Origin: Alloprevotella sp.
GTDB lineage: Bacteria; Bacteroidota; Bacteroidia; Bacteroidales; Bacteroidaceae
Length of the DNA stretch: 64,000 bases
Direction of reading: 5' to 3'
Assembly (NCBI GenBank): GCA_017471505.1
Contig: JAFUTC010000005.1
Coordinates: 1-64,000 of the forward strand
Shown: one piece after another, positions 1-64,000 of the stretch
Position numbering within the stretch: position 1 is the first letter of the stretch
Layout of the letters: each line of letters starts with the position of its first letter
The notes under the pieces: model-generated
What the model saw: the letters and a program-made list of their open reading frames with translations, nothing else
The model's database searches: none
Told to the model about the DNA's origin: nothing
Program-made: the position numbers and the translations under genes

Positions 1-82
1 CCTGCCTAACCAGGGTGTATACATCCTTTCCATCGTGAAGGACGGCAAACTATACAACGGATACAAGTTCATTCGCCAGTAA
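1..82 (+). CDS. C-terminal end of a secreted protein (T9SS type A sorting-domain-like)
   Basis: Only the last 26 codons are in the window, read in frame from base 2 to the TAA at 80-82. They contain GVYILSIVKDGKLYNGYKF, which resembles the final beta-strands of the C-terminal domain that directs Bacteroidota proteins to the type IX secretion system (a G-[IV]-Y-[IL] strand, a turn, then a basic strand near the terminus). Nothing can be said of the rest of the protein. The resemblance is by eye on a short fragment, so it could be another surface beta-sandwich ending. A strong terminator follows 29 bases later. Confidence 0.5.
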   Translation, partial: LPNQGVYILSIVKDGKLYNGYKFIRQ

Positions 83-110
83 GGCGACCAACTTGCCCGC
101 CCATTCCCCA

Positions 111-138
111 AAGGCTCCGCTCCGGCGGAGCCTTTTTT
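111..138 (+). terminator. Rho-independent terminator after the left-edge gene
   Basis: GGCTCCGC (113-120), loop TCCG, GCGGAGCC (125-132), then six T (133-138). The 8-bp perfect GC stem with a T tail is a textbook intrinsic terminator for the plus-strand gene ending at 82. Confidence 0.85.
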
Positions 139-240
139 CGTGCCGGACCACACTGCCGCGTCAATATTTTTTACCTTTTTGCAAAAAAAACCCCCTTGCA
201 CCATTCGGAAAAATTGGCTATTTTTACCATAGCATAAGGA

Positions 241-264
241 AAGCGGCCTGCGGGCCGCTTTTTG
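241..264 (+). terminator. Second intrinsic terminator, possibly of a small RNA
   Basis: AGCGGCC (242-248), a 4-base loop, GGCCGCT (253-259), followed by a T run. It lies 100 bases past the first terminator with no coding region between. It is either a backup terminator or the 3' end of a short transcript starting after a weak TATTTTTA at about 219. The rest of 83-595 holds the 21-bp repeat array and the promoter listed below and no convincing gene. Confidence 0.6.
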
Positions 265-318
265 CGTTCACCGACCATAGTCCGACCCGAGAAAACCACC
301 ATTTTTTCGGCGTTATCC

Positions 319-402
319 CATAATCCAATCCGCCGATTCCATTATGCAATTTTCGGGTGCCATAATCCGATTTTTCTGTCGCATTATGCAAGCGACGCAA
401 AA
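319..402. repeat. 21-bp phased palindromic repeat array A (4 units)
   Basis: Units begin at 319, 340, 361 and 382, all exactly 21 bp apart, each starting CATAATCC or CATTATGC and continuing CRATTTT-like. The core is half of the palindrome ATTGCAT-W-ATGCAAT shared with four other arrays in this window. It lies between the terminators of the left-edge gene and the promoter of the MFS operon. Translating the 21-bp period gives a seven-residue repeat, which should not be mistaken for a protein. Confidence 0.85.
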
Positions 403-559
403 ACCATTCGCATCCAGATTTAAGATTATTTAACCTTTGCGCCAAATGTCAATAAAAATCCACCCAAAAGGCCTGCCGTTTCGCACCCCGAACCCGCCGT
501 CGCGGCAGACAGGCATAGAATTATGGCGCATCGTTGTCGGCAGAAAGCAAAGATTTGTG

Positions 560-567
560 TAAATTTG
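560..567 (+). promoter_or_regulatory. Bacteroidota -7 box upstream of the MFS operon
   Basis: TAAATTTG matches TAnnTTTG exactly, 28 bases before the ATG at 596. A TTG at 534-536 could serve as -33 element, but the 23-base spacing is longer than the usual 19-21, so only the -7 box is well supported. Confidence 0.5.
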
Positions 568-595
568 AAACCCAGAAATTCAAACCACTATAACG

Positions 596-2230
596 ATGAC
601 AACAGACACTATCACCAAGACGCTGCGCGACAACGCGGCAGCGCGCTGGACAGCCCTACTGCTGCTTGCGCTGGGCATGTTCTGCAGTTACATTTTCATG
701 GACATCCTGTCGCCCATCAAAGACTTGCTGGAGTCTTCGCCCAACCTCGGATGGAGTTCGACCGCGTTCGGCACCGAGGAGAGCGCCGAAGTGTTCCTCA
801 ACGTGTTCGTATTCTTCCTAATCTTCGCGGGAATCATCCTCGACAAGATGGGAGTGCGCTTCACCGCCGTCCTGTCGGGCGCCGTGATGCTGGTGGGTGC
901 CTGCATCAAGTGGTATGCCGTTTCCGACGCCTTTGTCGGCACCGCGCTCGATACTTGGTTCACCAACCATCTGAATTATATTCCCATCTTCGACGAGTTG
1001 GGCGTGTCGCCATTCTACCAGGGCATGCCGGCAAGTGCTAAGCTGGCAGCCTGCGGCTTTATGCTTTTCGGCTGCGGCGTCGAGATGGCAGGCATCACCG
1101 TGAGCCGAGGCATCGTCAAATGGTTCAAGGGCCGCGAAATGGCACTGGCCATGGGCAGCGAAATGGCACTGGCGCGCCTGGGCGTGGCTACTTGCATGAT
1201 ATTCTCGCCTTACTTTGCCAAACTGGGCGGACAAATCAGCGTAAGCCGCGCCGTAGCCTTCGGCGTGGTACTGATGTGCATCGCACTTATCATGTTTATT
1301 GTCTATTTCTTTATGGACAGCAAACTCGACAAACAGACCGGCGAGGCCGAAGAAAAGGACGACCCGTTCAAAGTAAGCGACATTGGCAAGATTCTGACCA
1401 ACAAAGGCTTCTGGCTCGTATCGTTGCTGTGCGTACTCTACTACAGCGCCATCTTCCCCTTCCAGAAATATGCCGTGAACATGCTGCAATGCAACCTCAC
1501 GCTTACGAAACCCGAAGAAGGCTCGTTCTGGGCCGGCGACTCCGTAGCCATCTGGCAATACGGCATAATGATCGTAGTAGCCGCCACCGCCTTCATGAGC
1601 AACTTCATGAAAAAGGACAAGGCCGCCAAATATGGACTGCTCTGCGTGTCTATTGCCGCACTCGTATGCTATTGCTACATGGGCTATATGCGCCAGTCCG
1701 CCGAGAGCGTATTCGCCGTCTTTCCGCTCCTCGCAGTAGGCATCACGCCCATCCTGGGCAACTATGTCGACCACAAAGGCAAGGCCGCCTCGATGCTCGT
1801 ATTGGGCTCGCTGCTCCTCATATTCTGTCACCTGACATTTGCCTTCATCCTGCCCCTGTTCAAGACCAGCACCATCGGAGGAATCATCATTGCCTACATT
1901 ACCATACTCGTCCTCGGCGCTTCCTTCTCGCTCGTGCCCGCCGCACTATGGCCCAGCGTGCCCAAACTGGTCGATTCCAAGATTATCGGTAGCGCCTACG
2001 CCCTGATATTCTGGATTCAGAACATCGGACTATGGCTCTTCCCCCTCGCCATAGGCAAAGTGCTCGACCACACGAACCCCGGCGTCACCGACCCTACTAA
2101 GTACGACTACACATGGCCCCTCGTCATGCTCGCATGCCTCGGAGTTGCCGCACTGCTTATCGGACTGTATCTCAAGGTAGTTGACCGCAGCAAGCACTAC
2201 GGCCTCGAAGAGCCCAACATAAAGAATTAA
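596..2230 (+). CDS. MFS transporter with a mid-protein insertion
   Basis: A 544-residue polytopic membrane protein of the major facilitator superfamily; substrate unknown. After a short cytoplasmic N-terminus it has hydrophobic helices throughout, with DILSPI near the end of helix 1 and the loop GIILDKMGVRFT, the Bacteroidota version of the MFS loop 2-3 motif. It is clearly paralogous to the next gene (shared ARW near residue 20, LSPxxxxLE, LDKMGxRFT, ALWPSxPK, WIQNIGL/YIQNIGL), but residues about 312-371 are extra and look like two additional helices, so it may have 14 rather than 12. The ATG at 596 follows a -7 box at 560-567. It is first in a same-strand five-gene run; a hairpin separates it from the second gene, suggesting reduced read-through. 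Both carriers may move substrates of the downstream sugar-handling enzymes, which is inference. Confidence 0.85.
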   Translation: MTTDTITKTLRDNAAARWTALLLLALGMFCSYIFMDILSPIKDLLESSPNLGWSSTAFGTEESAEVFLNVFVFFLIFAGIILDKMGVRFTAVLSGAVMLVGACIKWYAVSDAFVGTALDTWFTNHLNYIPIFDELGVSPFYQGMPASAKLAACGFMLFGCGVEMAGITVSRGIVKWFKGREMALAMGSEMALARLGVATCMIFSPYFAKLGGQISVSRAVAFGVVLMCIALIMFIVYFFMDSKLDKQTGEAEEKDDPFKVSDIGKILTNKGFWLVSLLCVLYYSAIFPFQKYAVNMLQCNLTLTKPEEGSFWAGDSVAIWQYGIMIVVAATAFMSNFMKKDKAAKYGLLCVSIAALVCYCYMGYMRQSAESVFAVFPLLAVGITPILGNYVDHKGKAASMLVLGSLLLIFCHLTFAFILPLFKTSTIGGIIIAYITILVLGASFSLVPAALWPSVPKLVDSKIIGSAYALIFWIQNIGLWLFPLAIGKVLDHTNPGVTDPTKYDYTWPLVMLACLGVAALLIGLYLKVVDRSKHYGLEEPNIKN

Positions 2231-2253
2231 GCCCACAAACTCATTCCACATAG

Positions 2254-2281
2254 CAAACGCTCCCCTCAGCGGGAGTGTTTG
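2254..2281 (+). terminator. Intercistronic hairpin between the two MFS genes
   Basis: CAAACGCTCCC (2254-2264) pairs with GGGAGTGTTTG (2271-2281), with one G-U pair and a six-base loop. It has no T run of note, so it is more likely a partial terminator or mRNA stability element than a full stop. Confidence 0.5.
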
Positions 2282-2299
2282 CTTATAGCCTCCTCCCAA

Positions 2300-3646
2300 A
2301 TGACAACCCGCAGACTCAACGACTCCGTCCTGGCACGCTGGAGCGTGTTGCTGATAGTGTCGTTCACCATGATGTTCGGCTACATCATTACCGACATCCT
2401 CTCGCCGCTTGAGACCATGCTCGAAGCCCCCTATGCCGCAGGCGGACTGGGCTGGACCAGCACCGAATACGGACTATACTCCGGCGCCTACGGATTCTTC
2501 AATGTGTTCCTGCTCATGCTCTTCGTGAGCGGACTCATATTGGACAAGATGGGCGAACGCTTCACCGGCACGCTGGCATGCGTGCTCATGGTCGTCGGCG
2601 TATTCACCAAATACTATGCCGTATGCTACGTGTCGCCCGAACAAACAACCTCATTCGGCATCTCCCTGTTCGGCCTTGGCACCACAGGCCTCCGCACGCA
2701 GGTGCTTATGGCATCGGCCGGCTTCGCCCTCTTCGGCGTCGGCTGTGAGATGGTCGGCATCAGCATCAACAAGGTGATGGTCAAATGGTTTACGGGACAC
2801 GAAATCGCCCTTGCCATGGGATTTCAGGTGGCTATGGCACGCATCGGCACCGTTATGGCGCTGAGCCTCAGCCCAAAGATTGCCGCCCACTGGACACTAT
2901 CCACCCCCCTGCTTGTCGGACTTGTGCTCGTGTGCATCGGACTGATGATTTACCTGGTCTATGGCGTCATGGACATCCGATTGGAGCGCCAGTTGAAAAC
3001 TACCGTCGACGAATCGGAAAAGTTCCACCTCAGCGACATTCTCATAACACTGCGCAGCCGCGGCTTTTGGCTCATCACGCTCATCTGCCTGTTTTTCTAC
3101 TGTGGCATCCGTCCTTTCCTCAAATTCGCCAGTAAACTGATGGTGGTCAAATATGGCATCGACCCAGAGACCGCGGGCATCATCGTGGCACTCCTACCCT
3201 TCACGGCCATACCACTCACACCGCTGTTCGGCTACCTTATCGACCGCTTCGGCAAGGGCGCATCTGTCATGGTGGCCGGTACGGCAATGCTCACGCTTAG
3301 CCACATCTGTTTCTCGCTACCACTGCACTCGCCGGCCGTCGCCATAGTCACGATAGTTGTCTTGGGCGTGGCATTCTCGCTCTTGCCAAGCGCACTGTGG
3401 CCCAGCATACCGAAAATCATTCCTCTGAAGCGTCTGGGAACAGCCTACTCGATGGTCTTCTACATTCAGAATATCGGACTGACACTCGTGCCTATGGGAA
3501 TAGGCTACATCAACGGCCAAGACCCGAGTTTCACTACCGCCATGGGCATTTTCTCCTTCCTCGGCGCTCTCGGCATAGCATGCGCCGTGCTGCTGCTCCG
3601 TGCCGACAAGCGCGAGCACTATGGACTGCAGAAACCCAATATCTGA
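2300..3646 (+). CDS. MFS transporter, paralogue of the upstream gene
   Basis: A 448-residue, 12-helix-length MFS carrier. The start is placed at ATG 2300 because the protein then begins MTTRRLND, matching MTTDTITK of the paralogue; an in-frame TTG at 2279 would lie inside the preceding hairpin. Conserved blocks shared with the upstream gene include [36 protein letters not shown] and YIQNIGL. It lacks the roughly 60-residue insertion of that gene. Its stop is 28 bases before the glycosyltransferase-DUF4922 gene, consistent with one transcript. The substrate is not evident; a tandem duplication followed by divergence is the simplest origin. Confidence 0.85.
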
Positions 3647-3674
3647 ACCGCCCCACACACCTATACGACACCCC

Positions 3675-6098
3675 ATGAAAAATATGATAGACTTTTTTCT
3701 GACTGAGGAAAACTACGAAAACGCACTCCGCTGGGCCGACGACCCTATCCTGCGACGCATCTTCATTATCAGCGCCCATCCCCGCACGGACATTGTGCAT
3801 CCGAAAATGGAGGTTGTTGAGTCGGAAGACATTACTTCCGCCCGGTTTCTGGCGCGGATAGCCGAAAAAGCCACGGCTCCCTATCTGCTGCTCCACCTTT
3901 CGGGCCAGCAACTCGGACTTCGCTACCGGTGCCTGGAGCGAATGGTGCAAGTGGCCGAACAAAACAAGGCCTTGCTCCTATATGCCGACCGCTACGATAA
4001 TGGCAAGCCGCATCCGGTAATAGACTATCAGGCCGGAAGTCTGCGCAACGACTTCGATTTCGGCAACCTGTGGCTCGTCAGGACTGATGCGCTGCACAAC
4101 TTCATCGGACAAGGCGGCTGCCAGAGCCACATCGTGGTCGGCGGGCTCTATGCGCTGCGCCTGTTCATAAGCCGCCACGGAAACATCTGCCATCTGCGCG
4201 AATATCTCTACGATAGCGCCGAGACAGACCTGCGTCGGAGCGGCGAAAAACAGTTTGACTACGTAGATCCGCGTAATGAGGCTGTGCAGCAGGAGTATGA
4301 AATCATCTGCACCGACCATCTGAAGAAGACGGGCGCCTATCTGAATCCCGAACTGTATGACACCCTGCCGTCGGAGGAAGGCGAAACCTATCCGGTGGAG
4401 GCTTCTGTCGTCATACCGGTCTATAATCGCGCCCGGACCATCGGTGATGCCATCGAAAGCGTGCTGTCGCAGCAGACGACATTCCCATTCAATATTCTCG
4501 TAGTCGATAACCACTCGACCGACGGCACAAGCGAAGCCGTCGAACGCTTTAAGGACGACAGCCGCGTCGTACACCTGCAGCCCGAACGCACAGACCTGGG
4601 AATTGGCGGATGCTGGGATTTTGCCGTGCGCGACCATCGCTGTGGCCGCTATGCCGTTCAGTTGGACTCGGACGACCTATATAGCAGTCCGAAGACCTTG
4701 CAAACCATCGTAGAGAAGTTTCGCGAAGCGCCGTATGCTATGGTCATCGGCTCATACCGTATGGTAAACTTCCAACTCGACACACTTCCGCCGGGACTCA
4801 TCAGTCACGCCGAATGGACCGATAACAACGGGCGCAACAATGCCCTTCGCATCAACGGACTGGGCGCACCTCGCGCCTTCCGCACCAGTGTTATACGCCA
4901 GCAAGGCTTTCCCAACACGTCGTACGGCGAAGATTATGCCGTAGGACTGGCTCTGTCGCGCCGATTCCGTATTGGCCGCATCTTCGACGAACTTTATCTG
5001 TGCCGCCGCTGGGATGGAAATTCTGACTCCGACCTTAGCATCGACCAACAAAATAAGCACAACACCTACAAGGACTCGCTGCGCACGCAGGAACTCAATG
5101 CCCGCCGGCAGCGCGTCGATGCTTTCAGCCAGCCTGTCAATGCGGCGAGCGTGGAACACTTCTTCGATTGCCAACTGAAGGCGTGGCCCGAAGCCGCCCA
5201 ACGATTCCGCGACCTGACCGAACAGGTGCAGCAGCGCGAGCTCGTAAGCGAGTCGCTCCGCTTCACCCTCCAGTTCAATCCGGCGCGTATCGTATCGACC
5301 GGCGCCACCGTGACGCGCGAGGCCATCAGTAAGCGGCCGTGCTTCCTCTGTAAGGACAACCGTCCGCAGGAACAGGCTGTATGCGGATGCCTCGGCTATA
5401 TTGAACTGTTGGTCAATCCGTTCCCCATATTGCCGCATCATCTGACGCTGTCGCACCATTCACACAAGCCGCAGCGCTTTGCTCCGCTCTGGCAGCCCAT
5501 GGCACGCTTCGCCTACGACAATGCTTCGGCGCTGGTGTTCTACAACGGTGCCCGATGCGGCGCTTCTGCGCCCGACCACGCCCATTTTCAGGCAGTGGAG
5601 AAAGGACATACGCCGCTGGAGCACTATGTGGCCGCACCAGAAGGCGTGCGCATACCGCTGAAGACGTATGACGGCGACACGCAACTCAGTCTGCTGCGCG
5701 GCTATGCTTGTCCGGCTCTCCTGCTCGAGGGTCAAGACCTGACTTCGCTCCATCGCGCCGTCGAAGAGGTGATTGCCGCATTGCCGTGCGACCCCGACCG
5801 CGACGAACCCGATATGAACGTACTCGTGTGGAACGTTGCGGCCGACGACCACGCCCCTGCCGCTCTGCGCGTAGCCATTCTGCCGCGTGCAAAGCACCGT
5901 CCCGACTGCTACTATGCCGAAGATGCCGGGCAGCGCCTCGTTTCACCGGGCGCACTCGATATGGCCGGACTCATCGTAACCCCTCGCAAGGACGACTTCG
6001 ACGGACTCACCGCCCAGGAAGTCCGCAGCATTTTGGAAGAGGTCGGAGTCACGGACGAACAAATCAACAACGTGGTCCAACACCTTTGTGAAAAATAG
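3675..6098 (+). CDS. Glycosyltransferase family 2 fused to a DUF4922 (GalT/Ap4A-phosphorylase-like) domain
   Basis: 807 residues from the ATG at 3675 (an upstream in-frame Met at 3600 lies inside the previous gene). Three regions are visible. Residues about 1-235 resemble a worn GT-A half ([24 protein letters not shown]) without an intact active site. Residues about 241-500 are a GT2 domain with [19 protein letters not shown] and the metal-binding DSDD at 331-334. Residues about 515-807 are a DUF4922 domain of the HIT-like GalT/Ap4A phosphorylase type: CFLC at 556-559, NPFPILPHH, and HAHFQ at 635-639, the HxHxQ motif whose second His is the nucleotidylated residue in that superfamily. No signal peptide or membrane helix, so cytoplasmic. 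A nucleotide-sugar phosphorylase or transferase feeding an attached transferase is plausible but unproven. SpoIID follows after 3 bases, supporting translational coupling. Confidence 0.8.
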
Positions 6099-6101
6099 AA
6101 A

Positions 6102-7415
6102 ATGAAGGAACCCGTCGTCCACGTAGGTATTATGAGCGCCGCAGAGGTGGCGTTGCAGTTGCAGACTCCCTACTGCTGCAACGGCACGCAACTGTGCGGT
6201 CCGCTGAAGGCAGAGGTCTGCGACGGCCAGATAGTATGCGGCCCGCTCGTGGCACAGCAACTGCACTTCGAGCCGACGGACGAACAGGGACGTTTCTGTA
6301 TCGAGAATGTGGTCATTGGTGTCCAATTCCACTGGCAGCGCCTGCAATCGCAGACCTTCCAAGGTGCATTGACGCTCCGGCTTATCGAAGGAAACATACA
6401 AATTATCAACGAAGTGCGTGCAGAAGACTATCTGCGCAGCGTCATAGGCAGCGAGATGAACTCGACGGCATCGGCCGAACTGCTGAAGGCACATGCCGTC
6501 ATATCGCGCAGTTGGCTGCTCTGCCGCATCCTTCGCGACAATCCGCTGGAACCGTTTCCCATTGAGCACGACGATGCCAGCGACACCGCAGACCGCATCG
6601 TGCGCTGGTATGGCCGTGACGAACACACGGACTACGATGTGTGCGCCGACGACCACTGTCAGCGCTACCAAGGCATCGGACACGTCGTTCCGCAAGCCGT
6701 CGATGCCGCTATAGAAGCCACTCGCGGCATGGTGCTCACCTATGAGGGCAGCGTGTGCGACGCACGTTTCTACAAGTGCTGCGGAGGTGCTACCGAAACC
6801 TACCCTACGGCGTGGGAACAGCGCCATGTGCCCTATCTGCAGGCCGTGCGCGACGACAAAGACCAGCAACCGCTGCCCGACCTGACCAAGGAAACCGAGG
6901 CACAAGCCTGGATTGCGGCGGCCCCCGACTGTTTCTGCCACACCGACGACCCTGCCCTGCTCCGACAGGTGCTGAACGACTACGACCTCGAAACCTCCGA
7001 TTTCTTCCGGTGGCAGGTGCATCTGTCGCAAGAACAGTTGCAACAGTTGCTGCTGCATAAGTCCGGCATCGATTTCGGCGACATATTCGCGCTCAACCCC
7101 CTCGAACGCGGCAAAAGCGGACGCATCTCACTGCTCGAGATAGTCGGCTCGAAGCGCACGGTGCGTGTAGGCAAGGAACTGGAGATTAGAAAATGGCTGT
7201 CGGACAGTCATCTCTATAGTTCAGCCTTTTGGGTGGAGACGGGCAACGACGGTACAGACGTCCCACCCTATTTCGTGCTCCACGGCGCCGGATGGGGCCA
7301 CGGCGTAGGACTATGCCAAATTGGCGCTGCTGCCATGGGCGCACAAGGATATGAATACGACCAAATCCTATCACACTACTATCCACACACTACAATAACT
7401 AAAATCTATGAATGA
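6102..7415 (+). CDS. SpoIID/LytB-domain protein without a signal peptide
   Basis: 437 residues. SpoIID proteins are lytic transglycosylases that cut peptide-free (denuded) peptidoglycan strands. The hallmarks are all present: the catalytic-glutamate segment IGSEMNSTASAELLKAHA with E118, an alternating VCADDHCQRYQG block, the strand DARFYKCCGGATETY, and the C-terminal GAGWGHGVGLCQIGAAAMG followed by YDQILSHYYP. It begins MKEPVVHVGI with no export signal or transmembrane helix, unlike sporulation SpoIID, so it is predicted to be cytoplasmic unless exported in another way. It starts 3 bases after the GT2-DUF4922 gene and overlaps the next gene by 8 bases. Together with an AmpG-like permease this suggests processing of imported cell-wall sugars in the cytosol; that role is inference. 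Confidence 0.85.
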   Translation: MKEPVVHVGIMSAAEVALQLQTPYCCNGTQLCGPLKAEVCDGQIVCGPLVAQQLHFEPTDEQGRFCIENVVIGVQFHWQRLQSQTFQGALTLRLIEGNIQIINEVRAEDYLRSVIGSEMNSTASAELLKAHAVISRSWLLCRILRDNPLEPFPIEHDDASDTADRIVRWYGRDEHTDYDVCADDHCQRYQGIGHVVPQAVDAAIEATRGMVLTYEGSVCDARFYKCCGGATETYPTAWEQRHVPYLQAVRDDKDQQPLPDLTKETEAQAWIAAAPDCFCHTDDPALLRQVLNDYDLETSDFFRWQVHLSQEQLQQLLLHKSGIDFGDIFALNPLERGKSGRISLLEIVGSKRTVRVGKELEIRKWLSDSHLYSSAFWVETGNDGTDVPPYFVLHGAGWGHGVGLCQIGAAAMGAQGYEYDQILSHYYPHTTITKIYE

Positions 7416-8706
7416 ACTGAAAACCATTGAACAACCCGCTCGCGCGGGCCGAAATCCTTGGTCGTGGGTGCCCACGCTATACTTTGCTGAGGGCATTCCC
7501 TACGTAATCGTGATGACCATCGCCGTGGTAATGTACAAAAGACTCGGGCTGAGCAACGAACAGATAGCCCTCTACACTTCGTGGCTCTATCTTCCGTGGG
7601 TCATTAAGCCCTTCTGGAGCCCCGTGGTAGAACTATTCAAGACCGAACGCATCTGGATTGTGCTGACCCAGTTGCTGTCGGGCGCCGCCATGGCCGGAGT
7701 GGCGTTTACGATAAATGCACCCAACTACGTGCAATGGACTCTGGCTTTCTTCTGGCTCATGGCGTTCAGTTCGGCTACACACGACATTGCCGCCGACGGC
7801 TTCTATCTCTATGCCCTTAACGAACACGAACAGAGCATATTCGTGGGCATCCGCAGCACGTTCTACCGCATATCGATGATTGTGGGACAGGGCGTGCTCA
7901 TAGCCTTCGCCGGCAACATGGAAACCTTCACGCGCGACCCGAACCGCGCCTGGACCATCACGTTTATGGTGGCGGCCGCGGGCTACCTGCTCCTGTTCCT
8001 GTGGCACTGGTTTATATTGCCGAACCCCAAAAAGACGAACGACAACCCCGCTACCTTGCATTCGCCCATAGGAAGTTTCAGCGAGACACTCGTGTCGTTT
8101 TTCCGCAAGCCCCACATCCTGTCGGCGCTCTTCTTCATGCTCTGCTACCGGTTGCCCGAGGCGCTGCTCGTGAAGATATGCCCGCTGTTCCTTCTCGACA
8201 AGAAACTGGAAGGCGGCCTTGAACTGACAACCGCCGAGTTGGGACTCGTGCAGGGAACCATTGGCGTAATCGGCCTGACGATAGGCGGCATACTCGGCGG
8301 ACTGCTCGTGGCCAGTTGCGGCTTTAAGAAAAGCCTGTGGCCCATGGTGGCAGCCATCACTGTGCCCGACCTCGTGTATATCATCCTGGCCTACTGGCAA
8401 CCCGACAACCTCATACTGGTCAGCACCTGTATCGGGCTGGAGCAGTTCGGCTACGGATTCGGATTTACGGCCTACATGGTGTTCCTCATGTACTTTGCGC
8501 AAGGCCATTCGAAGACCGCGCACTATGCTTTCTGTACGGGATTCATGGCGCTGAGCATGATGCTGCCCGGCATGATAGCCGGCTACCTGCAAGAAGCCGT
8601 GGGCTACCTGAATTTCTTTATCATAGTGATGGTGTTGACGGGTATAACCGTGCTGGCCTCCGCGCTAATCCACATAGAAGGCGACTACGGAAAAGAAACG
8701 GATTAG
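7408..8706 (+). CDS. AmpG-like MFS permease
   Basis: 432 residues, about 12 helices, of the peptide/acetyl-CoA/AmpG type of MFS permeases. Supporting motifs are LYFAEGIPYVIV in helix 1, WVIKPFWSPVVE in the loop to helix 3 (AmpG: KxxWxPxxD-like), DIAADGF in helix 4 and SKTAHYAFCTGFMAL in helix 10. AmpG imports GlcNAc-anhydro-MurNAc muropeptides; the exact substrate here cannot be read from sequence. The ATG at 7408 lies inside the last codons of the SpoIID gene (ATGAATGA overlap), a sign of coupled translation. It is the last gene of the unit and is followed by repeat array B rather than by a hairpin terminator. Confidence 0.8.
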   Translation: MNELKTIEQPARAGRNPWSWVPTLYFAEGIPYVIVMTIAVVMYKRLGLSNEQIALYTSWLYLPWVIKPFWSPVVELFKTERIWIVLTQLLSGAAMAGVAFTINAPNYVQWTLAFFWLMAFSSATHDIAADGFYLYALNEHEQSIFVGIRSTFYRISMIVGQGVLIAFAGNMETFTRDPNRAWTITFMVAAAGYLLLFLWHWFILPNPKKTNDNPATLHSPIGSFSETLVSFFRKPHILSALFFMLCYRLPEALLVKICPLFLLDKKLEGGLELTTAELGLVQGTIGVIGLTIGGILGGLLVASCGFKKSLWPMVAAITVPDLVYIILAYWQPDNLILVSTCIGLEQFGYGFGFTAYMVFLMYFAQGHSKTAHYAFCTGFMALSMMLPGMIAGYLQEAVGYLNFFIIVMVLTGITVLASALIHIEGDYGKETD

Positions 8707-8719
8707 TCTGTAGTTCAGC

Positions 8720-8846
8720 CGCATAGGAAGCGCAAAAAATTGCATTATAGCGCAGAAAAATTGCATAATACAATCTCGAAATTGTATTATGCAATTTTCA
8801 TATCCGATTATGTAATTTTTCTGCGCCATTATGCGGCAGAACGGCT
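8720..8846. repeat. 21-bp phased palindromic repeat array B (6 units)
   Basis: Units start at 8720, 8741, 8762, 8783, 8804 and 8825, all exactly 21 bp apart. The left units read TGCATTAT or TGCATAAT preceded by AAAAAT, the right ones ATTATGCAATTTT or ATTATGTAATTTT, so the array is roughly mirror-symmetric about 8788. It fills the space between two convergent genes (AmpG-like permease and recQ), where I see no GC-rich hairpin terminator. Confidence 0.85.
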
Positions 8847-8870
8847 TTCTATTCGACGGTCGCAAAACCC

Positions 8871-10790
8871 CTATTCTGCCGGCTTTTCCCACTGAAATCC
8901 GGCTCCAGAATGCCGCAGTGCGCCTTCGTCGGACAACTGCTGCAGCACTGCCGCCACATGCGACTGCGAAATGCCATTGAAATGGAACTCGGCCGGAAGG
9001 TGGACGGCTCCGTCGGCAAGTACCCGCATGACGGCTTTCCGGGCCTGCTTGACGGCGAGAGTATGGTCGGCATTGGCCAGGCAGACATCGCACTGCCCGC
9101 AATCGTGGTCGTTGACCTCGCCAAAATAGTCGAGCAACATGCGCGAGCGGCACGTGTCATCGGACAAGGCATAGCGGATGACAGCCTCTATGCGCTGCTC
9201 CAGGTCGGCCTTGCGGTCGGCATAGACCTCGGGCGGAAAGCGCAGTTCGTCCTCGCTGAGCCTCCGCTGCACAAAGGCCACGCGCGGCACGCGCTTCATG
9301 GGAACGTAGTGGATGATGCGCTGATGGTTGAGTCCCTTGAGAATCTGATAGACAAACTCCGTGCGCAGCCGGCAAGTCTCGGCAATAAACTGCTCGTCTA
9401 TGTTCACATAATTGGTGAACAGGCCTGAATAGTTGCGCAACAATGCCATGACCACCTGCTCGCCTCCGGTTGTGTCGTGGTAGCGGTAGAGTCCCTCGCG
9501 CGACGTGAGGAAGATGAGCCGCGAACTGGACTCGTCCTCCTCGCGATAGTCGATATAGCCGGCGCGAGTGAGAATGCGCAACGCACTCTCTACCACCGAG
9601 GGGAAATACTTGAAGTTTCGGCAAAAATCCTCTACCTGAAATTCGCGCACCGTGCCCTGTCCCTCGCCAAGCGGTATCTGCAGATAGTAGGTAATATCGG
9701 TATATATCTTGCGAATGGTGTCGAGGGGCGGATAGGCATCGGTCACACGGCGGCGAAGGCTGCGCACATCGTTGCCATTATAGAGCAGCACGGCATACGA
9801 CTTCAACCTATCGCGACCTGCCCGGCCCGCTTCCTGGAAATAGGCCTCTATCGAATCGGGCACGTTGAGATGGACCACCAGACGGACATCGGGCTTGTCA
9901 ATGCCCATACCGAAAGCGTTGGTAGCCACCATTACGCGTACATCGCCCTGCTTCCAGGCTTTCTGACGCATGTCTTTGTCGATGCTCGTGATGCCTGCGT
10001 GATAGGCCAAGGCCCTGATGCCATTTTCGTTGAGCCACTTGGCCACATCCTCAGCCTGCTGTCGCATGTGCACATAGACGATGGCACTGCCAGCCACACT
10101 GCGCAGGATGTGAAGGAGTTGCGCCGTCTTGTCCTCGGCCTGACGAACCACGTAAGCGAGGTTGGTTCGCTCAAAACTCATGCTATGGACCACGGCATTG
10201 GGGCGGAAGCCGAGTTGACGGCAAATGTCGTCGACAACCTGTTTCGTGGCAGTAGCCGTAAGGGCCAGCACCGGCACGTTGGGATGCGACTGACGCACCT
10301 GCCCTATCTGCAGATAGGAGGGACGGAAGTCGTAGCCCCACTGGCTGATGCAGTGTGCCTCGTCGACGACGATGTAAGACAGCGTCATAAAGCGCAATTT
10401 CTGCTGAAACGTCTCCGACAGCAGCCGCTCAGGCGACACGTAGAGCAACTTATAGGCCCCAAACGCCGCATTATCGAGCGTACGGTGAATGTCGTGCTTA
10501 TCCATGCCCGAATAGATGGCCGCGGCTGGCAACCCTTGCTCGCGCAAATGCTCGATTTGGTCTTTCATCAGCGAGATAAGCGGCGACACTACCAGGCAAG
10601 TTCCCTCGCCCAGCAGTGCAGGCACCTGGAACGTGAGGCTCTTTCCTCCGCCCGTGGGCATCAGTCCGAGCACGTCGCGCCCCGCCACCACGTCGCGTAT
10701 GATGTCGAGTTGTATGCCCCGAAACGAGTCGTAGCCCCAGTTTTCCCGGAGCACACGAACGAAATCGCTATCGGTGTATGCCGTGGCCAT
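8871..10790 (-). CDS. recQ: ATP-dependent DNA helicase RecQ
   Basis: 639 residues, a 3'-5' superfamily 2 helicase of the RecF repair pathway. Visible are the Q-motif region [10 protein letters not shown], Walker [14 protein letters not shown] box [17 protein letters not shown], motif III LTATAT, and motif [12 protein letters not shown] and QEAGRAGRD. The zinc subdomain has the four cysteines in [10 protein letters not shown] and CGQCDVC. After it there is only a short winged-helix-like tail (to WEKPAE), so the HRDC domain of E. coli RecQ appears absent. It lies 5 bases downstream of recJ on the same strand; RecJ and RecQ act together in end resection, so the pair is probably one operon. Confidence 0.95.
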
Positions 10791-10795
10791 AGGGT

Positions 10796-12514
10796 CTATT
10801 CGCAGGGACGTATGTCAATAATCTGCAACTGCACGTCGCCCTTTCGATGGGAATTCTCCTCAATCGTATAGCAAATATCGAACGCGCGGCGTGTCTTGAT
10901 GTAGCGGGCCTGACTGCTTTGCCCGAAGGCTATGCCATTGAGCACGTTGGTGCTTTTGTTATCGACCAGTTCGAGTTTGATATGCTCCTGGCCCCGGCCC
11001 ACTACCTTGCTCGTGCCGTAATCGTAGACATGGCGCGTGCAGAATATGGGCCGTGGATTGTCGGGCCCGAAAGGAGCAAACCGCCTTAGCTGCTTGTAGA
11101 AGTCGAAGGTGATGTCCTTGAAATCGAGTACGGCATCAATGTCGAGAGTGGGCTGCACCTGTTGGGTGGATATGTAGGTATCGACATAGGTCTCGAAACG
11201 GCGTGTGAACTCGGGTACATTCTCTACCTTCATCGACAGTCCAACCGCATAGGCATGGCCGCCGAAATTCTCCAACAGGTCTTCGCAACTCTGCACGGCT
11301 CGATAGATGTCGAAACCCGATACGCTGCGGGCCGAGCCAGTGGCAAGTCCCTCGCTCTCGGTAAGTACGACGACAGGCCGATAATACTGTTCGGTGAGGC
11401 GACTGGCCACGATGCCGATGACACCTTTGTGCCACTCGGGATTGAAGACCACGAAACCACGGCGACTATCGACGTCGGGCAACTGGCTTACGCTGTCGAT
11501 GGCCTCCTCGGTGATGCGACGGTCGAGGTCCTTGCGCATCTCGTTGAAGATATTGATGCGATGTGCCATCTCTACCGCAGCCGAATAGTCATGCTCGATG
11601 AGGAGTTGCACGGCACCCGAACCGTTCTGTACCCTACCGGCCGCATTGAGTCGGGGACCAATCTTGAAGATAATATCATTGAGGGTAAGTTCGCGCTCCG
11701 ACAAACCACACAACTCGATGATGGCTTGCAAACCGACAGACGGGTTGCTATTCAAGCGCCTAAGTCCGTGCCAGGCAAGGATGCGGTTCTCACCCATGAT
11801 GGGCACGATGTCGGTGGCGATGCTTACGGCACAGAGGTCGAGGAGCTCCATAAGTTGGTTGAACTCAATGCCGTTGTTCGAGGCAAAGGCCTGCATGAAC
11901 TTGAAGCCTACGCCGCAGCCCGACAGGTTGTCGGCCGGATAGGTATTGTCGAGGCGTTTGGGATTGAGGATGGCTACGGCCGGCGGCAAGATGTCGTCGG
12001 GCACATGATGGTCGCAGATGATAAAATCGATACCCAGGCTTTTGGCATAGCCAATCTCCTCGATGGCCTTGATACCACAATCGAGTACGATGATGAGCTT
12101 GACTCCGGTTTCGTAGGCATAGTCGATTCCCTTATGAGAAATGCCGTAGCCTTCCTCATAGCGGTCGGGAATGTAGAAATCGAGGTTGGAATAGTAGCGA
12201 TAGAGAAACTTATAGACCAAGGCCACGGCCGTGCAGCCGTCCACGTCGTAGTCGCCATAGATGAGTATGCGTTCTTTGCGGGCCATGGCCTCGTTGAGGC
12301 GCTGAACCGCTATTTGCATGTCGTTCATCAGAAATGGGTCGTACAACTCGGTCAACTGGGGCCGGAAGAAATGCTTGACCTGCGAAGCGGCATCGAAGCC
12401 TCGCTCCACAAGCAGCGGGCCCAGACAGGGATGAATGCCCACCTCTGCAGCCAAACCTCTCGCCTGCTCCTCATCTATATCGCCATAGGACTTGAAATTC
12501 CATTTGTACTGCAT
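10796..12514 (-). CDS. recJ: Single-stranded-DNA exonuclease RecJ
   Basis: 572 residues, close to the E. coli length of 577. It is a DHH-family 5'-3' ssDNA exonuclease. Metal-binding motifs are DYDVDGCTA near residue 87, DCGIK, the DHH of CDHHVPD, and the DHHA1 glycine-rich [10 protein letters not shown] near residue 400. The C-terminal OB-like domain follows. The start [12 protein letters not shown] is typical for Bacteroidota RecJ. The upstream 12515-12686 is AT-rich and contains TATAATTTAG on this strand, a possible imperfect -7 box, and the terminator of the susCD transcript that reads toward it. recQ follows after 5 bases. Confidence 0.95.
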
Positions 12515-12632
12515 TATATATCATTTTTCTTATTTGGCTATAGAGGTATATACATTTGCTAAATTATACAATTTTCGCCAAGTATGGGTTTCCGAAAAAC
12601 AGAAAAGCATCAGTCCGCCCAAAAATCGGCAT

Positions 12633-12667
12633 AAAAAAGTTCCCCACAGTAATTCTGCGGGGAACTG
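12633..12667 (-). terminator. Terminator of the susCD transcript
   Basis: On the minus strand AGTTCCCCGCAG, a short loop, then a G-rich arm ending GGGGAACT and a run of T. The stem is at 12639-12666, and the T run (A in plus at 12633-12638) follows on the minus strand, 20 bases beyond the SusD stop codon. Confidence 0.85.
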
Positions 12668-12686
12668 AAAAAGTTTTGAACCGATA

Positions 12687-14555
12687 TTAGTAGTTCGGGA
12701 AGTTGTTCGTTACCGAAGCGGGATCCCACCATAGGCGAGTAGCCTGCTTGTCCGGACCTCCAAGAGCCTTGATACCGGTTTCTTCGATATCGCGGATATC
12801 AGCATCGGAACTGCCCGGGAAAATCGGACGACGAATGATGTCGCCGTAGTGCAGACTGCCGTCACCATCCTCAGGATTGAGTACCGGGAACAGTTTCGGA
12901 TAGCCCGTACGACGCAGTTCGGTATACATCTCAGGACTTGTGGGGAACAAGGCAAGATACTTCTGGGTAATAATCTTCTCGAGCTTGGTCTCGTTGTCGT
13001 CGGCTTCGTCCCAAGCCACGCCAATCTTCGTTACACTTTCCATGTCGTCGGCATAGCCAAGCGGGTCGGTCCATGTGAACGGAGTGGGCTCGGTCTGAGC
13101 GAGGTAAGCATCTACGAGAGCGTCGTAGTTGACATCGGGACTTTCGTGACGGAACAGACTGGCGTGACGGATACCTGCCTCATAGAATTCCTGAGCAGTG
13201 CCGCCCATGTCCCATCCACGTACGGCACCTTCGGCACGCAGGAATTCAACCTCCGACAGTTTTACAATGTAGAAGGGGAATTCAGAACCGATGATGCTGG
13301 GGTGGTCGATGTCGCCACTGGTGGAGAAGCGACTGAATGCCACATAAGGATTGCCACCGAGAGCCTGGCCGAAACCAGTGCGCTCACCGTCGCGGATACC
13401 ACAGTTGCGAGTGCCCTTTTCAAGAATGTCACCGGTCTGCTCGTTGAGGATGTCGGCGAAGTTCTTGTCGATAAAGTAAGTCAGATACGGGTGGTTCAGA
13501 CTGGTCATCAACGACTCGAGAGAAGCGCTGATACGCTGGTCGTTCCAAACGTTCATAATCTGGTTGAGCGGGTTGAAGTTCACGTCGATAACGGGGTCAA
13601 CCTTGATTTCCTGCTCATAGGTCTCAACAACGCCATCGCGAATGGCTTCCTCAGCCCACTTGCGGCATACACCGTCATCGTAGTCGATAGCAATGCGCTG
13701 CAAGTCTTCGTCCACCTGAATGACACGGGTGAGGTGCATAGCCATACGCAGTTTCAGCGAGTTGGCCATACGAATCAACAAATCCATCTTCTGTGCCTGA
13801 TAGGCAGTCGGACTCCAGAACGGGAAACGATTGAGCAAGAGCTGGTCAACCTTCTCCTGGTACCAATCGGGACGGCTGTCGTAATTCTTCAGACGGGCAA
13901 CAATCGTGTCGATGTTAGCCTCTACGTTCACGTAGATAGTGAAGAGGTCGTTGTATGTAAACGGAGACTCCTGCTTGTTGGACTTGTAGTCCAAGAACGG
14001 CATAGCACCATACATATCAACCGTTTCGATAGCTGCAAAGTCGAAGAACAACAGGGCGATAGCCTTGATTTCAGGAATAGAGTCTATATCGGGATGGTTG
14101 AGCAAAGGCACTGCACCATTCTTAACCGAAATGAAACCACTCCACGGGCCAGAGTTGTAGGCCGTGTGATAGCAACTAAGTTTATCGTCGCCATATGCAA
14201 AGTCCTGGTGAGGTATCATGCCCCACTGCGACCAACCGTCAACAGAGTTAGTAAATACATACTGGTAAGCATGCTCTACTGGCGTTCCACCATCCTTACC
14301 GCCACGCATTCCATAAACACCGCCATGGAAAGCGTCGAAAGGATCGCTGATGTTGTTCATTGCCGTGTTCAAGTTAGCAAGAGTCTTACATGCTTCAACA
14401 GGAATGCTGTCAGCCTTTCCATGATAGACAACATCATCGATGGTATGAGTGGTCGAGTTGAAGTTGTCACCCGGCTCATCATAGTCAAGGCAAGAAGAAA
14501 GACCAAAAGCTACGAATGCAACCGGCAGATATAACAGAATTTTTTTAGCGTTCAT
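12687..14555 (-). CDS. SusD/RagB-like glycan-binding outer-membrane lipoprotein
   Basis: 622 residues. It starts MNAKKILLYLPVAFVAFGLSSC, with the lipobox LSSC giving lipidation at C22. The rest has the long helical TPR-like body of SusD proteins, including the YQAQKMDLLIRMANSLKLRM segment and the C-terminal ITQKYLALFPTSPEMYTELRRTGYP block that typifies the SusD-like_2 (RagB-related) subgroup. SusD lids the SusC barrel at the cell surface and binds the oligosaccharide. It begins 10 bases after SusC on the same strand. With two GH92 genes facing away from it, the likely ligand is an alpha-mannan or N-glycan fragment, an inference from context. Confidence 0.9.
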   Translation of the reverse strand: MNAKKILLYLPVAFVAFGLSSCLDYDEPGDNFNSTTHTIDDVVYHGKADSIPVEACKTLANLNTAMNNISDPFDAFHGGVYGMRGGKDGGTPVEHAYQYVFTNSVDGWSQWGMIPHQDFAYGDDKLSCYHTAYNSGPWSGFISVKNGAVPLLNHPDIDSIPEIKAIALLFFDFAAIETVDMYGAMPFLDYKSNKQESPFTYNDLFTIYVNVEANIDTIVARLKNYDSRPDWYQEKVDQLLLNRFPFWSPTAYQAQKMDLLIRMANSLKLRMAMHLTRVIQVDEDLQRIAIDYDDGVCRKWAEEAIRDGVVETYEQEIKVDPVIDVNFNPLNQIMNVWNDQRISASLESLMTSLNHPYLTYFIDKNFADILNEQTGDILEKGTRNCGIRDGERTGFGQALGGNPYVAFSRFSTSGDIDHPSIIGSEFPFYIVKLSEVEFLRAEGAVRGWDMGGTAQEFYEAGIRHASLFRHESPDVNYDALVDAYLAQTEPTPFTWTDPLGYADDMESVTKIGVAWDEADDNETKLEKIITQKYLALFPTSPEMYTELRRTGYPKLFPVLNPEDGDGSLHYGDIIRRPIFPGSSDADIRDIEETGIKALGGPDKQATRLWWDPASVTNNFPNY

Positions 14556-14565
14556 GTTCGTAGAT

Positions 14566-17500
14566 TTAGAAATTAAGTTTCAAAGAAATACCATAAGAAC
14601 GTGTGGAAGGCAACGTGAAGTTCTCAAATGCTGCAAGACCGCGTGCCGTGGACTGAGTGATATCAGGATCCGTGGGGCTGTCCTTATAAAGGAAGAACAG
14701 GTTGCGAGCAATGAACGACAGTGTCAGGTTCTTATTTTCACCGATAAGGTTACGGAAGGTGTAACCCAGAGAGAGTTCACGCAAACGGAAGTTTGTGGCA
14801 TTGTATACATAGTTACCCGGGCAGTTGCGGCTTACAAAACGATAGTAAGACTCGATATCAACGAGACGGTTGCTTCCGTCGGGCAGATACATGGCGAGTT
14901 TTCCGCTCGGAGTGTAAAGGTTATTAGCCTCTGCATACATGCGAGCGTCTGCAGTGCGCTGCGAGTTACCGATACGGTCAAGTTCAGCCTCGGTCAAGGA
15001 GATTACCTTACCACCGATACGACCGGAAATCAAGAAGTAGAGCTGGAAGTCTTTGTAAGAAATCGTGTTGCTCCAACCAAGCTGGTACTTGGAGTTCATG
15101 TTACCAATATACTTGCCGTAAACCTTGTTCTTCTGCGTTTCAAGCAAAGGAAGGTTGTCGCTCGTGGTCTTGTAGGTACCGTCTTCGTTATATTGGAAAT
15201 CAGTTACGAACATGTCGCCTACGGAACCACCTTCACGATAGCGGACACGTACGCCTGCTACGTCGGTGTAAACGAGCTTCTCCTTACCGGTCTGTTCTTC
15301 GTAAACGGTTTCAATAATCTTGTTGTTGTTCAACGAGAAGTTAGCCTGGGTCTTCCAACGCCAATCATCACCGAAGCGGAAGTTGTAACCGAGCGTTACT
15401 TCGACACCACGGTTGCGAATACGACCGCTGTTTACAGGCTCACTCAGACCAGAAGCGTTGTTGGCAATCATGTACTGGTTCTTAGATACCGTGTTATAGA
15501 ACGATACATCCAAGTTCAGGTTCTGATTGAAGAACAACATTTCCAAACCAGTTTCGAACGATGCCAGTTTCTCAGGACGAGGATTCTTGAACTGAGCAAA
15601 GGTGTTCGAAGTCATAGCACCTGTGGAGAGGTTTACAGAAGAAGAAGAGTAAACGATATTAGGTATGGAGTTACCAACTTCAGAGTAAGAAATACGATAC
15701 TTCATGTAGCTGATAGGCTCCGGCATCTTGAACAGACTCGAAAGAATGGCCGATGCACCGACGCCAAAGTATCCGTAGTTGTCGGGAGTACCACGATCCT
15801 TGAACTGACGGAAGGCGCGATACCAGTCACGACGATAAGAACCATCAATATAGATGAGTTCCTTCCAACCAAGTTGTGCGGTAAATAGGGCTGCCTTGTC
15901 CCAGTTGCTGGAACGGCTTGTGCTGGTCACACCAGGACCACCAGAGCTTACTTCAAAGATGTTTACTTGGTCATAAACCTGACGGCGGTTGCCATCAAAA
16001 TAGGTTGCACTGGTAATATTAGAACTTTCCGTGCGCCCCTTAACAACGTGACCTACCCAACCTGCAGTTGCGCTTACGCTCCAGTCTTCGTTGAACACTT
16101 TGTCGTAAGAAAGCAAGTAGTCGGTATAGATTTCCGTGCTGCGGGAATGACTGTACCAATAGCGACCGTAGTTCTCCATCGATGCAGCCAGATAAGTCGT
16201 AGCGTAACGCTTAGACTCGTTGCTTGCCCAAGCATGGTCGAAGCTGGCACGAGCCTGGAAACTCAGACCACCAAAGAGATCGATCTTACCGGTAAAGGTA
16301 CCGTAGGCACGGTCTTCCTTCTGCTTGGAAACATTCTGACGTGTCAGCCAGTAGGGGTTATTCTGAGCAGCAGAGGTATAAGCCCACTGTTGCATCGGAC
16401 CGGAGAGGGGCACATTCAGAGAAATGTAGTCGTAAACTACACCGCCGCCCGGCTGTACAACCTGACCGTCGTAGATGTAACGGAAGTCATAAATCTTACA
16501 GCCCTCTACGTTGTCGTCGAAGTCCATATACGGATCCCACCAGTTGTAGTCGATACCGTCCGAAAGGTTAACGGCGCGGTAGATAGACTGCGAACCGGAG
16601 TACCACTGACCCTGAGCTACGTAGTTGTTGCGATAGTAGTTCATGTCAATGTTACGGGGTGCCGTGTACATGTGGTATATCGGGTTCAGGATACGACCAC
16701 CACCGGGACGGTTGCGCGTAACTGTCTGAACATAGTTCAAAGATGCGTCAATCTGAACGCGATCCCACAGCTTGCAGCTCTGACGGAACGCAAACGTATT
16801 ACGGTTGTACGAATTCTCTTCTATCATACCCTTAGCGTGCGAGTTTGCATAGGAGAAGTAGGACTTAATCTTGTCCGTACCACCCGAAAGAGAAATCGAG
16901 TTGTTGGTCGTTACGCCAAGACGATAGAAATCTTTCACATCGTCGTTGGCATAGTTGCGGAGGTGAACACCGTGAGTTTGCGACGTCGTGTAGTTTTCAA
17001 GACCGGCGTTGGTTGCGTCGAACGCCAGGATCGGCGTATCCGTCACGCGGCCACCCCAAGAAGAAGTGCCCAGCGAATAGAGACCGCCGCTTGCAGGCGT
17101 TACGGAAGCACCGTACACGTCTTGAATATCAGGAAGCAAGAAAGGCTTCTCGAAAGTCACGTTAGAGGTGAAGTTCACATCCAGGCGGCCTTCCTTACCT
17201 TTCTTAGTCGTAATCATCAACACACCGTTGGCAGCAGCCGAACCGTAAAGGGCAGCAGCGTTGGCACCCTTCAGCACGTTGACCGATTCAATATCGTCAC
17301 CGTTAATCATCGAGAGCGCGTCACCACCTTCAGACTGACCGTAGTTGATATCCAAGGAACTAATGCGGCCAGATACGGAGTTTGTCATAGGAACACCATC
17401 CACGACAATCAGAGGATCACTACTACCGAGGATTGACTTAACACCACGAAGCGTAATCTTAGACGCACCACCGGCACCACCAGCACTCGGGCTAATCGTA

Positions 17501-17979
17501 ATACCAGCGACTTTACCTTCGATGGAGTTCACGAAGTTTACGTCCTGAACTTTCATGATGTCATCACTCTTAATCTGCTGGGTAGAATAGGTCAGCGACT
17601 TTTCTTTACGCACGATACCCATAGCCGTAACCACAGCCTCGTTCAGAGTGTTTTCGGCTTCCTCAAGAACCACATTTACGACATCGCCCGTAACCTTGAC
17701 GTTCTGAGTGCCATAGCCAATCAAGCCAATCTTTAGTGTAGCGCCAGCGGGAACACCTTTCAGTGTGAAAGAACCGTTGTCGTCCACAATTGTCATAGTC
17801 TTAGTTCCAACGACTACAACCGTTGCGCCCGATGCAGGCTCACCCGTAGCAAGTTTCACTGTGCCGCGCACAGTTTGCGTTTGCTGAACTTCCTTCACAG
17901 CCTTTGAATCGATGGACGCAGCGTTGATGCTTCCACCGGCCATAAGCGCAAAGACCAGCAAAATGCTAACATTTTTCAT
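14566..17979 (-). CDS. SusC/RagA-family TonB-dependent transporter
   Basis: About 1137 residues from the start MKNVSILLVFALMAGGSINA, a clean signal peptide; an in-frame ATG four codons earlier (17991) would put MLIS before it. Next come a carboxypeptidase-regulatory-like beta-sandwich (VRGTVKLATGEPASGATV to NVVLEEA), a TonB box-like segment NEAVVTAMG, a plug with the family's LRGVKSILGSSDPLIVVDGVPM and NVLKGANAAALYGSAAANGV, and a 22-strand-length barrel ending in SLKLNF. The protein imports oligosaccharides across the outer membrane with its SusD partner. The promoter at 18081-18111 is a near-perfect match for the Bacteroidota consensus and leaves a leader of roughly 95 bases. No sensor or sigma/anti-sigma gene adjoins it. 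Confidence 0.95.
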   Translation of the reverse strand: MKNVSILLVFALMAGGSINAASIDSKAVKEVQQTQTVRGTVKLATGEPASGATVVVVGTKTMTIVDDNGSFTLKGVPAGATLKIGLIGYGTQNVKVTGDVVNVVLEEAENTLNEAVVTAMGIVRKEKSLTYSTQQIKSDDIMKVQDVNFVNSIEGKVAGITISPSAGGAGGASKITLRGVKSILGSSDPLIVVDGVPMTNSVSGRISSLDINYGQSEGGDALSMINGDDIESVNVLKGANAAALYGSAAANGVLMITTKKGKEGRLDVNFTSNVTFEKPFLLPDIQDVYGASVTPASGGLYSLGTSSWGGRVTDTPILAFDATNAGLENYTTSQTHGVHLRNYANDDVKDFYRLGVTTNNSISLSGGTDKIKSYFSYANSHAKGMIEENSYNRNTFAFRQSCKLWDRVQIDASLNYVQTVTRNRPGGGRILNPIYHMYTAPRNIDMNYYRNNYVAQGQWYSGSQSIYRAVNLSDGIDYNWWDPYMDFDDNVEGCKIYDFRYIYDGQVVQPGGGVVYDYISLNVPLSGPMQQWAYTSAAQNNPYWLTRQNVSKQKEDRAYGTFTGKIDLFGGLSFQARASFDHAWASNESKRYATTYLAASMENYGRYWYSHSRSTEIYTDYLLSYDKVFNEDWSVSATAGWVGHVVKGRTESSNITSATYFDGNRRQVYDQVNIFEVSSGGPGVTSTSRSSNWDKAALFTAQLGWKELIYIDGSYRRDWYRAFRQFKDRGTPDNYGYFGVGASAILSSLFKMPEPISYMKYRISYSEVGNSIPNIVYSSSSVNLSTGAMTSNTFAQFKNPRPEKLASFETGLEMLFFNQNLNLDVSFYNTVSKNQYMIANNASGLSEPVNSGRIRNRGVEVTLGYNFRFGDDWRWKTQANFSLNNNKIIETVYEEQTGKEKLVYTDVAGVRVRYREGGSVGDMFVTDFQYNEDGTYKTTSDNLPLLETQKNKVYGKYIGNMNSKYQLGWSNTISYKDFQLYFLISGRIGGKVISLTEAELDRIGNSQRTADARMYAEANNLYTPSGKLAMYLPDGSNRLVDIESYYRFVSRNCPGNYVYNATNFRLRELSLGYTFRNLIGENKNLTLSFIARNLFFLYKDSPTDPDITQSTARGLAAFENFTLPSTRSYGISLKLNF

Positions 17980-18080
17980 AGAAATTAACATTAAAAATTA
18001 CAGATGATTGATAAGAATTTATGTTGTATTTGTGTCTGCTTGAGAGTGCAATATATGCACATTTTGCATAATGTAACTGA

Positions 18081-18111
18081 CAAAAGTAACTCTAAAATAA
18101 AACCGAGCAAA
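18081..18111 (-). promoter_or_regulatory. Promoter of the susCD operon
   Basis: On the minus strand TTTG (18108-18111), 19 bases, then TACTTTTG (18081-18088). This is an exact TTTG-N19-TAnnTTTG match. Transcription would start near 18075. A small dyad GTGCA-5-TGCAC (18047-18061) lies just inside the predicted leader. Confidence 0.85.
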
Positions 18112-18211
18112 AGATTTATTAAAAAAAAACAATTTTTTGCCCAACTTGTTCCATTATGCAGTCATAAATCTTAATAAAGTGAAAAATAACGGCAACTATC
18201 TGGAAAACTTG

Positions 18212-18219
18212 TAACTTTG
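18212..18219 (+). promoter_or_regulatory. -7 box immediately before the first GH92 gene
   Basis: TAACTTTG matches TAnnTTTG exactly. Its last base is 8 bases before the ATG at 18227, so transcription would begin about 1-3 bases before the start codon, predicting an almost leaderless mRNA. No clear -33 element is seen 19-21 bases upstream. Confidence 0.55.
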
Positions 18220-18226
18220 CCTTCGT

Positions 18227-20422
18227 ATGAAGAACACGTCTTTTCCTGCGCCATTTTACCGCGCATTTTTTTTGTGGACCCTATTTCTGCTTTTTTCTGC
18301 CGGACCTTCGGTTTCGGCCCAGTATGACACACCGTTGCGCAACTATGCCGCGGTGGTCAATCCCTTTATTGGCACCGATTTTACCGGCAATACCTATCCC
18401 GGAGCCCAGTCGCCTTTCGGAATGGTACAACTGTCGCCCGACAACGGACTACCCGGATGGGACCGCATCGCCGGCTATTTCTATCCCGACTCTACGATAG
18501 CAGGCTTCAGCCATACGCACCTGCTCGGCACGGGTGCTGGAGATCTCTACGACATATCGTTCCTACCTGTCACCCTACCACTTCGCGAGTCGGAGCAGCC
18601 ACTTGGCGTTCACTCTCGCTTTTCACACAGCGAGGAACACGCTGAGGCTGGTTTCTATCGCGTACACCTGAGCGATTATAATATTGATGTCGAACTGACG
18701 GCCACGGAGCGTGTCGGCGTGCAACGCTACACCTTCCCGACCCAACAGGGACTGGTCATCCTCAACCTTGTGAAGGCCATGAACTGGGACCGGACACTCG
18801 ACTGCCAGATAAGGCAGGTGGACAGCGTCACCATCGAAGGATGGCGTTTCTCCGACGGATGGGCCCGCAACCAAAAGGTCTATTTCCGCACGCGTTTCTC
18901 GTCGCCCATCCGCCATATCGAGTGGCAGAACGACTCGCTCTTCCACCACGGTCTGGCACACTTGTCGTTCGACCTGCCTACGAAGCAACTCACCGTCTGC
19001 ACGGCATTGTCGCCCGTGAGTCTTGACGGGGCCGCCAAGAACCTTGCAGCAGAGTGCCCCACTATCGACTTCGACCACACACGCCGCCTTGTTCAGAACA
19101 AGTGGAACCAGTTGCTCAGCCGGATAGAGATAACCACAAGCAACCCCGTACAGACCGAGATTTTCTATACGGCACTCTACCATGCCCTATCGGCTCCCAC
19201 CATCTTCTCCGACGTCGATGGTGGCTACCGCGGCCCGGACGGTCAGACGCATATCGCGCAAGGCTGGACCAACTACTCCACCCTTTCTCTCTGGGACACA
19301 TTCCGTGCCGCCCACCCGCTCTACACCATTTTGTGCCCCGAACGGATTGACGACTTCGTGCAGTCGTTCCTCCACTTTGAGCAGCAGCACGGCCGCCTTC
19401 CAGTGTGGCCGCTTCAGGGCAGCGAAACGGACATGATGATTGGCTACCACGCTGTGCCCGTATTGGTCGATGCCTGTCTGAAAGGCCTCACGACGGTCAA
19501 TCCTATGGACGTGCTCCGGGCCTGCGTACGCACTGCCAACGACACCACTTATCGCGACATCGACAAGTATCTTCGCCTGGGCTACATCCCTTACGACTGC
19601 GGAAAGGCTATGAACGACGACGACTGGTCGCTTTCGCGCACGATGGAGTATAGTTACGACGACGCGTGCATTGCGCGACTGGCCCGCCATCTCGGACAAG
19701 ACAGCATAGCGCGCGTGTTTGAAAATCGGGCCAAGTACTACCGCAACCTCTTCGACAAAGATGCCGACTTCTTCGTGCCTCGCAACAGCCGGGGCGACTA
19801 TCAGGTCGACTTCAAGTCCGATGCCTACACCGCCCATGTCTGCGAGAGCAACGCATGGCAATACTATTGGTCCGTGCCCCACGACATCGCCGGACTCATC
19901 CGACTATCGGGCGGAAAGAAAGCCTTTGAGCGCAAACTTGACTGCTTCTTCTCCTCCAACCCAAGTGCCGACGACGAACTGCCGCTATTCTCCACCGGCA
20001 TGATTGGACAATACGTCCACGGCAACGAACCTTGCCACCACGTAGCCTATCTATACAACGCGGTGGGCAAGCCCGAGAAGTCGCAACGCATCTTGCGCAA
20101 AATCATGTCGGAACTCTATACGGCCACTCCGGCCGGACTTTGTGGCAACGAGGACTGTGGACAGATGTCGTCGTGGTATGTGCTTTCGTCGCTGGGCTTC
20201 TATCCGGTCGACCCGGCCGACGGACGCTACGACCTGGGGGCTCCGCTTTTTGAGCAGGCCGTGATTCATCTGCCCGAGGGGAAACGCCTTGTCGTCAAAG
20301 CCGACGGTGCAGCCGAGGGAAAAGTCTTTACCCGCCATCGTTTCAACGGTCAGAAAGTCCGCCGCTATACCGTTTCCGATGCCCAACTCCGTCGGGGCGG
20401 CACACTCGAGTTTCTCCCTTAG
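18227..20422 (+). CDS. GH92 family exo-alpha-mannosidase (first copy)
   Basis: 731 residues with a signal peptide (FFLWTLFLLFSAGPSVSAQ). GH92 enzymes are calcium-dependent inverting alpha-mannosidases. Family signatures are NPFIGTDFTGNTYPGAQSPFG and QLSPDNG in the N-terminal beta-sandwich, GFSHTHLLGTG, LWDTFRAAHPL at the start of the (alpha/alpha)6 barrel, ESNAWQYYW with candidate acid E540, and GNEDCGQMSSWYVLSSLGFYPV with the acidic pair at 642-643. The ATG follows a -7 box by only 8 bases. It is divergent from susC across 247 bases and 51 bases upstream of a second GH92, so it belongs to a mannose-glycan utilisation locus. Linkage specificity cannot be assigned by eye. Confidence 0.93.
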   Translation: MKNTSFPAPFYRAFFLWTLFLLFSAGPSVSAQYDTPLRNYAAVVNPFIGTDFTGNTYPGAQSPFGMVQLSPDNGLPGWDRIAGYFYPDSTIAGFSHTHLLGTGAGDLYDISFLPVTLPLRESEQPLGVHSRFSHSEEHAEAGFYRVHLSDYNIDVELTATERVGVQRYTFPTQQGLVILNLVKAMNWDRTLDCQIRQVDSVTIEGWRFSDGWARNQKVYFRTRFSSPIRHIEWQNDSLFHHGLAHLSFDLPTKQLTVCTALSPVSLDGAAKNLAAECPTIDFDHTRRLVQNKWNQLLSRIEITTSNPVQTEIFYTALYHALSAPTIFSDVDGGYRGPDGQTHIAQGWTNYSTLSLWDTFRAAHPLYTILCPERIDDFVQSFLHFEQQHGRLPVWPLQGSETDMMIGYHAVPVLVDACLKGLTTVNPMDVLRACVRTANDTTYRDIDKYLRLGYIPYDCGKAMNDDDWSLSRTMEYSYDDACIARLARHLGQDSIARVFENRAKYYRNLFDKDADFFVPRNSRGDYQVDFKSDAYTAHVCESNAWQYYWSVPHDIAGLIRLSGGKKAFERKLDCFFSSNPSADDELPLFSTGMIGQYVHGNEPCHHVAYLYNAVGKPEKSQRILRKIMSELYTATPAGLCGNEDCGQMSSWYVLSSLGFYPVDPADGRYDLGAPLFEQAVIHLPEGKRLVVKADGAAEGKVFTRHRFNGQKVRRYTVSDAQLRRGGTLEFLP

Positions 20423-20473
20423 ATTTGCGCATATTCATTTACTCAACTACATAAAACTATCGTTTTCGTCAAT

Positions 20474-22741
20474 ATGAAAAAAACACTTTCTGCCTTATGC
20501 CTGCTGTTCGTCAGCACACTTGCATGGGCACAAACCGACTACGTGGCCTATGTAAACCCACTTGTCGGCACCGAATCGTCGTTCGAACTGTCCACTGGCA
20601 ATACCTATCCGGCCATTGCCATGCCTTGGGGCATGAACGCCTGGGTAGCCCAAACCGGAAAGAACGGCGACGGCTGGCAATACACCTACAATGCCAAGAA
20701 AATTCGCGGTTTCAAACAGACGCACCAGCCCAGTCCGTGGATTAACGACTATGGCGTGTTCTCGCTCATGCCGGTGGTGGGCGCACCGGTCTTTCAGGAA
20801 GAGCAGCGGGCCAGTTGGTTCTCGCACAAGGCCGAGGTGGCACAGCCGCACTACTATCGTGTCTATCTGGCCGATTACGACGTGACGGCCGAAGTGGCTC
20901 CCACGAGTCGCGCCGCCGTGTTGCGCTTCAGTTTTCCAGACTCCGACAAATCGTTTGTCGTATTGGATGCGTTCGACCATGGTTCGTATGTACAGATTCT
21001 CCCCGACCAGCGCCGCATCGTAGGCTACTCCACGCGAAACAGCGGTGGTGTGACTGACAATTTCAAAAACTATTTCGTCATCGAGTTCGACCAGCCGTTC
21101 ACGTACATAGCCACGGCCAGCGGCGACACGCTCCGCGAGGGTCAGACCACGCAGTTGTCCGACCACGCCCAGGCCATCGTGGGTTTCACCACCACGAAGT
21201 CGCGCCCCGTCATAGTGAAGGTGGCCTCTTCGTTTATCGATGCCGCACAGGCCGAGCGCAACCTGAAAGAAGTCGCAAAACTCTCGTTCGACCAAGTAAG
21301 GCAACAGGGCCACAAGGCTTGGAACGATGCGTTGGGACGTATCGAAGTGAGCGGCGGTACCACCGACCAACTTCGCACGTTCTACTCGTGCCTCTATCGG
21401 GCCTTACTTTTCCCGCGCACGTTCTACGAACTCAACGAGAAGTCTAAGCCCGTGCACTATAGTCCGCACGACGGAATGGTTCACAAAGGCTATTTCTACA
21501 CCGACACGGGTTTCTGGGACACTTTCCGCTGCCTGTTTCCGCTGCTGAACCTTGTCTATCCCGACGAGAGTCTGAAGATGCAGGAAGGCTTGCTCCACGT
21601 CTACGAGGAGAGTGGGTTCTTCCCCGAATGGGCAAGTCCCGGCCACCGCGGCTGCATGGTGGGCAACAACTCGGCCAGCGTGCTGACCGACGCCTATGTG
21701 AAAGGCGTGCGCGTGAGCCGTCCGGAACTGCTTTTCGAGGGGCTGCTGGTCAGCGCGAACGGTGTGCATCCCACCGTGTCCTCCACTGGCCGACTGGGCT
21801 TTGAGGAATACAACCGGCTGGGCTACGTGCCGTGCGACATCCATATCAATGAAAGCGCCGCGCGTACCTTGGAATACTGCTACGATGACTGGTGCATTCT
21901 CCAGATGGCCAAGCAACTCGGCAAGTCAAGGGATGTGGTCAGCATGCTTCAGGAGCGCACGCAGAACTACCGCAACCTGTTCGACAAGACTAGCGGGCTG
22001 ATGCGCGGCAAGCAGAAAGACGGCCGCTTCGAGACTCCGTTCTCGCCAACCAAGTGGGGCGGCGTGTTCACCGAAGGCAATGCGTGGCACTACACCTGGA
22101 GCGTCTTCCACGATGTCAACGGACTGATGCAACTGATGGGTGGCCGCGACAAGTTTGCCGCCAAGATGGACAGCGTGTTCATACTTCCGCCCGTATTCGA
22201 CGATTCCTACTACGGACAAGTCATTCACGAGATTCGCGAGATGCAGATAATGAACATGGGACAGTATGCCCACGGCAATCAGCCCATCCAGCATTTCATC
22301 TATCTCTACGACTGGGCCGGACAGCCCTGGAAAGCCCAGCAGCGCCTGCGCGAGGTGATGGACAAACTCTATACGCCCAATCCCGACGGCTATTGCGGCG
22401 ACGAAGACAACGGGCAGACCAGCGCGTGGTACGTATTCTCCGCACTCGGATTCTACCCCGTCTGCCCCGGCACGACGCAGTATGCGCTCGGCGCTCCGCT
22501 CTTCCGCCACGCTGCCATACATCTTCCCAACGGCCACACGGTGGAGATAGACGCTCCGGACAACTCGGCGCAGAACTTCTACGTGAAAGACCTGCAACTG
22601 AACGGCAAGTCGTACGACAAGAACTATCTGGAACACTACGACCTGCTGAAAGGCGCACGCCTGAACTTCCAGATGGCCGACAAGCCTAACAAGAAGCGCG
22701 GCACGAGCCGCAAAGCCATGCCCTACTCCTATACGAAGTAA
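20474..22741 (+). CDS. GH92 family exo-alpha-mannosidase (second copy)
   Basis: 755 residues, starting MKKTLSALCLLFVSTLAWAQ (signal peptide). It is well diverged from the first copy: the N-terminal signature is NPLVGTESSFELSTGNTYPAIAMPWG, and the substrate loop has MNAWVAQTGKNGDGWQYTY. Barrel motifs include GFWDTFRCLFPLLN, FFPEWASPGHRGCMVGNNS, EGNAWHYTWSVFHD with candidate acid E534, and GDEDNGQTSAWYVFSALGFYPV. The C-terminus is basic (KPNKKRGTSRKA). Differences in the loops suggest a different mannosidic linkage from its neighbour, which would suit stepwise trimming of a branched mannan or N-glycan; that is inference. A 15-bp-stem terminator follows. Confidence 0.93.
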   Translation: MKKTLSALCLLFVSTLAWAQTDYVAYVNPLVGTESSFELSTGNTYPAIAMPWGMNAWVAQTGKNGDGWQYTYNAKKIRGFKQTHQPSPWINDYGVFSLMPVVGAPVFQEEQRASWFSHKAEVAQPHYYRVYLADYDVTAEVAPTSRAAVLRFSFPDSDKSFVVLDAFDHGSYVQILPDQRRIVGYSTRNSGGVTDNFKNYFVIEFDQPFTYIATASGDTLREGQTTQLSDHAQAIVGFTTTKSRPVIVKVASSFIDAAQAERNLKEVAKLSFDQVRQQGHKAWNDALGRIEVSGGTTDQLRTFYSCLYRALLFPRTFYELNEKSKPVHYSPHDGMVHKGYFYTDTGFWDTFRCLFPLLNLVYPDESLKMQEGLLHVYEESGFFPEWASPGHRGCMVGNNSASVLTDAYVKGVRVSRPELLFEGLLVSANGVHPTVSSTGRLGFEEYNRLGYVPCDIHINESAARTLEYCYDDWCILQMAKQLGKSRDVVSMLQERTQNYRNLFDKTSGLMRGKQKDGRFETPFSPTKWGGVFTEGNAWHYTWSVFHDVNGLMQLMGGRDKFAAKMDSVFILPPVFDDSYYGQVIHEIREMQIMNMGQYAHGNQPIQHFIYLYDWAGQPWKAQQRLREVMDKLYTPNPDGYCGDEDNGQTSAWYVFSALGFYPVCPGTTQYALGAPLFRHAAIHLPNGHTVEIDAPDNSAQNFYVKDLQLNGKSYDKNYLEHYDLLKGARLNFQMADKPNKKRGTSRKAMPYSYTK

Positions 22742-22762
22742 GGCAGACCTACTTCCATCGAA

Positions 22763-22809
22763 TCACCGCATCGTGCAGCGTTCCTGTTGCACGATGCGGT
22801 GATTTTTTT
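22763..22809 (+). terminator. Terminator of the GH92 operon
   Basis: TCACCGCATCGTGCA (22763-22777) pairs perfectly with TGCACGATGCGGTGA (22788-22802) across a 10-base loop, followed by seven T. Confidence 0.92.
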
Positions 22810-22956
22810 GCATGCTCATGCCGCCGCACTGCATTATGGAAGGGAAAATTCGCATTATGGAATTTTGAAATTGCATAATCCAATCGGCAGATTGCATAAG
22901 GCAATTTCTCCACGCCATTATGCAATTTCAGGGTTCTACTATGCCAACACGAAAAT
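22810..22956. repeat. 21-bp phased palindromic repeat array C (6-7 units)
   Basis: Units start at 22831, 22852, 22873, 22894, 22915 and 22936, with a weaker one at 22810, all exactly 21 bp apart. Cores run GCATTATGGAA, GCATTATGGAA, GCATAATCCAA, GCATAAGGCAA, CCATTATGCAA and CTACTATGCCA. The array sits between the terminator of the GH92 genes and a bidirectional hairpin that closes the oppositely oriented nuo operon. Confidence 0.88.
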
Positions 22957-22992
22957 GCCGGCCTGCCCCAAAGGACAGGTCGGCATTTTCTT
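22951..22992. terminator. Bidirectional terminator between the GH92 and nuo operons
   Basis: GAAAATGCCGGCCTG and CAGGTCGGCATTTTC form a 15-base stem with one G-U type mismatch around CCCCAAAGGA. A run on one side and T run on the other allow it to work for both strands; it mainly serves nuoN, which ends at 23022. Confidence 0.85.
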
Positions 22993-23021
22993 TGCAGTTC
23001 GATTATGCGACAGCCCGGTGC

Positions 23022-24494
23022 CTAAAGCACGCTGAGCGAGTCGATATAGGAGTAGCACACGCCCATAATGCCGAACAGCACTACACCGATGGTGCAAATG
23101 ACGAGAGCGGCACGCGTGCCGTTGTCGGAACGGAATGTGGCGATGGGCGACTCGTTTTTCTTGATGTACATCGCCTTCACGATGAGCAGATAATAGTAGA
23201 GCGACAACACCGTGTTTATCAAGGCAATCAACACGAGCCACTGATAGCCGGCGTTGAATGCTGCCATGAAGATGAAGAACTTGCTGAACATTCCGGCGAA
23301 AGGAGGTATGCCTGCCAAGGAGAAGAGGCACAGCGTCATCAAGAATGACAGTTTCGGATTGGTATTATAGAGTCCGTCGTAGTCATCGATGCGTATCTTT
23401 CCGCTCTGCTGCTCGATGACGTTAATCACGGCAAATGCTCCGAGATTGGCCACCATGTAGACGAGCAGGTAATAGACAAGGGCTGTCTGACCCTGCGCCG
23501 TGCCGCCCATAACGCCCAACACGAGATAGCCCGCCTGCGAAATGGCCGAGAAAGCCATGAATCGCTTCAGGTTCTGCTGCTGGATGGCGAAGAGGTTGGC
23601 AATGGTGATGGACGCAATAATAATCCAGAACAAGGCGCGGTTCCACTCGGAAGCCAGGTCGGAGGCCCCAAAGGCTTTCGTAAGCACGGTGAACAGCACA
23701 AAGGCTGCGCTACCCTTACTGATAACGCTGAGGTACGACGTTACAATGGTGGGAGCACCCTGATAGGTGTCGGCCGTCCAAAGGTGGAACGGAACCAGAC
23801 TAATCTTAAAGCCCATTCCCGACAGGAAGAACGTCAGGCCGACCAGGCTCATCAGCGAACGCGACGACAACTGGGCTCCAATCAGGTCGAAGTAGAGCGT
23901 GCCCGTAGCGCCATAGATGAGCGAGATGCCGTATAGTAGCAGACCGCTGGAGAAGATGGCCAGCAGCACAAACTTCGCACCGGCCTCGGCGCTTTCATAG
24001 CGATATTTGTCGAAGGCTACCAAGGCGGCCATCGGCACACTGGCCATTTCGAGTCCGATAAAGAACATCAGGAAATGTCCGCTTGATATCATCAAATACA
24101 TGCCCAACAAGGTGAACAGCGTGATAAGGTAGAACTCGCCACGCTTTACCTGGTTTTCCGGACGGCTAAGCCATCCGCCAGCCATCAGAAACACCACGAG
24201 TGTTCCCACATTGAGAACCGACTTGACCACTGTCATCATGGCCGAATGCTGATACATTCCGCCAAAGGCGCTGGTGACTTCCATCGAACCGTTAAGGCAC
24301 GGCAGCAGATTGACAAGCGTGTGCACCGTGAACAGGCACAAAACGACCCATGCTATCGGCGACTTGGCCGACGGCTCTAACTGCTCGCCTTCTTTTGGCT
24401 CACGACACAGGAACAGGTCGGCCAGGAACACAAGGAGAATTACGAGCAACAGACTCAACTCCTCGGTCATATAAAGAAACTGTGAGTAATCCAT
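23022..24494 (-). CDS. nuoN: NADH-quinone oxidoreductase subunit N
   Basis: 490 residues, about 14 transmembrane helices, one of three antiporter-like proton-pumping subunits of complex I. Typical features are [16 protein letters not shown] (the helix-5 Glu), [18 protein letters not shown] and the lysine of [11 protein letters not shown]. Last gene of the nuo operon, 28 bases after nuoM, with the bidirectional hairpin 22951-22992 beyond it. Confidence 0.95.
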
Positions 24495-24522
24495 ATATAT
24501 ATTAGTCTTTTTTCAGCATATT

Positions 24523-26043
24523 CTACATGAACGGATTCAAAGATAGGTCGGCAGCATAGGCCGTGATATGGTTGACGATAGGAGCAACGCCTCCGTCAAT
24601 CATCGAACTTATCCAGAACGGAGCCACGCCCAGTCCGGCAATGGCGGCCACCAGACAAATCACGGCAAGGCGCTCTTCCCATGTGGCATCCGATAGTTTC
24701 AGATGGTGCTCGTCGGTGCAGACGCCGTAGAGAATCTTACCCACCAGTCGGAGAATATAGACGGCAGTGATGACGATACTCGTACAAGCCGCAATGGTCA
24801 GTACGCGATGGAACGTGTCGGCTTGGGCAAACGAACCTACAAATATGGTCATCTCAGCCACAAAGCCGCTGAAGCCGGGCAAGCCAAGGTTGGCAAGACC
24901 CGCAATCACATAGCACACTGACAGGAAAGGCATGATGCGCATCAAACCCGTCATCTCGCGAATGTCGCGGGTATGCGTGCGACCATAAATCATACCGATG
25001 AGCGCAAAGAACAGGGCCGTCGTCAAACCGTGCGAGAGCATCTGCAGCACAGCACCCGTAGCCGCTACCTGATTGATCATCAGAATGCCGAACAACACCA
25101 GTCCGCAGTGCGATACCGACGAGTAGGCATTGATGTACTTAAGGTCGGTCTGCACACAGGCCGAGAAAGCACCATAGACCACAGAAATGCCGGTCAGGAT
25201 GAGGAAAATCCAACCCAGGTCCTGCGCAGCCTGCGGCATGAGGAACATGGCAATGCGGAAGCAGCCGTATCCACCGAGTTTCATCAACACACCTGCGTGC
25301 AGCATCGATACTGCCGTCGGCGCAGAGGCATGACCGTCGGGGCTCCATGTGTGGAAGGGGAAAAGCGCTCCCAATACGCCGAAACCGGCAAAGGTGAGCG
25401 GGAACCAGATATGTTGTTGCGCCAGCGCAATGGCATGCGCGCCGTTGGCCTGGTGGGCAATGTCGAGGATGTTCATGGTCTGTGCACCGGCGCCATAGAA
25501 GATGCCGAAAATGCCACACATCAGGAATGCCGAGCCGCCCATCAGCATAAGCGTCAGTTTCATGGCGGCATATTCCTTCGGACCCGTACCCCACACGCCA
25601 ATGAGCAAGTACATCGGAATGAGAGCAACCTCGTAGAACATGAACATGGCAAACATGTCGATGGTTATGAAGAACCCGAACACACCGGCCGACAGGAGCG
25701 TGAACCAAAGGAAGTATTCCTTGTTCATATTCCACGACACAAACGTGCCGGTGAACACGATAATCGACGAGAGCAACAGCATGGCCACGGAAATGCCGTC
25801 CACGCCTACCGCATATTTAATATGAAGCGGAGTAATCCAATCGAGCGATGCAGTGAAAAGCATTTCGGCCGTGTTGCCGGCAGCGCGTTCCTGAAGGAAA
25901 AGTATCGTGAGTACTACGGAAAGTACAAGCAGACAACTGCTGCCCACTACCATCACGCTGCGAATGCCTTTCTGACCCTTCACCAGCCACAAGCCAAGCA
26001 GCATCAAGACTGGAATCAGTACAAATATTGATAGGAAATTCAT
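24523..26043 (-). CDS. nuoM: NADH-quinone oxidoreductase subunit M
   Basis: 506 residues, antiporter-like membrane subunit. Key elements are the helix-5 glutamate in MFYEVALIPMYLLIG, the FHTWSPDGHASAPTAVSMLHAGVLMKLGGYG block carrying the pump lysine, and FSGFVAEM near the broken helix. It is 12 bases downstream of nuoL. Confidence 0.96.
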   Translation of the reverse strand: MNFLSIFVLIPVLMLLGLWLVKGQKGIRSVMVVGSSCLLVLSVVLTILFLQERAAGNTAEMLFTASLDWITPLHIKYAVGVDGISVAMLLLSSIIVFTGTFVSWNMNKEYFLWFTLLSAGVFGFFITIDMFAMFMFYEVALIPMYLLIGVWGTGPKEYAAMKLTLMLMGGSAFLMCGIFGIFYGAGAQTMNILDIAHQANGAHAIALAQQHIWFPLTFAGFGVLGALFPFHTWSPDGHASAPTAVSMLHAGVLMKLGGYGCFRIAMFLMPQAAQDLGWIFLILTGISVVYGAFSACVQTDLKYINAYSSVSHCGLVLFGILMINQVAATGAVLQMLSHGLTTALFFALIGMIYGRTHTRDIREMTGLMRIMPFLSVCYVIAGLANLGLPGFSGFVAEMTIFVGSFAQADTFHRVLTIAACTSIVITAVYILRLVGKILYGVCTDEHHLKLSDATWEERLAVICLVAAIAGLGVAPFWISSMIDGGVAPIVNHITAYAADLSLNPFM

Positions 26044-26055
26044 AGTTGTGGCGGT

Positions 26056-27975
26056 TTAGAGAATCATTATAAATAGGATGATGATGGCTCCAAGGAAGAA
26101 AATGAACGCATACTTTTGGATGGCGCCGCTTTGGAAGCCTCTGATGTTAAATCCAAGTTCGTGAGTTCCCCACGCCAGGAAGTTGAAGAATCCGTCGATA
26201 ATGTGACGGTCGAACCAGGCAAGGGGTTTCGAGATGTACTTGAAGATAATCTGATGGGTTACATACTGATAGACCTCATCCAGATAGAAGCGCTTGTAGG
26301 CCCACTGATGCAGTCGGGGCGCAGCCGCCTTCATCTTCTCGGCCACAGGCTGTTTCTCTCCCTTATAAATATAGGTGGCAAGCGCAATCGAGACAAGCGC
26401 GATGGCACAACTTTTGGCACCGAGCATCCAATCGAAGTGCGCCAGGAAATCGTACGACATACCGTCGGCGCTCACTAACTTGCCAAAAGGAATGAAGCCT
26501 GCCACACACGTGATGAGCGTTAGGAAAATCAAGGGGAACGTCATTGTCCATTCACACTCATGGGGAACGTGAGCCTCATGATGCTCCTTGTTTTCTGTAC
26601 CCCAGAAGATGCCGTAGTAGAGGCGGAACATATAGAACGCTGTCATAGCGGCAATTCCCGTCATAATCCATCCCATCCACGGACTGTAGGCAAAACTTGC
26701 CGACAATATCTCGTCTTTCGAGAAGAAACCCGAGAAGGGCGGAATTCCCGAAATGGCCAAGCAGGCAATCAGGAAGGTCCAGTGGGTTATGGGCATATAC
26801 TTGCGCATGCCTCCCATCATCGACATGTCATTGCTGTGTACGGCATGAATCAGACAACCCGCACAAAGGAAGAGCGTTGCCTTAAACATGGCGTGGGTAA
26901 ATAGGTGGAACATCGACGCCATATAGCCGAGGCTGCCGTGATGTTCGTGGCCCGTGACCATTTCCGTACATACGCCGAGCGCCACCATCATGAAGGCAAT
27001 CTGCGAAATCGTGGAGAATGCCAGCACGCGCTTGATGTCCGTTTGCGCACAAGCAACTGCAGCTGCATAGAACGCCGTGAACGCGCCGACCCAAGCCACC
27101 ACGTGGAGCGTATCGGGGGCATATTGTATCCAAAGCGGGAACATGCGGGCTACCTGATAGACACCGGCAACGACCATCGTTGCCGCGTGAATCAAGGCAC
27201 TAACCGGTGTCGGGCCTTCCATGGCATCAGGCAACCAGATGTGTAGCGGGAACATCGCACTCTTACCGGCACCACCCACAAACATCAGGAACAATGCGGT
27301 GGGAAGTATAAAAGCGGCTCCGGCAATATTGCGAGCATTCTCGGCATCTACGAAATCGAAACTGAACGTCTTGGCATAGAATCCGTAGATTAGGATACCA
27401 ATCAGGAAGAACATGTCGGCAAAGCGCGTCACTATGAATGCCTTCTTCGAGGCCGCGATGGCAGCCTTCAAGGTATAGAAGAATCCGATGAGCAGATAGG
27501 ACGATACGCCCACGAGTTCCCAAAACAGGTACATCTGGAAGATGTTCGTGGCCACAACCAAGCCCAGCATCGACATGGTAAAGAGGCTCAGGAACGCGTA
27601 ATAGCGCTGGAAGCCACGCTCGCCATGCATATAGCCGAACGAATAGATGTGCACCATTAGGCTGACCGTGGAGATGACTATCAGCATAACGACGGAAATC
27701 GGGTCAAGTAAGATGCCCATGTCGAAATGCAATTCTCCAAGCGGAAGCCACGTGACATTGATGGGAACAAGTGCCTGATAGACACCGTCAACTCGTGGCA
27801 TGCTGAAATATTGGAACGCTGTGTAGTAGGACAACACAGCAACCACGCCCAGAACCGACGTGCCCACCAGTCCTGCTGCCTTATGGCTCAACTTGTGGCC
27901 AGCCAGTCCCAAGAACAGGAACGAGGCCAGCGGAAGCAGCAGAATAAGAAGGGTAAATATAAATTGATTTTCCAT
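26056..27975 (-). CDS. nuoL: NADH-quinone oxidoreductase subunit L
   Basis: 639 residues, the most distal antiporter-like subunit. FWELVGVSSYLLIGF has the conserved glutamate; GKSAMFPLHIWLPDAMEGP and SALIHAATMVVAGVY carry the central pump residues. The C-terminal third (about residues 545-639) contains the long amphipathic helix that braces the membrane arm. It follows nuoK by 18 bases. Confidence 0.96.
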   Translation of the reverse strand: MENQFIFTLLILLLPLASFLFLGLAGHKLSHKAAGLVGTSVLGVVAVLSYYTAFQYFSMPRVDGVYQALVPINVTWLPLGELHFDMGILLDPISVVMLIVISTVSLMVHIYSFGYMHGERGFQRYYAFLSLFTMSMLGLVVATNIFQMYLFWELVGVSSYLLIGFFYTLKAAIAASKKAFIVTRFADMFFLIGILIYGFYAKTFSFDFVDAENARNIAGAAFILPTALFLMFVGGAGKSAMFPLHIWLPDAMEGPTPVSALIHAATMVVAGVYQVARMFPLWIQYAPDTLHVVAWVGAFTAFYAAAVACAQTDIKRVLAFSTISQIAFMMVALGVCTEMVTGHEHHGSLGYMASMFHLFTHAMFKATLFLCAGCLIHAVHSNDMSMMGGMRKYMPITHWTFLIACLAISGIPPFSGFFSKDEILSASFAYSPWMGWIMTGIAAMTAFYMFRLYYGIFWGTENKEHHEAHVPHECEWTMTFPLIFLTLITCVAGFIPFGKLVSADGMSYDFLAHFDWMLGAKSCAIALVSIALATYIYKGEKQPVAEKMKAAAPRLHQWAYKRFYLDEVYQYVTHQIIFKYISKPLAWFDRHIIDGFFNFLAWGTHELGFNIRGFQSGAIQKYAFIFFLGAIIILFIMIL

Positions 27976-27993
27976 GTTTCGTTCATTATGCGG

Positions 27994-28305
27994 TTACCAC
28001 TTCATTTTCTCTAATTTCTCCACCGAAATATCTTTCAGCGAACGATAGATATTTATCATGATGGCAATGGCAATGGCGCTTTCGGCTGCAGTTATCGCAA
28101 TGGAGAACAGCGTAAAGAAAAAGCCATCCACGTTTTGCCCGTTGAACAAGAGTCGGTTGAAAACGGCGAAATTGATATCGGCCGCATTCAACATCAGTTC
28201 GATGGAGAGCAAAATGGCCAACGTACTGCGGCGCGTGATAAAGCCGAAGATTCCGGCAAACATCATCACAGCCGATAGTATAAGTAGACAATTTATCTGT
28301 ATCAT
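27994..28305 (-). CDS. nuoK: NADH-quinone oxidoreductase subunit K
   Basis: 103 residues, three helices, equivalent to mitochondrial ND4L. The two buried acidic residues of the E-channel are seen in LLSIELMLNAADINF and AAESAIAIAI. 11 bases after nuoJ. Confidence 0.95.
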   Translation of the reverse strand: MIQINCLLILSAVMMFAGIFGFITRRSTLAILLSIELMLNAADINFAVFNRLLFNGQNVDGFFFTLFSIAITAAESAIAIAIMINIYRSLKDISVEKLEKMKW

Positions 28306-28316
28306 AGTGTCAGTTT

Positions 28317-28829
28317 TTATCTTTTACGTGCAATTACCAAAGCGGCTACAATGCAGGCAAGCAACAATACGGAAACTGCCTCGAAAGGTAGAAGATATCC
28401 GCCGTCGCCGGTAGAGAGCATCTTGCTGCCTACTTCGCTCAGTTTCAATACGCCTTCGTTGGGGGCCGACAAGGCCTCTGCCTGGAACTGATACTTCATG
28501 ATGCCCAGCACGAATATGGCTAGACCTACGAGGCATAGCAGAAGGGTCGAGAAGATTTTCGACTTGCTGTTCTTGCTTAGTTGGTCTTTCCGTCCGCGGG
28601 TCAACAAGATAGCAAACACATAGAGAACGACTACGCCGCCTGCATAAACCATCAGTTGCACGGCACCCAGGAAAGTGTAACCCATCAGGAAATACAAACC
28701 CGCCGTTCCAAGCAACGCAAAGAACAGATAGGTCGCCGCACGCAATATGCTTTTCGTCACCACACAGGCTATGGATGAGAAAAGAATCAGTGCAGCCAAA
28801 ATGAAGAACATTATATTAAAGGAGTCCAT
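28317..28829 (-). CDS. nuoJ: NADH-quinone oxidoreductase subunit J
   Basis: 170 residues, five-helix membrane subunit (ND6 type). The third helix region YTFLGAVQLMVYAGGVVVLYVFAILL, with its pi-bulge-forming glycines, is the family hallmark. 14 bases after nuoI and 11 before nuoK. Confidence 0.95.
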   Translation of the reverse strand: MDSFNIMFFILAALILFSSIACVVTKSILRAATYLFFALLGTAGLYFLMGYTFLGAVQLMVYAGGVVVLYVFAILLTRGRKDQLSKNSKSKIFSTLLLCLVGLAIFVLGIMKYQFQAEALSAPNEGVLKLSEVGSKMLSTGDGGYLLPFEAVSVLLLACIVAALVIARKR

Positions 28830-28843
28830 AGTTTCTTTTGAGT

Positions 28844-29365
28844 TTACTGATTATTAGACGTTTCAATAGCAGCGGGTTTCGGCGCGGCAGGCTTGGCCAC
28901 CGGCTTCCGTTCCTGGCACTTGCTGCCGGGCTGGTTAAGTTGCTTGATCAATTTGCTACGGTCGAACACTGCGTTCTCAAAACTCTGGTCGAAATCGATG
29001 GCATTCTGCGGGCATACGCGCACGCAAACCATACAATACATACAGATGCCTTGGTCGTAGATATACTTGTCAAGCACTTTCTTTTTCTTTCCGTCGACTT
29101 CCTCGGTGCGCGACGTCACGGTGATAGAGCCGTTGGGACAGTTGGTCATGCAAAGTCCGCAGGCTATACACTTGTGTTCGTTTTCCTCGTTGTGGGGCAT
29201 CACCAGACTACCGCGAAAACGGTCGAACATTACGAGCGTTTCCCTGTTCTCAGGATACTGCTCCGTAATCTTCTTGGTGAAGAATTCGCGCATAGTGGTC
29301 TTCAAACCGACACATAGGGTCTTGAGTCCACCGAACAGTCCTTGTATATAATTGTTATTTTCCAT
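28844..29365 (-). CDS. nuoI: NADH-quinone oxidoreductase subunit I (2x[4Fe-4S])
   Basis: 173 residues. Two ferredoxin motifs bind the N6a and N6b clusters: CIACGLCMTNCP and CMYCMVCVRVCP. The N-terminal helix packs on the membrane arm. After the second cluster there is an unusual 30-residue Pro/Ala/Lys-rich tail (KPVAKPAAPKPAA). In this complex, without NuoEFG, these clusters are the first visible electron entry in the operon. Confidence 0.95.
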   Translation of the reverse strand: MENNNYIQGLFGGLKTLCVGLKTTMREFFTKKITEQYPENRETLVMFDRFRGSLVMPHNEENEHKCIACGLCMTNCPNGSITVTSRTEEVDGKKKKVLDKYIYDQGICMYCMVCVRVCPQNAIDFDQSFENAVFDRSKLIKQLNQPGSKCQERKPVAKPAAPKPAAIETSNNQ

Positions 29366-29372
29366 GGCACGT

Positions 29373-30461
29373 TTAGTTTATGTTGATTCCAAGACCAAGT
29401 ACGACAACCAGTGCCATCAGCAGCAAGTTAAACAGGCTGATAGGCATCAAGTATTTCCACTCAAGCGAAAGAATGTGGTCTATACGCAAGCGGGGGAACG
29501 TCCATCTTTCCCACATCAGAAGCAATACGACGAAGAACGTCTTGCCTACGAACCAAACGAATCCGGGAATCAGGTCCATCACTCCGTTAAAGCCGTCGAG
29601 CCCTGCGATATGCAAGGGAGCCCAACCGCCAAGGAAGATGGTTGATGCAATACCGGCGGCAATAAACAGGTTCAGATATTCGGCCAGATAGTAGTAGCCG
29701 AAGTGCATGCCGGAGTATTCCGTGTGGTAACCGGCCGTAAGTTCGCTCTCGCCCTCAGGCAGGTCGAACGGACCACGATTACACTCTGCGTTGCCAGCAA
29801 TAAGATAGACGATGAATGCTATCAGGGCGGGGATATGACCGCGTATGATGTTCCATCCGTTGTCATACTGCTGCTGTACAATCTCTGAGATTTGCATCGT
29901 TCCGGTAAGGGCCACCATGGTCAGCATGGTCAGACCGATTGAAATCTCATAGCTGATGAGCTGTGCACCGGCACGCATAGCGCCAATCATCGGATATTTA
30001 CTGTTACTACCCAGTCCAGCCAGCAAAATACCCACGACTCCAATGCTCGACACGGCGAGCATGAAAAAAATTCCGATATTGAAGTCGATGATATGTCCGC
30101 CCTTGTTCCACGGCAGACAGGCAAAAGTAAGCATAGATGCCGTCACAACCAAATAGGGGGCAAGGTCGTGCAGGAATCGGTCGGACTTGCGCATCCGGAT
30201 GATTTCCTTCTGCAACATTTTGAATACGTCGCTGAAAACCTGCAATAGTCCCCACTTACCTACACGGTTCGGACCGAGTCGGCACTGAAAGAACGCACAA
30301 ATTTTTCGCTCCAAATAAATCAGGACAATAGCAAAGACGGCATACAGCGTAATGATGATGAGCGCCACCAATACCGACTCAATCAGTATGGCTGCCCATT
30401 CCGGCAAAATGCCCAGCATCCACTCGTGCAACGCCGTTGTCCAATTCTGTAAGTCAAACAT
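29373..30461 (-). CDS. nuoH: NADH-quinone oxidoreductase subunit H
   Basis: 362 residues from ATG 30461 ([14 protein letters not shown]); a longer in-frame extension to 30527 would run into nuoCD and adds no conserved residues. It is the ND1-type subunit forming the quinone-site floor. [15 protein letters not shown] and [20 protein letters not shown] are diagnostic. 40 bases after nuoCD. Confidence 0.95.
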
Positions 30462-30501
30462 ATATGTGTTGTTTTTTATTACGTGAGTTGATTGAATAGA
30501 C

Positions 30502-32166
30502 TTATCGGTCGATATCAGGCACCACATAGTCGAGAGTGCCGTTGATGGCCATCATATCGGCTATCAATTCGTCGCGACAAGCCTTGTCCATGATGGCAAC
30601 CAAGGGAAGTCCGGTCGAACGATAGTGCATGCGGTAAGGACTCTTGTCGCCCTTGCTCTCGACAAAGACACCGAACTCGCCACGACTGCCTTCCACTGCG
30701 CTGTAATAAGTGCCTTCGGGCAGTTTAATGATGGGCTTGGTTTTTGTCTGATACGTTCCTTCGGGAATATTATCGACAAGTTGCTCGATGATATGCAGAC
30801 TCTGCTCTATCTCATCCATACGATTCAACAGACGGGCATAACTGTCGCCTTCCGTACGCAGCACTTCGCTAAACTCGACCTTGTCATAGGTGGCATAGGG
30901 TGCGTGCTTGCGGACATCGTTGCTCCAGCCGGACGCACGGCCCGTGGGACCGGTGCAACCGCCGGAGATGACGTCTTCCTTACTCAACACGCCCACGCCA
31001 ATAAGACGGTTGCGGGCAATCACGTTGTTGATGAAGATGTCGTAATACTCCTTTATATTTTTACGCATATAAGGGATAAATGCCTTTACGTGCTTCTGGA
31101 AGTCGGGGTGGATGTCGTGCGCCAGTCCGCCAATCATGTTGTAATTCAATATGAGTCGGCCGCCGCAGGTCTCCTCAAATATGTCGAGCACACGTTCGCG
31201 GTCGCGGAATCCATACAGGAATGCCGTCGTGGCACCCATGTCCTGACACAGACAAGAGAAGAAAAGGATGTGCGAGTCAATACGCTGTAGTTCGTCCATT
31301 ATGGTGCGGACATATTGCACACGCTCGCTGACCTCTATACCTGCCGCCTTCTCGATAGCCATACACAAAGCGTGACGGCTCTGCATGGCGCCCAGATAAT
31401 CCATACGGTCTGTCAGCGCCAAGGTCTGCGGATAGGTGTAGGACTCATTGAGTTTCTCGATGCCGCGATGGATGTATCCGAGGATGGGGTCTATTTTCTT
31501 GATACGCTCACCTTCCAATGCCACACGGAAATGGAGCACGCCGTGGGTTGAGGGGTGTTGCGGGCCGATGTTGACCACATAATCTTCCGGACTGAAGACG
31601 ATGTGTTCGGTTTCATGGACCTGTCCGTCGGCATCGCAGTCGTATTGGGTTGTCTTATCGGCATAGACGAAGTTGTTCATACGAAGGTCGTTCTGCTCCT
31701 CGGGCTTGTCGTCCTTGCGCATGGGGTATCCTACCCAGTCCTCACGCAGGAACACACGGCGCATATCGGGATGTCCGAGGAAGCGTATGCCGTAGAAGTC
31801 GAACACTTCGCGTTCGTAGATGTTGGCTATGTCCCACAGGTCGGAAACCGTAGGCAGGAACGGGTTTTCCCTATCCTTTGCCACAGCCTTAATATAGGCT
31901 CGCTTGCCTGTAGTAGTGGACCATAGATTATATACGCAACCCAGACCTTCTTCTCCCCAGTCCTCGCCTGTGATAAGTTCCAAGAAATCCATGCCCTCCT
32001 CATTTTTCAGACGGAGCATTTCGCCGTGGAGTTTTTCCGGCTCCACCAGGGTGGAAACTACGAGGTTTTCTGCGGGAACGGCTTCGGGGACAACTGCAGG
32101 CTTGGCCGGTGCGGCGGCTGCCTCTGCCTGTGGCTTGACAGGCTTGTTTTGGATGGTTTCTTCCAT
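30502..32166 (-). CDS. nuoCD: Fused NADH-quinone oxidoreductase subunit C/D
   Basis: 554 residues. Residues about 1-35 are a Glu/Pro/Ala-rich extension ([17 protein letters not shown]). Residues about 36-185 are the NuoC fold with [13 protein letters not shown]-like [17 protein letters not shown] and [10 protein letters not shown]. Residues about 195-554 are NuoD, beginning [16 protein letters not shown], with the quinone-site His and the C-terminal [11 protein letters not shown] fusion is common in Bacteroidota and Enterobacteria. Between nuoB (22 bases) and nuoH. Confidence 0.96.
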
Positions 32167-32188
32167 ATCTTATTCCGTTAAAAAGCCG

Positions 32189-32833
32189 TTAGGCCTGTTC
32201 TTGATTCTTTACAATCTCGTCCTCTTGCTTGCGAATTTCCTTAAGCGATAAGGGCGACTTTTCCTTGCGGTTAGTAGTGCCGAAGAAATTCTCGGCCTTC
32301 ACCTTGCGTTGCAGTTGCATCATTCCGTACAAGAAACTTTCCGGACGCGGAGGACAGCCGGGCACATAGACATCTACGGGGATAATCTTGTCCACACCCT
32401 GCACCACGTGGTAAGACTTAGTAAACGGACCGCCGGCAATGGCGCAGCCGCCGATGGCAACCACATATTTCGGGTCGGCCATTTGGTCGTAGAGTCGGCG
32501 CAATACGGGAGCCATCTTGTGGGTTATGGTACCGTTCACCAATATAACGTCGGCCTGACGGGGACTATTGCGGGTTACCTCGAATCCAAAGCGAGCGATG
32601 TCGTAGCGGGCGGCACAGACGGCCATAAACTCAATTCCGCAGCAACTGGTGGCAAATGTCAGCGGCCACAACGAATTGCTGCGTCCCCAGTCTAATAGGT
32701 CATCGAGTTTGCGTACGATTACGTTGACGCCGTTCTGGTTGAGTTCTTCGACAAGTTTCTCAAACGTCTCGTTGTCCTTAAACTCTTCGTAAGGAATACT
32801 TTTTATTTTCGGTCTTTTCGGTTTCATTGCCAT
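32189..32833 (-). CDS. nuoB: NADH-quinone oxidoreductase subunit B
   Basis: About 214 residues, holding the terminal cluster N2. The ligands are the tandem cysteines in TSCCGIEF, plus GGCAIAGG and PGCPPRPE. The start is either ATG 32833 (MAMKPKRP) or ATG 32827 (MKPKRP); both overlap the end of nuoA (ATGGCAATGA), and the second gives the classic 4-base ATGA overlap. Upstream in-frame codons belong to nuoA in another frame. The C-terminus is a charged tail ([17 protein letters not shown]-like). Confidence 0.95.
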
Positions 32834-33174
32834 CTCAAAGCCCCTTTCCTCCAGGCATAGGCCAAGCCCAGAATTAGAATGAATATGAAAAACAATGCGC
32901 TCACCAGGCCCACCGGACCGAGAGAGCGCATGACAACTGCCCATGGAAATAGGAACATGGTTTCTACATCAAACATCAGAAAGAGGATGGCAAAGAGATA
33001 GTAACCTACGCGGAACTGCATCCACGTTTGTCCTCGGGTTGGAATTCCGCACTCAAAGGCCTCGTCTTTCTGGGCATTGAAACTGCGCGGAGCGATTAGG
33101 TTGGCCAACACTATCACTACGCCCACGAATGCCAGTCCTGTCACAATAGTCGTGACAAACAAGGTAAAATTCAT
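32824..33174 (-). CDS. nuoA: NADH-quinone oxidoreductase subunit A
   Basis: 116 residues, three helices, ND3 type. [40 protein letters not shown] includes the conserved loop cysteine and the membrane acidic cluster. First gene of the operon; the promoter is at 33291-33321. The predicted leader of about 110 bases contains a GC hairpin (CGGGG 33222-33226 and CCCCG 33233-33237). Confidence 0.96.
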
Positions 33175-33290
33175 AGTTGTTATGGTGAAATTTTATATAA
33201 TATGCTTAAGGTTAGACGCGGCGGGGTCTCCGCCCCGGTCAATCGGGCAAAATTCGCACGCCATAGGCGGACACTTTTCCCAATTAGATG

Positions 33291-33321
33291 CAAAAATAGA
33301 ACAAAACCGCTAATCTACCAA
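33291..33321 (-). promoter_or_regulatory. Promoter of the nuo operon
   Basis: On the minus strand TTG (33319-33321), 20 bases, then TATTTTTG (33291-33298). This matches the Bacteroidota consensus, and start of transcription would be near 33285. Confidence 0.75.
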
Positions 33322-33331
33322 CTACTGCATA

Positions 33332-33348
33332 ATAGAATTTCATTCTAT
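33332..33348. promoter_or_regulatory. Dyad upstream of the nuo promoter
   Basis: ATAGAAT-TTC-ATTCTAT, a perfect 7+7 inverted repeat just upstream of the nuo -33 element and 155 bases before rsmI. It is preceded by TGCATAAT, so it may be a worn copy of the 21-bp repeat core, or an operator. The remaining bases between nuoA and rsmI (33175-33502) show nothing else clear. Confidence 0.45.
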
Positions 33349-33502
33349 AATTGCGCGGACCGACACCTCGCAAGGTTCCGAAAGTTTCGTTTTTTCTCTT
33401 TTCCTGCTCAATTTCACAAAATATGGGTTACCTTCACAGCCGAAACGATGGCATCGCAGTTTGGCCACATTGGTCCCGCATGCCACCCTTTTTGCCTGCC
33501 CT

Positions 33503-34216
33503 ATGCTCTATTTGGTACCTACTCCTGTTGGCAATCTTGAGGACATCACGTTGCGTGCCCTTCGCATTTTGAAAGAGGTCGATGTGGTGTTGGCAGAAGA
33601 CACGCGAACCAGCGGACTTCTGCTTAAGCATTTCGACATCCAGGCTAAGTTTTTCTCCCACCATAAGTTCAACGAACACCAGACGGCTTCGCTGCTGGCA
33701 TCGCGCATGGCTGCCGGCGAGCAGATGGCTCTGGTCAGCGACGCGGGTACTCCGGCCATTTCCGACCCCGGATTTATGCTCGTGCGTGCCTGTATAGAGA
33801 AAGGCGTTGAAGTGCAATGCCTGCCTGGACCTACGGCTTTCGTGCCGGCGCTGGCGGTTTCCGGATTGCCTTGCGAGCGCTTTGCGTTTGAAGGTTTCTT
33901 GCCTCAGAAGAAAGGACGTGCCTCGCGCTTTGCAGAACTGGCCGACGAGGCGCGCACCATGATATTCTACGAGTCGCCCTACCGCGTCGTGAAGACGCTG
34001 AGCCAGATGGCCGAGGCTTGGGGCGGTGAGCGCCGCTGTGCCGTATGCCGCGAAATCTCAAAGATACACGAAGAGTGCGTGCGCGGTACGCTGCAGGAAG
34101 TATGCAGCCACTTTCAGACCAACGAGCCGCGCGGAGAGTTCGTCATATTGGTGGAAGGTGTCAACCGCACGGCCAAGAAAGGCCGGTTAAACGAAAAAAA
34201 AGAAGACAAGTCTTAA
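33503..34216 (+). CDS. rsmI: 16S rRNA (cytidine(1402)-2'-O)-methyltransferase
   Basis: 237 residues from ATG 33503 (MLYLVPTPVGNLEDIT). An in-frame Met at 33461 would add 14 residues with no conservation. RsmI methylates the ribose of C1402 in the decoding centre using SAM. Hallmarks of the tetrapyrrole-methylase fold are VPTPVGNLEDITLRAL, AEDTRTSGLLLKH, SDAGTPAISDPG, CLPGPTAFVPALAVSGLP and MIFYESPYRVVKTL. The C-terminus is lysine-rich (KKGRLNEKKEDKS). It is followed by two lipoprotein genes on the same strand, 58 bases away. Confidence 0.95.
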   Translation: MLYLVPTPVGNLEDITLRALRILKEVDVVLAEDTRTSGLLLKHFDIQAKFFSHHKFNEHQTASLLASRMAAGEQMALVSDAGTPAISDPGFMLVRACIEKGVEVQCLPGPTAFVPALAVSGLPCERFAFEGFLPQKKGRASRFAELADEARTMIFYESPYRVVKTLSQMAEAWGGERRCAVCREISKIHEECVRGTLQEVCSHFQTNEPRGEFVILVEGVNRTAKKGRLNEKKEDKS

Positions 34217-34274
34217 AAACATAGCGACCACAAAGTCGTATTTCATTCATTAACAGACAAACAATTTTAGCGAT

Positions 34275-35165
34275 ATGACTAGCAAACTCCACACACTGAC
34301 CTTTGCGCTCGCCGCACTATTTGTTGCATCGTTCTCATCGTGCGACACGTTGCTACAAAAGAAAAACGCAGCCGACGACCCGATGGCTGCGCAGATTGAC
34401 TCGCTCAAAAATGCGCTCGAAGCATCGAAGAACGAGACAAATGACTTGATGAACACGGTGGACGAGATTCAGACGTGCTTCCGAGAGATTAACGAAGCCG
34501 AAGGTATAGTGACCACGCAGATAGCCCAAGGCGAGGCGTCGAAACAACAGGCCATCATCGACAACATCCTACTCATCAAGGAAAAGATGACGCTTAATCG
34601 CAAACTGATTGACAGTCTGCGCGAACAACTGCGCAGTTCGAAGGGCACGAACGATAAGATGAAGAACACGCTCGAGGAGATGGTAAATAATTTCCAGAAG
34701 CAACTCGACGAGAAATCGGCTCAAATCGAAGAATTGCAGGCTGAACTCAAGAAGAAGGACATCCGCATACAGGAGCAGGACGAACAAATCAGTTCGCTCA
34801 ACGAGAATGTCAACAGCCTCGCCCAAAGCAACGAGGAGCAGGCCAAGTCAATCGAGGCACAGGACGAGCGCCTGCACACGGCCTACTATGCATTCGGTCT
34901 GAAGAAGGAACTGAAGAAACTCCACATCATTGAAGACGGCGAAGTGCTGCGTTCTTCCAACTTCAACCCAAGCTATTTTACCAAGATTGACTATCGCGCC
35001 ACGAAGGTTATTCCGTTGCGTTCGAAGAGTGCAAAGATTCTGACGAGCCATCCGGCCGACTCCTACACGCTCAACCGCGAGGCAAACAACGAATACACCC
35101 TTCGCATCCAAGACCCCGACCGTTTCTGGAGCGTAAGCAAATATCTGGTCATCGTCGTCAAGTAA
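34275..35165 (+). CDS. Coiled-coil outer-membrane lipoprotein
   Basis: 296 residues. Signal peptide and lipobox SFSSC give lipidation at C23. Residues about 37-205 are an almost uninterrupted coiled coil rich in E, Q, K and N (LEEMVNNFQKQLDEKSAQ, IQEQDEQISSLNENVNSL). The last 90 residues are a small beta-rich domain (LRSSNFNPSYFTKIDYRATKVIPLRS to KYLVIVVK). Three D-(S/T)-L tripeptides (CDTLL, IDSLK, IDSLR) fit the Bacteroidota protein O-glycosylation motif D(S/T)(A/I/L/V/M/T). The layout recalls the Cbp1-type collagen-binding glycoprotein family of Bacteroides, but I cannot confirm homology by eye. 19 bases before another lipoprotein gene, so probably co-transcribed. Confidence 0.8.
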   Translation: MTSKLHTLTFALAALFVASFSSCDTLLQKKNAADDPMAAQIDSLKNALEASKNETNDLMNTVDEIQTCFREINEAEGIVTTQIAQGEASKQQAIIDNILLIKEKMTLNRKLIDSLREQLRSSKGTNDKMKNTLEEMVNNFQKQLDEKSAQIEELQAELKKKDIRIQEQDEQISSLNENVNSLAQSNEEQAKSIEAQDERLHTAYYAFGLKKELKKLHIIEDGEVLRSSNFNPSYFTKIDYRATKVIPLRSKSAKILTSHPADSYTLNREANNEYTLRIQDPDRFWSVSKYLVIVVK

Positions 35166-35184
35166 CACCTAAACACTTGCCACT

Positions 35185-35811
35185 ATGAAAAAGTATCACA
35201 TCATTGCGCTGGCTCTGCTCATGCTAAGTGTGCAGAGTTGCACCACCGGCCAATTTGCGGGCACCACTACCGGCGGATTTCTCGGCGGTATGGTGGGCTC
35301 AGCCATCGGTGGCATCATGGGCGGTCCGCGTGGCCGCGACGCCGGTATCATTATAGGAGCCGCCACGGGTGCGGCCATAGGAGCCGCTGCCACGGCACCT
35401 AAGGACCAGGACGACCGCGATTACCGCCGGTCCTACCCTTCTCGCTCGTCGCAACGCGGTCAGGTGGTCGTGCAGCCAAGGGAATATGGAATACTCGATA
35501 TTGCCAATGTCGAGTTTGACGACTACAACCGCAACGGCATCCTTGAAAGCGGCGAACCGGCCTACCTGATTGTCGACATCTATAATCGCAGCAACCGCTA
35601 CGTGTCCGACATCACGCCGCGCATCCGTTGCAGCAACTCGTCGGTCAGCATTTCGTCGTCGGCCACCATATTGGGCATCGAGCCAGGCCAGGGCATCCGC
35701 TACCGGGCATCCATCCGCTCGCCGCGCCGCCTACGCAACGGCTCCGTAAGTTTCCGCATTGAACTCCCCGACGGCACTACCCGCAGTTTCAGCATACGCA
35801 CGCGGCGGTAG
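35185..35811 (+). CDS. Glycine-zipper lipoprotein with a beta-sandwich tail
   Basis: 208 residues. Signal peptide with lipobox VQSC (lipid on C19). Residues about 27-70 form two glycine-zipper segments (GGFLGGMVGSAIGGIMGG and IIIGAATGAAIGAAA), as in outer-membrane-inserting 17-kDa-antigen-like proteins. A basic, Tyr/Ser/Arg-rich linker follows. Residues about 105-208 look like an immunoglobulin-like fold (LDIANVEFDDYNRNGILESGEPAYLIVDIYN). Function unknown; envelope integrity or small-pore formation would fit. A terminator closes the transcript 31 bases later. Confidence 0.8.
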   Translation: MKKYHIIALALLMLSVQSCTTGQFAGTTTGGFLGGMVGSAIGGIMGGPRGRDAGIIIGAATGAAIGAAATAPKDQDDRDYRRSYPSRSSQRGQVVVQPREYGILDIANVEFDDYNRNGILESGEPAYLIVDIYNRSNRYVSDITPRIRCSNSSVSISSSATILGIEPGQGIRYRASIRSPRRLRNGSVSFRIELPDGTTRSFSIRTRR

Positions 35812-35841
35812 CCCCATTCCTGTCGATTCGCACAATTACGG

Positions 35842-35876
35842 AAAATCCCCACTGCATCGTCGCAGCGGGGATTTTT
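35842..35876. terminator. Terminator between convergent genes
   Basis: AAAATCCCC-A-CTGC, six-base loop, GCAG-C-GGGGATTTTT: an 13-bp interrupted stem with A and T runs on opposite sides, so usable from both directions. It separates the glycine-zipper lipoprotein gene from the dehydrogenase gene ending at 35904. Confidence 0.88.
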
Positions 35877-35903
35877 CGTATGAAGTCGGCGCACAGGCCG
35901 GGA

Positions 35904-36863
35904 CTATGAGACAACATTCGTAGGCTTTCCCTCCAGAAATGCCTTGAGGTTGCCCACCGACGTATCCATCAGTCGCTTGCGAGCCTCGTAACTGGTCCAG
36001 CCGATATGCGGCGTGACGTAGCAGCGCGGTGCCTGGAGCAAGGGGTTAGTGGCGCAGGGCGGTTCCTCTATGATGGCATCGAGGCAGGCGGCTCCCAGAT
36101 GGCCGGACTCCAGCACCTCAATGAGTGCCGCCTCGTCCACCAGTCCGCCTCGACTGGTGTTCACGAGTATGGCACCCTTCTTCATCGACAGCAACCTTTC
36201 GCGGCTGACCATGCCTTGGGTGTCGGCGCAGAGCGGACAGTGAAGGCTCACGAAATCGGCCTCGCGGAACAGCGCATCCAAGTCGGTCCGAACCACCCCA
36301 TCGGGCAACGACTGCTGAGACTTAGAGGTTGCGGCCAGCACCTTCATCTGCATGCCCAGCGCCATGTGCATCAGGGCCGACCCGATATGTCCGAGCCCCA
36401 CGATTCCGAGTTGCTTGCCCGCAAGTTCCACTATCGGACGGTCGCAAGGATAGTCGGGGCTGCCATGCCATTGTCCCCGACGCACCTGACGGACATAGTG
36501 GTCAACGTGCGTAGTGGCGTTGAGCAGGTGGCCCATTGCCATCTGCGCCACGGCTTGGCTGCTGTAGGCCGGCACATTGCTCACGACGATGCCGAGCCGC
36601 TGGGCGGCAGGCAGGTCTATGACGTTCACACCAGTGGCAAGCACGTTGACGAACCGGAGCCGCGGAAGCCTCGACAGCATCGTGGCATCGAGCCGCACCT
36701 TATTGGTCATGACCACGTCGGCCTCGCGGATGCGCTCAAAGGTCTGCTCGGGCAACGTGCGCTCATAGACGGTCAGGTCGCCCAAAGCCTCCATGTCGCT
36801 CCACGACAGGTCGCCCGGATTGCCCGCATAGCCGTCGAGCACCACAATCTTAGGTCGCTGCAT
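35904..36863 (-). CDS. D-2-hydroxyacid dehydrogenase (glycerate dehydrogenase-like)
   Basis: 319 residues. NAD(P)-dependent enzymes of this family reduce 2-oxoacids such as hydroxypyruvate. Rossmann motif GLGHIGSALMHM near residue 155, catalytic Arg in NTSRGGLVDEAAL, Glu in the EEPP segment and His in TPHIGWTSYEAR. Length and motifs match glycerate/hydroxypyruvate reductases (HprA type), though lactate-type substrates cannot be excluded. It starts 2 bases after the small membrane-protein gene and shares its promoter. Confidence 0.88.
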   Translation of the reverse strand: MQRPKIVVLDGYAGNPGDLSWSDMEALGDLTVYERTLPEQTFERIREADVVMTNKVRLDATMLSRLPRLRFVNVLATGVNVIDLPAAQRLGIVVSNVPAYSSQAVAQMAMGHLLNATTHVDHYVRQVRRGQWHGSPDYPCDRPIVELAGKQLGIVGLGHIGSALMHMALGMQMKVLAATSKSQQSLPDGVVRTDLDALFREADFVSLHCPLCADTQGMVSRERLLSMKKGAILVNTSRGGLVDEAALIEVLESGHLGAACLDAIIEEPPCATNPLLQAPRCYVTPHIGWTSYEARKRLMDTSVGNLKAFLEGKPTNVVS

Positions 36864-36865
36864 GA

Positions 36866-37156
36866 TTAGTGAAGGATTAGTATCAGGAGATCAATGACTG
36901 TCAGCACATTGCCCAGCGCCAGGATGAGCACTCCCCATTTCTCCCAGCCGCGGCGATAGATGTCGAGACCGAAGAAAAAGGTCAGTGCCGGCACCAGCCA
37001 AAGCAAGTTGGCACACACATAGAGCAACAGCCGCACAAGTGCATGACTGCTGGTGCCGAACGGCGCGATGCCGCCAAACAGGAAGAACACGCTGAGCAGC
37101 ACAGGTATCAGATTGAAAAATGCAAGGGCAAGCACCCAACGGGGAAAGTCTTTCAT
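36866..37156 (-). CDS. Small three-helix membrane protein
   Basis: 96 residues from ATG 37156 (MKDFPRWVLALAFF); further in-frame residues upstream would extend past the promoter. Three hydrophobic segments (LALAFFNLIPVLLSVFFLFGG, LVRLLLYVCANLLWLVPALTFFFGL and WGVLILALGNVLTVIDLLILIL) joined by short loops. No family recognised. It precedes the dehydrogenase gene by 2 bases. Confidence 0.7.
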   Translation of the reverse strand: MKDFPRWVLALAFFNLIPVLLSVFFLFGGIAPFGTSSHALVRLLLYVCANLLWLVPALTFFFGLDIYRRGWEKWGVLILALGNVLTVIDLLILILH

Positions 37157-37194
37157 CGTTCGATTACGGTAAGGGGCATGTTTGTTTGACTTTA

Positions 37195-37222
37195 CAAAAG
37201 TACATAAACACTCTCTTTCCAA
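37195..37222 (-). promoter_or_regulatory. Promoter of the small membrane protein-dehydrogenase operon
   Basis: On the minus strand TTG (37220-37222), 17 bases, TACTTTTG (37195-37202), an exact -7 box. The start of transcription near 37189 gives a leader of about 33 bases and supports ATG 37156. Confidence 0.65.
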
Positions 37223-37270
37223 CGCATTAAACTGTCAAATTTTCACCGCCGACGCACCTGCCTGGAAATT

Positions 37271-37381
37271 GCATTATGAAACCGAAAAATTGCATTATGA
37301 AATAAAAAAATTGGATTATACAATTTCAAAATTGCATAATCCAATTTTCAGATTGTATTATGGAATTTTCCAAGCCACCTA
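37271..37381. repeat. 21-bp phased palindromic repeat array D (5 units)
   Basis: Units start at 37271, 37292, 37313, 37334 and 37355, exactly 21 bp apart, each preceded by ATT (ATTGCATTATG, ATTGCATTATG, ATTGGATTATA, ATTGCATAATC, ATTGTATTATG). Lies 40 bases beyond the 3' end of the DUF2752 gene and upstream of the promoter at 37195-37222. It is the most regular and AT-richest of the five. Confidence 0.9.
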
Positions 37382-37420
37382 TATCATCTGTTCGTCAGGC
37401 AGTTATCTGTCGAAAGGCGG

Positions 37421-37813
37421 CTATATGCCCCATATGTTCCGTAAGATTCCCCAGAGAAAATAGAGGGTCAGATAGGCATAGAGCACATATCGGTGGTGGG
37501 TAAAGGCTCGGATGCGTTCGCGCCACGGTCCGCCAGGCAGGCACTCGCCCACCACGAGCGCCGCCACATAGGGCAGCACGAGAAAGAGGAACCAGTTGTA
37601 GTTCCACGCCTCTACGAAACGGCCGTGCAACAAGGCATGGGCGGCACGCTGAAACCCGCACGACGGACATTGCAGCCCGGTGGCGGCATGTAGCAGGCAC
37701 TTCGGCGCCCACGCGTTGGCGGTGGGGTCGAACAAGGCGGTCATGGCGAGCCATGCCATAAGGCCTATGGCCAGACACATAAACCAGAAGGCGGGTTTCC
37801 TATAAAACATCAT
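37421..37813 (-). CDS. DUF2752 membrane protein
   Basis: 130 residues with about four hydrophobic segments. The family signature C-P-x-C-G-x-x-R is present as LQCPSCGFQRAAHALLHGRF near residue 48, with a preceding KCLLHAATG and following AWNYNWFLFLVLP. The cysteines could bind a metal, but no function is established for the family. Upstream pepD ends 100 bases away; I see no terminator in 37814-37912, so read-through from pepD is possible. Confidence 0.85.
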   Translation of the reverse strand: MMFYRKPAFWFMCLAIGLMAWLAMTALFDPTANAWAPKCLLHAATGLQCPSCGFQRAAHALLHGRFVEAWNYNWFLFLVLPYVAALVVGECLPGGPWRERIRAFTHHRYVLYAYLTLYFLWGILRNIWGI

Positions 37814-37912
37814 CTGCCATACGGGACTGTCTGCACAAATCGCAGGCCGGCACTCTTGCCCAAGCGTGCGGCAAAAGCACCGGCCCGTGTTGTCAGTGTG
37901 CAGAACTAATTT

Positions 37913-39373
37913 CTACTTCTTCGGGGCGTTCTTCAGGGTTGCGAGCACAAACTTCCAGTATTTTGCCACACTGGGAATGTTGCAGCGCTCGTTGGGTGTG
38001 TGCGGAGAACGCAGGGTCGGACCGAAGGAAACCATGTCCATCTTCGGATATTTGGCTCCGATGACGCCGCACTCCAGTCCGGCATGCACAACCTGTACGC
38101 GGCTCTCCTGACCGAAGAGTTCTTTGTACAGTTTGCTCATTATGGCCACAATTTCGCTTTGGGGATTGGGCTGCCATGCGGGATATGCGTGGTCGTAGGT
38201 CACCTTCATGCCAGCCATAAGGAAGGCCGACTCGATGGTTTCAGCACAGCATTCGCGCATACTGTCGCGGCTTGAGCGGACAAGTACCACGAACTTGGCC
38301 TTTCCACCGCCAATCTCGACGATGCCAAGGTTCGACGAGGTCTCGACAATATGGGGCACCTCGGGAATCATACGCATCACGCCGTTATGACAGGCACAGA
38401 GCGCATCTACCAAGTTGTCCTGAATCTCTACGGGCACCTGCTTCTCGGGCAGAGCCACCTCTTCGGCCACCAGTTCGAGGTTTTTCTCTACTACGGCATA
38501 CTCGTCGGCGAAAACCTTGCGCCAGTCGGTCACACATTCTTCCATGAAGGCTTCTACATTCTCCTTCGGAAGCGTCAGCACTACCTCGGCGCGATTGGGA
38601 ATGGCGTTGCGCATGTTGCCACCTTCCCAGCAGCACAGACGAGCCTCGAAATTGGCAATGGCATCCTGCACGAGGCGTGCCATCAGTTTGTTGGCGTTGG
38701 CACGACCTTCGTTGATTTCCAGACCACTATGTCCGCCAAACAGTCCTTTGAGGGTCACCTTGACAGCCACGTCCTCCGGGTCGGTCGGAACCTCTTCGTA
38801 GGTCAGTTCTGCGTTCTGATTGACGCCACCTGCCGAGCCCACAATCATCTGGCCCTCGGTCTCGTCGTCGAGGTTAAGGAGAATCTCGCCCTTGAGCGTG
38901 TCGCAGGCCATGTGCTCTACGCCGTACATCGTTGTCTCCTCATCGGCGGTGATAAAGCCTTCGAGCGGACCGTGGGGAATAGTGTCGTCCTCGAAGATGC
39001 CCATGATGGTGGCCACAGCCATACCGTCGTCGGAGCCAAGCGTAGTGCCCTTGGCCTTTACCCAGTCGCCGTCAATCCACGTCTGTATGGGGTCGGTCTC
39101 GAAGTTATGGGTGCTTTCCTTTGTCTTTTGCGGAACCATGTCCATGTGGCCCTGAAGCGTCAGCGTCTTACGGTCTTCCATGCCCGGAGTAGCCGGCTTG
39201 TACATCAGGATATTGCCGGCCTCGTCCTTGAAGGCCTCAATGGCGTGTTCCTTTGCCCAGTCGAGCAGGAACTTCTGAACCTTTTCCAAATGGCCGCTCG
39301 GACGCGGAACTTGGGTCAGCAAATCGAAATTTTTCCAGATTGCCTCTGGCTGCAAATGCTTAATCTCGCTCAT
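37913..39373 (-). CDS. pepD: Aminoacyl-histidine dipeptidase (PepD, M20 family)
   Basis: 486 residues, against 485 in E. coli. A cytosolic dizinc dipeptidase with broad specificity including carnosine-type dipeptides. Metal ligands: TLQGHMDMVPQ, GSDDGMAVATIMG, the catalytic-acid segment ITADEETTMYG, LLNLDDETEG and VVHAGLECG near the C-terminus. The lid domain GLFGGHSGLEINEGRANANK is typical. It starts 12 bases after the flippase-like gene and shares its promoter. Confidence 0.95.
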   Translation of the reverse strand: MSEIKHLQPEAIWKNFDLLTQVPRPSGHLEKVQKFLLDWAKEHAIEAFKDEAGNILMYKPATPGMEDRKTLTLQGHMDMVPQKTKESTHNFETDPIQTWIDGDWVKAKGTTLGSDDGMAVATIMGIFEDDTIPHGPLEGFITADEETTMYGVEHMACDTLKGEILLNLDDETEGQMIVGSAGGVNQNAELTYEEVPTDPEDVAVKVTLKGLFGGHSGLEINEGRANANKLMARLVQDAIANFEARLCCWEGGNMRNAIPNRAEVVLTLPKENVEAFMEECVTDWRKVFADEYAVVEKNLELVAEEVALPEKQVPVEIQDNLVDALCACHNGVMRMIPEVPHIVETSSNLGIVEIGGGKAKFVVLVRSSRDSMRECCAETIESAFLMAGMKVTYDHAYPAWQPNPQSEIVAIMSKLYKELFGQESRVQVVHAGLECGVIGAKYPKMDMVSFGPTLRSPHTPNERCNIPSVAKYWKFVLATLKNAPKK

Positions 39374-39385
39374 AATAATAAGATT

Positions 39386-40372
39386 TTAGGGTTTATTTTC
39401 ATTTGTTTTGTTTCGCAGGTTAAAGCGCAGAAATCCGAACACGCCCAGCAGCACCACCAACCCCGTCTGAACCGTGTGGACCACGAGGGCAAAATTGATG
39501 GCGCTTACTTCGGCCACGCCGTAGAGCACGAGCATCGTCTTGACCGCAAAGTGCCACGGCCCCGCCCCATTAGGAGTGGGCACCAACACGGCAAACGAAC
39601 CGATGCAGAATATAAGGAAGGCGGCCGACAGCGATATGTGGCTCGTGAATTCGAAGCAGAAGAACGCCACGTAGAAGTGCAGGAAGTAGCAAAAGCTTAT
39701 GCCGAAACTCATCAGCACGTAGAGTGGCAGGTTTTTCACGCCCCGAAGCGACAACAGTCCCGACTTGAGATTGTCGAGAAAGTCGCGGAAGCGCGAAAAC
39801 CGTGAGTAAATCAGATAGACGACCGTGCCCACAATGGCTGCCACGCAGATGGCCGTCACCAAGTAGCCCGTAGCCGTGAACCGGCCTAAGAAACTGCCCA
39901 CGTCCATACCGGTGGTGTGGACGAACTTTATCATCAAAGGAATTTGCAGCAAGAAGGCCACCGCCGTCATTATAAGCATGACCAGCGAATCGACGATGCG
40001 CTCAGTAATCACGGTACCGAGCGATTTCGAGAACGACACGCCGTCGGACTTCTTTATGGCGCCGCACCGCGAAATCTCGCCAATGCGCGGAACCACAAGG
40101 CTGGCTGCATAACTCATAAAGATGGCGTCCTCGCAACTGGTGCGGCGCGGATGCTCGCCTATCGGAGCCAGCGCCATCCTCCATCTCCAGGCGCGCAACT
40201 GCTGTGCCAACACGCCAAACACAAAGGAAAACAGCATCCAGCCCCATTTCATCTCGGTGGACAACGAATGGTAGAATTCATTCCAATCATTGCCGCGATA
40301 CATCCACCATAGGATGCCGGCGCCGAGCATAAAGGGCAAAGTAAGTTTGAGTATCTTGAGGAAAATTTTCAC
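39386..40372 (-). CDS. LPG-synthase-TM/UPF0104-type flippase-like membrane protein
   Basis: 328 residues from a GTG at 40372 (MKIFLKILKLTLPFMLGAG). A longer frame runs to 40774 but overlaps rsmA on the other strand, is not membrane-like, and contains the promoter; the GTG lies about 25 bases after the predicted transcription start. About eight helices; LRAWRWRMALAPIG, ASLVVPRIGEISRCGAIKKSDGVSFSKSLGTVITERIVD and VPTPNGAGPWHFA match the hydrophobic domain of lysylphosphatidylglycerol synthetase and related lipid flippases. There is no catalytic MprF C-terminal domain, so lipid or glycolipid translocation is more likely than aminoacylation. pepD follows after 12 bases. Confidence 0.85.
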   Translation of the reverse strand: MKIFLKILKLTLPFMLGAGILWWMYRGNDWNEFYHSLSTEMKWGWMLFSFVFGVLAQQLRAWRWRMALAPIGEHPRRTSCEDAIFMSYAASLVVPRIGEISRCGAIKKSDGVSFSKSLGTVITERIVDSLVMLIMTAVAFLLQIPLMIKFVHTTGMDVGSFLGRFTATGYLVTAICVAAIVGTVVYLIYSRFSRFRDFLDNLKSGLLSLRGVKNLPLYVLMSFGISFCYFLHFYVAFFCFEFTSHISLSAAFLIFCIGSFAVLVPTPNGAGPWHFAVKTMLVLYGVAEVSAINFALVVHTVQTGLVVLLGVFGFLRFNLRNKTNENKP

Positions 40373-40380
40373 AAATTCAA

Positions 40381-40388
40381 TACTTTTG
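40381..40388 (+). promoter_or_regulatory. rsmA: -7 box of rsmA
   Basis: TACTTTTG, an exact TAnnTTTG, 48 bases before ATG 40437. CTTG at 40355-40358 is a possible -33 element (22-base spacing). It lies inside the predicted leader of the opposite-strand flippase-like gene. Confidence 0.6.
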
Positions 40389-40402
40389 CATCCGATAGTT
40401 AG

Positions 40403-40434
40403 CAAAAATAAGTAAAAAACAATTATTGCGCAAA
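40403..40434 (-). promoter_or_regulatory. Promoter of the flippase-like protein/pepD operon
   Basis: On the minus strand TTTG (40431-40434), 20 bases, TATTTTTG (40403-40410): a full consensus match. Start of transcription near 40397, which leaves about 25 bases to the GTG at 40372. The -33 element touches the start codon of rsmA (40437) on the other strand. Confidence 0.8.
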
Positions 40435-40436
40435 AT

Positions 40437-41285
40437 ATGAGTGTGCATAACTCTCCCCGACTTTCGAACGTACGCCCCAAGAAAAATCTCGGACAGCACT
40501 TTCTGACCGACTTGAACGTGGCCCGGCGCATTGCCGACACCGTAGATGCCTGCCCCGATCTGCCCATTCTCGAGGTGGGCCCCGGCATGGGCGTGCTGAC
40601 ACAATACTTATTGGAGAAGAAACGCCCGTTGAAAGTGGTGGAAATAGACCGCGAGAGCGTGGCATACCTGAACAACCGCTGGTCCGAACTGTCGGACGCC
40701 ATCCTTTCGGCCGACTTTTTGCGCATGGACCTGTCCGACGTGTTCGACGGACAGCCTTTCGTACTGACAGGCAACTACCCCTACGACATTTCCAGTCAGA
40801 TTTTTTTCAAAATGCTCGACAATCGGCCACTCGTACCTTGCTGCACTGGCATGATACAGCACGAGATGGCCGCTCGCATAGCCGCATCGCCCGGCACCAA
40901 AGACTACGGCATCCTCAGCGTACTGCTCCAACTGTGGTACGATATCGAATATTGCTTTGGCGTAGAGCCTGGCGTCTTCAACCCGCCACCAAAAGTGCGG
41001 AGCGCCGTATTTATCATGCGCCGCAACAGTCGCACCGAGGCAGGCTGTAATGAAAAACTGCTGAAACGCATTGTAAAGTTCACGTTCCAGCAACGCCGGA
41101 AAATGCTGCGCGTCAGTCTGCGCTCCCTACTCAGTCAGATTGACTGCGACAATAAGTACGCCGCCGACCACACCGCATTTCTTTCGCGCCCCGACCTTAC
41201 CAAGCGTCCGGAGCAACTGTCGGTGGACGACTTTGTATCACTCTGCAACGACATTGAAGCCGAAACGGCCGCGAAAGCACTATAA
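40437..41285 (+). CDS. rsmA: 16S rRNA (adenine(1518)-N6/adenine(1519)-N6)-dimethyltransferase
   Basis: 282 residues. KsgA/RsmA dimethylates two adjacent adenines in helix 45 of 16S rRNA. NLGQHFLTDLNVARRIA, SAM motif I LEVGPGMGVLT, VVEIDRESVAYL, DFLRMDL and the catalytic NYPYDIS (family N-[LY]-P-Y-[ND]-I-S) are all present, as is FNPPPKVRSAVF near residue 190. Start ATG 40437 is only 2 bases from the -33 element of the opposite promoter. Confidence 0.96.
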   Translation: MSVHNSPRLSNVRPKKNLGQHFLTDLNVARRIADTVDACPDLPILEVGPGMGVLTQYLLEKKRPLKVVEIDRESVAYLNNRWSELSDAILSADFLRMDLSDVFDGQPFVLTGNYPYDISSQIFFKMLDNRPLVPCCTGMIQHEMAARIAASPGTKDYGILSVLLQLWYDIEYCFGVEPGVFNPPPKVRSAVFIMRRNSRTEAGCNEKLLKRIVKFTFQQRRKMLRVSLRSLLSQIDCDNKYAADHTAFLSRPDLTKRPEQLSVDDFVSLCNDIEAETAAKAL

Positions 41286-41320
41286 AACGGTTCCGTCCGG
41301 CAAGTTTATGAGCCCGTTGG

Positions 41321-41351
41321 TTGGGCATAATCTTTTTTCTGCGTACCTTCG
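41321..41351 (+). promoter_or_regulatory. Promoter of the thiamine uptake operon
   Basis: TTG (41321-41323), 20 bases, TACCTTCG (41344-41351), a common one-mismatch variant of TAnnTTTG. Transcription would begin near 41357, just ahead of the TPP riboswitch. Confidence 0.7.
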
Positions 41352-41369
41352 CACCCGATAAAAGTAATT

Positions 41370-41444
41370 TTGGGGGTGCCACGACTCTTGCGTGGCTGAG
41401 AACATACCCTTACGAACTGAACCGGATAATGCCGGCGTAGTCAA
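41370..41444 (+). ncRNA. TPP (THI-box) riboswitch
   Basis: The conserved thiamine element is easily read: GGGGGTGCC at 41372-41380, GGCTGAGA at 41394-41401, ATACCC, GAACTGAACC, GGATAATGCCGGCG at 41423-41436 and TAGTC. These are the pyrimidine- and pyrophosphate-sensor segments of the TPP aptamer. It lies 57 bases before the TonB-dependent receptor, whose product with PnuT imports thiamine. No obvious terminator hairpin with a T run follows, so control may act on translation initiation. Confidence 0.93.
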
Positions 41445-41500
41445 TAAATTTATTTTCAATCGGACGCATAAGTGTTCGGCGTCCCACAAAAATCCGTTTT

Positions 41501-43747
41501 ATGAGACACACTCTTCTGTGGTGCGGTCTGCTTATGGCCTCAATCGGCGCTACCGCACAAACCGTTGCATCCGACGACTCTATCGTACAGCAAAAACTTC
41601 AGGAAGCAACGATTATAGCCACCCGCGCATCGAAAACTACGCCCATGGCCTACACAAACCTGTCGCGTCAATCCCTGCAAGCCATCAACTACGGCGTCGA
41701 CGTACCCTATCTGCTGCTCCAAACCCCTAACGTGACGGCAGCAAGCGACGCCGGAGCCGGAATAGGCTACACCTATCTGCGAATACGCGGCACCGACCCC
41801 ACCCGCATAAACATAACCACCAACGGAATACCTATCAACGACTCGGAGAGCAATAATCTCTATTGGGTCGATATGGGCGATTTCGCCTCGAGCCTTGGCA
41901 GCATCCAAATACAGCGTGGCGTAGGCACAAGCACCAACGGTTCCGGCGCATTCGGCGCAAGTATCAACCTGCAGACCGAAGCCATTCCCTCAAAACCTTC
42001 ATTGAAAATCGACCTCAGTGGTGGTGCCTACGGAACCCATAAGGAGACCGTGTCGTTCACCACGGGCATCTTCGCCAATCACTGGGGCGTCAGCGGACGC
42101 CTCTCTAATATAGGCACGCAAGGCTTTATCCGTCGCGCAAGGGCCAATCTGAATTCCTATTTCCTCCAAGCCAGCTACTTCTCTGACAATACGATAGTGA
42201 AGTTTATCACTTTCAATGGTTTCGAACGTACTTATCATGCCTGGGACTATGCTACCCGCGAACAAATGGATACGTACGGACGCAGATACAACCCTTCCGG
42301 TAAATACACCGACGATGACGGAAACACGGCCTTCTATAAAAACCAGTTGGACGACTATCAGCAGCAGCACTATCAACTTTACTGGACCCAGCACCTGCCT
42401 AAAAACCTGATATGGAATATGGCACTCCACTACACGTATGGTAAAGGCTACTACGAGACTTATAAGACCAACCGGAAACTCTATGAGTACAATCTGCAAA
42501 ACCCTATTGCCAGCCGGTCCGACCTGGTGCGCAAGAAAAACAGCGGTGCCCATTTCTACGGAACCACCTTCTCGCTCAGCCACACAGACCAGAAAATGAC
42601 CGCCATCATAGGCGGAGCCTACAACCACTATATCGGAAACCACTGGGGCAACGTGCTCTGGGCACGCGAACTTGGCGGAACGCTCGACCCCATACCCGAA
42701 TACTACCGAAACCGCGCCCACAAGCACGACTTCAATATATACGAACGCACCGAATACGAACTTCTGCACGGACTCAACCTATATGCCGACCTGCAGTACC
42801 GCTTTGTCGACTACAAAATGTATGGGCCGACCGACGAGTTCAATGGTCCGGACGACCAAATCCGCTTCAATTTCCGAAACAAGTTCCATTTCTTCAATCC
42901 CAAGGCAGGTATATTCTATCGCATCACTCCCAGCCACACCGCCTATCTTTCTTACGCCATGGCCCATAAGGAACCCACCCGAAACGACTATGAAGCTGCC
43001 CTGTGGGGACCGGAACCGCGCAGCGAACGCCTAAACGATTTTGAACTTGGATACCGCTATCAGTCGGAAAAATTCTCCGCCGGCATCAATTTCTACTACA
43101 TGTTCTACAAAGACCAGTTCGTGCTGACCGGAGAACAGGACGACCAAGGCGAGATGATAGCAGCCAACGTGGGAAAAAGTTATCGGCGAGGCGTAGAGAT
43201 TACTGCCGCCTGGCAACCATTCCGTTGGTTCCGCTGGGATGCCAATGTGTCGTGGAGCCACAACCGTGCGAAAGACATGATGGTCAGTCTTGACAACACG
43301 TCTGCCCCATATAATCTGGGCGACACCCCACTTCCGTTCTCGCCCAACGTAGTTTTCAACAACGCACTGGCTTTTAAGTACAAAGGCTTCAATGCCACGC
43401 TCCGCACGCAGTATGTTTCGCGCCAGTTCATGACTACTACCGGCATGAAATCGTATGACGACAACGGAAAGAACGTCAGTCTGGTCTTAGACCCCTATTG
43501 CGTGTCCGACCTCGACCTGTCGTACTCGTTCAAGCAACTGCACTTCTGCAAGGACCTGACTTTGGGAGTGACCGTTTACAATATTTTCAACAAGCACTAC
43601 GAGGCTAATGGCAGCGCATACACCGCCCTTCGGATGGGACAAAATGGTCACGCAGAAGGCTATCAGGATTCCGACTGGAACAGCTACGCAGTTTTCTCTG
43701 CCCAAGCCCCTGCTCACGTAATGGCACACTTTAGCATCACGTTCTAA
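41501..43747 (+). CDS. TonB-dependent receptor for thiamine
   Basis: 748 residues with signal peptide (LLWCGLLMASIGATAQ). A short TonB box region (LQEATIIATRA) precedes the plug, with YLRIRGTDPTRINITTNGIPINDSES and IQIQRGVGTSTNGSGAFGASINL. The barrel ends MAHFSITF. There is no SusC-type N-terminal sandwich, so this is a classic small-molecule receptor. The TPP riboswitch upstream and pnuT 4 bases downstream identify the ligand as thiamine or a derivative by genomic context, as shown for B. thetaiotaomicron thiamine uptake loci. Confidence 0.92.
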   Translation: MRHTLLWCGLLMASIGATAQTVASDDSIVQQKLQEATIIATRASKTTPMAYTNLSRQSLQAINYGVDVPYLLLQTPNVTAASDAGAGIGYTYLRIRGTDPTRINITTNGIPINDSESNNLYWVDMGDFASSLGSIQIQRGVGTSTNGSGAFGASINLQTEAIPSKPSLKIDLSGGAYGTHKETVSFTTGIFANHWGVSGRLSNIGTQGFIRRARANLNSYFLQASYFSDNTIVKFITFNGFERTYHAWDYATREQMDTYGRRYNPSGKYTDDDGNTAFYKNQLDDYQQQHYQLYWTQHLPKNLIWNMALHYTYGKGYYETYKTNRKLYEYNLQNPIASRSDLVRKKNSGAHFYGTTFSLSHTDQKMTAIIGGAYNHYIGNHWGNVLWARELGGTLDPIPEYYRNRAHKHDFNIYERTEYELLHGLNLYADLQYRFVDYKMYGPTDEFNGPDDQIRFNFRNKFHFFNPKAGIFYRITPSHTAYLSYAMAHKEPTRNDYEAALWGPEPRSERLNDFELGYRYQSEKFSAGINFYYMFYKDQFVLTGEQDDQGEMIAANVGKSYRRGVEITAAWQPFRWFRWDANVSWSHNRAKDMMVSLDNTSAPYNLGDTPLPFSPNVVFNNALAFKYKGFNATLRTQYVSRQFMTTTGMKSYDDNGKNVSLVLDPYCVSDLDLSYSFKQLHFCKDLTLGVTVYNIFNKHYEANGSAYTALRMGQNGHAEGYQDSDWNSYAVFSAQAPAHVMAHFSITF

Positions 43748-43751
43748 GTCT

Positions 43752-44360
43752 ATGTGGTCGGACCTCATCACGTTCTGGCAAACTCATAACCTGCTGATAC
43801 TCGATGCCACAGGTACGATTCTCGGCCTCATCTACCTCTATCTGGAGTATAAGGCCAACGTGTGGCTGTGGCTCATATCGATGGTCATGCCGGCCATTGA
43901 CCTCTTTGTCTATTTCAAGGCCGGACTCTACGCCGACTTTGGCATGGCCATCTACTACCTAATGATAGCGATCTATGGGTGGGTAATGTGGACCCGCAAG
44001 TCGAAGCAAACGCACAAGAATCTGCTTCCCATCAGCCACGTGCCTATGCGACAGGGCATCGGAGCAGGCCTGTCGTTCCTCATGCTATGGGGAGTCATCT
44101 ATTTCATACTCGTGCGCTTCACCAACAGCACTGTTCCCGTTCAGGACGGCTTCTGCAATGCGCTGAGCATAGTAGCCCTCTGGATGCTTGCACGGAAGTA
44201 TGTCGAGCAATGGCTATTGTGGCTGGTGGCAGATGCGCTGTTCTGTGTTCTCTACATAAACAAGGGTGTGCCGTTCCACGGACTCCTATACGGATTCTAT
44301 ACGGTGATGGCCGTGTTCGGCTATCGCAATTGGCTGCGACTTATGAAAGCAGCAAAATGA
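43752..44360 (+). CDS. pnuT: PnuT-type thiamine transporter (PnuC family)
   Basis: 202 residues, about seven helices. PnuC-family motifs are IYLYLEYKANVWLWLISMV near residue 28, MAIYYLMIAIYGWVMW near residue 80 and VALWMLARKYVEQWLLWLVAD in the second half. PnuC members facilitate nicotinamide riboside uptake; homologues behind TPP riboswitches are PnuT and carry thiamine. It begins 4 bases after the TonB receptor, giving a two-membrane uptake route. No thiamine kinase gene adjoins it here. Confidence 0.92.
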   Translation: MWSDLITFWQTHNLLILDATGTILGLIYLYLEYKANVWLWLISMVMPAIDLFVYFKAGLYADFGMAIYYLMIAIYGWVMWTRKSKQTHKNLLPISHVPMRQGIGAGLSFLMLWGVIYFILVRFTNSTVPVQDGFCNALSIVALWMLARKYVEQWLLWLVADALFCVLYINKGVPFHGLLYGFYTVMAVFGYRNWLRLMKAAK

Positions 44361-44402
44361 CCTTATTTGCTCTAACTTGCAGTCTATTCCATATTTTTAG
44401 CG

Positions 44403-44410
44403 TAACTTCG
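44403..44410 (+). promoter_or_regulatory. alaS: -7 box of alaS
   Basis: TAACTTCG, a one-mismatch variant of TAnnTTTG like that of the thiamine operon, 59 bases before alaS. No well-spaced -33 element seen. Confidence 0.45.
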
Positions 44411-44469
44411 CGCACGAAAATTTTATAAGGCAATTTTGCCAGACAACCCGCAAACACATTCATATCAAT

Positions 44470-47094
44470 ATGATGACAGCCAACGAAATTCGCGAATCAT
44501 TCAAGACCTATTTCCAACAACACAATCACCTGGTAGTGCCGTCGGCTCCGATGGTGGTGAAAGACGACCCCACCCTGATGTTCACCAACGCAGGTATGAA
44601 CCAGTTCAAGGACATCATACTTGGCAATGCCGAGCCCAAGTGTCGCCGCCAAACCGACTCTCAGAAATGTCTGCGCGTCAGTGGCAAGCACAACGACCTC
44701 GAAGAAGTGGGCCACGACAACTATCACCACACCATGTTCGAAATGCTTGGCAACTGGAGTTTCGGAGATTATTTCAAGGAAGAGGCTATAGAACTGGCGT
44801 ACGGCTATCTGGTTGACACGTTGCACATCGACCCGAAAGACTTGTACGTGACTGTCTTCGAAGGCTCCAAGGAAGAAGGGCTGGAACGCGATGACGAGGC
44901 TGCACAGATTTGGGCCCGCCATTTCCCGGAGTCGCACATCATCAACGGCAATAAGCACGACAATTTCTGGGAAATGGGTGATACCGGTCCCTGCGGACCT
45001 TGCTCCGAAATCCATATTGACAGCCGCTCGGAAGCCGAGAAGGCCGCCGTGCCAGGCAGTGAACTGGTCAACAAAGACAATCCGCAGGTCATCGAAATCT
45101 GGAATCTCGTATTCATGCAATATAACCGCAAGGCTGACGGCAGTCTTGAGCCGCTACCCAACCGTGTAATCGACACGGGTATGGGTTTCGAGCGCCTCTG
45201 CCGCGTATTGCAGGGAAAGACAAGCAACTACGACACCGACGTATTCCAGCCCATTCTGAAGAAAATAGGCGAACTTTCGGGCACCACCTACGGCCACGAT
45301 GAAAAAACTGACGTGGCCATGCGTGTGGTAGCAGACCATCTGCGCGCCATTGCCTTCTCCATCGCCGACGGACAGTTACCCTCGAACGCAAAGGCAGGCT
45401 ACGTAATCCGCCGCATATTGCGCCGCGCCGTACGCTATGCCTACACGTTCCTCGGACAGAAGCAGGCGTTCATCCACAAACTTGTTCCGACGCTTGTGGC
45501 CGAGATGGGAGCCGCCTACCCTGAGCTGCCGAAGCAGCAGACGCTCATCACGCGCGTCATCCTTGAGGAGGAAGAGAGTTTCCTTCGCACGCTGTCAACC
45601 GGCATAAGCATGCTCGACGACCTGATGGAAGAAACGCGCCGCCAGAACAGTGACACGCTCGACGGCAAAAAGGCTTTCACGCTGTTCGATACCTATGGTT
45701 TCCCGCTCGACCTTACTCAACTCATCTGCACCGAACACGGGCTCAAGGTGGACGAGGAAGCCTTCCAGGTGGAAATGCAAAAGCAGAAAGAACGCGCTCG
45801 CAATGCCGCACAGGTCACTGCCGGCGACTGGGTTGTGCTGTCGGAGGGCGAAACGCAATTCGTGGGTTGGGACGCCACTGAGGCCGACACGCAAATACTA
45901 CGCTACCGCCGCGTCGAGCAGAAGAAGCAAACCTACTACGAGATAGTGCTTTCGGTCAGTCCGTTCTATGCCGAGATGGGCGGCCAAGTGGGCGACAAAG
46001 GTATCCTACGCAGCGCCAACGAAACCATACAGATATTCGACACGAAGCGTGAGAACAATTTGCCCATCCACCTTACTCGCAATCTGCCCGAGCAGCCCTC
46101 GGCCACGTTCCATGCAGAAGTAAACGTGCAAGCCCGTCGTGCCAGCGAGGCCAACCATACGGCCACTCACCTGCTCGACGAAGCGCTCCGCGAGGTGCTG
46201 GGCACGCACGTAGAGCAAAAGGGTTCGCTCGTGACGCCCGATTATCTGCGCTTCGACTTCTCACATTTCCAGAAGGTGACCAATGAAGAACTGCGCCAGG
46301 TAGAGCGCATCGTCAACCGCCATATTCGCGAGGACCTGCCCCTGCAGGAATTCCGCGAACTGCCTATTGACGAGGCCAAAAAGATGGGAGCTATCGCGTT
46401 GTTTGGCGAGAAATATGGCGACACCGTACGCGTGGTCCGCTTCGGAAACAGCGTGGAACTCTGTGGCGGATGCCACGCGCAGAGTACCGGCCGTATTGGC
46501 ATATTCCGCATCATTAGCGAGGCGAGCGTGGCCGCAGGCATCCGTCGCATCGAGGCTATTACGGGCATGGAAGCCGAAGAGTTGTGCTACACTCAGAGCG
46601 ACCTGCTGCGCCACTTGCGTGAGTTGTTCAACAACGCCAAAGACCTGGAGAGTGCCATCTATACGGCTCTGGAAGAAAACACCCAACTCAAAGGCCAGGT
46701 GGACGATTATATGAAACAGCGCATCGGTGAAATGCGCACGAGCCTCGTGGAAAATGCCGAGGAAATCAATGGCATCCGCGTGGTGAAGAGTATCATCCCC
46801 ACGCAACTTAAGCCCGAAGACGTCAAGGACCTTGCCTTCCAGATAAGCGGCCAACTTCCCGAAAAAATGCTTTGCGTCATCGGCTGCAGCCACGAAGGAA
46901 AACCGTCGCTCACCGTGATAATCAGCAAAGACCTCGTGGCCGAACGTCAGTTGAACGCTGGCCAGCTCGTGCGCGAGGCAGCCAAACTCATACAGGGCGG
47001 TGGTGGCGGAGCCCCCCACTTTGCCACGGCTGGAGGCAAGGACATCAATGGTCTGGAAGCCGCGGTTGATAAAGTGTTGGAACTGGCTCTCTAA
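44470..47094 (+). CDS. alaS: Alanine--tRNA ligase
   Basis: 874 residues, a full-length class II synthetase. Motif 1 and 2 regions [48 protein letters not shown]; class II motif 3 DTGMGFERL. The editing domain carries zinc ligands HTATHLL near residue 560 and [13 protein letters not shown] near residue 665; the C-Ala domain ends with the glycine-rich [16 protein letters not shown] second ATG one codon on (44473) is equally possible as start. Repeat array E follows. Confidence 0.97.
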
Positions 47095-47120
47095 GCCGTC
47101 CGCAGACTTACCCGAAAATT

Positions 47121-47225
47121 GCATTATGCCGTTGAATTATTGCATAATGCAATCTGAAAATTCAATAATGCAATTTCGAAATTGTATTATTGAATTTTTT
47201 TGTCCCATAATGCCGCAGGAGCACA
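47121..47225. repeat. 21-bp phased palindromic repeat array E (5 units)
   Basis: Units start at 47121, 47142, 47163, 47184 and 47205, exactly 21 bp apart: GCATTATGCC, GCATAATGCA, CAATAATGCA, GTATTATTGA, CCATAATGCC, mostly preceded by ATT. The second unit contains ATTGCATAATGCAAT, the complete 15-bp palindrome of the family. It lies between convergent alaS and the ABC permease, where no GC-rich hairpin is seen. Confidence 0.9.
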
Positions 47226-47247
47226 GCATAAGGCTGTTTTCGGACAG

Positions 47248-48333
47248 CTACTTGTGCTTGCTGTAACTCCTTATGGCCCAAACGGCCATCACACTGCCGC
47301 AGCCTGCCAACATAGCTATCTGGCGCGATATGTCGGCGAAGCCTCCGCCTCGGACGAACACCGTTCGGATGGCATCAATGAAATAGTGCATGGGGTTAAT
47401 GTAAGTGGTCAGGTAGGCCCAGTCAGGCATCGAGCGCGTAGGCGTAAACAGGCCGCTGAGTAGCATCAGGCACACTACAAAGAACCACATGACCAGCATG
47501 GCCTGTAGCATCGTGTCGGAATAGTTGGAAATGACCAGGCCCAACGAAGAAAAGAACAGCGCCAACAGGGCCGCGAGCAGATAGACCAGCCAGAGCGACC
47601 CCTGGCAGGTTATTCCGTAAACGGCCCACGACAGTACGAAACAAACCGACAGCACAATGAGCGCAATTATCCAATAGGGAATGAGTTTCGATAGGATAAA
47701 CGCCCACTTGCTCACGGGCGTCACGTTGATTTGCTCAATGGTTCCGCGTTCTTTCTCGCCCACTATGTTCAGCGCAGGGAGAAATCCGCAGAGCATCATA
47801 ACCAGTATGCCCATCAGCGCAGGAATCATATATACCTTATAGTCCTGATGCTTGTTGTAGAGGTTGAGCGTCGCCACCTTTGCCTGCAACGCACTCATCG
47901 AAGGCTCCACCTGCGCCGTCACAATCTGCGACAGGTAGGAAGCGCCTATTGACCCTTTCGTGCCATTGACCGAGTTGGCCGCCACAAGCACCTGCGGCTT
48001 TTTCCCCATAGCCAGGTCGCGGCCGTAACGGGGCGGTATGACCAGCACCACGTCCACGCCACGCGTCTCAATATGCTTCAGCGCCGTCGCATACGACTCG
48101 CTCTGCCCCGCAAAGACAAAGTAGCGGCTTGCCTCGATGCGGTGGACGATTTGCTGCGACTGCGTGCTGCGGTCATTATCGACCACCTCCACCACAATGT
48201 TCTTCACCTCCATATTCATGACCCACGGCATGACACACATAATCATGATGGGGAACAGCAATATGATTTTCGGCATGAAACTATTACGCCGAATCTGCAG
48301 GAACTCTTTTTGTATCAGAAACGAGAGGGTCAT
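47248..48333 (-). CDS. ABC-2 type permease (efflux operon, second)
   Basis: 361 residues. One N-terminal helix (KIILLFPIMIMCVMPW), a periplasmic domain of about 130 residues, then five helices with the family's EKERGTIEQINVTPVSKWAFILSKLIPYW and SGLFTPTRSMPDWAYLTTYINPMHYFIDAIR. YhhJ/YbhR-like permease that pairs with the preceding one. Overlaps it by 4 bases. Last gene of the five-gene export operon. Confidence 0.92.
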   Translation of the reverse strand: MTLSFLIQKEFLQIRRNSFMPKIILLFPIMIMCVMPWVMNMEVKNIVVEVVDNDRSTQSQQIVHRIEASRYFVFAGQSESYATALKHIETRGVDVVLVIPPRYGRDLAMGKKPQVLVAANSVNGTKGSIGASYLSQIVTAQVEPSMSALQAKVATLNLYNKHQDYKVYMIPALMGILVMMLCGFLPALNIVGEKERGTIEQINVTPVSKWAFILSKLIPYWIIALIVLSVCFVLSWAVYGITCQGSLWLVYLLAALLALFFSSLGLVISNYSDTMLQAMLVMWFFVVCLMLLSGLFTPTRSMPDWAYLTTYINPMHYFIDAIRTVFVRGGGFADISRQIAMLAGCGSVMAVWAIRSYSKHK

Positions 48334-49391
48334 ACGGACAGACGACGGTTAAACTTTTTCAGAGCAACGAACAGCAACACGGCAGTCATGGCCGCCAGCA
48401 CCGCTACTTCCTGGCGCACTTCGGCCACACCCACGCCCATAATCATTAGTTTGCGCATGGCCTGAATGTAATAGCGAGGCGGAACGACAGCCGCCACATA
48501 TTGAAGCACACGTGGCATCGACTCCACCGGAAACAACATGCCCGACAGCATCACCGTAGGCAAAAGCAACACCATGGCCGACACGAGAAGCGCCACAAAC
48601 TGAGTCTGGGCGAAATTGCTTATGAGCATCCCCAGCGAAAGTGCCAAGAGAATGTATAGCAGCGAAATGGCTACAATCCAGAACAGCGAACCGGCCAACG
48701 GCACATGGAGCACCGTGGCCGCAATAGTGAGGATGGAGGCCAGTATGGTCAGCGCCAGCACCATGTAGGGCACCACCTTCGCCACGATAATCATCAGCGG
48801 CCGCACAGGCGACACGAGCAGCACCTCCATAGTGCCCTGCTCCTTTTCGCGTACAATCGACACCGACGTCATCATCGCACAAATCAGTAGGAGCAGCATG
48901 CCCATGATGGCGGGTACGAAATTGTAGGAAGAGCGCATCTGCGGATTGTAGAGCATCTTGGTGTTGACCGACGGCGCCGATGTATTGAGCAATACGCCCG
49001 TGGCATAGTTGGTCCACTGCTGTGCCATGTTCGGGTCAGAGCCATCTACCAGAAACTGTAAGCCGCTTTTCTGCGAGGCGAAGCGCGGTCCGAACACGAT
49101 AGCCATATCGGCCCGCTGGCTGCGCAAGGCCTGCTCGGCAGCCGCACTGCTCTCCACAATGCCCACCATATCGAAATACTCGGAAACAGCCAGCCGGTCG
49201 ACGGCCTGACGCGTCTGGTGGTCCATCGAACTGCTCACCACCACTACGCGCACATTCTTCACGTCGTTCGTAATGGCAAAGCCGAAGATAACCATAAGCA
49301 CCACTGGCATCACAAAGAGTATCAGCATCGTGCGCTTATCGCGCACAATGTGAAGCGTTTCTTTCCGCACAAAACTGAAGAATCTTTTCAT
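48330..49391 (-). CDS. ABC-2 type permease (efflux operon, first)
   Basis: 353 residues, same architecture: N-terminal helix MLILFVMPVVLMVIFGFAI, periplasmic domain, then five helices with REKEQGTMEVLLVSPVRP and SGMLFPVESMPRVLQYVAAVVPPRYYIQAMR. YbhS-like. Follows the ATPase by 8 bases and overlaps the next permease by 4. Confidence 0.92.
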   Translation of the reverse strand: MKRFFSFVRKETLHIVRDKRTMLILFVMPVVLMVIFGFAITNDVKNVRVVVVSSSMDHQTRQAVDRLAVSEYFDMVGIVESSAAAEQALRSQRADMAIVFGPRFASQKSGLQFLVDGSDPNMAQQWTNYATGVLLNTSAPSVNTKMLYNPQMRSSYNFVPAIMGMLLLLICAMMTSVSIVREKEQGTMEVLLVSPVRPLMIIVAKVVPYMVLALTILASILTIAATVLHVPLAGSLFWIVAISLLYILLALSLGMLISNFAQTQFVALLVSAMVLLLPTVMLSGMLFPVESMPRVLQYVAAVVPPRYYIQAMRKLMIMGVGVAEVRQEVAVLAAMTAVLLFVALKKFNRRLSV

Positions 49392-49399
49392 CGCCGTGC

Positions 49400-50875
49400 C
49401 TATTCTGCCGACCGCCGTGCCTGTCGCGCCAACAGCGTGAACACATGGTCCAAGTCGGGTTGATTATACTTTTGCGTGAGTTCCGACAGAGTGCCTATTG
49501 CCTCAATCTTTCCATCGACCATAATGCTTATGCGGTCGCAATATTCAGCCTCGTCCATGTAGTGCGTCGTAACGAAAACGGTAATTCCACTATCGGCAGC
49601 GTCATAGATGAGTTGCCAAAACTGTCGTCGCGTAGCCGGGTCGACGCCTCCCGTAGGCTCGTCGAGGAACACGATATCGGGATGATGGAAAATGCTTACG
49701 ACAAACGCCAGTTTCTGCTTCCATCCCAACGGAAGCGACCCCACAATGTCGTCCTTGTGCGCTGCAAATTCCAGGCGCTCCAGCACCTCGTGCGTCTTTT
49801 CACGAATCTGTCGGCGGCTCATACCATAGATGCCGGCGAAGAGCCTTATGTTTTCGGACACGGTCAGGTCGTCGTACAGCGAGAATCTTTGGCTCATGTA
49901 CCCGATGTGGCTCTTGATTTTCTCGTAGTCGGTGCCCAGGTCAAATCCGGCTACCTGACCGGTTCCCGCCGTAGGCTTGCTCAACCCCGCCAATATGCGC
50001 ATGGCCGTTGTCTTACCCGCACCATTTGATCCGAGAAACCCGAAGATTTCTCCGCGCTTCACCTGGAAAGATATGCCATCGACGGCGTGAAACGAACCAA
50101 AGGCTTTCACCAGATTTTGCACTTCTATGGCCACCTCCGACGGCCGTAGCGATTCGGGCGTTCCTTCCTTCGATTCGTGCAACAGGCCTGACGGACGGAA
50201 AATGTGGGAGAACTCGGCCAGCACCTTGTCAGGTGTCCCAATGCTACGCACGCTCCCCTCTTGCAGAAAGGCAATGCGGTCGCACTGGCTTATCTCGTCG
50301 AGATAGGGCGTTGACACCACAATAGTCATGCCCTTGGCCTTGAGCGACTGCAGTATTTCCCAGAATTCCTTGCGCGATACAGGGTCCACGCCAGTAGTGG
50401 GCTCGTCGAGAAACAATATGCTCGGGTCGTGAATCAGCGCACACGACAGTGCCAACTTCTGTTTCATGCCACCCGACAAAGCACCCACGCGCCGGTTGCT
50501 GAAGCGTTCTATCTGCGAATAGATGGCCTCGACACTCGCACGTCTGGCCTCCAGCGACGTGCCATAGAGCGTAGCGAAGAAGCGGATGTTCTCTTCGACC
50601 GAAAGGTCTTGATAGAGTGAGAACCGGCCAGGCATGTAGCCCACAATCCTTCGGATGTCGTTCAGTTGGCCTACGACGTCGAACCCCTCGACCGTGGCAC
50701 AACCCGAATCGAGCAGCAAAAGCGTGCAGAGGATGCGGAAAAGCGTCGATTTGCCTGCCCCGTCGGGACCGATTAGGCCGAAAATCTCGCCTTTCTCTAT
50801 GTACAGACTCACCTGCCTAAGTGCCTGTACCGGCCCGTAAGTCTTGCTGACGTCTTTCACTATGACGGCATCCAT
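49400..50875 (-). CDS. Tandem ABC ATPase (YbhF-like)
   Basis: About 491 residues from ATG 50875 (MDAVIVKDVSKTYG), overlapping the hlyD stop as TGATG. Two nucleotide-binding domains in one chain. The first has Walker A GPDGAGKST, signature LSGGMKQKLALSCALIH and Walker B ILFLDEPTTGVDP. The second, from about residue 245, has GSNGAGKTT and IVFLDEPTGGVDP, but its signature reads LPLGWKQKLA, a departure from LSGGQ also known in YbhF-type proteins. Drives export through the two ABC-2 permeases. Confidence 0.93.
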   Translation of the reverse strand: MDAVIVKDVSKTYGPVQALRQVSLYIEKGEIFGLIGPDGAGKSTLFRILCTLLLLDSGCATVEGFDVVGQLNDIRRIVGYMPGRFSLYQDLSVEENIRFFATLYGTSLEARRASVEAIYSQIERFSNRRVGALSGGMKQKLALSCALIHDPSILFLDEPTTGVDPVSRKEFWEILQSLKAKGMTIVVSTPYLDEISQCDRIAFLQEGSVRSIGTPDKVLAEFSHIFRPSGLLHESKEGTPESLRPSEVAIEVQNLVKAFGSFHAVDGISFQVKRGEIFGFLGSNGAGKTTAMRILAGLSKPTAGTGQVAGFDLGTDYEKIKSHIGYMSQRFSLYDDLTVSENIRLFAGIYGMSRRQIREKTHEVLERLEFAAHKDDIVGSLPLGWKQKLAFVVSIFHHPDIVFLDEPTGGVDPATRRQFWQLIYDAADSGITVFVTTHYMDEAEYCDRISIMVDGKIEAIGTLSELTQKYNQPDLDHVFTLLARQARRSAE

Positions 50876-51768
50876 CACCACTTCACTTCTCCGTACATTC
50901 CTATTTTGACGAACCCATCGTTCTCGACCGAAATTTTCACGGCATAGACCAAGTCGGCCCGCTCATCGTCGGTCAAAATGGTTTTAGGCGTAAACTCCGA
51001 CTTACTCGAAATCCATGCCACCTTGCCCTTATAGGCTTGGCGCTGGCCACTACCATAGTCGGCAAAGACCTCGACTTCCTGCCCGACCTTCACTTGCTGC
51101 AACTGGGCCGAAGTGACATAGGCACGCAGGAACATATGGTCGGTGTCGGCCATTTTGAACAGCGCCTTTCCCATAGCCACATATTCGCCCTGCTCTACAT
51201 ACTTTTCAATCACTACTCCATCCGTCGGCACCATCACACGGCACTTCTTCAGTTGGTCATAAAGTTGCCGCATCTGGACATCGGTGGTCTGAATCTGCTT
51301 GTTAAGCGACTCGGTCGATTGGCGAAGGGTGGACGTCTGCGCCTCAAGTTGTTTCTGCAGCACGCGTACTTGGTTGTTCGCATCGTCGAGGCTTTTGCTT
51401 GGTGCCGCACCGTCTTTCACCAGTTCCGAATAGCGCTGTTGCTCCAGACGTGCCTTCGCCAGTTGCTCGCGAGTGGCGGCTATCTGAGCCTGCGTATCGG
51501 GGCGCTGACTGGCATACACTTCCTTGGTGGAAGCCAGTTGCTGCAACTTGAGCCAAACCTGCGCGGTGTCGACAAGTCCCACTTGCTGGCCGGCAGCATA
51601 GCGTTCGCCTTCCGTCACTTGGAGCGACAGCAGCGCCCCATTCTGCTCGGCATAGACTGTAGTCTCGGTGGCCTCGAAAGTGCCTGTGGCGTCGTAGGCC
51701 TTCTCAGTCTTACGGCATCCTGCCACAAGTAGCAGGGCACACACTACAAAGATTGCTTTTCGTATCAT
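50875..51768 (-). CDS. HlyD-family periplasmic adaptor lipoprotein
   Basis: 297 residues. Lipobox VAGC near residue 18. A membrane-fusion protein with lipoyl half (TVYAEQNGALLSLQVTEGERYAAG), a helical hairpin of about 100 residues and a beta-barrel (RAYVTSAQLQQVKVGQEVEVF). Links the inner-membrane ABC pump to the TolC-type channel. YbhG-like. 11 bases after tolC. Confidence 0.92.
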   Translation of the reverse strand: MIRKAIFVVCALLLVAGCRKTEKAYDATGTFEATETTVYAEQNGALLSLQVTEGERYAAGQQVGLVDTAQVWLKLQQLASTKEVYASQRPDTQAQIAATREQLAKARLEQQRYSELVKDGAAPSKSLDDANNQVRVLQKQLEAQTSTLRQSTESLNKQIQTTDVQMRQLYDQLKKCRVMVPTDGVVIEKYVEQGEYVAMGKALFKMADTDHMFLRAYVTSAQLQQVKVGQEVEVFADYGSGQRQAYKGKVAWISSKSEFTPKTILTDDERADLVYAVKISVENDGFVKIGMYGEVKW

Positions 51769-51779
51769 TGTGGTCTCGG

Positions 51780-53042
51780 TTAGTTATTGAGTGTATATCG
51801 TAAGTCGTATAGTTCCTTCAGCATCTCAATCCTATGAATCGAGCGGTTCAGACTGGCGGAGTTCTCGTTGTAAATATCGCGCACGAAATCATGTATGTCG
51901 ATGATTCCGTGGGCAAGTTTCGAAGCAGCCGCCTTGCGTATGGAACCGCGAAGACGCACTATCTCGTCGTCGTCGGCCAGCATGCGCTGATAGCGGTCCA
52001 CATTGGCACGGCCCTGTGCCTGCTCGATGCGGTTGTCGAACTCGAACATATCGCGCCGGTTCATAGTCAGGTCGCGCTGCAGGTCAATCTTCGAACGGTC
52101 GTTCTTGCGTGTATAGAACGCACCGATATTCCAGGTCAGGCGCAGGCCGATGGTCCCGTTCAGACTCATACGATGCTGCACCATGTCCTTAAACATATTG
52201 TAGCCTGGATAGCCGTAATAGCCCGACGCGAACAGGTTGAGGCGCGGCAGCAGGTTGGCATGCAGCAGTTTCTCCTGCGCGTCGAGCAGTTTGAGTTGCT
52301 CATCGTACAATTTCAGTTCCGGCCGCCGGCTTTCAATAGTAGTTTCAATCGGCGCAGGTTCGACAAGAGTGTCCACGCTTATGCCACAGAGCAGTTGCAG
52401 CACCGATTTCCACATAGAACGTTGGCTTGTCAGTTCGTCGGCCACTTGCTTGGCGGCAAGATGCTCTGCCACGATGGTATGGAAGTCACTTTCCGAGGCA
52501 GTGCCGTGTCGGAACATCTTGCCCAAGGTTTCTTCGTTGACACGCAACACTTCCTGCAACTCGCGGTTCAGACTTATCTTTTCATCCAATAGTAGCAGGC
52601 CGAAATACAACTCGTTGACACGCTTGCGCAAACCATAGATGCCCACGTCGATTTGTGCTTTATCGACGTGGCCCTGTTGCATCGCCACCTCGCGCTGCTG
52701 TTTGATGGCGCTTCCATCATACAAGGTCTGACTTACGTCTATGCCAATCCGATATTGGTCTTTCTTCAGCCCGCGTATGTCAAGCCCCATCTGGTTGAGC
52801 ATAGTCCGCATCTCGTCGGGCCAAGACACTACGTCGCTCTGCACACTGGCCTGAGCCGACACGCTTATCTGCGGTAGCCAGCCCTTTTGGATGTTCGACA
52901 ACGTGAACTGGGTTGTTTTCTCTACCAGGCTGTATTGGCGTACCAGCGGGTAGTTGCGTGCCGCCGCCTCTTGACATTCCTCCAGCGTCTGGCTCATCGC
53001 CACCGCCGGCATAAACATGAGAGCAAAGAGTATGGGTTTCAT
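51780..53042 (-). CDS. TolC-like outer-membrane efflux protein
   Basis: 420 residues from ATG 53042 (MKPILFALMFMPAVAMSQ, signal peptide); the frame is open further upstream to 53171 but without conservation. Two outer membrane efflux protein repeats with long coiled helices (QTLEECQEAAARNYPLVRQYSLVE, KRVNELYFGLLLLDEK, LLPRLNLFASGYYGYPG). First gene of the export operon, divergent from an AraC gene 166 bases away; near the start CAAATTTG at about 53070 is only a partial -7 match. Confidence 0.88.
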   Translation of the reverse strand: MKPILFALMFMPAVAMSQTLEECQEAAARNYPLVRQYSLVEKTTQFTLSNIQKGWLPQISVSAQASVQSDVVSWPDEMRTMLNQMGLDIRGLKKDQYRIGIDVSQTLYDGSAIKQQREVAMQQGHVDKAQIDVGIYGLRKRVNELYFGLLLLDEKISLNRELQEVLRVNEETLGKMFRHGTASESDFHTIVAEHLAAKQVADELTSQRSMWKSVLQLLCGISVDTLVEPAPIETTIESRRPELKLYDEQLKLLDAQEKLLHANLLPRLNLFASGYYGYPGYNMFKDMVQHRMSLNGTIGLRLTWNIGAFYTRKNDRSKIDLQRDLTMNRRDMFEFDNRIEQAQGRANVDRYQRMLADDDEIVRLRGSIRKAAASKLAHGIIDIHDFVRDIYNENSASLNRSIHRIEMLKELYDLRYTLNN

Positions 53043-53178
53043 TGTCTGCACAATATTCTGATTTCTAATTGCAAATTTGTAATGGATTCGCCGGATTATC
53101 CTTATCAAAAAATCCTTTGTTATGTTCGTTTTGTACACAAAACTACCATTTCTGCTACCTAATACGCCCAATCTGTGT

Positions 53179-53186
53179 TATATTTG
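53179..53186 (+). promoter_or_regulatory. -7 box of the AraC-family regulator
   Basis: TATATTTG, an exact TAnnTTTG, 23 bases before ATG 53209. No good -33 element, which is typical of promoters needing an activator or of weak autoregulated ones. Confidence 0.55.
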
Positions 53187-53208
53187 AACCGAAACCCACA
53201 ATTATGCC

Positions 53209-54099
53209 ATGCGAAAAAACGTCAAGACGTTCGACCTCTCCATGCTTCAGGAGATTGTGACCCATACGGAAGTTTCCACCGACGAGGTGGTTTACAATCC
53301 ACACTTCGCGCTGGTCAATCACAGCAATACGCGTATGTTTCGGTATGTGGCGGGCAAGGGCGAGCCTCTTAGCATCAACGACTACCGGCTCGGACTAATC
53401 GTCAGCGGCGAGGCACATGCCAGCATCAATCTCATTGAGCGGCACATCAAGAAAGGCAGCATTGTCTTCTTTGCCCCCGGAAGCATCGTGCACCCCCATC
53501 GTTTCAGCGACGACCTCTGCATCCGCGGATTCGCACTGTTCGACGAGTTACCCTTTTCGAACCACCTGCTACCCGAAATCTGCCGCGGAATGGTGCGCGA
53601 CTTCCAAATGTCGGTAGATGCGACTACGTTCGGACTCCTCGGCAATATGCTGGACGTGCTTTGGAAACTGGCACATGCCGACCCCTTTGCTCCGACGGTG
53701 TTCAACAGTATGGTGGCCACCTATTTCAACTTGTTCAACCACCTTTACCTAAAGCGCCAGGAACAGACCCCGGCACCTTCGCATCAGACCGATATTTTCA
53801 ATCGTTTCATCCAACTGGTAAACAGTGAATACCGCCGTCAACATAACTTGTCGTACTATGCCGGACGCCTGTTTCTCACGCAGCGTTATCTGGGCAATAT
53901 CGTAAAGCGCGTGAGCGGTACTACGGCCAAGGCATGGATTGACCGTGCATTGCTGACAGAGGCAAAAATCATGCTGCGCCATACGGACATGCCCGTGGGG
54001 GACATTGCCGACGCGTTGCACTTCTCTAATCCGGCGTTTTTCTGCAAGTATTTCCGTCGGCTGAATGGATGTTCGCCACTCGACTACCGCAATGGATGA
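53209..54099 (+). CDS. AraC-family transcriptional regulator
   Basis: 296 residues. N-terminal cupin-like half (SINLIERHIKKGSIVFFAPGSIVHPH), then two helix-turn-helix motifs in residues about 195-292: LSYYAGRLFLTQRYLGNIVKRVSG and MPVGDIADALHFSNPAFFCKYFRRLNGCSPLDYR, the diagnostic AraC C-terminus. It is divergent from the tolC-hlyD-ABC operon and probably controls it, perhaps in response to the exported compound; this is inference from position. A bidirectional terminator follows. Confidence 0.92.
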   Translation: MRKNVKTFDLSMLQEIVTHTEVSTDEVVYNPHFALVNHSNTRMFRYVAGKGEPLSINDYRLGLIVSGEAHASINLIERHIKKGSIVFFAPGSIVHPHRFSDDLCIRGFALFDELPFSNHLLPEICRGMVRDFQMSVDATTFGLLGNMLDVLWKLAHADPFAPTVFNSMVATYFNLFNHLYLKRQEQTPAPSHQTDIFNRFIQLVNSEYRRQHNLSYYAGRLFLTQRYLGNIVKRVSGTTAKAWIDRALLTEAKIMLRHTDMPVGDIADALHFSNPAFFCKYFRRLNGCSPLDYRNG

Positions 54100-54120
54100 C
54101 GGGCAGACCCGCCCATAAAG

Positions 54121-54161
54121 AAAAAACACCGTGTCCTCTGCGTAGAACACGGTGCTTTTTG
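54121..54161. terminator. Bidirectional terminator between araC and pncB
   Basis: AAAAAACACCGTGT and ACACGGTGCTTTTT form a near-perfect 13-bp stem around an 11-12 base loop, with A and T tails on either side. It ends both the plus-strand AraC gene and the minus-strand pncB gene (54178). Confidence 0.92.
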
Positions 54162-54177
54162 TTGGACGGACCATGAA

Positions 54178-55344
54178 TTAGAGTCCGAGAACATACCTGG
54201 CAACCTCAAACTCCTTGTCGTCGCCCATGTGCTTACCCAGGTCGTCAGAAATCTTTATGCACTTGCGCCACGACTGGTTCTGATTGATGCGGCAGCGCCC
54301 CAATTTCATCACGATGTTAGCCGGACGGAAGCCGGTGTCGTTGGTCAGATTGGTTCCGATACCAGCGCTGACGCGCACCTTACCCTTGAAGTAGTCGGCC
54401 ACGCGCTTGTATTTCTCGAAGTTAAGCGCATTGCTGAACACGATAGTCTTGGTGGTCGGGTCGATACCGAGTTCCTTGTAGCGGGCTATGATTTTGTCGC
54501 CTACCTCTAACTCGTCGCCCGAATCCTGGCGCACGCCGTCGAACAACTTGGCGTATTTGCGCGAGAAGTTCTTCAGGAATACGTCGGTCGTAAGCGTATC
54601 AATCAGGCAGATACCCAAGTCGCCGTCGTAGGTACGCACCCAGTCGCGCATGCCCAGGTAGTTGGCCTCCTGATAGCCCCAGCAAGCCGCGTGGAACATA
54701 ATCCACTCGTGGGGGAAGGTGCCGACGGGCATCATGCCGTACTTCATGGCCAGATGGACATTGCTGGTGCCCACACAGTTTATCGGGCAACGCTCTTTGA
54801 GGCGTACTACGATTTGCTCGTGTAAGGCAAATGAGAAGCGGCGGCGTGTTCCGAACTCGCTGAACTTGAGTCCTTCGCGGTTGGCCATATCGATTTTGGC
54901 ATCAAGACGGGCCAACGCATCGGCCACATTGGCTTCGTTGCCCTGCATGCGGTTGCGCAACTCGGCCACAATAGCGAGCAGGGGCACTTCATAGAGCGTA
55001 ACCTTGTAGAGTCGGTCGGTCACCTCAATATGCAGGTGATTTTCGCTGTCCAGACTGATTTCCACCTTGTCGGCATCGAAGTGGAAACTGGTAAGCCATT
55101 CCCAATACATTTTCGGAATATAGCGCACATGCTTACCCAGCCATTCCTGCTCGGACGGCGTAAGCGACACTTTCGACAGGTCGGCCACCTCGCGGCGCAA
55201 CTGGCTGACAAACTCGTCGGTGTAGGCGGTATGGTCGCGGTCGGTAAAGACGAAGGTGCCTTCCGCATCGGGATAGAGTTTCAGGTAGGCGTAACTGGTC
55301 GAGAACTTATAGAGGTCAGTGTCGAGAATAGAGGGAATAATCAT
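54178..55344 (-). CDS. pncB: Nicotinate phosphoribosyltransferase
   Basis: 388 residues. Converts nicotinate and PRPP to nicotinate mononucleotide, with ATP hydrolysis. LDTDLYKFSTSYAYLKLYPDA at the start, FSEFGTRRRFSFALHEQIV with the conserved FGTRR, the histidine loop GTFPHEWIMFHAACWGYQ and DSGDELEVGDKI are diagnostic. Preceded by pncA at 21 bases, so both steps of nicotinamide salvage to NaMN are encoded together. Confidence 0.96.
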   Translation of the reverse strand: MIIPSILDTDLYKFSTSYAYLKLYPDAEGTFVFTDRDHTAYTDEFVSQLRREVADLSKVSLTPSEQEWLGKHVRYIPKMYWEWLTSFHFDADKVEISLDSENHLHIEVTDRLYKVTLYEVPLLAIVAELRNRMQGNEANVADALARLDAKIDMANREGLKFSEFGTRRRFSFALHEQIVVRLKERCPINCVGTSNVHLAMKYGMMPVGTFPHEWIMFHAACWGYQEANYLGMRDWVRTYDGDLGICLIDTLTTDVFLKNFSRKYAKLFDGVRQDSGDELEVGDKIIARYKELGIDPTTKTIVFSNALNFEKYKRVADYFKGKVRVSAGIGTNLTNDTGFRPANIVMKLGRCRINQNQSWRKCIKISDDLGKHMGDDKEFEVARYVLGL

Positions 55345-55365
55345 AGCCTTTGGATTTTAGGATGT

Positions 55366-55944
55366 TCAACGTATTTCAAGGTTTGCGTACTCGCGGGTGT
55401 GTTCGTCGAGCAACTTGCAAAACTGTGCCTCGTCTATCGAAGCGATGCCGGGACCGTAGAGGACCAGTCGGCGGGGCTTTGCCTTGAGCAGGTTTATCGT
55501 GGTTTCCATCACGCAGTAGTCGCCAGCGATGCCCATCACCCAAAGTTCCTTGTCGGCAAAACGCTTCGGCACAACGGAAAACGCGCCGTACTCTTCCATT
55601 TTCGGGTTGCTTCCCTTAGTTACCACCTCGTAGGGGATGCCAAGTTTGAGAATGGTCTGCATGAGGCGGTCGTGGATGGCGGCTCCCCGCGAGTGTTGCA
55701 CGCAATGTGGGGGCCACGGACCTCCCTGAGCCACAAATGAACAGTGGTTGCTGGGATGCCAGTCGGCCGTAAGCACGACACGGTCGATGAGTGCCGCATT
55801 CTTACGCAGGAAACGGCAGGTCTGGGTCACGGCCTTATTGCCGCCATTGACGGCAAGGGCGCCTTTCTCGCAAAAGTCATACTGCTCGTCGACAATCACT
55901 ACTGTGAAACGTGTGGGGACAGTTTTCTGCTTTGGTTTTGCCAT
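55366..55944 (-). CDS. pncA: Nicotinamidase (isochorismatase family)
   Basis: 192 residues. Hydrolyses nicotinamide to nicotinate. The triad is visible as D19 in VIVDEQYDF, K110 in VVTKGSNP and C144 in GIAGDYCVMET; metal ligands are D61, H63 and H67 in TADWHPSNHCSF. It begins 21 bases after the GH27 gene and ends 21 bases before pncB; the regular short gaps suggest one operon. Confidence 0.93.
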   Translation of the reverse strand: MAKPKQKTVPTRFTVVIVDEQYDFCEKGALAVNGGNKAVTQTCRFLRKNAALIDRVVLTADWHPSNHCSFVAQGGPWPPHCVQHSRGAAIHDRLMQTILKLGIPYEVVTKGSNPKMEEYGAFSVVPKRFADKELWVMGIAGDYCVMETTINLLKAKPRRLVLYGPGIASIDEAQFCKLLDEHTREYANLEIR

Positions 55945-55965
55945 GATTGTAAGCGTTTATGGGGT

Positions 55966-57567
55966 TCAGATTTTTTGAAGTTCTATGTAGTCGATGTCGG
56001 GCATAGGACCGTCGGCATTGAACAGACGGATGCGACTGCAACCCTTCGGCAAATGGACGCGAAAGGTGATGGTTGCGCCTTGCACCACGGCCGACTCGGC
56101 AAGCACGCTCGTAGTGGAGGTCTGGCTGCCTATCTGCACGTTCACTTTGCCGTTGGCACCGACTCCCGTCTTTATGGTGAGCAGATAGTCGCCGCCCTTT
56201 TTGCTATATACATCACGCCAGACGAGGTCGTTGTCCTCGCTTCCGCCAAGATGGGCCACGCGAAATCCGCCCGAGCACGATGGGTCGGACTCGTAGGTGC
56301 CGTTGCCCGCCACAAGCGGATTGACAAGTTCTTGGTAATTGCTGATGTAGGCAGTTTCAGCCTCGTAGCGGCGGCGCTCAAGTCGTTTGTCGCCACGGAG
56401 GCGATAGATGCGCGTGCCGTGAGCAGGCACCTCCACCGTCAGGCTGTCGGTCAACCGCCCCACCATGCTATGGGTGAACAGGTCGCGCACACGGATGCGG
56501 CCGCCGAGGTCGATGCGGTCGAAACGCACCACTACGCGCTGCACCGTGTCGGTAGGATTGTAAACGGCCACTGCACGGGTTTTTCCAAACTGCTTTTTCA
56601 AATCCTTGGCCAGCACATAGCAGCCCTGCTGGAAGTCGCAGAGGTAGGCCTGCTGATGGAGCCGGTCCTGATTGAGCGCTATGAGTTCGGTGTTTTTCAG
56701 CAGACTGAGCGTGGCGGGCTTTATGGTGCGCAAGTCGCAGCCTATGAGCAGCGGCGATGCCATTATGCACCACATGCCGAAGTGGGTCTTGTCCTCATCG
56801 TCGGTCAATGAGCGGCCCACTTCCAACATATCCATGTCGTTGTAATGTCCGTCGCGGCAATAGGCCGACATATAGAGATTTTCGGCCAAAATGTCTTTCA
56901 CCGACTGCCAGGCATCGTAGATGTCGCCCGTAGTACGCCATGAGAATGCCACGTCGTTCACCCAGTTGCCCGGATAGTTCCATCGGCACACGTTCATACG
57001 CACATCGCGGCGCCCCGTATGGCGCAGGGCCTCGGCAATGGCGGTGTAGCGCTCGCGAGGGTCGAGGTCGAGGCGGTCGCGGTTGTCCTTGGCACTGGCA
57101 CCGCAGTAGTCGACCTTGATAAAGTCGAATCCACAGTCAAGGAAGTAGAAGTCGATGTCGCGCTGGTCGAAGCGGTAGAGACCCACATTGACAGCGATGG
57201 TATCTCCGCCCCAGTAGTTGCCGCACGTATTGGCTCCGGCATCGCTATAGATGCCGGCTTTCAGACCACGGCGATGCAGATAGTCGACCATGGGGCGCAG
57301 ACCGTTTGGAAAGCGTTGCGGATGGATAAGCAGTTCGCCGGTTTCCATATCACGGCCGCCGAAGAATCCGTCGTCGAGATTGATGTGGTCGTAGCCTACG
57401 CGGCGCAGGCCGGTGCTTATGAGCGCATCGCCCTGCTCGCACATCAGCGACTCGGACACTTGCAGTCCGAACGTATTCCACGAACTCCAGCCCATAGTCG
57501 GACCGTCCTGTGCGACGACGGCTATGGTGGTCAGCAAGGATGCAAGTAGGACTAACGGACGGCGCAT
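55966..57567 (-). CDS. GH27 alpha-galactosidase-type enzyme with a CBM35-like domain
   Basis: 533 residues. Signal peptide (LVLLASLLTTIAVVAQ). The catalytic (beta/alpha)8 barrel spans residues about 22-300: MGWSSWNTFG, INLDDGFF (usual family residue is W where F occurs), nucleophile D153 in IKVDYCG and acid/base D215 in WRTTGDIYD. A beta-sandwich follows to about 395. Residues about 400-533 resemble CBM35/CBM6 (YEAETAYISNYQ, VAHLGGSEDNDLVW, FRVHLPKGCSRIRLFN). Alpha-galactosidase is most likely; beta-L-arabinopyranosidase is possible. No SusCD adjoins it. 4 bases after the flavodoxin gene. Confidence 0.88.
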   Translation of the reverse strand: MRRPLVLLASLLTTIAVVAQDGPTMGWSSWNTFGLQVSESLMCEQGDALISTGLRRVGYDHINLDDGFFGGRDMETGELLIHPQRFPNGLRPMVDYLHRRGLKAGIYSDAGANTCGNYWGGDTIAVNVGLYRFDQRDIDFYFLDCGFDFIKVDYCGASAKDNRDRLDLDPRERYTAIAEALRHTGRRDVRMNVCRWNYPGNWVNDVAFSWRTTGDIYDAWQSVKDILAENLYMSAYCRDGHYNDMDMLEVGRSLTDDEDKTHFGMWCIMASPLLIGCDLRTIKPATLSLLKNTELIALNQDRLHQQAYLCDFQQGCYVLAKDLKKQFGKTRAVAVYNPTDTVQRVVVRFDRIDLGGRIRVRDLFTHSMVGRLTDSLTVEVPAHGTRIYRLRGDKRLERRRYEAETAYISNYQELVNPLVAGNGTYESDPSCSGGFRVAHLGGSEDNDLVWRDVYSKKGGDYLLTIKTGVGANGKVNVQIGSQTSTTSVLAESAVVQGATITFRVHLPKGCSRIRLFNADGPMPDIDYIELQKI

Positions 57568-57571
57568 GGTT

Positions 57572-58132
57572 CTATTCGGCCACCCAAGCCTTCAGCGTGT
57601 CGGCAGTAGCCTGATTGAGCAGACGGCCTTCCTTCCACTGGAGGTTGGGATAGGCGGCTTTCAGGTCGTTGCAGGCTTTTTCGATCGTACTGCCGCCCGA
57701 AGTGGCAAACGGTATAAGGGTCTTGCCCTGCAGGTCGTAGGTCTCGACGAACGTGTTGATGATAGTGGGCGCTGTGTACCACCAGATGGGGAAACCGATA
57801 TAGATGGTTTCGTAGGCCGACAGGTCGGCGGTGGTGTCGGCTAATGCAGGGCGGCTCGAGAGGTCTTGCATTTCGAGCGTGGAGCGCGATTGTTTGTCGG
57901 TCCAGTCGAGGTCGGCTTTCGTATAGGGCTGCGCCGGAGCGATTTCATAGAGGTCGGCGCCGGCTACTTCGGCCAGTTGCTCGGCCACACCTTTCGTCAC
58001 GCCCGAAGCCGAGAAGTAGGCCACGAGGGTTTTGGTTTCGGTGGCGGCAGCTTCTTTGTTTTCCTTACGGGGAGAGCAGGCTACGCAGGCACAAGCCATC
58101 AGTAGCACGGCAGCAAAAACGAATTTTCTCAT
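57572..58132 (-). CDS. Exported flavodoxin-like lipoprotein
   Basis: 186 residues from ATG 58132 (MRKFVFAAVLLMAC); further in-frame codons to 58174 precede the signal peptide. Lipobox LMAC at residues 12-15. The flavodoxin fold has the FMN phosphate loop YFSASGVTKGVAEQLA, the YIGFPIWWYTAPTIINTF segment and PFATSGGSTIEKA. Export of a flavodoxin is unusual outside Bacteroidota and implies a periplasmic or surface redox role. First gene of a likely four-gene operon with GH27, pncA and pncB. Confidence 0.85.
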   Translation of the reverse strand: MRKFVFAAVLLMACACVACSPRKENKEAAATETKTLVAYFSASGVTKGVAEQLAEVAGADLYEIAPAQPYTKADLDWTDKQSRSTLEMQDLSSRPALADTTADLSAYETIYIGFPIWWYTAPTIINTFVETYDLQGKTLIPFATSGGSTIEKACNDLKAAYPNLQWKEGRLLNQATADTLKAWVAE

Positions 58133-58303
58133 AGAGGTGTGCAATTGGTTGGTTAATGATGAAAATGTAGCCAAAATAAAGAAGAATGCGCCACATAGAC
58201 AAACTTTTCGCCCGATTTGTGAGCCGCGCCGATGCGCGCCACCGCACTTTCTCCGCCACGGACAGGCAAAGCCGACAGAACTGCCTATGTGTCAATTATT
58301 TTG

Positions 58304-58311
58304 TATTTTTG
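58304..58311 (+). promoter_or_regulatory. -7 box of the TonB-dependent receptor at 58361
   Basis: TATTTTTG, an exact TAnnTTTG, 49 bases before ATG 58361; supports that start over the in-frame codons back to 58232. No clear -33. Confidence 0.6.
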
Positions 58312-58360
58312 TGACGCAAAGCAGGTCGTGCTTTCGCCAAATTCTGACGCACCAATTTTC

Positions 58361-60475
58361 ATGAGACCTATTTCTTTCAGCTTTCTTTTGGCATTTGCGG
58401 CCGCGCTTCCCGTGACGGCGCAACACTTGCCCGATTCTACCGACATCTTCTTCGAACATACCGTCGAGGGCGAGGCTGTCGTCACCGGACTGACGGGCCG
58501 GACACGGCTGAAGAACTCGCCCGCACCGATGCTGCTGCTTTCGGCCCACGACCTGGTCCACTCTTCGGGCCAGCACATTGTCGACATTCTGGCACGCGAG
58601 CCGGGAATGGCGCAGGTCACCACTGGCAGCAGCATTGCCAAGCCCATCATTCGCGGACTGGGCTATAACCGCATCGTGTGCCTCAGCGACGGCGTCCGAC
58701 AGGAAGGTCAGCAGTGGGGCGACGAGCATGGTCTGGAGTTAGACGGCAGCAGCGTCCATTCGATAGAAGTGGTCAAGGGGCCCGCCAGCCTGATGTACGG
58801 TTCCGATGCCATGGCCGGCGCCGTGCTTTTCCACGCCAATCCGGTCAGAGCCGAAGGGGAACACGGCGGCAGCATAGAGGCAGGCTACCAGACCAACAGC
58901 GGACTGTGGAACTACTCGCTCAACTACGGCGGCAACTCGCGCGGACTGGTGTGGGACATACGCTGGTCGCAGAAAAGGTCGCACGCCTACCACAACAAGT
59001 CCGACGGCTACGTGCCCGGCACTCAGGTGGGCGAATTTGCCGCACGCGCAATGGTCGGTCTGCAAAAGGCGTGGGGACACAGCCACCTCATCGTGAGCTC
59101 CTACCATATCACGCCGAGCATCAGCGAGGGCGAACGCGACGATGCCACGGGACAGTTGCTCGCGCCCGACGGTTGGACGCCTCATTCCTACGGCAAAGGG
59201 CTCCCCTTTCAGCGTGTCCGCCACCACAAACTCGTTTCCGACAACGCCTTTCGCCTTGGTCCGGGCACACTGAACCTTGTGGCAGGCTATCAGCAAAACC
59301 GCAGGCAGGAATTTGAAGAGACGGCGGCAGACTACGACCTGTTCTTCCTGCTCCACACACTGACCTACGACCTTCGCTACCAGTTCGCCCCCGCCGACGG
59401 ATGGCAACTGGCGGCAGGACTCCAAGGCATGTATCAGCAATCGGACAACAAAGGCGAGGAAGTGCTTATTCCAGCCTACCGCCTGAACGACGAAGGCGTC
59501 TTTCTGACAGGCCAGCGCACGCAGGGCAAGTTCACTTTCAGCGGCGGCCTGCGCTACGACCACCGCCACCTGCATGGCAAACCGCTGGCCGACGGCGACG
59601 CGTGGCGCTTTCCCATGCTCCGCCGCCACTTCGACGGACTGACGGGAAGCCTGGGCGCAGTGTTTCGCGCACACGACAATCTGAACATCCGCCTGAACCT
59701 GGCTCGCGGATTTCGCGCGCCCAATGTGGCCGAGCTGGCTACGGACGGCGTCCACGAAGGCACGCAACGCTACGAAAAAGGCCTTTCCACGCTCCATGCC
59801 GAGCACAGTCTGCAAACCGACCTCGGACTCGACTACGCCAACCGCTATGTGTCGCTCCAGGTTGCCTTGTTTCTGAACCGCATCGACCACTATATTTTTG
59901 CAGCCCGCACTGCCGAAACCATCGGCGGCCGTCCTGTCTACCAGTATGCGCAGGGCGACGCCCGCCTGTGGGGCTTTGAGTGCGGACTCGACTGGCATCC
60001 CGTCCACAGCCTCCATCTGCTCAACACGTTCTCCTATGTCAATGCCGTGCAACTGCATCAGCCTGCCGACACCAAGTATCTGCCCCTCACGCCGGCCCCT
60101 CGCTGGACAGCAGAAGTGAAGTGGGAAATCGTGCACCACCATGTCGGCGTCGGACACTCCCCGCTGGGCCTCACCAACGCCTACGCGTCGGCCAACCTCG
60201 CCTGCCACCTGCGCCAGCGCCACTACTACCGTGCCGACCACACCGAAACCGCCACGCCGTCCTATACGCTGGTCGGACTGTCGGTAGGCACCGACCTGAC
60301 CTGGCACGGACGCAAGCGGGCCGAGCTCCATCTGAGCCTCGACAATCTGCTCAACCGCGCCTACCAAGACCATCTCAGCCGCCTGAAATATATGGGTTTC
60401 AACCCGCAGACCGGTCGCACCGGCATGTGCAACCCCGGCCGCAGCTTCAATCTGCGCCTCGTCGTGCCGTTTTAG
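58361..60475 (+). CDS. TonB-dependent receptor, possibly for metal (ZnuD-like)
   Basis: 704 residues, signal peptide (FSFLLAFAAALPVTAQ). Plug: IVDILAREPGMAQVTTGSSIAKPIIRGLGYNRIVCLSDGVRQEGQQWG and VVKGPASLMYGSDAMAGAV. Barrel ends in NPGRSFNLRLVVPF. It lacks the SusC N-terminal domain. The plug wording, the terminal AYQDHLSRLKYMGF and a His cluster HHHVGVGH near residue 590 resemble ZnuD-type zinc receptors, so a divalent metal or metallophore is the best guess; haem is the alternative. No partner gene is in view. The following sequence changes character about 40 bases past the stop. Confidence 0.85.
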   Translation: MRPISFSFLLAFAAALPVTAQHLPDSTDIFFEHTVEGEAVVTGLTGRTRLKNSPAPMLLLSAHDLVHSSGQHIVDILAREPGMAQVTTGSSIAKPIIRGLGYNRIVCLSDGVRQEGQQWGDEHGLELDGSSVHSIEVVKGPASLMYGSDAMAGAVLFHANPVRAEGEHGGSIEAGYQTNSGLWNYSLNYGGNSRGLVWDIRWSQKRSHAYHNKSDGYVPGTQVGEFAARAMVGLQKAWGHSHLIVSSYHITPSISEGERDDATGQLLAPDGWTPHSYGKGLPFQRVRHHKLVSDNAFRLGPGTLNLVAGYQQNRRQEFEETAADYDLFFLLHTLTYDLRYQFAPADGWQLAAGLQGMYQQSDNKGEEVLIPAYRLNDEGVFLTGQRTQGKFTFSGGLRYDHRHLHGKPLADGDAWRFPMLRRHFDGLTGSLGAVFRAHDNLNIRLNLARGFRAPNVAELATDGVHEGTQRYEKGLSTLHAEHSLQTDLGLDYANRYVSLQVALFLNRIDHYIFAARTAETIGGRPVYQYAQGDARLWGFECGLDWHPVHSLHLLNTFSYVNAVQLHQPADTKYLPLTPAPRWTAEVKWEIVHHHVGVGHSPLGLTNAYASANLACHLRQRHYYRADHTETATPSYTLVGLSVGTDLTWHGRKRAELHLSLDNLLNRAYQDHLSRLKYMGFNPQTGRTGMCNPGRSFNLRLVVPF

Positions 60476-60511
60476 CCGCCTGGCGGCCTCCGCCATACGT
60501 TCAGCCCATAA

Positions 60512-61307
60512 TTGCCATCCACTTGTGGAAAACCAGGAGCATTCAAGGCAAACCGGGTAATAAGCGACGCAGAGGCGAGGTCTGTTATCGACAGATATAA
60601 TAATGAACATCCCGAAAGCCGTGTTGAATACGATTTCGAGCGCGAGAAGGGCAAAAAAATAGCCGATAAGAATTGGATTCTTACGGCTTATGATGAAACG
60701 TCAGCTGATAGTGAGAGCCCTGTCGCTACCAATGAAAGCCTCGCTGGGCCGGCTACTGATGTTTCTGCGGGCAAAATTAGTGTATCTTCCGCAGACGGCA
60801 AAGGAAACGGTGGGTTGTAACAGCCTTTGACAATGACAAGATAGAAAAGCAAAAAGAAGCATCCGCCGCTACCCGAGTAACCCCTAACGGCAATAAAGGA
60901 GGCAGGGCTGTCGCCTCCGATGCTTCTTCTGCCGGCAAAGGCGCGGATAATTCTCCAAATGGGCAAGGGAACGGCGGTAAAACTTCTTCGAAAGCGAAGA
61001 TAGGTGATGTGGGTGAGCGTTTGGCAGGTGCTCGTAAGGACATGCGTATGCGGACACAGCGACGGGACAGCGGATACTGGATATGGTGAATGGTAAAGAT
61101 GCTGCTTTAGGCAAGGCACAAAAAAGAGCAGTCGAGACCGTCTCCGTATCTTCTAATGAAGAACATCAACAAACCGCCATCTCAACTGCTGCTGGTGCAA
61201 AGGTATTAAAGAATCTTGATAATCTTGCAAACGAGTTAGATAATTTAACGCAAAATCCCGTAAAAACATTCCTTGGCGATATAGCAAAATCAATCCCGAT
61301 GCCTTGA
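60512..61307 (+). pseudogene. Degraded 5' part of a mobile-element polyvalent protein gene
   Basis: Three consecutive reading frames each carry protein-like sequence but none has a proper start. Frame one (60512-60820) reads IDRYNNEHPESRVEYDF and KNWILTAYDETS, like the end of the nuclease-type domains of phage/ICE polyvalent proteins. Frame two (about 60817-61089) reads VTAFDNDKIEKQK, a Ser/Gly/Asn-rich linker and KIGDVGERLAGARKDM. Frame three (about 61055-61307) reads ATGQRILDMVNGKDAAL and LDNLTQNPVKTFLGDIAKS. The simplest view is one long coding sequence, truncated at its 5' end and broken by at least two frameshifts. Assembly errors are an alternative for the shifts. Confidence 0.65.
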
Positions 61308-64000
61308 TGCACCGTTTCTATGGTGTAGCCAATATCGACGGCGTTGATTATCGTGTTATGACCTTGATGAAAGAGGAAAATAAAGCAAAACGCGGCAATG
61401 GCATTCACTCATACGAGGTACAAAAAATCGAAGTGCTCGACGAAGAAACGCCGAACACTTCGAATGGTGTGGGTACGCTTAATAGCGAGCTTGAAGGGTA
61501 TCCGCTTGCAAAGGTAATAAAAGATGCGGAAACAGCAATAGCCTCAGACGGAAAAATTCGGAAACAGAAGGTTTCGCCTGTGTTCTACTCCAATGCTGAA
61601 AGGGATGGTGTACGTTACACCATACTGACAGAGAAAAAAGGAGACAAGGAAACATTTTGGGATTTTTATACAAACAAAAAAACATCGCAGCCCGCACGTA
61701 AAACACACTCCGAAGAGGCACGTGACATTGACAAAAGCGATGTTTCGGGTGCAATGTTACAGAAAGTATCCGGGAAAGACAAGGAAAGTGAGAAAAAAAA
61801 TGACGATGCCACTGTGACCGATGCGTTCAAGGACCGGTTCGGCGGACGGGAGGACGACCCTGATGAAGCGAGCAAGGTCGTTAACGAGGACGGCCAGCCT
61901 CAATATGACAAGGTGTCGCCGGAGCGCACACATAAGTTTATATTTGAAGAACTGGGTTTTGACGAGGAGGAAGCCAGTGGTATTGTAGCAGAGAACGTCA
62001 AGGAGAAGCAAAAGGCCCTTGACGCGCTGATGAAGCGACAGCCGAAGCCTATTGCGGACGTCATGAAGTTTAAGCAGCAGAAAGATGCGTGGCAGGCAAA
62101 GGTGGAACAGGCGCAAAAAGAACTGGACTACTGGAAGCAGGTGGACGATGTGCAGAAACAACGCGAGGCAGGGCGCATGCAGGAAGAGGAAGAAACCGCT
62201 CCTGTAGAAAATGCCACGGAAGAAAATGGGTTCGTTCCTTCGGAGCGAAACAATGAACTCCGTAAGACGGCAGATGAGCATGCCGAACGCCTTGAGGCAC
62301 TCAAGGAGCAAAGTGAAGAACTGCGCGACGAGATAGCACAACTCACGGAACAAAGAAAGAAAGCGCGTGGAAACAGGCGCAAAGAGATTGAGGCTAAACT
62401 TGAAGACCTTAAGAGCCAGTTGCGCGAACTCAACAAGCAAATTGACGAGGCAGATGAATTGGCGTACGATGCCAACAATGCCTGGAATGATGTGAACTCC
62501 GAAGAGTTGATGGAGCATTTCCGCGGCATGGATACCGAAGAGCTGGAACGCATGGCCGAAAAGAAAAAGGCATCTGCGCGTAATGATGAAGAGTTGTATG
62601 GTGATGACGAGTATAATGCCATCATCGATGTCTTATCGGAGCGGGACACTACGGATAAAAAAGAATACGCAAATGAATACGAAAAAGACAACGCAGAGGG
62701 AACCGTCGACACCGAAGGCGGACTCAAGCAAAACGAACTTTCCGAGGAGCTTCTGTCTGAAGGTTGGCGGAATATATTGCACCTTCTCGGACGACGTGTC
62801 GGACGACGAATTGAAGTCGTTTCTGGTGAGGAACTGAAGAGGTTGACCGGTCAAGGAAACGCGAACGGCGCATACGACCCGAACACGAATACCATCTACC
62901 TGAATGCCGACAGGGTGCATGACGAGGAAGGTCTGCAACGGTTTGTGGCAGGGCATGAGATGACGCACGCCATCAAGACGGACAATGACCCACGCGTGTG
63001 GGACGCATTCGTGGAGACGGTTAAGGAGGCTATGGGCGAGGACTTTGCCAACGAGTTCGCGTCGTTGCGCGACAGGTATGACCGCGCCTACGAGCAAGCC
63101 AACAAGGAGCGGGCGCAGAGAGGACTGCCACCGTACCGCACGCTGACGGATGCTGAAGTAGAAGAGGAGGTATGCGCGAACTGGGCAGGCAGACACATGC
63201 TCACGGACCAAGAGGCTGTCCGCAGGATTGTGGATAAGGCAGAGGCTGCCGGTGCAGACCCCGTGAGCCTGACGCAGAAAATCCTTAAATGGATTAACGA
63301 GACTCTTGCTACCCTGCGCAATATGCTTAAGGGTGGCAGCGACGTGACCGCGCAAGTGCGTGCCATGGAACAGGCCAAGGCGTTGTGGCAGCAGATGTAT
63401 GACGTGTCGGTGGCCAAGCGCAATGCGATGAAGGAGGTAGGCACGAGCATTGATGGTGTCGGCAAGGATGCCAGGTTGTCGTTATCGTCCATCGTAGAGG
63501 GTGCGGGATTCGAGACGAAGGTGGTGGACAAGGATGGCACGGAGCGTGTGCTCACGGACGAGGAAGGGAATGTGGCCTTCAGACTGGGCGAAAAAGAGTT
63601 CAGTGCGAAGCACCCCATCGCCGTAAGGGACATCAAGGGCAACAAGGACTGTGCCCTCAACTACCTCGTGGAAGACGCACTGCACTTCAAGACCGTCAGT
63701 CAGCATCAAGCCGAGAAAATCTACCAACAATACGCGACGGTGCTCAACGCATTCCTGAAGATGGGTGCGAAGGATGTCGGCGGTGCGACGGCTATGACCG
63801 ATGCCTGGCAGTATGTGGCAGACACTGTCTACCGCACTGTGGCCCCGAACAGCGACGACCAATATATCAAGTCGCTGGACATCACGCGCGTGTGCAAAAA
63901 GAACGAGGCCGTCATCAAGGCCATCAGCGAGTTGCAGGTAAGACAGGGATACGGAGTGACTCCTGGACAGATACTTGACTTGTACTACAACACGATAGAC
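61307..64000 (+). CDS. Large polyvalent protein with zincin (HEMTH) domain, open at the window end
   Basis: The frame is open for 898 codons from ATG 61307 to the last base of the window, with no stop; the start overlaps the previous frame's stop as TGATG, so the true N-terminus may lie further upstream. Residues about 1-75 (MHRFYGVANIDGVDYRVMTL, IHSYEVQKIEVL, and YPLAKVIKDAE) look like the LPD3-type beta domain of mobile-element polyvalent proteins. Residues about 245-400 are charged coiled coil (KEIEAKLEDLKSQLRELNKQ). Residues about 480-680 hold a zinc metallopeptidase: AYDPNTNTIYLNADRV, HEMTH at 550-554 and a candidate third ligand Glu in VEEEVCANWAGRHML. The last 150 residues are a further domain (SLDITRVCKKNEAVIKAISELQ) not identified. 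Polyvalent proteins of phages and integrative elements carry several enzymes injected with the DNA. Confidence 0.8.
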   Translation, partial: MHRFYGVANIDGVDYRVMTLMKEENKAKRGNGIHSYEVQKIEVLDEETPNTSNGVGTLNSELEGYPLAKVIKDAETAIASDGKIRKQKVSPVFYSNAERDGVRYTILTEKKGDKETFWDFYTNKKTSQPARKTHSEEARDIDKSDVSGAMLQKVSGKDKESEKKNDDATVTDAFKDRFGGREDDPDEASKVVNEDGQPQYDKVSPERTHKFIFEELGFDEEEASGIVAENVKEKQKALDALMKRQPKPIADVMKFKQQKDAWQAKVEQAQKELDYWKQVDDVQKQREAGRMQEEEETAPVENATEENGFVPSERNNELRKTADEHAERLEALKEQSEELRDEIAQLTEQRKKARGNRRKEIEAKLEDLKSQLRELNKQIDEADELAYDANNAWNDVNSEELMEHFRGMDTEELERMAEKKKASARNDEELYGDDEYNAIIDVLSERDTTDKKEYANEYEKDNAEGTVDTEGGLKQNELSEELLSEGWRNILHLLGRRVGRRIEVVSGEELKRLTGQGNANGAYDPNTNTIYLNADRVHDEEGLQRFVAGHEMTHAIKTDNDPRVWDAFVETVKEAMGEDFANEFASLRDRYDRAYEQANKERAQRGLPPYRTLTDAEVEEEVCANWAGRHMLTDQEAVRRIVDKAEAAGADPVSLTQKILKWINETLATLRNMLKGGSDVTAQVRAMEQAKALWQQMYDVSVAKRNAMKEVGTSIDGVGKDARLSLSSIVEGAGFETKVVDKDGTERVLTDEEGNVAFRLGEKEFSAKHPIAVRDIKGNKDCALNYLVEDALHFKTVSQHQAEKIYQQYATVLNAFLKMGAKDVGGATAMTDAWQYVADTVYRTVAPNSDDQYIKSLDITRVCKKNEAVIKAISELQVRQGYGVTPGQILDLYYNTID

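Follow-up and report, generated by a model that had tools for sequence, protein, structure and literature searches.

Helically phased and evenly spaced palindrome arrays between the genes of an Alloprevotella genome

Chromosomal matS and parS sites, and the sites of SlmA and Noc, are single conserved palindromes, found many times per chromosome and bound by one architectural protein. Plasmid iterons are repeated sites about 20–22 bp apart for one protein, arranged as direct repeats at one origin. REPINs are described as hairpin-forming inverted doublets whose distribution in extragenic space is random (PMC3116915), and Escherichia coli REPs are reported to be bound by gyrase (PMC3733652). The BrickBuilt MITE of Porphyromonas gingivalis is described as an intergenic 23-nt tandem repeat in dispersed imperfect copies, 19 in number and of 1 to 22.8 repeats each, whose leader and tail parts have small inverted-repeat ends (PMC4596501). 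Lrp/AsnC proteins are described as bound to a 13-bp palindrome as a dimer, as seen in a crystal, and to clustered imperfect sites whose spacing is two or three helical turns, with about 100 bp wrapped round three dimers in one case (PMC2995911).

We describe palindrome arrays in the genome of Alloprevotella sp. (GenBank assembly GCA_017471505.1), here the source genome. The window, the whole stretch of DNA first analysed, is positions 1 to 64,000 of contig JAFUTC010000005.1, forward strand. The original prediction, made from the window alone, had placed five arrays there with 4, 6, 6–7, 5 and 5 units at exact 21-bp steps. A weight-matrix scan, which gave the 15-bp unit starts of all five, together with direct reading confirmed every array in its place (Table 1), and every unit step in them is 21 bp. 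A region that begins in the window and continues beyond it (C2 61307–74366) holds two very long predicted genes of 2,524 and 1,825 aa, the shorter with an LPD3 polyvalent-protein domain.

Table 1. Positions of arrays, isolated units and other features in the window and in related assemblies
Feature	Location	Strand	Description
Array 1	window 315..392	.	four strong 15-bp palindromic units, starts 315/336/357/378
Array 2	window 8739..8837	.	five units (starts 8739–8823), between convergent AmpG-like transporter and RecQ-like helicase genes
Array 3 (starting finding)	window 22828..22926	.	five strong units (starts 22828–22912), between convergent genes for a GH92 hydrolase and a NuoN-like protein
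Array 4	window 37268..37366	.	five units (starts 37268–37352), between tandem minus-strand genes
Array 5	window 47118..47216	.	five units (starts 47118–47202), between convergent alaS and ABC-2 type permease genes
Isolated unit	window 18063..18077	.	score 13.9, divergent intergenic region
Isolated unit	window 18148..18162	.	score 19.6, 72 bp before a 731-aa gene
Isolated unit	window 33324..33338	.	score 15.2, between divergent genes of 116 and 237 aa
TPP riboswitch (RF00059)	window 41362–41460	plus	Rfam match
G002 dispersed repeat copies	L121 about 8760–9540; G002 C15 234547, 337296, 387563, 155613; L123 8273		longer repeat containing an array
G054 23-bp arrays	L237 8221 and 9623		CTCACAAGTTTGT-type units
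UW_MP_BACTE7_1 arrays	L023, L033, L049, L062, L083, L085, L100, L106		GAATGGCATTATG-type units at 21–22 bp
7-bp tandem repeats	L022, L025, L028, L030, L046 and others		CATTATG/AATTATG-like

The source assembly comprises 1.44 Mb in 15 contigs and is 77% complete. We surveyed 607 kb of it (contigs C1, C2 and C3, with a first set of 456 kb) and found 54 arrays of palindromic units with the core AATTGCATWATGCAATT, so that the predicted family extends genome-wide and is larger than first claimed. In-register scoring gives five units in 35 of the 54, four in 12, six in 5 and three in 2; the typical number is thus five, a correction to the counts first given. Of the distances between neighbouring units, 176 are 21 bp, one is 22 bp and none is 20 bp, which bears out the constrained register that had been taken to suggest selection on spacing. 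Across the whole assembly, the pattern CATWATGN{4,34}CATWATG had 98 forward matches against 2 for the reversed control, and with this range of gaps allowed all pairs among the matches listed are at 21 bp. When three cores were sought with each gap allowed to be 12 to 16, all 30 forward matches had gaps of 14, hence 21-bp steps. In a scan of 456 kb over lags of 10 to 40, lag 21 likewise accounts for 48 regions and no other lag for more than 2.

Spacers between the 15-bp units are 6 bp, and units vary within one array. CRISPR was rejected on these grounds, as it would require almost identical repeats separated by unrelated spacers of much the same length. Aligned by register, 44 arrays from the 456-kb set carry 20, 26, 27, 24 and 17 bits of information in successive units and 4.8 and 3.5 bits in the next ones, and the whole-array consensus has a rough dyad symmetry about the middle unit. 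A weak in-register signal extends from unit −5 to unit 10 (each z 2.6–5.1 against off-register offsets), is absent at unit 11 and returns at unit 12 (z 2.8); it could represent weak sites or decayed units.

When each unit i is compared with the reverse complement of unit 6−i, likeness within arrays equals that between arrays (z −0.5 and 0.0), and unit 3 resembles its own reverse complement less than it resembles those of other arrays (z −5.8), in part because its central W cannot match itself. Half-sites were compared in 246 of the 270 units, 24 weak ones being dropped. At position ±4 the pairs are GC 89, GG 67, CC 60 and CG 12, and complementary pairs number 103 where 126.3 are expected (z −3.7), an anti-compensation also seen when shuffling is kept within unit number (z −3.1) and when all 270 units are used (z −2.8). 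It is limited to one of seven symmetric positions, with −6 and −7 leaning slightly the opposite way (z 2.1 and 1.8); we take the z of 9.4 at position ±1 in the unfiltered 270 units to stem from missing units. At that one position, ±4, the pattern suggests that one weak half is tolerated per unit and two seldom, as would be expected under selection on the binding strength of a dimer. Compensatory changes of note between halves were not found in the source-genome units, which thus lack the hairpin conservation of REP/REPIN type.

The original prediction had listed an RNA processing element among its options. Many arrays do have a gene 3′ end close by, and each unit on its own is self-complementary, as would suit arrays acting as hairpins, terminators or processing sites at transcript ends. 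We nevertheless regard such an RNA role as very improbable, given the lack of compensation between units, and of any of note within them, and the position of the arrays at 315 and 22828 beyond separate terminator-like hairpins; Rfam too is silent at the arrays, its sole match in the window being the TPP riboswitch elsewhere (Table 1). Slippage producing neutral minisatellites would account for the weak tandem-duplication signal between units 3 and 4 (z 3.7). It would not account for the narrow range of unit number, the position-specific constraint, the rough dyad symmetry of whole arrays, their even spacing or the use of the same period with unrelated cores, and we find this origin scarcely credible.

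Placement was analysed against genes called with a home-made gene caller. All but two of the 54 arrays are intergenic, one of the exceptions being at a contig edge and the other inside a gene call. Arrays occupy 27 tandem, 15 convergent and 10 divergent gaps, against 382, 48 and 48 gene pairs of these kinds, the tandem pairs including operon-internal gaps. Relative to tandem gaps, arrays are over-represented in convergent ones (P 7e-6) and, to a lesser degree, in divergent ones. In tandem gaps the array is closer to the upstream 3′ end in 20 of 27.

The arrays are also evenly spaced. The 33 arrays of C1 are 10.7 kb apart on average and 4.3 kb at the least, with a coefficient of variation (CV) of 0.43; four versions of a null model that draws random gene gaps gave CVs of 0.91–0.93, and in none did any of 10,000 draws reach the observed value. 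For C1, C2 and C3 together the CV is 0.62 against 0.93 for the null (P 0.0004), with 6 spacings below 5 kb where 18.2 are expected. The largest array-free gap, 46.8 kb at 47–94 kb on C2, contains ribosomal-protein genes. This is a distribution more even than chance and not the random extragenic one of REPINs. Even spacing recurs in the related genome G002, and it is suggestive in other species: seven arrays in 60 kb of G003 have a CV of 0.44 (P 0.03), and seven in 75 kb of G009 have a CV of 0.39 (P 0.007) after an open-reading-frame filter, without which 11 lag-hit positions give a CV of 0.59 (P 0.07) and a closest pair at 2.5 kb. It is because of even spacing that we place a role in nucleoid structure or topology first among the options.

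Single copies of the palindrome occur as well. Outside arrays, 58 sites score at least 9, and 39 of them are intergenic although intergenic DNA makes up 10% (P 7.5e-26); 25 of these 39 lie 32–163 bp before a start codon. From their N-termini we take some of the genes behind such sites to be trpS, pheT, proS and rplM in the source genome, and tyrS/gltX, gyrB and rplC in G002; those flanking the window unit at 33324 are presumably NuoA-like and RsmI-like. The intergenic region that holds the window unit at 18148 has a perfect site in G002. These promoter-proximal sites suggest that the array-binding protein may also be an ordinary regulator in the source genome and G002. A stronger version would make the palindrome the operator of a global transcription regulator in these two genomes, with arrays serving as strong compound operators or decoys beside genes. 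The isolated sites, the apparent housekeeping genes downstream, aminoacyl-tRNA synthetases among them, and the arrays in 10 of 48 divergent gaps all agree with it. We judge it unlikely, as arrays occupy 15 of 48 convergent gaps and prefer upstream 3′ ends in tandem gaps, and a regulon would not predict even spacing. A crude motif scan of G036, G003, G007 and G009 placed single non-coding sites at 3 of 70 hits, a weak contrast since the same scan of 100 kb of the source genome gave only 3 of 34.

The original prediction called for the core to be sought in relatives and named its absence there as a refutation; the outcome is mixed. Among 58 genomes of the genus, only G002 besides the source has an exact CATWATG triple in register, a search that would miss degenerate arrays; G359 has one triple match at another spacing. 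The architecture, by comparison, recurs with other palindromes. In ten species (400 kb), a lag histogram of non-coding DNA counts 11 regions at 21, 12 at 22, 7 at 44, 3 at 42 and at most 2 elsewhere, and of a sample of 16 other species, nine carry arrays with a 21- or 22-bp step (G003, G005, G007, G008, G009, G016, G019, G036 and G064, with G005 and G016 counted on one array each). Nothing convincing was found in G004, G015, G017, G032, G061 and G062, weak lag hits in G015, G061 and G032 not being taken as arrays, and G020, with one match at 22 and one in its alaS locus, was left uncounted. The predicted 21-bp register is therefore exact in the source genome and not universal, sister species using 21 or 22 bp. 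By exact-pattern searches of genus and family genomes the cores are species-specific; exact doublets of TTCACA, the second core described below, occur in 0 of 301 family genomes, a sample without G002.

Outside the family, 20 stretches from other families of the order (262 kb, two masked) had no such peak (21 twice, 22 never, 23 three times), and two of the three lag-23 regions, both in G054, are clear 23-bp arrays (Table 1). The Bacteroidales MAG UW_MP_BACTE7_1, of about 30% GC, has near-identical dispersed arrays that may be an example of this element beyond the genus. In a broader contig scan, the one match to the same element among those listed is L095 (Alloprevotella sp. RGIG5064); most others listed were set aside as different things, such as 7-bp repeats, and a Paradesertivirga match is presumably a 7-residue coding repeat. 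The 7-bp tandem repeats occur in assemblies labelled Prevotella, Bacteroidales or Muribaculaceae, several of them from rumen. Viral contigs had no exact match to either core pattern, and spread by phage was rejected.

Array loci were compared between the source and G002. A syntenic interval in G002 sequence exists for 14 of the 54 source arrays: 2 intervals have an array of the same core, 2 have one of the palindrome TTCACASTGTGAA (hereafter TTCACA) and 10 have no array, at least 3 of these 10 holding isolated CATWATG sites. Syntenic gaps that lack a source array have a G002 array in only 1 of 62 cases (P 0.003). Conversely, 4 of 5 G002 arrays with a syntenic source interval have a source array there, and at the place of the fifth, near 91380 of source contig C3, there is a two-unit stretch. 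Among the window loci, the G002 place syntenic with Array 3 carries a CATWATG array and that syntenic with Array 2 carries a TTCACA array instead. At Array 1 a CATWATG array adjoins the corresponding G002 gene stretch, a locus that the automatic synteny test rejected. The G002 stretch aligned at Array 4 holds nothing recognizable, and there is no such array directly 3′ of alaS in G002, the place of Array 5 (the comparison of alaS flanks across relatives is valid for plus-strand alaS matches only).

The second palindrome of G002 falls at the centre of the 21-bp register of the first family. Contigs C15 and C5 of G002 hold 12 TTCACA arrays, eleven of three units and one of two, in a count that looked for 21-bp steps only; with the step unconstrained, 15 of 15 pairs of TTCACA sites less than 70 bp apart are at 21. 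Two of the arrays are hybrids, fused to CATWATG units in exact register. For the other ten, the four best mean CATWATG scores of all offsets are at −42, −21, +63 and +84, in register, although about three of the ten show nothing at most in-register offsets. It seems that the new palindrome took the centre of older arrays and left their phase undisturbed. None of ten TTCACA arrays is within 7 kb of a CATWATG array, where 4.9 are expected (P 0.0014); we do not count this avoidance as independent evidence of shared function, since the TTCACA triples lie within a CATWATG-like register and the two classes may have a common origin in a single set of sites.

Several G002 arrays sit inside a longer dispersed repeat (Table 1). 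In it one side of the array is joined to TTGACATT...TTAAATTATC, and the opposite side, in several copies, to a GC-rich hairpin that has a T run. This dispersed repeat may be a small transcription unit. The TTGACATT motif also adjoins the first array of the window (window 452).

Copying of whole arrays is plain in G003, where 18 of the 21 pairs among its seven arrays align over 68–146 bp at 76.7–98.7% identity, mostly covering little beyond the array, with one pair extending into the flank. G036 has two copies of 247 bp that are 95.5% identical. Dispersed copies of one sequence, as expected of a MITE, are thus seen in these two genomes, and no evident copies are seen among the units or flanks of the source. 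The arrays could accordingly be small mobile elements of the non-autonomous kind, resembling REP/BIMEs or MITEs, which are copied whole without need of a host function and owe their even spacing to target immunity or to selection against near neighbours. The species-specific cores and the dispersed repeat of G002 speak for this, and the 10 of 14 array loci without an array in G002 fit mobile elements better than fixed architecture, although at least 3 of them hold isolated CATWATG sites there. In the source genome, however, array flanks share almost nothing and units are barely more alike within than between arrays (z 0.8 to 3.7), and target immunity leaves the in-register second core unexplained. 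No target-site duplication was seen in nine aligned source/G002 places, where intergenic DNA is badly diverged. Nor was the Y1 transposase (Y1_Tnp, RAYT) found in the array-bearing source (77% complete), G002 (58%) or G064 (99%) genomes, on which ground REPs driven by RAYT were rejected. Y1 matches occur in 22 of 41 genus genomes, and some Y1-gene loci adjoin phased repeats (e.g. L264) under no clear rule; this distribution does not fit Y1 transposase as the binder either. We consider purely mobile arrays a serious possibility, though less likely than not.

Of the options first proposed, a DNA-binding protein is supported as the likely reader of the sites and a nucleoid or topology role leads; the known proteins considered as binders do not fit generally. 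The arrays share with Lrp/AsnC sites (PMC2995911) clustered palindromes of ~13–15 bp at two- or three-turn spacing. An Lrp alignment took in 30 of the 39 genomes with a match, G009 and G005 being outside it. The recognition helix SRAA..HQR is near-invariant in the 28 genomes other than the source and G002, seven of them counted as array-bearing with other cores, so that Lrp cannot set the core in general. Residues N31 and H40 occur only in the source and G002 (L314 and L315), the pair that shares the CATWATG core; all 28 other aligned sequences have R at 40 and none has N31, and Lrp is a possible binder for this pair alone. ParB was rejected, as array-bearing species have no pattern of an extra ParB-like protein: G003, G005, G007, G008, G016, G036 and G064 have one match each and G009 and G019 two, and none was found in the incomplete assemblies of the source and G002. 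ArgR was rejected because none was found in G007, G008 and G019, which bear 21/22-bp arrays in assemblies 80–91% complete.

The arrays are a real and unusual class of element, phased, constrained at their sites, evenly spaced and with a lineage-specific core. They point to an undescribed kind of chromosome-wide protein-binding element in Bacteroidales. The reading we prefer, tentatively and at somewhat under an even chance, is that each array is a platform on which a dimeric protein binds cooperatively, and that such platforms were dispersed whole, are regularly spaced and probably organize the chromosome. The protein, its dimeric state, its oligomerization and its chromosome-level role are inferred; the sequence pattern speaks well for dimer binding, and the chromosome-level role is our best guess. 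Against this reading stand the turnover of array positions, the isolated promoter-proximal sites, the confinement of anti-compensation to one position, and the less even spacing over three contigs and in unfiltered G009. About five dimers of a sequence-specific protein would sit on palindromes of 13–17 bp, on the same helix face at two-turn intervals, and the complex may extend along the DNA beyond them by way of the weak sites in register. Arrays would have spread genome-wide as units and been retained at gene boundaries about every 5–20 kb; the most likely reason for their retention is that chromosome segments are anchored or insulated by the bound complex. The core differs from species to species, and another can take its place with the register kept. 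A bolder form, which we think possible but rather doubtful, is a lineage-wide chromosome organizer: a fast-evolving DNA-binding protein would nucleate, at intergenic arrays placed at regular intervals, a phased filament with one dimer for every two helix turns and so delimit chromosome domains of ~10 kb, with the core swapped in place during speciation.

To our knowledge, little is known of chromosome organization in Bacteroidales, and arrays in helical phase, evenly spaced and numbering in the tens per genome, would give direct access to it. Should the arrays be mobile instead, they would form a class of palindromic element in which several sites spread together as one array and the copies stay apart. 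On both views, the species-specific cores and replacement in register make the co-evolution of protein and site testable. We recognized no description of phased, evenly spaced palindrome arrays of 21/22 bp among the matches listed in a search of the open-access literature.

Comparison with known systems sets the arrays apart from each. Relative to matS, SlmA and Noc sites and parS, the present arrays are phased and multi-site and their cores change fast. Relative to plasmid iterons, they occur by the tens around a chromosome. With REP, BIME and REPIN sequences and their RAYT (PMC3116915, PMC3733652), they have in common small extragenic palindromes that are clustered, species-specific and in many copies; they differ from REPINs in having 3–6 units at fixed helical phase, no hairpin covariation, even spacing and no Y1 transposase found in three array-bearing genomes. 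BrickBuilt (PMC4596501) is likewise a Bacteroidales intergenic tandem repeat in several dispersed copies, whereas the present arrays have about five palindromic units of 21 or 22 bp and number in the tens, evenly spaced. The geometry of Lrp/AsnC complexes (PMC2995911) matches the arrays closely, the difference being that the Lrp helix of the genus is near-invariant while the cores differ.
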